Virus record (IMG/VR): IMGVR_UViG_3300023184_000582
Coordinates: 1 to 21,557 of that record
Direction: 5' to 3' (one strand)
DNA length: 21,557 nucleotides
DNA from: a virus
Program-made: the position numbers and the translations under genes
Notes under the pieces: generated by a model
The model's database searches: none
Seen by the model: the letters and a program-made list of their open reading frames with translations, nothing else
Told to the model about the DNA's origin: nothing
In this document: positions 1 to 21,557 of the stretch, piece by piece
Layout: every line of letters begins with the position of its first letter
Numbering within the stretch: position 1 is the first letter of the stretch

Positions 1-1
1 A

Positions 2-589
2 GCAGCGCCACAAACAGGTGCGGCGTCAAATATGGCAACAGATCCAGCACAACGAGCTCAAGCAGCGGCAGCGCCACAAACAGGTGCGGCGTCAAATATG
101 GCAACAGATCCAGCACAACGAGCTCAAGCAGCGGCAGCGCCACAAACAGGTGCGGCGTCAAATATGGCAACAGATCCAGCACAACGAGCTCAGGCAGCGG
201 CTGCACCAGCAGCACCAGCTGCCACGCCCACGCCAGCAGCACCTGCACCTGCGGGAGCACCAGCATTCAATGCAGCAAAAGACAGTCAAGCAGCAAACCC
301 GGCAACAATGTCGCAAGTACGTCAACAAAAACAAGCCGCTGCGGCAAATCGGCTCACACAAACAGGTGCGGCGTCAAATATGGCAACAGATCCAGCACAA
401 CAAGCTCAGGCAGCGGCGGCACCAGCGGCTACACCAGCGGCTACACCAGCCGGCGTACCAAAATCACAGCTAGACAACATCTTCAACAAGGGTGACAATC
501 GCAACGAGTCAGTTAACAGAATGAGAGAATCATCTGGCTTTCAAAATGACGAATTGAACAGAATTATGACTTTGATTCATCATAGATAA
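2..589 (+). CDS. Repetitive Ala/Gln/Pro-rich protein, 5'-truncated by window edge
   Basis: The reading frame is open from the first bases, so the true start lies outside the window; the in-frame ATG at 32 sits inside a repeat and is probably internal. The N-terminal part consists of near-perfect 22-residue repeats (core ATDPAQRAQAAAAPQTGAAS), then Ala/Pro-rich linker with one more diverged copy. The last ~45 residues (from VPKSQLDNIF onward, rich in Asn/Asp/Glu/Arg) are non-repetitive and look like a small folded or docking segment ending in IMTLIHHR. Composition suggests an extended, disordered stalk followed by a C-terminal anchor. I do not recognise the family. It is followed by a terminator-like hairpin and the gp32 promoter, so it closes the preceding transcription unit. 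Real coding is supported by repeat length being a multiple of three and by the non-repetitive tail. Confidence 0.7.
   Translation, partial: AAPQTGAASNMATDPAQRAQAAAAPQTGAASNMATDPAQRAQAAAAPQTGAASNMATDPAQRAQAAAAPAAPAATPTPAAPAPAGAPAFNAAKDSQAANPATMSQVRQQKQAAAANRLTQTGAASNMATDPAQQAQAAAAPAATPAATPAGVPKSQLDNIFNKGDNRNESVNRMRESSGFQNDELNRIMTLIHHR
5..202 (+). repeat. Three tandem 66-bp direct repeats inside a coding region
   Basis: Units start at 5, 71 and 137. The first two are identical over all 66 bp; the third differs at a few positions near its 3' end. A fourth, separated copy lies at about 353-418. The array may extend left beyond the window. The period is exactly 22 codons, so copy-number change keeps the frame. 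Confidence 0.95.
353..418 (+). repeat. Detached fourth copy of the 66-bp repeat
   Basis: From about 357 the sequence again reads CACAAACAGGTGCGGCGTC and continues as the repeat unit with a few substitutions (for example CAACAAGCTCAGG where the array has CAACGAGCTCAAG). It is separated from the tandem array by about 150 bp of Ala/Pro/Gln-coding sequence, in the same frame. Confidence 0.9.
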
Positions 590-625
590 TCGAGTAAACA
601 ACTCATATTTCCAGCAAGATTTCTC

Positions 626-654
626 TTGCAAACATAAATAAAAGTGCGTATAAT
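626..654 (+). promoter_or_regulatory. Sigma70-type promoter for gp32
   Basis: TTGCAA (626-631) and TATAAT (649-654) are separated by exactly 17 bp; the same hexamers and spacing occur before the helicase gene at 13798. A T4-late-like CATAAATA (633-640) lies inside the spacer and could be an overlapping late promoter. Predicted transcription starts near 661, leaving a roughly 90-nt A/U-rich leader before gp32, which would suit autogenous control by gp32 as in T4; that is inference. Confidence 0.6.
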
Positions 655-680
655 AACATATATGCACTTTTTGTTTTATG
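640..680 (+). terminator. A/T-rich stem-loop terminator after the repeat protein
   Basis: Thirteen-base-pair stem (640-652 with 659-671, one G-T pair) and a 6-nt loop, followed by TTGTTTT. It lies 51 bp after the stop at 589 and would end transcripts arriving from the left. It overlaps the -10 of the gp32 promoter; the inferred start near 661 falls inside the stem, so transcripts from that promoter would not carry the intact hairpin. Confidence 0.55.
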
Positions 681-751
681 CATGATGTATAAAACATATA
701 GGCAAAAACAGCAGAAATGCTAACACAAAGGCTAATACAGGAGAAACTACT

Positions 752-1747
752 ATGGCAACTTTGGCAGAAATTAGAGCAAAACTAAAGCAATCAGAACAAA
801 AAGGTTCTGGAGAACGCACAGGCGGAGATAAGTCAATTTATCCGTTCTGGAACTTGAAAGAAGGTGGCGAATCCGTTATGCGATTCCTGCCAGACGGCAA
901 CGCAGATAACACATTTTTCTGGGTTGAACGTGCAATGATCAAACTTCCCTTTGCAGGCATCAAAGGCGAAAGCGAAAGCAAAAACATCACAGTGCAAGTA
1001 CCATGCGTGGAAATGTATGGCGACACTTGCCCAATCTTGAGTGAAGTTCGTGCGTGGTTCAAAGACCCAGCATTGGAAGACATGGGTCGTAAATACTGGA
1101 AAAAACGCAGTTACATTTTCCAAGGTTTTGTTGTGGAAGACGGACTTGGCGAAAAAACTGAAGAGCAACCAGAAAATCCAATCCGTAGATTTATCATCGG
1201 CCCACAAATCTTCACAAGTATTCGTGCGGCGCTGGTTGATCCAGAGTTGGAAGACTTGCCAACTGACTTTGTGCATGGCTTGGACTATCGCATGAAGAAA
1301 GGTTCAAAAGGCGGCTATGCTGACTATTCTACCAGTACTTGGAGTCGCCGTGAGCGTCCATTGAGCGATGTGGAACAAGCAGCTATCAAGACACATGGCC
1401 TGTTTAACTTGACTGATTTCTTGCCTAAGAAGCCAGGCGAGGTTGAATTGAAGGTTATGAAAGAAATGTTTGAAGCAAGTGTCGATGGCGAACCATATGA
1501 CATGGAACGTTGGGGACAGTACTTCAAACCAGCTGGCATGAGCCAGAACACTGGCGATCCACAAAAGCCAGCAACTCCTAGATCAGCACCTGCTCCTACA
1601 GCAAATGCTGATGCACCATTTGATGTGGATACTACACCAGCGGTTAAATCTACTCCAGCACCTTCAGCACCAAAAGCTGAAGCACCAGCAGCCGGCGATT
1701 CACGTGCCCAAGATATCTTGGCAATGATTCGCAATCGTCAAAAGTAA
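752..1747 (+). CDS. 32: Single-stranded DNA-binding protein gp32
   Basis: T4-type ssDNA-binding protein that coats replication and recombination intermediates and recruits UvsX, primase and helicase-loading partners. The 331 aa (T4: 301) show the family layout: basic N-terminal segment (1-25), OB-fold core beginning YPFWNLKEGGESVMRFLP (30-47), the FFWVERAMIKLPF strand, and KKRSYIFQGFVVED-type strands near 115-135. The zinc site of T4 gp32 (His/Cys3) is reduced: only Cys85 and Cys93 are visible in VPCVEMYGDTCPI, so metal binding is doubtful. The C-terminal third is a Pro/Ala-rich linker containing DAPFDVD and ending in a short helix (AQDILAMIRNRQK), where T4 has an acidic protein-interaction tail. 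The start has a good ribosome site (CAGGAGA) 7-13 nt upstream. It is followed by a strong stem-loop. Confidence 0.9.
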   Translation: MATLAEIRAKLKQSEQKGSGERTGGDKSIYPFWNLKEGGESVMRFLPDGNADNTFFWVERAMIKLPFAGIKGESESKNITVQVPCVEMYGDTCPILSEVRAWFKDPALEDMGRKYWKKRSYIFQGFVVEDGLGEKTEEQPENPIRRFIIGPQIFTSIRAALVDPELEDLPTDFVHGLDYRMKKGSKGGYADYSTSTWSRRERPLSDVEQAAIKTHGLFNLTDFLPKKPGEVELKVMKEMFEASVDGEPYDMERWGQYFKPAGMSQNTGDPQKPATPRSAPAPTANADAPFDVDTTPAVKSTPAPSAPKAEAPAAGDSRAQDILAMIRNRQK

Positions 1748-1754
1748 AGTGTTC

Positions 1755-1791
1755 GGCTCGGGCCTCTACAACTTAGTTGTACGCCCGGGTT
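1755..1791 (+). terminator. Compound stem-loop after gp32
   Basis: An inner TACAAC-TTA-GTTGTA hairpin sits within an outer CGGGC/GCCCG stem just after the gp32 stop, followed by TTATCTT. It could terminate or attenuate transcription, or protect the gp32 mRNA 3' end; the U-tract is weak, so termination is not certain. Confidence 0.5.
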
Positions 1792-1800
1792 ATCTTACCT

Positions 1801-2433
1801 ATGCATACTATGCAACCTACTATCTATCCTTTGTTCTCAACCCCAGTATATTATATACCGGACACTAAATTCCGTGTGGATAATACATTGCTGACTAGAC
1901 TATTAGATAGGACAGAATTTCCAAATTGGGTTGAATCTTCGGGCCTAAGCATTGATCAATTCATTTTAGATAATCCAGTATTAAAAGATATTCGTAGAGT
2001 TTGTGAATATCATCTAAAAGAATATGTAAAAAATGTATGTGGGTTTGATAATGAATTTTACATAACTAATTCTTGGATTACTCGAAACGATCCAAATGTA
2101 AATCATGTGGGACACGCTCATCCAAATAGTATTTTTAGTGGGTGTCTTTACTTAAAAAGTTCGCCAAAGAGTATAATGACTTTTAGTGCTAAAAATCATT
2201 TTGCTAAAACGTGGCCGTTTACATACAATGATATATATCCTAACATATACAACAGTGATAACTGGCCAGTGTTAGTAGACACCGGAGCAATATTAATATG
2301 GCCCAGCGATATACAACACGGAAGTAACCCAAATCCGTTAAATGATACTAGAGTAGTATTATGTTTTAATACATTTATTCGAGGCGACCTTGGAAAAAGT
2401 AGGTCGTATGTTACAGACTTAACATTAAAATAA
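1801..2433 (+). CDS. Putative 2OG-Fe(II) oxygenase-like protein
   Basis: Resembles the phage-borne oxygenase-like family (TIGR02466 type) frequent in aquatic T4-like phages. It begins with IYPLFSTPVYYIPD, the usual opening strand. An iron-ligand candidate segment is HVGHAHPNSIFSGCLYL (His102, His105, His107), with a distal WPSDIQHGSNP (His173) and Arg184 in NDTRVVLCFN, matching the His...His...Arg order expected for iron and 2-oxoglutarate binding. 210 aa is near the family's usual length. The frame is open further upstream (TTG at 1777), but that lies in the gp32 stem-loop; ATG 1801 or 1810 is more plausible, although neither has a clear ribosome site. The substrate is unknown. It is followed 13 bp later by uvsX. 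Confidence 0.7.
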   Translation: MHTMQPTIYPLFSTPVYYIPDTKFRVDNTLLTRLLDRTEFPNWVESSGLSIDQFILDNPVLKDIRRVCEYHLKEYVKNVCGFDNEFYITNSWITRNDPNVNHVGHAHPNSIFSGCLYLKSSPKSIMTFSAKNHFAKTWPFTYNDIYPNIYNSDNWPVLVDTGAILIWPSDIQHGSNPNPLNDTRVVLCFNTFIRGDLGKSRSYVTDLTLK

Positions 2434-2446
2434 TAGGAAAACAATA

Positions 2447-3505
2447 ATGGCAACGAAAGCATTTGATTTAAGTAAATTTAGAAAAACTCTAACCAAGAGT
2501 ATCGAAGGCCTGGGCGTGGGATTTAATGATCCCACTGACTGGGTTAGTACTGGCAATTTTACACTTAACTATTTGATTAGTGGTGATTTCAACAAAGGTA
2601 TTCCTTTGGGCAAGGTCACTGTGTTTGCCGGTGAAAGTGGCGCAGGTAAAAGTTTTATCTGTTCAGGAAACCTAGTACGCAACGCACAAGCACAGGGCAT
2701 CTATGTTATCTTGATTGATACTGAAAATGCGCTGGACGAAAAGTGGTTACACGCACTTGGTGTTGATACTGGCGAAGACAAACTTCTTAAACTCAACATG
2801 GCCATGATTGATGATGTGGCAAAAACCATTCATGAATTCATGAAAGAGTACAAAGAAATGGCAGAGCGTCCCAAAGTGTTATTTGTTATAGACTCGTTGG
2901 GTATGTTGCTTACTCCTACTGACATTAACCAGTTCCAAGCTGGCGATATGAAAGGAGACATGGGCCGTAAACCCAAAGCACTTACCAGTTTAGTTCGTAA
3001 TTGTGTCAACATGTTTGGCAGTTATAATGTGGGTATGGTTTGTACAAATCACACGTATGCATCGCAGGACATGTTTGATCCAGATGACAAAATCTCAGGC
3101 GGTCAAGGATTTGTTTATGCAAGTTCAATTGTTGTTGCTATGAAAAAACTCAAACTCAAAGAGGATGAGGACGGCAATAAGATTTCAGATGTGATGGGTA
3201 TTCGCGCATCATGCAAAATCATGAAGACACGTTATGCTAAACCTTTTGAAACTGTGCAAATTAAAATTCCATACGAAACCGGAATGAATCCATATTCAGG
3301 AATGGTTGACATGTGCGAAAAAGCTGGCCTGTTAAAACAAGAAGGCAACAGACTCAAGTGGGTTGATCCAGAGACAGGTGAGGAATTCAAATTCTACCGA
3401 AAAGAATGGAAAGATGATAAATTAGATATGTTAATGGCAAAATTTCATATCAAACCGTTAACAACAACTACCATTCCTAAGGAGAACGAAGAAGATGTTG
3501 AATGA
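2447..3505 (+). CDS. uvsX: UvsX, RecA-like recombinase
   Basis: RecA/Rad51-family strand-exchange protein of T4-like phages. It forms a filament on ssDNA with gp32 and the mediator UvsY and drives recombination-dependent replication. 352 aa (T4: about 390). Walker A is GESGAGKS (62-69), the ATP-proximal acidic motif is LIDTENALDEKW (89-100), and Walker B is KVLFVIDSLGML (143-154). The loop around DMKGDMGRKPKALTSLVR corresponds to the DNA-binding L1 region, and NHTYASQDMFDPDDKISGGQG matches the L2/motif region of the family. An SD (AGGA) precedes the ATG. The 3' end overlaps the next gene by 11 bp and provides its ribosome site, implying translational coupling. Confidence 0.95.
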   Translation: MATKAFDLSKFRKTLTKSIEGLGVGFNDPTDWVSTGNFTLNYLISGDFNKGIPLGKVTVFAGESGAGKSFICSGNLVRNAQAQGIYVILIDTENALDEKWLHALGVDTGEDKLLKLNMAMIDDVAKTIHEFMKEYKEMAERPKVLFVIDSLGMLLTPTDINQFQAGDMKGDMGRKPKALTSLVRNCVNMFGSYNVGMVCTNHTYASQDMFDPDDKISGGQGFVYASSIVVAMKKLKLKEDEDGNKISDVMGIRASCKIMKTRYAKPFETVQIKIPYETGMNPYSGMVDMCEKAGLLKQEGNRLKWVDPETGEEFKFYRKEWKDDKLDMLMAKFHIKPLTTTTIPKENEEDVE

Positions 3506-3734
3506 AACTCAAGTTGGCGACGTGTGGTTAATGTTCGTCGAATACATGGATAAGAAACAACTAGAAACTGTGGCAGAACGTTATATTGACATGCTGGCAG
3601 ACTTTGGTGTTCCCGATAAGGTATTTAAGGATGCCACAGGCGTTGATGAAATTTTAGATCAAGCCATTGGTTATTATCTAAATGAAGACGAAGTAGAAGA
3701 AGACGACGAAGACTACGGTGAATTGGAGTTTTAA
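3495..3734 (+). CDS. Small acidic protein of unknown function between uvsX and the next gene
   Basis: 79 aa, starting inside the last codons of uvsX with the SD AAGGAG about 10 nt before ATG. The body is helical (VWLMFVEYMDKKQLETVAER and LDQAIGYYL), followed by a strongly acidic tail (DEVEEDDEDYGELEF). An acidic tail beside recombination genes suggests a protein-protein adaptor, for example to UvsX or gp32, but I do not recognise the family. Its stop overlaps the next ATG (TAATG), so it belongs to the uvsX operon. Confidence 0.75.
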   Translation: MLNETQVGDVWLMFVEYMDKKQLETVAERYIDMLADFGVPDKVFKDATGVDEILDQAIGYYLNEDEVEEDDEDYGELEF

Positions 3735-4186
3735 TGTGGTATGCCAAAATAGCCAAGGATATCAGTCATATCCCAGATGCTGTGCTGTACTATGAAGACG
3801 AACTTCTGGAAGCAAGAAAAGAAGTTCGTTTAATTGGTAATGTTGAACGGGCTGCGGCTGCATTGCCGGGCGTGGTAGAACAACGATTTAGCCAGCTACA
3901 AGAAATTGAAGCTATTTTAGAATATCTCAACATTGAATTGCGTCGACTCAAAAGTCAGCACTTTCGCAAGTATTTAGAGACCTATCAACGTGCGTTAAGC
4001 AGTAGAGATTGTGACCGTTATGTGGAAGGAGAAGCAGATGTTGTTGACTTTGAAAAAATTATCAACGAGTTTGCTTTGCTCCGAAACAAGTGGTTGGGTA
4101 TTACCAAATCACTTGATCAAAAACAATGGCAGATAACTAACATTGTGAAATTGCGTGTTGCTGGCATGGAAGATGCCAGCATATGA
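3734..4186 (+). CDS. Possible UvsY-like recombination mediator
   Basis: 150 aa, almost entirely helical, with two segments expected to form coiled coils (RFSQLQEIEAILEYLNIELR and the region around FALLRNKWLGITKSLDQKQ). T4 UvsY is a 137-aa helical protein whose end reads ...AIKSRGFAIKHIQDMRAFEAG; here the end reads KSLDQKQWQITNIVKLRVAG, with a similar pattern and position, and the central Arg/Lys-Tyr-rich stretch also corresponds. Size, fold and location two genes after uvsX fit the mediator that loads UvsX onto gp32-coated DNA. Direct sequence identity is low, so this is a hypothesis. The ATG overlaps the previous stop and the 3' end overlaps the next gene by 4 bp (ATGA). Confidence 0.45.
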   Translation: MWYAKIAKDISHIPDAVLYYEDELLEARKEVRLIGNVERAAAALPGVVEQRFSQLQEIEAILEYLNIELRRLKSQHFRKYLETYQRALSSRDCDRYVEGEADVVDFEKIINEFALLRNKWLGITKSLDQKQWQITNIVKLRVAGMEDASI

Positions 4187-4617
4187 AAATAGTTTTGGTT
4201 ACTGGTGGATTTGATCCACTACATGCTGGACACATAGATTATTTTAATCAAGCTCAACAGCTGGGTGACAAATTAATCGTTGGCGTCAACAGCGATGCGT
4301 GGCTCACACGTAAAAAAGGCAAGAATTTTTTGCCTATTGTGGATCGTGTTAGAATTATTGAAAATTTAAAAATGGTCAGCGGTGTTATATTGTTCAATGA
4401 TGACAATGATACTGCTATCGAAGCTATTAAAAACGTAAAATTGTTATATCCCAACGACAGTATAATATTTGCTAACGGTGGTGACAGAAATGCCATAAAT
4501 GTACCCGAAACTACAGTGCCTAACATATTATTTAAATTTGGTGTTGGCGGAAATAGCAAAATAAATTCAAGTAGTGACCTGTTGGAACAGTGGGTTAATT
4601 TTAAAAATAACAATTGA
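4183..4617 (+). CDS. Cytidylyltransferase-like nucleotidyltransferase
   Basis: Belongs to the HxGH nucleotidyltransferase superfamily (glycerol-3-phosphate cytidylyltransferase / RfaE C-terminal-like): Rossmann start KIVLVTGGFDPLHAGHIDYF with the catalytic His14-x-x-His17, then DKLIVGVNSDAWLTRKKG (substrate-contacting Lys/Arg), R(V)RIIENL, and the late motif SKINSSSDLL corresponding to the family's ISSS motif. 144 aa is a normal single-domain length. The reaction would be transfer of a nucleotidyl group from CTP or ATP to a phosphorylated small molecule, releasing pyrophosphate; the actual substrate cannot be told. It is coupled by ATGA overlap to the preceding gene. The role in infection is unknown; a sugar or lipid-head activation step is possible. 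Confidence 0.8.
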   Translation: MKIVLVTGGFDPLHAGHIDYFNQAQQLGDKLIVGVNSDAWLTRKKGKNFLPIVDRVRIIENLKMVSGVILFNDDNDTAIEAIKNVKLLYPNDSIIFANGGDRNAINVPETTVPNILFKFGVGGNSKINSSSDLLEQWVNFKNNN

Positions 4618-4628
4618 TTTCTAAAAGG

Positions 4629-4657
4629 TTGATTTTACAAATCTTTTAGTGTATACT
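4629..4657 (+). promoter_or_regulatory. Sigma70-type promoter abutting the ATG at 4664
   Basis: TTGATT (4629-4634), 17 bp, then TATACT (4652-4657). Only 6 nt separate the -10 box from ATG 4664, so the expected start site is at or next to the start codon. It lies in the 46-bp gap after the nucleotidyltransferase gene. Confidence 0.6.
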
Positions 4658-4663
4658 TACTTT

Positions 4664-5866
4664 ATGACCACTATTGATGCCCTTTTATTAAAAATTGTAA
4701 ATTTTCCAGAGACTACTATAGAAGAACAAATTGCTAGTAGAGACTCGCGTGTGCTTAGAAGTCTGGCATCCTCTATCAATACACATTTATTCATCACTGA
4801 AAATCAAAGTCAGTTGTTAGTTAAAATTCTCAGAGAAAATTCTGAAAAAATACCGGTTTTTTCCGAAGAAATTAAAACAGCTCTTACTACTCCAAGTTGG
4901 TCTAAAACGTTTAGACGCATTGAGCAAGTGAAAAAATTATACATCGATCGAGACGCTGAACAAGAATTTGCCATTTTTATTGAATTTACATTTTCCTCAA
5001 ATATTCGTAAAATTCTCCAGGGTATCAGTGAAAAAATAGAAAGTTTAACAACCACTCAAACCCATAAAAGATGGCAGGCCGCGTTGACAGAAAACAACAT
5101 TGTACACTTGTACGAAGCACTTGCACCGCTTGAGTTTGAAATTGATGATACCATAACAGGCCACTATAGAACCATAAAATCTTGGTCAAAAAACGAGGTT
5201 GATAACCAGTTTTTAATCACCAACATAATTCATCCAAATTTTCAAAAGTCTATCACAGCTGACCTTGGCATCAAAACCACCATTGATCAAAATATTATTA
5301 ATGACCGTAGCATGCGTTATCAGTACCGTGTGGAAAATCCAAAAAATCCCGGTGAAAATCTGGTGGAGTACATGGCCACTAGGTCAAAAACAAAAGTGTG
5401 GGTTGACAAAAAAGAACATGGATTAGACGAAGTGATTGCTGGACTAATCCAATTAAAACGGTTGCCATTGCTGGTGGTATTTGACACTGTGATCACCCAC
5501 AAGTACTTTGAAAATCTTGAAATTTTATCAGATGCGCTGGAAAAAAATAATATTTTTAATCGCATAGGTGTTTATTTTAGACTAGCAAATGACGAGTCTG
5601 GCAAGACATTTAATCAGTTTATTGCAGAAAAAAATTACAATTACAACCTCACAACTGACACACAAGTGGCATGTGTGTCCAGTGGAAAATTGCCAAAATT
5701 TTTCTTGAAAGCTGCATGGCGACCCATGAGTGTTATTACCTTGGATACTCGAATGGGTTTACGTCACGGTAAAACTGCTGTATACTCTAACTGTTGCGAC
5801 CTAGTAATAGAGTATGCAGAACAGCCCTCAATCATGGAACAAACAGAACTAAATTTATGTCGGTAA
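4664..5866 (+). CDS. Unknown 400-aa protein upstream of UvsW
   Basis: I do not recognise the family. The N-terminal half (1-200) is helical and charged. The C-terminal half looks like an alpha/beta domain, with strands and loops such as LPLLVVFDTVITHKYFENLE, RIGVYFRLAND, TQVACVSSGKLP, RPMSVITLDTRMG and a final RHGKTAVYSNCCDLVIEY. Several conserved-looking Asp/Arg/His/Lys residues in these segments would suit a nucleotide- or nucleic-acid-binding fold. The frame is open to a GTG at 4649, but that lies within the promoter; ATG 4664 is preferred. The 3' end overlaps uvsW by 10 bp, which suggests joint expression with the repair helicase. Confidence 0.75.
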   Translation: MTTIDALLLKIVNFPETTIEEQIASRDSRVLRSLASSINTHLFITENQSQLLVKILRENSEKIPVFSEEIKTALTTPSWSKTFRRIEQVKKLYIDRDAEQEFAIFIEFTFSSNIRKILQGISEKIESLTTTQTHKRWQAALTENNIVHLYEALAPLEFEIDDTITGHYRTIKSWSKNEVDNQFLITNIIHPNFQKSITADLGIKTTIDQNIINDRSMRYQYRVENPKNPGENLVEYMATRSKTKVWVDKKEHGLDEVIAGLIQLKRLPLLVVFDTVITHKYFENLEILSDALEKNNIFNRIGVYFRLANDESGKTFNQFIAEKNYNYNLTTDTQVACVSSGKLPKFFLKAAWRPMSVITLDTRMGLRHGKTAVYSNCCDLVIEYAEQPSIMEQTELNLCR

Positions 5867-7323
5867 AATTAATAATTCGCGATGAAGTTAATATCAAATT
5901 TGAGGGCCTATCATTAGAAGCTCGCAAAAAATTAACCGCGGCTTTTAAGTACATGGACCCAACTGCACGTTACAGACCTGCATTTCAGCTGGGCCGATGG
6001 GATGGCAAAGTAAGCATGTTTGGACTAGGTGGTAACGGATACCTCAGCCAATTGGAACGCTGTCTTGGCATATTGGCCGATATGGATATTGATGTGGACG
6101 AGTTGGAAGACTTGCGCACAACTAAACAAATCACATTTGAACCAGTAACAGAAACCTATTGGGCTGACATGGGCAAAGTGTGGCCAAACGGACATCAGCA
6201 AGCAGGCGAGCCTATTATGTTGCGTGACTATCAAGTTGATGCAATTAACAAATTTCTCACCAACACACAGGCATTGCAAGAGATTGCCACAGGTGCAGGC
6301 AAAACAATAACCACAGCAACTCTGAGTCATCTTGCTGAAAAATATGGTCGCACAATCACCATTGTTCCTAACAAAAGTCTTGTTGAACAAACTGAAGAAG
6401 ACTTTATCAATGTTGGATTAGATGTTGGTGTGTATTACGGCGACCGTAAAAATCTTGACAAAACGCATACAATTTGTACTTGGCAAAGTCTCAATATTTT
6501 TGATAAGAAAAGCAAAAATCACGAATACGCTATCATGAGTTTGGCAGAATTTCTAGCCGATGTAAAAACAGTAATTGTTGACGAAGTACACATGGCCAAA
6601 GCAGATGTTCTTAAGAATTTACTTACACAAAACTTATGTAATGCACCCATACGTTGGGGCTTAACTGGCACTGTGCCCAAGGGCGATTACGAAAGCGAAC
6701 CTATATTTGCCAGCATTGGACCAGTTGTGGGCGGCATCAAAGCACACGAGTTACAAGAGAAAGGTGTGTTATCCAACTGTCATGTAAATGTGGTACAGAT
6801 GATAGATTTACCCGAATTTAAAACATATCCAGAAGAATTAAAGTATCTTGTCACAGACGAAGACAGGATGATTTATATCAGTAAGTTAGTTAAAAAAATT
6901 AGTGATTCAGGCAACACGTTAATATTAGTTAATAGAATAGATTCAGGCAAATTTTTAGTAAATGAAATAGCAGACAGTGTGTTTATATCAGGTGAAGTTA
7001 AAACAAAAGACAGAAAAGAAGAATATGATGATGTTAAAACAAGTACTAACAAAATTATTGTGGCGACTTACGGTGTGGCCGCTGTGGGTATTAATATCCC
7101 TCGTATTTTTAATTTGGTTCTTTTGGAACCCGGAAAGAGCTTTGTCAGAGTTATACAGTCAATTGGGCGAGGCATTAGAAAAGCAGAAGACAAAGACTTC
7201 GTCCAGATTTGGGATTTAACCAGCACCTGCAAATGGGCCAAAAGGCATCTTACCGAGCGTAAGAAATTTTACAAGGACGCCAAGTACCCCTTTACATTAG
7301 ATAAAGTGGACTGGCAAAAATAA
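5857..7323 (+). CDS. uvsW: UvsW, recombination DNA/RNA helicase
   Basis: Superfamily 2 helicase that in T4 unwinds branched DNA and R-loops and switches origin-dependent to recombination-dependent replication. 488 aa (T4 about 500). The N-terminal domain (1-110) has the UvsW start VKLIIRDEVNIKFEGL and FQLGRWDGKVSMF. Then come motif I ATGAGKT (144-150), motif II DEVH (242-245), motif III LTGT in RWGLTGTVPKG, and C-terminal motifs TLILVNRIDSGK, ATYGVAAVGINIPR and QSIGRGIRKAEDKDF with the arginine finger. The frame is open to 5794, but ATG 5857, with the family's N-terminus, is the likely start. It overlaps the preceding gene by 10 bp. Confidence 0.93.
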   Translation: MSVKLIIRDEVNIKFEGLSLEARKKLTAAFKYMDPTARYRPAFQLGRWDGKVSMFGLGGNGYLSQLERCLGILADMDIDVDELEDLRTTKQITFEPVTETYWADMGKVWPNGHQQAGEPIMLRDYQVDAINKFLTNTQALQEIATGAGKTITTATLSHLAEKYGRTITIVPNKSLVEQTEEDFINVGLDVGVYYGDRKNLDKTHTICTWQSLNIFDKKSKNHEYAIMSLAEFLADVKTVIVDEVHMAKADVLKNLLTQNLCNAPIRWGLTGTVPKGDYESEPIFASIGPVVGGIKAHELQEKGVLSNCHVNVVQMIDLPEFKTYPEELKYLVTDEDRMIYISKLVKKISDSGNTLILVNRIDSGKFLVNEIADSVFISGEVKTKDRKEEYDDVKTSTNKIIVATYGVAAVGINIPRIFNLVLLEPGKSFVRVIQSIGRGIRKAEDKDFVQIWDLTSTCKWAKRHLTERKKFYKDAKYPFTLDKVDWQK

Positions 7324-7329
7324 GGATTT

Positions 7330-7836
7330 ATGCAGATATTAACATTAGACAATGAAACATTTTCGTTAAACAACTTACCAGAGGAAGTTGATGAAAACAC
7401 CAGATTTGCTGTATTAGACAACAGTAATCCACAAGAGCCTGACTTTTTCTTTATGCCATTAATATTCCTAGAAAGTTTCAATGCGCCAGCAATAGTGTTG
7501 CAAATTGGCAACGACGAAGTAACAATGCCCATTGATTGGAGTATTGCTGTGGGAGACAGTTCAAGCAGTTGTGATATTGAAATATTGCCATTAACCAGTC
7601 TAAACGACCGTGGATTTGAAGCTCTAGTGTTTAACCCGCTGAGTAGTTTTAGAGTAGAGTTCAAGCCTATTAAAATTATAAACTTTTACAGTGATGTCAA
7701 GTGGTACTTTCCTAAAATGAAAAACGGACAGTTACTGGCAACGCCAACTAGATTTGGAGAAAAGCCGGATTGTGTGTATTTTGTAAAAGAAATATCAAGA
7801 CAAAGTGAAATAATTCAATTGGATAAGATACTATGA
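7330..7836 (+). CDS. Hypothetical protein, beta-rich
   Basis: 168 aa, not recognised beyond a general impression of a protein common near uvsW in aquatic T4-like phages. It is rich in beta-prone segments (FFFMPLIFLESFNAPAIVLQ, MPIDWSIAVGD, VEFKPIKIINFYSDVKWYFP) and ends in CVYFVKEISRQSEIIQLDKIL. No catalytic motif, signal peptide or membrane helix. AAGGA lies 5 nt before the ATG, and the last codons overlap the next start (ATGA), so it is coupled to the oxygenase-like gene that follows. Confidence 0.75.
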   Translation: MQILTLDNETFSLNNLPEEVDENTRFAVLDNSNPQEPDFFFMPLIFLESFNAPAIVLQIGNDEVTMPIDWSIAVGDSSSSCDIEILPLTSLNDRGFEALVFNPLSSFRVEFKPIKIINFYSDVKWYFPKMKNGQLLATPTRFGEKPDCVYFVKEISRQSEIIQLDKIL

Positions 7837-8456
7837 TTACATTAAAAGTTGCGTATTTTCAACCCATAATGATTGCGGTTGATCAAGTAACTCCAGTAGA
7901 ATTTAGTCGTATCTATACCATGAGCTCATCGTTGGCAGATGATACAGAGTTTAGTGTTGCCAACGATAAGAGTCAACACGGCGGCTCCACAATTCAAATA
8001 TATCCCAACAAGAAAGAATTAGATATCAAATGGTTAACTGACTGGTTGGAATCGCTTGCTGGTGGATATATGGAATTGGTAACACAGCAATCGGGCGAAC
8101 TTGATTTGAATTATTGTAAGCCTGTAGTAGATAGTGTACGCATCACTACACAAACAAAGGGCGATTTTCAAGAACTTCATACACATCCGTATGGACATAT
8201 CAGTGGACAGTTGTTTATCAGTTCACCGGCAGGAGATGTACCAGAAGAACAGTTTGGAGCCAAATCTGTATTTAAATTGCCTCAAGCTAAAGACGTCACC
8301 AAGTTCGTTATGACAGACGAGTGGAAATACATGCCGGTGCCAGGCACAGTTGTGTTGTATCCAAGTTTTATAGCCAACACAGTTTATCCATGGCAAGGCG
8401 GCGGCACAAGAACAGTCATGCATTTTGACATCAAGTTGTTTCCAAAGGAGGCGTAA
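7833..8456 (+). CDS. Second 2OG-Fe(II) oxygenase-like protein
   Basis: 207 aa with the same overall layout as the oxygenase-like protein at 1801: opening strand VAYFQPIMIAVD, iron-site candidate ELHTHPYGHISGQLFI (His116, His118) and C-terminal PGTVVLYPSFIANTVYP followed by GGGTRTVMHFDIK (Arg corresponding to the co-substrate site). At the place where relatives usually have the distal iron-ligand His, this protein seems to have Asn182 (SFIANTV). It could be a divergent or inactive member. It overlaps the upstream gene by 4 bp and the downstream gene by 1 bp, so it sits in the middle of an operon. Confidence 0.65.
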   Translation: MITLKVAYFQPIMIAVDQVTPVEFSRIYTMSSSLADDTEFSVANDKSQHGGSTIQIYPNKKELDIKWLTDWLESLAGGYMELVTQQSGELDLNYCKPVVDSVRITTQTKGDFQELHTHPYGHISGQLFISSPAGDVPEEQFGAKSVFKLPQAKDVTKFVMTDEWKYMPVPGTVVLYPSFIANTVYPWQGGGTRTVMHFDIKLFPKEA

Positions 8457-8743
8457 TGGGCGATCTCAAATCTGGTGTTAGATATATTTACGAACGAGTC
8501 GGCGAAGAAATATATGCTAGAGAGTTTGGTGCAACAGAACGTAAATTAATTGGCTACAAATACGAAATGGAAGGCAAGCCGGATCCCCGCACTGATGACG
8601 GCAGACCGTTACACGAACATGTTATGGAAAGTAAAATGTGGGGAGAAATACATCGCGAGTCGAAAACCAATCCCACTTTACAAAAGGCCCTGGATCGTGC
8701 TATAATGATATACAAATTAAGCAAGGACAAACTCCGTGAGTGA
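8456..8743 (+). CDS. Conserved-looking small hypothetical protein
   Basis: 95 aa, starting MGDLKSGVRYIYERVGEEIYAREFG, very polar and charged, with a Trp-containing helix (HEHVMESKMWGEIHRES) and a C-terminal Lys/Arg-rich helix. It resembles small proteins I associate with T4-like cyanophages, of unknown function. There is a very strong ribosome site (AAAGGAGG, 4 nt before ATG); the stop of the preceding gene overlaps the start as TAATG. Overlaps the next gene by 8 bp. Confidence 0.8.
   Translation: MGDLKSGVRYIYERVGEEIYAREFGATERKLIGYKYEMEGKPDPRTDDGRPLHEHVMESKMWGEIHRESKTNPTLQKALDRAIMIYKLSKDKLRE
8678..8706 (+). promoter_or_regulatory. Possible internal sigma70-type promoter
   Basis: TTACAA (8678-8683), 17 bp, TATAAT (8701-8706), inside the 3' end of the 95-aa gene. 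The start would be near 8713, giving a ~23-nt leader with AAGGA before GTG 8736. The -35 box is only a partial match, so this is moderate. Confidence 0.4.
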
Positions 8744-9215
8744 CAAGATTGAATTGAAAGAAAAGATAGCGTTTGTGGACATGAATGTTCGTGCAGCCTG
8801 GGACGAAATGACTCCCACACAACAAAAGAGTCTCAAGAGTGAATTCTTTATTTTAAATAGATATGTCAGCAGTGCGCAGGATCAAAAACGAGAAATTCAA
8901 GAACATTTTGTGCTAACGGTCAATGAGTATTTTAATAAAAATTGGAACGATTTGCAAAAACATCCCAAGTTACTTTGGTTGTTGTTGTGTATGTGCAGTT
9001 ACAATGGTGAGAAGACATTTTACCATAATTGGTTGGGAAATAAAAAGAAAACTGGCACTGGCGGCAAGCGAGCTAAGTTTTTAGAAGAGCTGTACCCCAA
9101 CCGTAAAAAAGATGAAATAGAGTTGTTAGCAGACATATCAACAGACAAAGATTTAAAAGAACTGGCCCGTAAATACGGCATGGACGAAGCCGCTATAGCC
9201 AAGAAATTGAAATGA
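8736..9215 (+). CDS. Possible clamp-loader small subunit, gp62-like
   Basis: 159 aa from a GTG start with AAGGA upstream, overlapping the preceding gene. The sequence resembles the short, divergent gp62 proteins of T4 relatives in order of features: FFILNRYVSS (compare the NR-containing helix of gp62), a helix with a NEYFNKNW stretch, HPKLLWLLLCMCS, then a Lys-rich FYHNWLGNKKK segment and a C-terminal helical region LLADISTDKDLKELARKYG that resembles the last gp62 helices. gp62 with gp44 loads the sliding clamp gp45. gp44 and gp45 are not in this window, so context gives no confirmation. Alternatives: another replication or late-transcription accessory protein. The C-terminal helix pair could also be a helix-turn-helix. 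Confidence 0.4.
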   Translation: MSDKIELKEKIAFVDMNVRAAWDEMTPTQQKSLKSEFFILNRYVSSAQDQKREIQEHFVLTVNEYFNKNWNDLQKHPKLLWLLLCMCSYNGEKTFYHNWLGNKKKTGTGGKRAKFLEELYPNRKKDEIELLADISTDKDLKELARKYGMDEAAIAKKLK

Positions 9216-9907
9216 TGGCCTTGGCAGATCAACCTTACATTTGTGGATACTGTAACAAAGGTTTTACTCAAGAAAAAACCCTGTTTGTGCATATTTGTGA
9301 GCAAAAACGCAGAGCATTGGCACGTACAGAACGCCATGTTGTATTGGCGTACGACACGTTTTGCAGATTTTTCAAAAGAGCGCAACCCCAGAACAAACAG
9401 GAAAAAACATATGAAGATTTTTGTAAAAGTTCTTATTATAACGCTTTCGTTAAGTTTGGCAGCTTTGTTAGTAATGTTAATCCTCTCTACCCGGAACGAT
9501 TCATTAACTGGGTTGTGGTCTCAGGTGTTAAGCTGGATCACTGGTGCAGAGACGAACTTTATGAACAATATGTTCTCGAACTTATTAAATCTGAAACAGT
9601 AGAGACAGCACTGCAACGCAGCATTGAAACTATGATGTCTTGGGCAGATACACATAACGCATTGTGGAATCATTATTTTTTATATGTGAGTCTAAGTCGT
9701 GCTTGCTATGACATCAAAGATGGAAAAATTAGTCCGTGGCTAATTTTAAATTCAACCAACGGTAAAACAATGTTGAAAAATTTTAATGATGAACAACTGG
9801 TACATGTACAAAATATTATTGATTTACAATTTTGGATGCATAAGTTTAAAAAACATCCAGCAGATGTTCAGTTGGTCAAAGAAGTAGTACGGGAGAGCGT
9901 GATCTAA
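9212..9907 (+). CDS. N-terminal zinc-finger protein of unknown function
   Basis: 231 aa. A short zinc finger at residues 10-30, YICGYCNKGFTQEKTLFVHI followed by C, gives a C-x2-C...H-x-C arrangement like a C2H2/C2HC finger. The rest is helical with conserved-looking aromatic residues (FINWVVVSGVKLDHWCRDELYEQYVLEL, MMSWADTHNALWNHYF). I considered the helicase loader gp59 because of its helical character and position among replication genes, but see no convincing residue match. The start ATG at 9212 is repeated (MM). It is directly followed by the DnaE-like gene (TAATG), so the two are probably co-translated and may act together on DNA. Confidence 0.75.
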   Translation: MMALADQPYICGYCNKGFTQEKTLFVHICEQKRRALARTERHVVLAYDTFCRFFKRAQPQNKQEKTYEDFCKSSYYNAFVKFGSFVSNVNPLYPERFINWVVVSGVKLDHWCRDELYEQYVLELIKSETVETALQRSIETMMSWADTHNALWNHYFLYVSLSRACYDIKDGKISPWLILNSTNGKTMLKNFNDEQLVHVQNIIDLQFWMHKFKKHPADVQLVKEVVRESVI

Positions 9908-10476
9908 TGCCGGATATTGATATTGATTTTGCAGATAGAAACCAAGCGTTGGCTGTGTTAAAGCACGTTGATGCACGAATTGATATATCTAAAAAGCACA
10001 ACACTGGTGTGTACTGTACAGCTATTCCGTACAATCCCACAACAGGAATAAGTACTATAGACTATAAGCAAGCAGAAGACAGAGGATACTTCAAGATAGA
10101 TTTCTTAAACGTTGGTGTTTATGATGGTGTTAAAAGTAAAACACATTTGACTCAATTATTGGAGACTGAACCGTTATGGGACTTACTGGAACAAGACGAT
10201 TTCACAAATTTACTATTCCACATAAATGGGTATGGTTACTTGATGAGGCAGATGAAGCCAGCGACTATAGAAGAGCTAGCAATGTGCCTTGCGTTGATCA
10301 GGCCAGCCAAGCGACACTTGATTGGAATGACATGGACAGAGGTTGCGATGACGATCTGGACCAAGCCCGAGAATGATGAGTACTACTTCAAGAAAGCACA
10401 TGCCATTGCCTATGCACATGTGATTGTGGTACAAATGAATCTGATCTGTGAAGGCATCAGTTACGGATACAGTTAA
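9907..10476 (+). CDS. Miniature DnaE/PolC-like polymerase-core protein
   Basis: Only 189 aa, yet it contains, in the right order, the hallmark segments of the bacterial replicative polymerase (C family) palm and neighbouring region: PDIDIDFADR at the N-terminus (Asp3, Asp5; corresponding to E. coli DnaE PDFDVDF with catalytic Asp401/403), TGVYCTAIPYNP (like HAGGVVIAP), RGYFKIDFLNVGVYDGV (Asp65; like VKFDFLGL with Asp555), LLFHINGYGYLMRQMKPATI (like the LFQLES...LKP segment), CLALIRPA (like LVALYRPGP) and YYFKKAHAIAYAHVIVVQMN (161-177; like FNKSHSAAYALVSYQ). PHP, tau-binding, OB and helix-hairpin-helix regions are missing. Either a drastically reduced polymerase or a derived protein using the fold as a DNA-binding module. 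Known of the family: three Asp bind two metals; all three positions are present here. Confidence 0.7.
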   Translation: MPDIDIDFADRNQALAVLKHVDARIDISKKHNTGVYCTAIPYNPTTGISTIDYKQAEDRGYFKIDFLNVGVYDGVKSKTHLTQLLETEPLWDLLEQDDFTNLLFHINGYGYLMRQMKPATIEELAMCLALIRPAKRHLIGMTWTEVAMTIWTKPENDEYYFKKAHAIAYAHVIVVQMNLICEGISYGYS

Positions 10477-10847
10477 CCAACCCTACGAATTAACTGTACA
10501 CTTCTACGTTTAACACGTTTTAATGTCAAATTCATTAGGTTAACAACCGGACCCATTATGATCCTGGTATCCTTGCTGTTGAATGTTTTAATAGCATAGT
10601 GGAATGGCTGAATCTGTGCTATGCAAAAAATATTAATGGGATACTGACGGTTTGATTCCCACCACCATATCTCTCCTATCTCAAGGAACATAGTCCTTTC
10701 CTCAGAAGTTTTAATGGCATTTAAGTCATAGAAACTAGTGACATATTGATCCTGATTGATAATGATCCCTACATATTCATTGTCCCCGTAATTTAACACG
10801 CTGATAAAAGGTAAGTTTTGTTCGATATTGTCTCTTAGATTTGCCAT
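10473..10847 (-). CDS. Hypothetical protein, isolated on the opposite strand
   Basis: 124 aa, beta-rich, with an aromatic patch GEIWWWESNRQYPINIF and a basic C-terminus (LKRVKRRSVQLIRRVG). No known domain recognised; I have the impression that similar proteins occur in cyanophages. Its 3' end overlaps the DnaE-like gene tail-to-tail by 4 bp, and its ATG complement falls inside the late promoter of the divergent gene at 10874. No clear ribosome site is visible. Confidence 0.65.
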   Translation of the reverse strand: MANLRDNIEQNLPFISVLNYGDNEYVGIIINQDQYVTSFYDLNAIKTSEERTMFLEIGEIWWWESNRQYPINIFCIAQIQPFHYAIKTFNSKDTRIIMGPVVNLMNLTLKRVKRRSVQLIRRVG

Positions 10848-10852
10848 AAATA
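10845..10852 (+). promoter_or_regulatory. T4-type late promoter before the virion-protein candidate
   Basis: CATAAATA, one base from the T4 late consensus TATAAATA, 21 bp before ATG 10874. The short leader contains AAAGG. It fits late expression of a structural gene. Confidence 0.6.
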
Positions 10853-10873
10853 TAGTGTAAAGGTCCTTGCCAA

Positions 10874-11725
10874 ATGCAAAAAATTCAAAGTTATTTATAC
10901 CCTAACAGAGTAATATTGTTAGCCGATTTGGCTGGATTCACCGTGGAGAACACAATCGTGTACGCAAGAACAATAAAAATTTACAACGGCATCGACAACG
11001 TCATTCAGTTTGATATTCAAAACGCTGACCAGAAGCGTATTAACTTATCCACGTTGGGCAACATTGAAATGAATGTTATGGACATGACGGGAAACTCTTT
11101 GCCAGAAAGCCCGTATGCTGTCACAGCCACAGCTATTACTGGTATTGGTACTGTTACTATTCCGTCAGACGATCTTGTGGATTTAGTAGATCAAAATCTT
11201 CGATACAGTGTTACTGCTGTTAGTGGTGGCAACGATGTTATGTTGTATTGCGACAGCAGATTCAGTGCAGTTGGCACAATTGAACTGATTGGCAATGCCA
11301 TGCCCACTATCAAAGACGATGTAGTTTACGACAGCTTCAGTGGCGAAATAAATTTCATGGGCAATGTTATCAATCACACCAGTGCAATTCCATGTAAATT
11401 TTACGAAGCTGTGGCCACTGAGGCCATGGATTTTGAAATCAAGATAACAAATTTTATTGGTACTATATATGTTGAAGCAACCCATGACAGCACCATTGCT
11501 GTTGAATCATTTAGGAACGCAACTCAAATACAATCATTTACCTGTACTGCGGCCACAACCACAACAGTGCCATTTAACAATGTTTCTGTAACGGATCCTG
11601 TAACGGGATTGAGTTATAACTTCATGCGAATCAGTTGGATGTATCCGGATGTTTGGCAACATCAAAGCCAACAAGACCCCACACTGTATTACGGTTTGGT
11701 GAACACTGTCACCGTTATTCGTTGA
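10874..11725 (+). CDS. Probable virion structural protein
   Basis: 283 aa, beta-strand-rich, with repeated Thr/Val/Ile/Asn patterns (TATAITGIGTVTIPSDDLVD, INFMGNVINHTSAIPC, TCTAATTTTVPFNNVSVTD) and an end typical of tail or decoration-type beta proteins (PDVWQHQSQQDPTLYYGLVN). It is similar in style to conserved structural proteins of T4-like cyanophages, but I cannot name it. A late promoter stands before it, unlike the replication genes around it, which supports a virion role. No signal peptide or membrane segment. Confidence 0.65.
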   Translation: MQKIQSYLYPNRVILLADLAGFTVENTIVYARTIKIYNGIDNVIQFDIQNADQKRINLSTLGNIEMNVMDMTGNSLPESPYAVTATAITGIGTVTIPSDDLVDLVDQNLRYSVTAVSGGNDVMLYCDSRFSAVGTIELIGNAMPTIKDDVVYDSFSGEINFMGNVINHTSAIPCKFYEAVATEAMDFEIKITNFIGTIYVEATHDSTIAVESFRNATQIQSFTCTAATTTTVPFNNVSVTDPVTGLSYNFMRISWMYPDVWQHQSQQDPTLYYGLVNTVTVIR

Positions 11726-11750
11726 TGTAATTCACAACATGTGTTATAAT
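11722..11750 (+). promoter_or_regulatory. Sigma70-type promoter abutting the primase ATG
   Basis: TTGATG (11722-11727; it contains the stop codon of the preceding gene), 17 bp, TATAAT (11745-11750), then AAGGC and the ATG. The inferred transcription start is at the start codon. Confidence 0.65.
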
Positions 11751-11755
11751 AAGGC

Positions 11756-12754
11756 ATGAGTCTTATTGCCAGCACACTGTTAAACTACTTGCCCGGTAAG
11801 CGCAAAACAACTCCCAGCGGTTGGATCAGCTTCAATGCAGTTTGTTGTGATGACGACAGAGGTCGCGGTGGCTTTATTGTGAATGGTGGCGATGCAGTCA
11901 GCTATCACTGTTTCAATTGCGGATTCAAATGCAGTTGGCAACCTGGTAGACATATCAGTCAAAAGTTAAATCAATTCATGCGGAATTTAAATATTCCAGA
12001 TGACGTTATTAGTCAATTGCGTTTGGAATCACTTAGACTGGACAGCACCAGCACTGTGGAAGTGCGCAATATAATTCCAAAGTTTGATACTAGGGCATTA
12101 CCCTTGGATGCTATTAGTTTTGAAGAACTAGACACGTTCTTAAAACTTCCAGACGGAGACTATGCAGTTCCAACAAAGTTTACTGAAGCATACGCATACC
12201 TAGTTGAAAGAAAAATCGATCCGTGGAGTTATCCATTTTATTGGGCCAATAAGACAGGATTTAACAATAGACTTATCATTCCGTTCTTGTACAAGGGTGA
12301 CGTAGTTGGATGGACTGCCAGGGCTATTAATGATGCTAAACCTAAGTATTTGTCAGAACAGCAACCAGGTTATGTGTTTAATTTGGACAGTCAACAAGAC
12401 GATAGAGAACTCGTGATTGTGTGTGAAGGACCGTTTGATGCACTAAGTATTGATGGGTGTGCTGTGCTTGGTGCGGAAATCAAAGACAGTCAAAACTGGT
12501 TGCTGAAGCAATTGGGCAAGGAATTGATTTTGGTTCCGGATCGAGATCACGAAGGCCCACGCACAGTGGAGCAAGCAATAGAATATGGTTGGAGTGTCAG
12601 TATGCCCGACTGGCCCCAGGATGTGAAAGATGTAAACGATGCTGTGATAAAGTTGGGTAAGCTGGCCACGCTGTACCTAATTGTATCAGCAAAGGAATCA
12701 AACAGCCTCAAGATACAACTCAAGGCAAAAAAATGGTTTAAGGACACACAATGA
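11756..12754 (+). CDS. 61: DNA primase, gp61-like
   Basis: DnaG-type primase making RNA primers for lagging-strand synthesis together with the gp41 helicase. 332 aa (T4 gp61: 342). The N-terminal zinc-binding region is atypical but present: Cys30, Cys31, and YHCFNCGFKCSW with His51/Cys52, Cys55 and Cys59. The middle domain follows, then a TOPRIM domain with LVIVCEGPFDALSI (catalytic Glu224) and LVPDRDHEGPRTVE (Asp262, Asp264). The C-terminal tail after ~300 is basic and could contact the helicase. ATG 11756 is the only start that preserves the zinc region. It is preceded by a promoter at an unusually short distance, and its stop overlaps the 37-aa gene that follows (ATGA). Confidence 0.88.
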   Translation: MSLIASTLLNYLPGKRKTTPSGWISFNAVCCDDDRGRGGFIVNGGDAVSYHCFNCGFKCSWQPGRHISQKLNQFMRNLNIPDDVISQLRLESLRLDSTSTVEVRNIIPKFDTRALPLDAISFEELDTFLKLPDGDYAVPTKFTEAYAYLVERKIDPWSYPFYWANKTGFNNRLIIPFLYKGDVVGWTARAINDAKPKYLSEQQPGYVFNLDSQQDDRELVIVCEGPFDALSIDGCAVLGAEIKDSQNWLLKQLGKELILVPDRDHEGPRTVEQAIEYGWSVSMPDWPQDVKDVNDAVIKLGKLATLYLIVSAKESNSLKIQLKAKKWFKDTQ

Positions 12755-12864
12755 AAAACTTTCTTTATTTTTTACAAAATCCTCTACGCTGGTATAAAGA
12801 GCGCCAAGCATTTAAAAAACGTTTGGAAGAACTGCGCAAACGTGATCCATTTATCTACAAATGA
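12751..12864 (+). CDS. 37-aa basic protein between primase and carbamoyltransferase
   Basis: Starts with ATG overlapping the primase stop (ATGA) and its own stop overlaps the next ATG in the same way (ATGA), filling the gap exactly. The sequence runs MKNFLYFLQNPLRWYKERQA, then a Lys/Arg/Glu-rich amphipathic helix and ends RKRDPFIYK. A short hydrophobic N-terminus followed by a basic helix suggests a membrane-peripheral or protein-binding peptide. The perfect double overlap is strong evidence that it is translated. Function unknown. Confidence 0.7.
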   Translation: MKNFLYFLQNPLRWYKERQAFKKRLEELRKRDPFIYK

Positions 12865-13814
12865 TACAGTGGGGCATAAACGCACTCAATCACGGCTCCA
12901 GTGTGGCTGTGTTTAAGGATGGCGAATACATCAACAACGTGGTCTCTACACAGGATAATCTGTCTCCGGAAATGTATCGGCACTTTCTAGCATACTATGG
13001 AACACCGGACAGGATCTTTTGGTACGAGAATCCGTGGCTCAAGAAAGCCAGACAGGTACGTGCTGGACAATACACCACAGCCATGGACATGTCAGTGTTG
13101 CCCGGTCGTAAACTCAAACAATGGGGCTTGGGATATGCGCCCATCACATACACACCGCATCATGCCAGTCATGCAGCAGCTGGTTACTATACCAGTCCTT
13201 TCAATCACTGTGCTGTTGTGGTGCTGGATGCTATAGGCGAGTTTGAATGTGCTACAATTTGGAATTGTATGCACGGTGAAATGAAGAAAGTATGGCGTAG
13301 AAGTTATCCACATAGTTTGGGTTTATTCTACAGTGCCTTTACGCAGTTTGCGGGCCTAACACCTATTAAAGAAGAACACATGTTACAAAAAATGGCTGAA
13401 CAGGGCGATCCTTCCCAGTTCAGAAGAACAGTGGGCAACTACTTTGGGGCCGGTGTGGTTGATTTAGAATACAATTTTCATAGAGGTGTCGGGCATTGGG
13501 AAGACAACGAATTAGGTACTTTACAAGCACAATGTGACCTTGCTGCTGCAGTACAAGAACGTTTTGAGATAGAAGTCAGTAAGGTAATGCGTTTAGCTAA
13601 AACGTTGACCAATTCAGACTGTTTGGTATACATGGGCGGATGTGCCATGAATAGCCAGGCCAATCGAACGGAAGTAGAACCCATATTTAAATATCGTTGG
13701 AGTTTGCCCAACCCAGGAGATGCCAGCAGTGCAATTGGTGCAGTTGCATATCACACTAAACAACGAATTCCAAACAACTGGACACCAGTCAAACACATTG
13801 CAATCAACATATAA
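12861..13814 (+). CDS. Carbamoyltransferase, Kae1-like domain only
   Basis: 317 aa of the NodU/TobZ/CmcH-type carbamoyltransferase N-terminal domain (ASKHA/Kae1-like fold): start QWGINALNHGSSVAVFKDGE, metal/ATP motif PHHASHAAAGYY (His100, His101, His104), VLDAIGEFECATIW, then KEEHMLQKMA, the late glycine-rich motif VYMGGCAMNSQANR, and NPGDASSAIGAVAY. In the family a C-terminal YrdC-like domain first makes carbamoyl-adenylate; here that domain is absent, so the protein either relies on a partner or uses another carbamoyl donor. The acceptor is unknown; nucleotide or DNA-base modification is a guess from phage context. Codons overlap the 37-aa gene upstream. Confidence 0.85.
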   Translation: MIQWGINALNHGSSVAVFKDGEYINNVVSTQDNLSPEMYRHFLAYYGTPDRIFWYENPWLKKARQVRAGQYTTAMDMSVLPGRKLKQWGLGYAPITYTPHHASHAAAGYYTSPFNHCAVVVLDAIGEFECATIWNCMHGEMKKVWRRSYPHSLGLFYSAFTQFAGLTPIKEEHMLQKMAEQGDPSQFRRTVGNYFGAGVVDLEYNFHRGVGHWEDNELGTLQAQCDLAAAVQERFEIEVSKVMRLAKTLTNSDCLVYMGGCAMNSQANRTEVEPIFKYRWSLPNPGDASSAIGAVAYHTKQRIPNNWTPVKHIAINI

Positions 13815-13826
13815 AGAGCGTATAAT
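13798..13826 (+). promoter_or_regulatory. Sigma70-type promoter abutting the helicase ATG
   Basis: TTGCAA (13798-13803), 17 bp, TATAAT (13821-13826), AAAGT, ATG. The -10 context GCGTATAAT equals that of the gp32 promoter at 626. The upstream part overlaps the end of the carbamoyltransferase gene. Confidence 0.65.
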
Positions 13827-13831
13827 AAAGT

Positions 13832-15301
13832 ATGAATGAACACAACAAAGACAAAGAAAAAGCAAGACAAAATGTAGACTATGGATATGACATCCAGCGT
13901 GTGTATTTGGAAATGATGTTGGCAGATGCTGGCACATTTGTGCGATGCCAAAGCATTTTTGACAGCAAACTGTTTGACCGTAGATTGCAAACATCAGCTG
14001 AATATTTGACCAAGTATGTGAGTGAAAACAATGTGTTGCCCACTGCAGACATCATCAATGCGGCCACTGGATCCAACTTGAAAGCTGCTGAAGATCTGCG
14101 TGAAGAACACTTTGAATGGTTACTGAATGACTTTGAAACGTTTACCCGCCACAAAGGCCTGGAGCAGGCTATTCTGGAGTCAGCTGACCTGTTGGAAAAA
14201 GGCGAGTATGGTCCAGTGGAAGAAAAGATCAAACGTGCTGTGCAAGTGGGCCTGCAACGAGACATGGGCACTGACTACTTTGAAGATCCCCGTGCTCGTT
14301 TGGCTCGAATCAAGGACAAGAATGGACAGATCAGCACTGGTTGGAAAAGCATCGATGACAAGTTATACGGTGGGTTCAATCGTGGAGAGCTGAACATTTT
14401 TGCAGCAGGATCAGGAGTGGGCAAGAGCCTGTTCCTGGCCAATCTTGGTGTGAACTATGCTCTGGCCGGGCTCAATGTGCTGTATTTGACCTTGGAGCTC
14501 AGTGAGGATCTGGTGTGCATGCGTATCGATGCCATGACCACTGGAATCCCCACTAGAGAGATTTTCCGCAACTTGGATGATGTGGAAATGAAAGTGCGGA
14601 TCATTGGCAAGAAATCGGGCCGCTTACAGGTCAAATACATGCCCTCGGGCAAAACTGCCAATGACATTCGTGCGTACATGAAAGAGTATGAAATCAAAAT
14701 GGGTCATAAAATTGATGTGCTGTTGGTGGACTACATGGACTTGATCATGCCACTCAGCAAGCGTATCTCAGCTGAAAACTTGTTTGTGAAAGACAAGTAT
14801 GTGTCAGAAGAGCTGAGAAACTTGGCTGTGGAAAAGAACTGTGTGTTTGTGACTGCGGCACAGCTGAATCGAGGTGCTGTGGAAGAAGTGGAGTTTGATC
14901 ACAGTCACATATCAGGTGGACTCAGCAAGATACAAACAGCGGACAATGTGTTTGGTATCTTCACCAGCAGAGCCATGCGTGAACGTGGACGCTATCAAAT
15001 ACAGCTGATGAAAACACGTTCATCAAGTGGAGTGGGCATGAAGATTGATTTGGATTTCAATGTGGACACACTGAGAATATCAGACTTGGATGAATCGGAC
15101 ACGTATGGAGCACAAGCCAGTGCGGGTTCAGCCCTGCTGACCAGTATCAAACAGCGCCAAACCATAGCTGACACTGCCAGCAGCACTGGTTGGGCCCGTG
15201 CCACACCTGTGGAAGGATTTGACTTGGCACGACCCCAAGCCCAAGTGGAATCAAGCAAACTGAGAGAACTGTTGAACAACTTGCCCACAGACGACGTGTA
15301 A
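13832..15301 (+). CDS. 41: Replicative DNA helicase, gp41-like (DnaB family)
   Basis: Hexameric 5'-3' helicase of the replication fork, partner of the gp61 primase encoded just upstream. 489 aa (T4 gp41: 475). N-terminal helical domain (1-150) with RVYLEMMLADAGTFVRCQSI; linker; RecA-like core starting TGWKSIDDKLYGGFNRGELN; Walker A AAGSGVGKS (191-199); YLTLELSEDLVCMRIDAMTTG (motif H1a with catalytic Glu); Walker B IDVLLVDYMDLI; motif H3 VTAAQLNRGAVEE; and H4 region RYQIQLMKTRSSSGVG. The last ~60 residues are a variable tail. The promoter lies only 5 nt from the ATG and no SD is seen. Confidence 0.93.
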   Translation: MNEHNKDKEKARQNVDYGYDIQRVYLEMMLADAGTFVRCQSIFDSKLFDRRLQTSAEYLTKYVSENNVLPTADIINAATGSNLKAAEDLREEHFEWLLNDFETFTRHKGLEQAILESADLLEKGEYGPVEEKIKRAVQVGLQRDMGTDYFEDPRARLARIKDKNGQISTGWKSIDDKLYGGFNRGELNIFAAGSGVGKSLFLANLGVNYALAGLNVLYLTLELSEDLVCMRIDAMTTGIPTREIFRNLDDVEMKVRIIGKKSGRLQVKYMPSGKTANDIRAYMKEYEIKMGHKIDVLLVDYMDLIMPLSKRISAENLFVKDKYVSEELRNLAVEKNCVFVTAAQLNRGAVEEVEFDHSHISGGLSKIQTADNVFGIFTSRAMRERGRYQIQLMKTRSSSGVGMKIDLDFNVDTLRISDLDESDTYGAQASAGSALLTSIKQRQTIADTASSTGWARATPVEGFDLARPQAQVESSKLRELLNNLPTDDV

Positions 15302-15332
15302 TATCATTGTAACACACATTCAGCACAAGATC

Positions 15333-15340
15333 TATAAATA
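15333..15340 (+). promoter_or_regulatory. Perfect T4-type late promoter
   Basis: TATAAATA matches the T4 late consensus exactly, 24 bp before ATG 15365; the expected leader of ~19 nt contains AAGG. It separates the acetyltransferase-like gene from the helicase gene as a late unit. Confidence 0.75.
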
Positions 15341-15364
15341 CGCACATAATACACAAGGCCACAC

Positions 15365-15823
15365 ATGGAACTGCACCACATACGAGACATCACTGACCCT
15401 TTAGTGAGATTGATCGCAGACGATCCAGTTCGTCCACACATACCACTTGAGCAGAGAATCAATTCAGCTGCTGAGATCTTGATCTTGAAAGCAGGTGAAC
15501 AAGTGTTGGCCGCAACTTGCATGCAATGGCTCACAGATGTGCCAGAAACTGAACAAGATTTGATCAGCATGGGCAAGGATCATCATGTGGCTGTGTTCTA
15601 CACCATTTGGAGTTATGCACCAGGTGCTGGCGCCAAACTGTTGCAGACTGCTGCGGAATGGCTGAGAAGAGACTACAAGGATCTTAAGGGCATAGTTACC
15701 TTGAGTCCACAAACAGCCATGGCTGAACGTTTTCACTTGAAGAACGGTGCCAAAGTTCGCAAAACCAATGCTGACACTGTGAACTACGAATACTACTTTA
15801 GAGACGCACCCGCACGAGATTAA
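15365..15823 (+). CDS. GNAT-like acetyltransferase family protein
   Basis: 152 aa with the GNAT-fold layout: N-terminal strand MELHHIRDITDPLVRLIADD, then the central strands (AAEILILKAGEQVLAATCMQ, HHVAVFYTIWSYAPGAGAKL, with GAGAKLLQTAAEWL in the place of the acetyl-CoA pyrophosphate loop and helix), IVTLSPQTAMAERFHLKNGA (typical end of GNAT domains, with FHLKNGAK) and a final strand NYEYYF. The Q/RxxGxG/A loop is poorly conserved (SYAPGAGAK), so activity is not assured. Late-promoter control suggests a virion or late function. Substrate unknown. Confidence 0.6.
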   Translation: MELHHIRDITDPLVRLIADDPVRPHIPLEQRINSAAEILILKAGEQVLAATCMQWLTDVPETEQDLISMGKDHHVAVFYTIWSYAPGAGAKLLQTAAEWLRRDYKDLKGIVTLSPQTAMAERFHLKNGAKVRKTNADTVNYEYYFRDAPARD

Positions 15824-15824
15824 C

Positions 15825-15851
15825 TCGCGAAGCGCAGCGCGAAAATTTTTT
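15825..15851 (+). terminator. Possible terminator after the GNAT-like gene
   Basis: TCGCG (15825-15829) pairs with CGCGA (15838-15842) around an 8-nt loop; three A residues and then T6 (15846-15851) follow. It starts 1 bp after the stop codon. The stem is short, so strength is uncertain. Confidence 0.4.
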
Positions 15852-15887
15852 GTACGCGAAGCGCAGCGGCAAAACGCGAAATCAGCG
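15826..15887 (+). repeat. GC-rich repeat cluster with GCGAAGC mini-hairpins
   Basis: CGCGAAGCGCAGCG occurs at 15826-15839 and again at 15855-15868, with a degenerate third copy (CGCGAAATCAGCG) at 15875-15887. Each complete copy contains GCGAAGC, a heptamer known to fold into an unusually stable DNA mini-hairpin with a GAA loop. Non-coding between the GNAT-like and desaturase genes. Confidence 0.85.
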
Positions 15888-15942
15888 TTGCTGTTGGCAG
15901 TGCCCAGCGCCAATAATTTTGCTGTGCGCAGATAAGTACACT

Positions 15943-16644
15943 GTGAACACAGTGATCTACACCTTGATAATGACTCACATCACCATTGCATGTGTGACGC
16001 TGTACCTGCACAGGAGCCAAACACACCGAGCTGTGCAATTTCACCCAGTAGTGAGCCATGTGATGCGAGCATGGCTTTGGCTCACCACTGGCATGGTTAC
16101 CCGCCAATGGGTGGCCATACACCGTAAACATCATCAACGATCGGACCAAGTGGGCGATCCACACAGTCCACAGATCCACAGCATATGGCGTGTGCTGTTT
16201 GGAGGAGCATTGCTGTATCACACAGCCAGCCAAGACACTGACATGGTTGACTCCTTGAGCCGGGACTGCCCTGATGATTGGATTGAACGCAACCTTTACT
16301 CCGCACACAGTCGCTGGGGCATTCTCTTAATGCTGATCATAGATTGCCTGTTATTTGGGCCCTGGGGCGTGGCAGTGTGGGGTGTTCAAATGATATGGAT
16401 TCCGTTCTGGGCAGCTGGTGTGATCAACGGAGTGGGGCACTGGTGGGGATATCGCAACACTGACACTAGAGACACCAGCCGTAATATTGTGCCTTGGGCT
16501 GTGTGGATTGGCGGTGAAGAACTGCACAACAATCATCATGCAGATGGTGCCAATGCCAAGTTCAGTCAAAAGTGGTGGGAGTTTGATCTGGGCTGGATGT
16601 ACATCTGTGTGTTGAGATTCTTGAAATTGGCCACAGTTAGATAA
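15943..16644 (+). CDS. Fatty-acid desaturase
   Basis: Integral-membrane acyl desaturase of the delta-9 type, adding a double bond to membrane acyl chains with a di-iron centre. All three histidine boxes are present: HRSQTH (23-28), HRKHH (60-64) and HNNHH (195-199), plus GDPHSP after box two and GVGHWWGYRN before box three, as in the family. Two hydrophobic stretches (NTVIYTLIMTHITIACVTLY; LLMLIIDCLLFGPWGVAVWG) span the membrane. About 233 aa is short compared with ~300 for bacterial enzymes but usual for phage versions. The frame is open to a TTG at 15850, which would translate the repeats; I take GTG 15943, with GTG 15952 or ATG 15970 as alternatives. No good SD is seen. Probably remodels host membrane lipids during infection. 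Confidence 0.85.
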   Translation: MNTVIYTLIMTHITIACVTLYLHRSQTHRAVQFHPVVSHVMRAWLWLTTGMVTRQWVAIHRKHHQRSDQVGDPHSPQIHSIWRVLFGGALLYHTASQDTDMVDSLSRDCPDDWIERNLYSAHSRWGILLMLIIDCLLFGPWGVAVWGVQMIWIPFWAAGVINGVGHWWGYRNTDTRDTSRNIVPWAVWIGGEELHNNHHADGANAKFSQKWWEFDLGWMYICVLRFLKLATVR

Positions 16645-16650
16645 AAACTG

Positions 16651-17244
16651 TCACAGGAAAGGTTTCAGCACTGCCATGGCATTGGCTCGAAAAGCGTCAT
16701 AACCCGCACTGTGAGCAACTGGATTGCGGCCTTGATTGATCACAGCTATGGCATCTGATTTGGCACTGCCCACTTTGGTGATGTCATACAAATCCTTGCG
16801 TATGTCACCAATCTTGGCGTCCAACTGTCGTGCCACAGCACGTAACGCAGGCACATTGTAGTATTGAGCAATGCCAGCACTGGTGCCTTTGTTGATCCAA
16901 CCATCAGAACCAATACCAAACACCGGATACCAACCACCTGGTTTAACACCTGCTTTGGGTACATCACCACTGCTGCAATAAAACACCATGGGTTTACCCT
17001 GTGTTCGAACTATCACTATGCCACGACCTTCATAGTTGACCACTGGACTCATAACATCAGTAATTGTTTTATTCACTGAGATCTTGGTGGGCATGAGTAC
17101 AAAACTCAAGCCCGAATCTTTGAACTTGGCTATGTTCACCACAGCAGGAGCAGTTCGAGCAGCTGTGGCAACTGACTTCATGGCAGCGGCAGTGCCTCGG
17201 GCCATGGTGCTGGCCAGTGTTTCAGTTAGTTCGTGTAAGCGCAT
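16651..17244 (-). CDS. Unknown protein, basic Ala-rich N-terminus
   Basis: 197 aa. The N-terminal ~40 residues (MRLHELTETLASTMARGTAA and following) are an amphipathic Ala/Arg/Lys/Thr helix; then comes a globular region with VMSPVVNYEGRGIVIVRTQG, MVFYCSSGDV and a Gly-rich PGGWYPVFGIGSDGWINKG, and a C-terminal helix pair. No motif recognised. It stands alone, convergent with the desaturase (stops 6 bp apart). A CATAAATA box lies 4 bp upstream of the ATG; if that late promoter is used the mRNA would begin about at the ATG, so translation may start there or at the internal Met14 or Met22. Confidence 0.7.
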   Translation of the reverse strand: MRLHELTETLASTMARGTAAAMKSVATAARTAPAVVNIAKFKDSGLSFVLMPTKISVNKTITDVMSPVVNYEGRGIVIVRTQGKPMVFYCSSGDVPKAGVKPGGWYPVFGIGSDGWINKGTSAGIAQYYNVPALRAVARQLDAKIGDIRKDLYDITKVGSAKSDAIAVINQGRNPVAHSAGYDAFRANAMAVLKPFL

Positions 17245-17248
17245 GCAG

Positions 17249-17256
17249 TATTTATG
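17249..17256 (-). promoter_or_regulatory. T4-late-like box next to the ATG at 17244
   Basis: CATAAATA on the minus strand followed by CTGC and ATG. By T4 late promoter geometry the start site would fall at the start codon. Single-base variant of the consensus, so moderate. Confidence 0.4.
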
Positions 17257-17547
17257 GTAGAAATGGTGCCTAGGGGATCAAAAAATACTGCGCAAAAAAA
17301 ATTGGGCCAGTACTTACAGAATCAGTGGGATTGTTTTGGGCCGAAGGAATTCAGCCCGAATTGGTACCTACAGTACCCATTCCATTGTGCGTAAAAAATT
17401 ATAAACAAGTACTTATAGATTTAGAGGGGTGAAAATACTTCGGTACCCATGCGCTACTAGCTGGCTAGTAACAATAATATGTGTATAGCCGGTCGGGTGG
17501 TCGAAATCTTTTTATTATTCTCACAGCCTTCGACCCGTTCTCAAATC
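17257..17547. other. Non-coding region with short repeats and palindromes
   Basis: No convincing gene. Visible structure: direct repeat AGTACTTACAGA/AGTACTTATAGA (17309-17320, 17408-17419); GTACCCAT twice (17373-17380, 17443-17450), the first within an inverted repeat GGTAC-CTACA-GTACC; hairpin TACTAG-CTGG-CTAGTA (17455-17470); and a 7-bp inverted repeat GGTCGAA/TTCGACC (17499-17505, 17529-17535). A/T-rich patches lie between. This could be a regulatory region or a replication origin; nothing decides it. Confidence 0.5.
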
Positions 17548-17594
17548 AAAAAAATCCCCCAACACCGGGAGCGAATCGGATTTATGTTGGGGGA
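17548..17594 (-). terminator. Rho-independent terminator with long loop, after the AAA ATPase
   Basis: Read on the minus strand: nine-base-pair stem TCCCCCAAC/GTTGGGGGA (17594-17586 with 17563-17555), 22-nt loop, then T7 (17554-17548). The loop carries the shared CGATTCGCTCCCGG motif. It ends the leftward transcript. Confidence 0.75.
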
Positions 17595-17714
17595 TCACAT
17601 GTGGTAGCGACTCCTACCACTGAGAGTCTAGTTGCCGGGAGCGAATCGTTGGCTAGACTACATGTACAGCCGCAGCTCTTGGTGGCTGCTTGCTGTACTG
17701 CGCACACGCACAGC
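17548..17714 (-). ncRNA. Candidate structured regulatory RNA / 3' UTR with anti-Shine-Dalgarno loops
   Basis: Starting right after the AAA ATPase stop, the minus-strand transcript contains four hairpins: D (17698-17664; GTACAGC/GCTGTAC with an inner GCAGC/GCTGC), C (17659-17625; AGTCTAG/CTAGACT), B (17620-17601; GTGGTAG/CTACCAC) and A, the terminator. Hairpins A and C have unrelated stems but the same 14-nt loop sequence CGATTCGCTCCCGG (plus-strand 17565-17578 and 17635-17648). TTCGCTCCC within it is complementary to the Shine-Dalgarno sites of the upstream early genes (8 nt for two of them). I infer a cis- or trans-acting regulator of these mRNAs, possibly released as an sRNA from the 3' UTR. 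It could instead be a remnant of tRNA-like sequence; no cloverleaf was found. Confidence 0.45.
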
Positions 17715-18599
17715 TTAACGGCTGTTGCGCATACACGTTACTTCAGCCACTGCCCGCCACTTGTCCGGGAAGCCATGCTTCAAGTCAGCTACCTTCAGCA
17801 CTGTACGCAAGCTCAGCTCACGCAAGCGTGGCACATTGGCCTTCACAAAGTCCACTACCTCCATGGCTTGGTAGGGTTCGAACTCATACTTGTCCAGCAT
17901 GCCGCACTCGTTCACCACCTGCTCGATACGCAGGATCTTCTCACGCTCTGTGTCGATAGTCAAGTCCAAGTAGTGGCATCTGCTCTCCAATGCTTCCAAG
18001 TGGTCACGCAGCTTCTTTGACTTAACGTGATCAAACTTGATGTTGGTGATAAAGATAGCACCGCCCCGGAACTCAAAGCTATCTGGCACACCTTCTCTGC
18101 GCAACAAATGGCTGTCAGTGTTCCAGTGGATCATACGCTTGGAACTGGTGTCCAATGCTGCCTTCAGGATGTTGAGACTCAAGTCATCCAGCAACACTGA
18201 ATCACAGTCATCAAACACTAGAATGTTCTTGGCATCCTTGTAGTGATACAGCTTGCTGTACAGTCCCAAGGCACTCATAGCACCTTTCACCACTTCGTAC
18301 TTCTTCAGCTTCTCGTCCTGTGCTACATTGGCAAACACATCATGCTTGCTCAGCACAGTCTCAACACCGTGGCTCTTGCCCACACCCGGCGGACCAGTCA
18401 CAATCATGGCACGTACCTTGCCGCTCTTAACTGCACGAGTCATGTCGTCCAGGATCTCAAAACGATCACGCAGGCGATCCAGGATCTCCGCATCTGTTTC
18501 TCGGCTGAGATCCTTCTTTACAGGGTCCACTTCCAACGTTTTGGTTGTGACTTCTGATTGCAATGCCATCAGCATCTTTGATGTAACTACTTTGGCCAT
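17715..18599 (-). CDS. AAA-family ATPase
   Basis: 294 aa, single AAA ATPase domain: Walker A GPPGVGKS (69-76), Walker B NILVFDDCDSVL, sensor-1-like GGAIFITNIKFD, then Arg-containing segment RDHLEALESRC and a C-terminal helical lid (RLRELSLRTVLKVADL). The N-terminal ~55 residues are charged and helical. It resembles AAA proteins of T4-like cyanophages; it is not the clamp-loader gp44 as far as I can see. Function unknown, possibly a remodelling or replication-related ATPase. It starts with an SD AGGAGCGAGA and its own promoter, and its transcript ends in the hairpin cluster. Confidence 0.85.
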   Translation of the reverse strand: MAKVVTSKMLMALQSEVTTKTLEVDPVKKDLSRETDAEILDRLRDRFEILDDMTRAVKSGKVRAMIVTGPPGVGKSHGVETVLSKHDVFANVAQDEKLKKYEVVKGAMSALGLYSKLYHYKDAKNILVFDDCDSVLLDDLSLNILKAALDTSSKRMIHWNTDSHLLRREGVPDSFEFRGGAIFITNIKFDHVKSKKLRDHLEALESRCHYLDLTIDTEREKILRIEQVVNECGMLDKYEFEPYQAMEVVDFVKANVPRLRELSLRTVLKVADLKHGFPDKWRAVAEVTCMRNSR

Positions 18600-18628
18600 T
18601 CTCGCTCCTATTTGTTAATTAAGTATCA

Positions 18629-18657
18629 ATTGTAACACGGAGTTGCCTCCGTGTCAT
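18629..18657 (-). promoter_or_regulatory. Sigma70-type promoter of the AAA ATPase gene with a palindrome in the spacer
   Basis: ATGACA (18657-18652), 17 bp, TACAAT (18634-18629) on the minus strand; weaker than its neighbours. A perfect inverted repeat ACACGGAG-GCAA-CTCCGTGT (18635-18654) fills the spacer and enters the -35 box, so it looks like an operator. As RNA it would be an 8-bp stem with a GCAA tetraloop after the upstream gene's stop, without a U-tract. Confidence 0.55.
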
Positions 18658-18666
18658 GTGGTTTGG

Positions 18667-19008
18667 TTAGTCTGCTCTGCTGCCTGCGTATGACACAAAG
18701 CCGTGGCGTGTGAACACTTGAGCAGCTGCTGATGCACCCGCTTCTTTAACACTCATGCTCTGTGTGCCGTGTCCCGAGGGATTCCAAATTTGGAATGCTT
18801 TGGTGTAGTCTTGCTTCACACCAGCTGCCTTCAGCATCTTGCCCAGCTTAGTGTTGCCTTTGACTTGGTAGATGTTGACCCAAGCAAAGCCACAGTACCA
18901 ATCTTCACCATGCTGGCGAATGTGATCCAAAGCCGCTTGGCGTGCTGCGGCCTGTGCCTCTGCTACGATTTCAGTAACTTGGGTTTGGGTAAGTGTTTGA
19001 ATGCTCAT
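18667..19008 (-). CDS. Early-type hypothetical protein, 113 aa
   Basis: N-terminal Gln/Ala-rich helix (VTEIVAEAQAAARQAALDHI), then a compact region with DWYCGFAWVNIYQVKGNTKL, GVKQDYTKAFQIWNPSGHGT and SYAGSRAD at the end; the Trp/Tyr-Gly-Phe-Ala-Trp and His-Gly-Thr motifs look conserved, but I do not recognise a family. It has an SD AGGAGCG and a consensus promoter of its own. Confidence 0.75.
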   Translation of the reverse strand: MSIQTLTQTQVTEIVAEAQAAARQAALDHIRQHGEDWYCGFAWVNIYQVKGNTKLGKMLKAAGVKQDYTKAFQIWNPSGHGTQSMSVKEAGASAAAQVFTRHGFVSYAGSRAD

Positions 19009-19041
19009 AATGTCGCGCTCCTGTGTGTTGTGTAAGTGTGT

Positions 19042-19070
19042 ATTATAACAGCTTTAGACCCAGCTGTCAA
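19042..19070 (-). promoter_or_regulatory. Consensus sigma70 promoter (gene ending at 18667)
   Basis: TTGACA (19070-19065), exactly 17 bp, TATAAT (19047-19042) on the minus strand: both boxes are perfect consensus. The -35 box lies inside the last codons of the upstream gene. The leader begins ACACACTTACACA and carries AGGAGCG. Confidence 0.85.
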
Positions 19071-19437
19071 CCATTAGCACGGGCTTCTTCAGCACTCGTT
19101 TAACAAAGTCCTCGGGCTCGTCATCTGCACGTACCAGCACAAAGCCCATGCTCTCTACCAAGTCCACCTCGCATACTTGGAGGTCCACTGCGGCGGCCTC
19201 AAAGGCAATGTTCATCTTGGTAAGCGCATACTTAACGCCTGCTTGGAAGGCCTCGTACTCGCCATCACCTGTGTCTTCAAAGTCAAACTCTGTTTCCATA
19301 ATGTGGGCGTACTCTTGTCCATCTGCAACGATAAACTTGTTTATCTTCTTCCAGTTGCTGGGCTTCTCGCTGTCAAAGTGGTCACAGCATTCGTTAATGT
19401 CAAAGCTGGCAAAACGGTCATAATTAATAGTAGTCAT
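19054..19437 (-). CDS. Early-type hypothetical protein, 127 aa, acidic
   Basis: Start taken as the ATG at 19437 (MTTINYDRFASFD), which has GGGAGCGAGAA directly before it; the open frame extends upstream to 19515, but that part would cover the promoter and leader. Acidic, with FDINECCDHFDSEKPSNWKK, FDFEDTGDGEYEAFQAGVKY, and a C-terminal region VCEVDLVESMGFVLVRADDE. No known motif. Its 3' end contains the -35 box of the next gene's promoter. Confidence 0.75.
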   Translation of the reverse strand: MTTINYDRFASFDINECCDHFDSEKPSNWKKINKFIVADGQEYAHIMETEFDFEDTGDGEYEAFQAGVKYALTKMNIAFEAAAVDLQVCEVDLVESMGFVLVRADDEPEDFVKRVLKKPVLMVDSWV

Positions 19438-19468
19438 TTCTCGCTCCCTTTTGTGTGTGTAAGTATGT

Positions 19469-19497
19469 ATTATAGCATCAAATAATAACCCAGTCAA
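19469..19497 (-). promoter_or_regulatory. Sigma70 promoter of the gene starting at 19437
   Basis: TTGACT (19497-19492), 17 bp, TATAAT (19474-19469), minus strand, followed by ACATACTTACACACACAAAA and GGGAGCGA, which carries the 8-nt complement of the 3' hairpin loops. Confidence 0.82.
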
Positions 19498-19505
19498 CCT
19501 GCGGG

Positions 19506-19730
19506 TTATAGCCATTCCTTGTGGTCGCCAGCTTCTTCGTTGTCACGAAAGCCTGCGGTGTAGGCTACGATCTCGTTGGGTGTCATGCGGGCCAATGGCA
19601 CTCGTGGTGAACTGCCAGTGCCAGCCACATAGTAGTGGGGATTATAGCTTCTGCGGTAGTAGCTGTCTGCTGAGCCACGATCGTAAGGCCCACCGTGGCG
19701 GGCGTCAATCTCAATGTGATCTCTTACCAT
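19506..19730 (-). CDS. Early-type hypothetical protein, 74 aa
   Basis: Starts at ATG 19730 inside the last codons of the preceding gene, using AAGGAG as SD; the two are translationally coupled. It has a His/Asp-rich N-terminus, a Tyr/Arg/Ser-rich stretch (SYYRRSYNPHYYVAGTGSSP), then a more ordered C-terminal helix (RMTPNEIVAYTAGFRDNEEA). No family recognised. It has no promoter of its own. Confidence 0.7.
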   Translation of the reverse strand: MVRDHIEIDARHGGPYDRGSADSYYRRSYNPHYYVAGTGSSPRVPLARMTPNEIVAYTAGFRDNEEAGDHKEWL

Positions 19731-20038
19731 GCTAACTCCTTGGCTGGGTAGCGGATGGAACCTTCGTACTCCAACTGGCTCTTCTCAAACTCAGTGAGGT
19801 AGTCGTTGGCCACAATCTCCCAACCGATGATAGTCTCGCGATAGAACCTGTCGTCGCACTCAATCTGGCCACGCAGAGCCATCACAGTTTCTGTGACCTT
19901 GTTGAGGTCTTTGAACTTCTTGACCACGTAGTCGTTGCCGCCCTTGGCTTTCCAGTACTGGGGGCACTCGCCAACGCCGTCCCAATCATGGGCGCCGTAG
20001 TTCTCATAAACCTGTGTAGTGATTAGTAATTTAGCCAT
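19724..20038 (-). CDS. Early-type hypothetical protein, 104 aa
   Basis: Compact, mixed alpha/beta: opens KLLITTQVYENYGAHDWDGV, continues GECPQYWKAKGGNDYVVKKF and ends SQLEYEGSIRYPAKELAW. The N-terminal TTQVYENYG...W...Q.WK pattern looks conserved, as in small proteins seen across T4-like phages, function unknown. Preceded by TAGGAGCGAACCAA and by a perfect consensus promoter. Overlaps the next gene by 7 bp. Confidence 0.78.
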   Translation of the reverse strand: MAKLLITTQVYENYGAHDWDGVGECPQYWKAKGGNDYVVKKFKDLNKVTETVMALRGQIECDDRFYRETIIGWEIVANDYLTEFEKSQLEYEGSIRYPAKELAW

Positions 20039-20070
20039 TTGGTTCGCTCCTAGTTGCTGTGTATGTGTGT

Positions 20071-20099
20071 ATTATACTGCCTTTTGGGCAGAGTGTCAA
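20071..20099 (-). promoter_or_regulatory. Consensus sigma70 promoter of the gene starting at 20038
   Basis: TTGACA (20099-20094), 17 bp, TATAAT (20076-20071), minus strand: perfect boxes. The TGA stop of the upstream gene lies within the -35 hexamer. Confidence 0.87.
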
Positions 20100-20551
20100 C
20101 CGTGCATCTTGGCACGTAGCAGGTCGCCCAGGTGTGGCTGGTGCTCTCCGGGAACCACCACGCCCTCTACGAACAGGTCCACGCCTTCGCTGTAGTAGCC
20201 GTTTGACTCGCCCAACCAACGCACATCCACATAGCCCTTACGGGTAGCGAACTTGTAGAAGGTCCAAGTCACGCTCTCGTGATCCATTTCGTCAAAGTCC
20301 ACAGGAGTCTCGCCTTGCACTTGTTCTGCCAGGAGCAAAGGAGAGTCCATCAAGTCCTGCAGGTCACCAACGATGTCGTTGATGCGAACTGACTCGCAAC
20401 AATCCTGTGAGTGAGCGAACATGAACCGTTCGCCGTTTGCGGTTTCGAAAGTCATTTCGCCATCACCAACGGAGCCAGTCACCTGCACAAAGGTCTTGCC
20501 CAGCATCTGTGCCATGCCCCGTTGAGTGTCTACTATGTTTTCGTAATCCAT
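20096..20551 (-). CDS. Early-type hypothetical protein, 151 aa, acidic
   Basis: Start at ATG 20551 (MDYENIVDTQRGMAQMLGKT), preceded by AGGAGCACACA; the frame continues upstream to 20593, but only through the promoter and leader. It has QVTGSVGDGEMTFETANGER and FMFAHSQDCCESVRINDIVG early, then DLQDLMDSPLLLAEQ, TWTFYKFATRKGYVDVRWLG and DLFVEGVV. The pattern MTF...GERF.F.HSQDCCESV.I.DI.GD resembles a family of small phage proteins of unknown function (DUF7448-like in my memory, not verified). Neighbouring early genes suggest a host-directed role. Confidence 0.75.
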   Translation of the reverse strand: MDYENIVDTQRGMAQMLGKTFVQVTGSVGDGEMTFETANGERFMFAHSQDCCESVRINDIVGDLQDLMDSPLLLAEQVQGETPVDFDEMDHESVTWTFYKFATRKGYVDVRWLGESNGYYSEGVDLFVEGVVVPGEHQPHLGDLLRAKMHG

Positions 20552-20584
20552 TGTGTGCTCCTGTGTGTTTGTGTTCATGTGTGT

Positions 20585-20613
20585 ATTATACAATTATTTG
20601 GTGAACTTGTCAA
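20585..20613 (-). promoter_or_regulatory. Consensus sigma70 promoter of the gene starting at 20551
   Basis: TTGACA (20613-20608), 17 bp, TATAAT (20590-20585), minus strand: perfect boxes. The -35 lies in the coding end of the 32-aa membrane peptide gene. Confidence 0.87.
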
Positions 20614-20692
20614 CCAAAATTTTCACAATAATTGTCAAATTAAGTGCCAGAACAGCTGCTCCCACAATGCCTATGATGATGTCCACGTCCAT
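20594..20692 (-). CDS. 32-aa single-span membrane peptide
   Basis: Small gene 10 bp after the preceding stop, with AAGGAG about 7 nt before ATG 20692. The product starts MDVDIIIGIVGAAVLALNLT, continues hydrophobic (IIVKILV) and ends DKFTK: one membrane-spanning helix with short ends. Expected orientation is N-terminus out or in, undecidable. It forms a two-gene unit with the 63-aa gene upstream. Tiny early membrane peptides often affect host membrane or lysis functions in phages; here that is inference. Confidence 0.65.
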   Translation of the reverse strand: MDVDIIIGIVGAAVLALNLTIIVKILVDKFTK

Positions 20693-20702
20693 GATGTGCT
20701 CC

Positions 20703-20894
20703 TTAGATTAAACCAACCAGTTGAAAGTATTCCGAGTGACTCACGTAGAAGTCAGTGGTTGGGTCGTAATACTTGCCTTCCTTAGCATCGTAGTACAGAA
20801 CTCGGCCGTTGAAATTGTAAGGACCTTCTAGGCCAGCTCGTGGGCCATAGCGGTCACGCATCATGTCCACTGTGTTGAGTACCTTGTAACCCAT
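20703..20894 (-). CDS. Early-type hypothetical protein, 63 aa
   Basis: Starts at ATG 20894 (MGYKVLNTVDMMRDRYGPRA), preceded by AAGGAGCGCGAT; the open frame extends upstream to 21017 across the tRNA, which rules that out. Tyr/Phe/Asp-rich: EGPYNFNGRVLYYDAKEGKY, DPTTDFYVSHSEYFQLVGLI. Looks like a small single domain; not recognised. The stop is 10 bp before the membrane-peptide gene. Confidence 0.75.
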   Translation of the reverse strand: MGYKVLNTVDMMRDRYGPRAGLEGPYNFNGRVLYYDAKEGKYYDPTTDFYVSHSEYFQLVGLI

Positions 20895-20925
20895 ATCGCG
20901 CTCCTTGTTGTTTACTGTAGCCACT

Positions 20926-20954
20926 ATTATAGCAAGGATTGTGGGTTCAGTCAA
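20926..20954 (-). promoter_or_regulatory. Sigma70 promoter of the gene starting at 20894
   Basis: TTGACT (20954-20949), 17 bp, TATAAT (20931-20926), minus strand. The leader differs from the others (AGTGGCTACAGTAAACAACA) but has the same length and AGGAGCG site. Confidence 0.82.
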
Positions 20955-20964
20955 CCAAACGTGT

Positions 20965-20980
20965 GTTGTGTTTTCACAAC
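20965..20980 (-). other. Small hairpin after the tRNA
   Basis: GTTGTG-AAAA-CACAAC on the minus strand, 4 nt after the tRNA CCA end. It has no U-tract; it may mark tRNA 3' processing or a weak terminator. Confidence 0.4.
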
Positions 20981-20983
20981 AAA

Positions 20984-21061
20984 TGGTGGGCCCCCCGTGA
21001 GTCGAACACGGCACCAATGGATTATGAGTCCACTGCTCTAACCAACATGAGCTAGGGGCCC
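20984..21061 (-). tRNA. tRNA with CAU anticodon (elongator Met or Ile2)
   Basis: Complete cloverleaf on the minus strand: acceptor GGGCCCC/GGGGCCC, D-arm GCTC/GAGC with GG in the loop, anticodon arm GTGGA-CTCATAA-TCCAT (anticodon CAT), variable TGGTG, T-arm CCGTG-TTCGACT-CACGG, discriminator A and encoded CCA. The G1-C72 pair argues against an initiator. Whether it reads AUG or, after lysidine modification, AUA cannot be settled by eye. It begins 8 bp after the stop of the 63-aa gene upstream, so it is probably cut from that mRNA. Confidence 0.95.
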
Positions 21062-21068
21062 GGTGAGC

Positions 21069-21260
21069 TTAACTGAACTCTTTGATCATTTCGTAATCAC
21101 CGTCTATGGTTTCTTCATACACTGTAACGATAGCACCCGTTTCCTTGTGCTCTTTCTCAGCAGCTGCCAGTGCTTCTTTGCGACTGGCAGTGGTGAGGAC
21201 TAGTTCTTGATGATCTGATCCATCTTCGGACCAAACTTCGTATTGAACCCACTTGCTCAT
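21069..21260 (-). CDS. Early-type hypothetical protein, 63 aa
   Basis: MSKWVQYEVWSEDGSDHQEL start, then a helix with Arg/Lys/Glu (ASRKEALAAAEKEHKE) and a strand end (TGAIVTVYEETIDGDYEMIK). The beta-alpha-beta pattern resembles small ferredoxin-like domains; no family named. Start at ATG 21260 with only a weak ribosome site. The gene lies between a GC-rich hairpin and the tRNA. Confidence 0.7.
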   Translation of the reverse strand: MSKWVQYEVWSEDGSDHQELVLTTASRKEALAAAEKEHKETGAIVTVYEETIDGDYEMIKEFS

Positions 21261-21283
21261 TGCTTGTTGATCTTTCGTATTAC

Positions 21284-21302
21284 TGGGGGCCGTGAGCCCC
21301 CA
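21284..21302 (-). other. GC-rich hairpin between early genes
   Basis: TGGGGGC-TCACG-GCCCCCA: seven-base-pair stem, 5-nt loop, no U-tract. It lies 17 bp after the right-hand gene's stop and may stabilise its mRNA end or act as an attenuator. Confidence 0.5.
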
Positions 21303-21319
21303 TTGTTGTCACGCCAGGC

Positions 21320-21557
21320 TTAGAACGGAGCGTCTTCGTTCTCAACTGCCTTGACTGCTTTTGCAGGAGTCTTGGCCTTGGGGGCAACTGCTTTAACAGT
21401 GGCCTTGGGTGTGGCCTTCACTGTCTTAGGAGCATTGTCTTCCATGTACTCAGTGATAGTGGCCTGTGCTGTGGCATCAGCAAAGTCCTCGAGACCCAAC
21501 AGCATCTCAGCTGCTTGCAGCTTGGTGAACTCGCCTTCAAGATCAGCCAAGCGAATG
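21320..21557 (-). CDS. Partial gene, helical N-part with Lys/Ala/Pro tail and SSB-like tip
   Basis: The frame is open through the window edge (codons upstream of the TTG at 21550 continue), so the 5' end is missing. The visible part starts ...ADLEGEFTKLQAAEMLLGLE, is helical to about TITEYMED, then becomes a low-complexity Lys/Ala/Pro/Val tail (TVKATPKATVKAVAPKAK and more) ending VENEDAPF. The last six residues NEDAPF resemble the acidic C-terminal tip of bacterial SSB proteins (DDDIPF type) that docks many host DNA-repair proteins. No OB fold is visible in the available part. Function unknown. Confidence 0.7.
   Translation of the reverse strand, partial: IRLADLEGEFTKLQAAEMLLGLEDFADATAQATITEYMEDNAPKTVKATPKATVKAVAPKAKTPAKAVKAVENEDAPF

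Follow-up and report, generated by a model that had tools for sequence, protein, structure and literature searches.

A single-domain carbamoyltransferase of phage, encoded next to a conserved microprotein gene and possibly supplied with carbamoyl-AMP in trans

The gene examined here encodes a protein of 317 aa, which is a genuine single-domain descendant of the class III carbamoyltransferases: the Kae1-like domain is kept, complete with its iron site, the YrdC-like C-terminal domain is missing, and the start of the gene overlaps the end of a microprotein gene. In the available text of a 2022 structural paper (PMC9633730), all characterised class III carbamoyltransferases are described with both catalytic domains; lacking the YrdC-like one, the protein works at best like the second half of a class III enzyme. 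In the reading tentatively favoured here, whose chance of being right is put at a little under even, it would be the transfer half of a split carbamoyltransferase, receiving carbamoyl-AMP in trans, with the microprotein as a partner.

The window, i.e. the whole stretch of DNA analysed, is the 21,557-base virus record IMGVR_UViG_3300023184_000582. It looks T4-like by gene content, with a RecA-type recombinase, a gp32-like protein (below the cut-off), helicases, a primase and two 2OG-Fe(II) oxygenases, the latter being separate PF13759 genes at 1777-2433 and 7833-8456 (+). The nearest relatives of its replicative helicase, at about 50% identity, are found in large phages such as PA5oct and Atu_ph07. 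The features of the region of interest are reported in Table 1.

Table 1. Features of the carbamoyltransferase region, in positions of the window.
Feature	Position	Strand	Basis
DNA primase (gp61-like), upstream neighbour of the carbamoyltransferase	11756..12754	+	phrog_47, E 4.4e-45
Microprotein gene, 37 aa; helix 2-31 and DPFIYK tail (model)	12751..12864	+	sequence, conservation, model
Single-domain (Kae1-like) carbamoyltransferase, 317 aa, without YrdC-like C-terminal domain	12861..13814	+	Pfam, PHROG, AlphaFold2, VIA-align
His11 codon, probable general base	12891..12893	+	invariant in homologues; conserved-loop position
Site (about residue 27/28) of the E-R-x4-K loop of full-length relatives, deleted here	12939..12944	+	alignment
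Iron ligands His100 and His104 (HHASH), corresponding to GdmN H133 and H137	13158..13172	+	phmmer alignment
Iron ligand Asp123, corresponding to GdmN D156	13227..13229	+	phmmer alignment
Iron ligand Asp287, corresponding to GdmN D333	13719..13721	+	phmmer alignment
DnaB-like replicative helicase (gp41-like), downstream neighbour of the carbamoyltransferase	13832..15301	+	Pfam, PHROG

The position of the gene between primase and helicase, pointed out in a sequence-only reading of the same DNA, is borne out; 17 bases separate its stop from the helicase start. The same two genes stand on either side in 58 of the 64 short loci with enough flank on both sides, while no relative of the window's primase is found beside the gene in 7 of the 73 with enough upstream DNA; loci with the gene less than 600 bases from an end, and repeated upstream regions, were dropped from these counts, as from the microprotein and codon counts given below. 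Three of the 22 full-length loci with enough flank (L028, L064, L066) carry a full-length relative in the same slot, which is therefore not peculiar to the short form.

Elsewhere in the window, a protein with the histidine boxes HRSQTH, HRKHH and HNNHH is encoded at 15850-16644 (+): it matches PHROG 35201 (unknown function), has no Pfam match at E <= 0.01, and its boxes resemble those of fatty-acid desaturases. A cytidylyltransferase-like protein (PF01467) is found at 4183-4617 (+); a tandem repeat (66-base unit, 3.1 copies) occupies positions 2-208, within an Ala/Gln-rich open frame. From about 16651 on, a block of ORFs lies on the minus strand, including that of an AAA-type ATPase (17715-18599), with weak Pfam matches below the cut-off.

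The protein matches Carbam_trans_N (PF02543) with E 5.9e-25 (88.9 bits, cut-off 24), over profile positions 111-344 of 346, and nothing follows this domain in Pfam. The match to PHROG 1601, "Nol-like carbamoyltransferase" (E 9.6e-21), covers only positions 3-325 of 528, so that about the last 200 are absent; phmmer matches to solved carbamoyltransferases are likewise confined to their N-terminal halves. The C-terminal domain (Carbam_trans_C, PF16861) gives no match at E <= 10 anywhere in the window, while it is present in nine two-domain relatives scanned identically: a gene split in two, whose C-domain would lie immediately downstream or at another place in the window, is thereby ruled out. 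No Sua5/YrdC domain (PF01300) scores over the cut-off in the window, and the TsaD profile (PF00814) reaches 12.7 bits, below its cut-off of 24.8 (E 0.11). Both statements of the sequence-only reading about the domains thus stand: the Kae1-like domain is complete, with the HHASHAA and GGCAMNS motifs, and the YrdC-like domain is missing.

The AlphaFold2 model of the protein, based on a 50-sequence alignment, has a mean pLDDT of 95.2 and a pTM of 0.92. When compared by VIA-align, it superposes on GdmN (Z 31.5, rmsd 2.6, 303 residues) and on TobZ (Z 30.1, rmsd 3.1, 302 residues), while Z does not exceed 19.7 for TsaD/Kae1 proteins; class III carbamoyltransferases top the rows, the want of a better-matching family proving nothing in itself. 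The four iron ligands reported in Table 1 are those named for GdmN (PMC9633730, in the text available). The putative general base, His11, is equated with GdmN H27 or TobZ H14 on the strength of its location in a conserved loop rather than of a direct residue alignment; the role of H27 comes from the same partial source (PMC9633730), and a TobZ H14N variant is among the structures listed. All five residues (H11, H100, H104, D123, D287) are invariant among the homologues compared, whether short (62 of 62), longer (71 of 71) or distant (17 of 17). According to the available portion of the GdmN study (PMC9633730), density for AMP, ATP and carbamoyl-AMP was seen only in the Kae1-like domain. Since iron site and catalytic histidine are kept without exception, the remaining domain has most likely retained both carbamoyl-AMP binding and carbamoyl transfer.

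The short length is not peculiar to this record. The lengths of 182 closed, distinct homologous ORFs from viral contigs are bimodal: 81 fall at 300-339 aa and 79 at 480-519 aa; of the remainder, 15 are longer, mostly from a distant enzyme group, and 7 lie elsewhere (four below 300 aa, the others at 372, 446 and 464 aa). As 81 distinct closed homologues, from many contigs, share the same length range, truncation or assembly error is ruled out, and the short length is to be regarded as a stable state. In a single case (L153:5001-5951, counted among the 74 short loci described below), the short carbamoyltransferase is interrupted, leaving two ORFs of 147 and 141 aa.

In a tree of 150 representatives, built on the Kae1 columns after dropping open-ended ORFs, ORFs below 285 aa and rows more than 82% identical, the 62 short forms (290-339 aa) make up one clade (SH-aLRT 96), nested inside the longer phage group, with the distant homologues outside; among the 71 longer rows are L236 (372 aa), L057 (446), L280 (464) and L225 (533). 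Support is weaker in a thinned tree of 59 rows without the loop columns, which left out the distant rows and L057, L058 and L271: there, one or two changes are required, two in the free tree. Yet, when the short forms are held together, the likelihood is slightly higher than that of the free tree (p-AU 0.557). Both are "quick" trees without bootstrap. Several independent losses of the domain are disfavored by the single clade of the main tree and by the constrained likelihood; as the constrained tree is slightly more likely in spite of the two changes in the thinned one, a single loss is preferred, not proven, and would be, on the sequences at hand, the most likely origin of the short forms.

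A second difference accompanies the missing domain. Near residue 30, 70 of 71 longer and all 17 distant proteins have a loop with the pattern E-R-x4-K; all 62 short ones lack it, the site being deleted (51 proteins, the window protein included) or altered (11). The only longer protein without it is L057, the short-started ORF of 446 aa; the row of L024 starts one codon late in the loop alignment. The bare pattern also occurs within the first 75 residues of 28 of the 62 short proteins, in none of them within the first 44. By its distribution, the loop may serve the adenylation half-reaction or the interface between the domains.

The microprotein gene, which the sequence-only reading does not mention, ends in a TGA which overlaps the ATG of the carbamoyltransferase (ATGA). 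Its occurrence was evaluated in 74 short, 27 full-length and 4 partial loci, all distinct and chosen by carbamoyltransferase similarity alone. An ORF of this kind is present within 2.5 kb upstream in 72 of the 74 short loci, in 69 of which it overlaps or abuts the enzyme start, in 18 of the 27 full-length ones (10 overlapping or abutting) and in 4 of the 4 partial ones; on the reverse strands of these loci, 1.19 Mb in all, there is none, by a slightly looser test. It is missing within 2.5 kb in nine full-length loci (the L076-L088 group) and in the short loci L092 and L093. An SGNH-like gene (so judged by eye), or another one, sometimes stands between microprotein and enzyme.

The microprotein tail is nearly invariant. 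Among 94 microproteins upstream of carbamoyltransferases, 85 end in DPFIYK, the others in DPYIYK (4), DPFIY (4) and DPFIYR (1); the count is unpicked, within the looser pattern used. A separate alignment of 20 microproteins was picked by tail pattern, so that the tail shared there is no evidence of invariance. The codons of conserved residues vary synonymously, at P, I, R and L, so that a signal at the nucleotide level, e.g. a ribosome-binding site, is ruled out; a TGA end (85 of 91 genes) and AAA as last Lys codon (in most) are common because the overlap dictates them. The window microprotein, without Pfam or PHROG matches, is modeled as a helix (residues 2-31) followed by a non-helical tail (pLDDT 81).

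The association also holds when the search starts from the microprotein. When DNA was scanned for the tail codons, without regard to the enzyme, at least 119 stretches were found; among the 119 listed, a carbamoyltransferase lies within 1.8 kb downstream in 107, and within 60 bases in 81. Of the other 12, six have less than 1 kb of downstream DNA, while L216 has a carbamoyltransferase further down. A scan of cellular genome contigs returned 14 loci, 4 of them with the microprotein upstream; in the isolates Streptomyces hoynatensis and Glycomyces lechevalierae it precedes full-length, two-domain homologues and ends in DPFLYK. Further along the Glycomyces cluster come DUF6071 and proteins of the epimerase and GFO/IDH/MocA families, a sugar-type setting. 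In the class to which the Streptomyces genome belongs, the tail pattern was matched by this genome alone out of 394: the module must be rare there. In a Plantactinospora genome (L316) a microprotein-like ORF ending in DPFLYK lies apart from the carbamoyltransferase. DUF6071 recurs near both kinds of carbamoyltransferase (L306:6471-7181; L302:2841-3701; L050:11127-11909); no open-licence PMC paper naming this family was found.

The microprotein was not found in 12 stretches around the distant two-domain enzymes of phages or in seven stretches of annotated phages, and tblastn gave no match in annotated phages even at E 10; in MH319727 (L057), the carbamoyltransferase relative follows a similar ORF, which ends differently. 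In the open-licence PMC papers searched, none contains the DPFIYK string, and among those listed none deals with the microprotein or with a one-domain phage carbamoyltransferase. Microprotein and carbamoyltransferase are possibly a new two-gene module. The tail might even enter the Kae1-like active site, as a substrate or an essential co-factor, in a module shared by phages and some Actinomycetota, of which one large phage clade would have kept only a one-domain enzyme and a peptide of about 37 aa, with activated carbamoyl coming from another enzyme; this fuller picture seems rather unlikely.

As for the source of activated carbamoyl, the sequence-only reading had called for a host YrdC/TsaC-like partner or a separate phage protein. 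A candidate for the latter does exist: when searched with PF16861, 14 of the 18 short-form contigs of at least 76 kb (6 of 7 and 8 of 11 in two contig sets, near-copies included) encode a second, separate two-domain carbamoyltransferase. Beyond their own copy, none of 12 full-length-form contigs does, nor does the 39-kb G008. Within the limits of possibly incomplete records, the second enzyme is absent from G003 (383 kb), G016 (110 kb), G020 (270 kb) and G022 (177 kb) and from all five short-form contigs below 76 kb; its presence in every short-form phage thus finds no support in these contigs. The difference between 14 of 18 and 0 of 12 gives a Fisher p of 2e-5, uncorrected for kinship, and of 2e-4 after removing G009, G015, G031 and G034 as near-copies (identity over the tested stretch held in three of the four pairs, not in G030/G031). 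As the short state probably arose once, the co-occurrence cannot count as independent evidence. In the tree, the second enzyme, which is remote in sequence, groups with the S-CAM1 nol protein; in five loci it lies amid genes which look, by eye, like tail genes. Among neighbouring ORFs, a glycosyltransferase-9 match, below the cut-off, occurs in two of five scanned; of three others, one has DUF6071 above the cut-off and one just below it.

The proposed check for a YrdC-like gene elsewhere in the genome came out negative: no PF01300 match over the cut-off, and hence no phage-encoded YrdC/TsaC, is found, either in the window or among 36 related contigs, which may be incomplete; a copy in the host would also be enough. 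The 11 sub-threshold matches (1 + 10) all fall inside the C-domains of full-length carbamoyltransferases. For G003, G016, G020 and G022, with neither second enzyme nor YrdC/TsaC, supply by the host must consequently be considered. Carbamoyl-AMP is described, in the text available, as labile and channelled by a passage inside a single protein (PMC6022934), which speaks against its diffusing freely; TsaC/TsaD is given as a naturally split pair in the accessible part of another paper (PMC6594144).

The presence of a second enzyme in 14 of 18 contigs, together with the loss of the adenylation parts, would also fit a catalytically idle protein, acting as a regulatory or acceptor-binding subunit of the two-domain carbamoyltransferase of the phage. 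This is improbable: an idle subunit would not need iron ligands and catalytic histidine, which are invariant in 62 of 62 short proteins, and the supposed partner belongs to a distant clade and is not found in four of the 18 large contigs.

The acceptor may be sought, first, in the microprotein itself, whose DPFIYK C-terminus would be carbamoylated in a HypF/HypE-like manner, the modified peptide then acting on the host or in replication. The recurrence of this tail in 85 of 94 microproteins, its modeled non-helical state beyond the helix, and the occurrence of the pair with short, full-length and cellular enzymes agree with it, and carbamoylation of the HypE C-terminus by HypF is a precedent (PMC6594144, in the text available). 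The window peptide, however, has no cysteine, the sugar-type genes of some full-length loci suggest small-molecule acceptors, and the microprotein is missing from the full-length and short loci mentioned above: we regard such a substrate role as quite improbable.

A different product would result if the enzyme used host threonylcarbamoyl-AMP, made by TsaC/Sua5, either to yield a threonylcarbamoylated product or to disturb the formation of t6A in tRNA. TsaC/Sua5 (PF01300) is present in 14 of 14 control bacteria and archaea, so that hosts in general supply this compound; no activation domain would be necessary in the phage, as fits G003 and G020, and TsaD-like folds do match the model (Z about 19). 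Still, the protein is far closer to the NodU/TobZ type, both by profile (E 5.9e-25 for Carbam_trans_N versus 0.11 for TsaD) and by fold (Z 31 versus about 19), and this use of the host pathway is judged decidedly improbable.

From the primase-helicase position, the sequence-only reading had considered a DNA-linked or nucleotide acceptor conceivable. A carbamoyltransferase from phage contigs that makes 5-carbamoyloxymethylcytosine is known: according to the portion of the report available (PMC8670742), it is a 63 kDa enzyme, with carbamoyl phosphate and ATP in its assay, and was chosen from a contig where a thymidylate-synthase homologue is also encoded. Thymidylate-synthase/dCMP-hydroxymethylase homologues (PF00303) are found in 6 of 12 full-length-form contigs, in one of the 18 short-form contigs of at least 76 kb, whose records may be incomplete, and in none of 21 window ORFs scanned with Pfam. 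Carbamoylation of hydroxymethylated bases in phage DNA or dNTPs, as by that enzyme, is accordingly very unlikely for the short form, in spite of the 58 of 64 loci with the primase-helicase arrangement: such homologues are nearly absent, the known enzyme, of 63 kDa, was assayed from carbamoyl phosphate and ATP, the same slot also holds full-length enzymes, and 7 of 73 loci lack a relative of this primase, so that a DNA acceptor has little support. Some full-length-enzyme loci hold sugar-type genes (judged partly by eye); as similar genes also accompany one cellular relative and known Nol-like genes, the acceptor would, by analogy, more likely be a small molecule of sugar type than DNA.

The favored reading, of a split carbamoyltransferase, starts from an ancestral phage O-carbamoyltransferase which would have had both Kae1-like and YrdC-like domains and would have been already paired with the microprotein gene; this enzyme would then have lost the YrdC-like adenylation domain, most likely once, along with the N-terminal E-R-x4-K loop. 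Carbamoyl-AMP, or a related acyl-AMP, would have to come in trans: the second two-domain carbamoyltransferase which these phages encode would often be the source, to judge by co-occurrence, and the host would serve otherwise. The microprotein, given its recurrent association, may be a dedicated partner, its near-invariant tail probably docking on or into the enzyme.

A stable, diversified clade without the activation half, which keeps the transfer site, suggests that the half-reactions are separable outside the t6A pathway. The short clade is natural material for testing the hand-over of labile carbamoyl-AMP, and the microprotein provides a testable handle on partner or acceptor.

Among known systems, the class III O-carbamoyltransferases (NodU/CmcH/TobZ/GdmN/NovN; PF02543 + PF16861) share with the window protein the Kae1-like fold (Z about 30), the four iron ligands and the HHxSH and GG..N motifs; unlike them, it has no YrdC-like domain and is paired with a microprotein gene. 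The absence of E-R-x4-K sets it apart from its two-domain phage relatives, with which, rather than with TobZ/GdmN, the comparison was made. The PHROG 1601 "Nol-like" proteins of cyanophage and pelagiphage (S-CAM1, P-SSM2, HTVC008M, S-SCSM1) are also phage-encoded, with a homologous N-terminal domain, but are 510-571 aa long, with both Pfam domains; the available part of one paper tabulates cyanophage carbamoyltransferase genes at 1524-1803 bp only (PMC3037559). The S-CAM1 copy is 24.6% identical over 62% of the query, while those of P-SSM2 and HTVC008M give no match at E 1e-3. The S-CAM1, HTVC008M and S-SCSM1 copies lie near sugar genes, that of P-SSM2 between purM and gp43, and no microprotein is found near the copies examined. 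The 5-hydroxymethylcytosine carbamoyltransferase (Yang et al. 2021, eLife) is likewise a phage-contig carbamoyltransferase, and its assay contains Fe(II), ATP and carbamoyl phosphate; it differs by its 63 kDa and by the thymidylate-synthase homologue on its contig. HypF has its own YrdC-like domain, and the window microprotein has no Cys; the likeness to HypF/HypE lies in a Kae1-like domain acting on a protein C-terminus. TsaD/Kae1 proteins are 11-16% identical to the window protein, with Z 16-20 in the listed rows, and their Pfam cut-off is not reached; together with the separate TsaC/Sua5, they nevertheless offer, in the t6A pathway, the example of a single-domain transferase of Kae1 fold fed by a separate adenylating protein.
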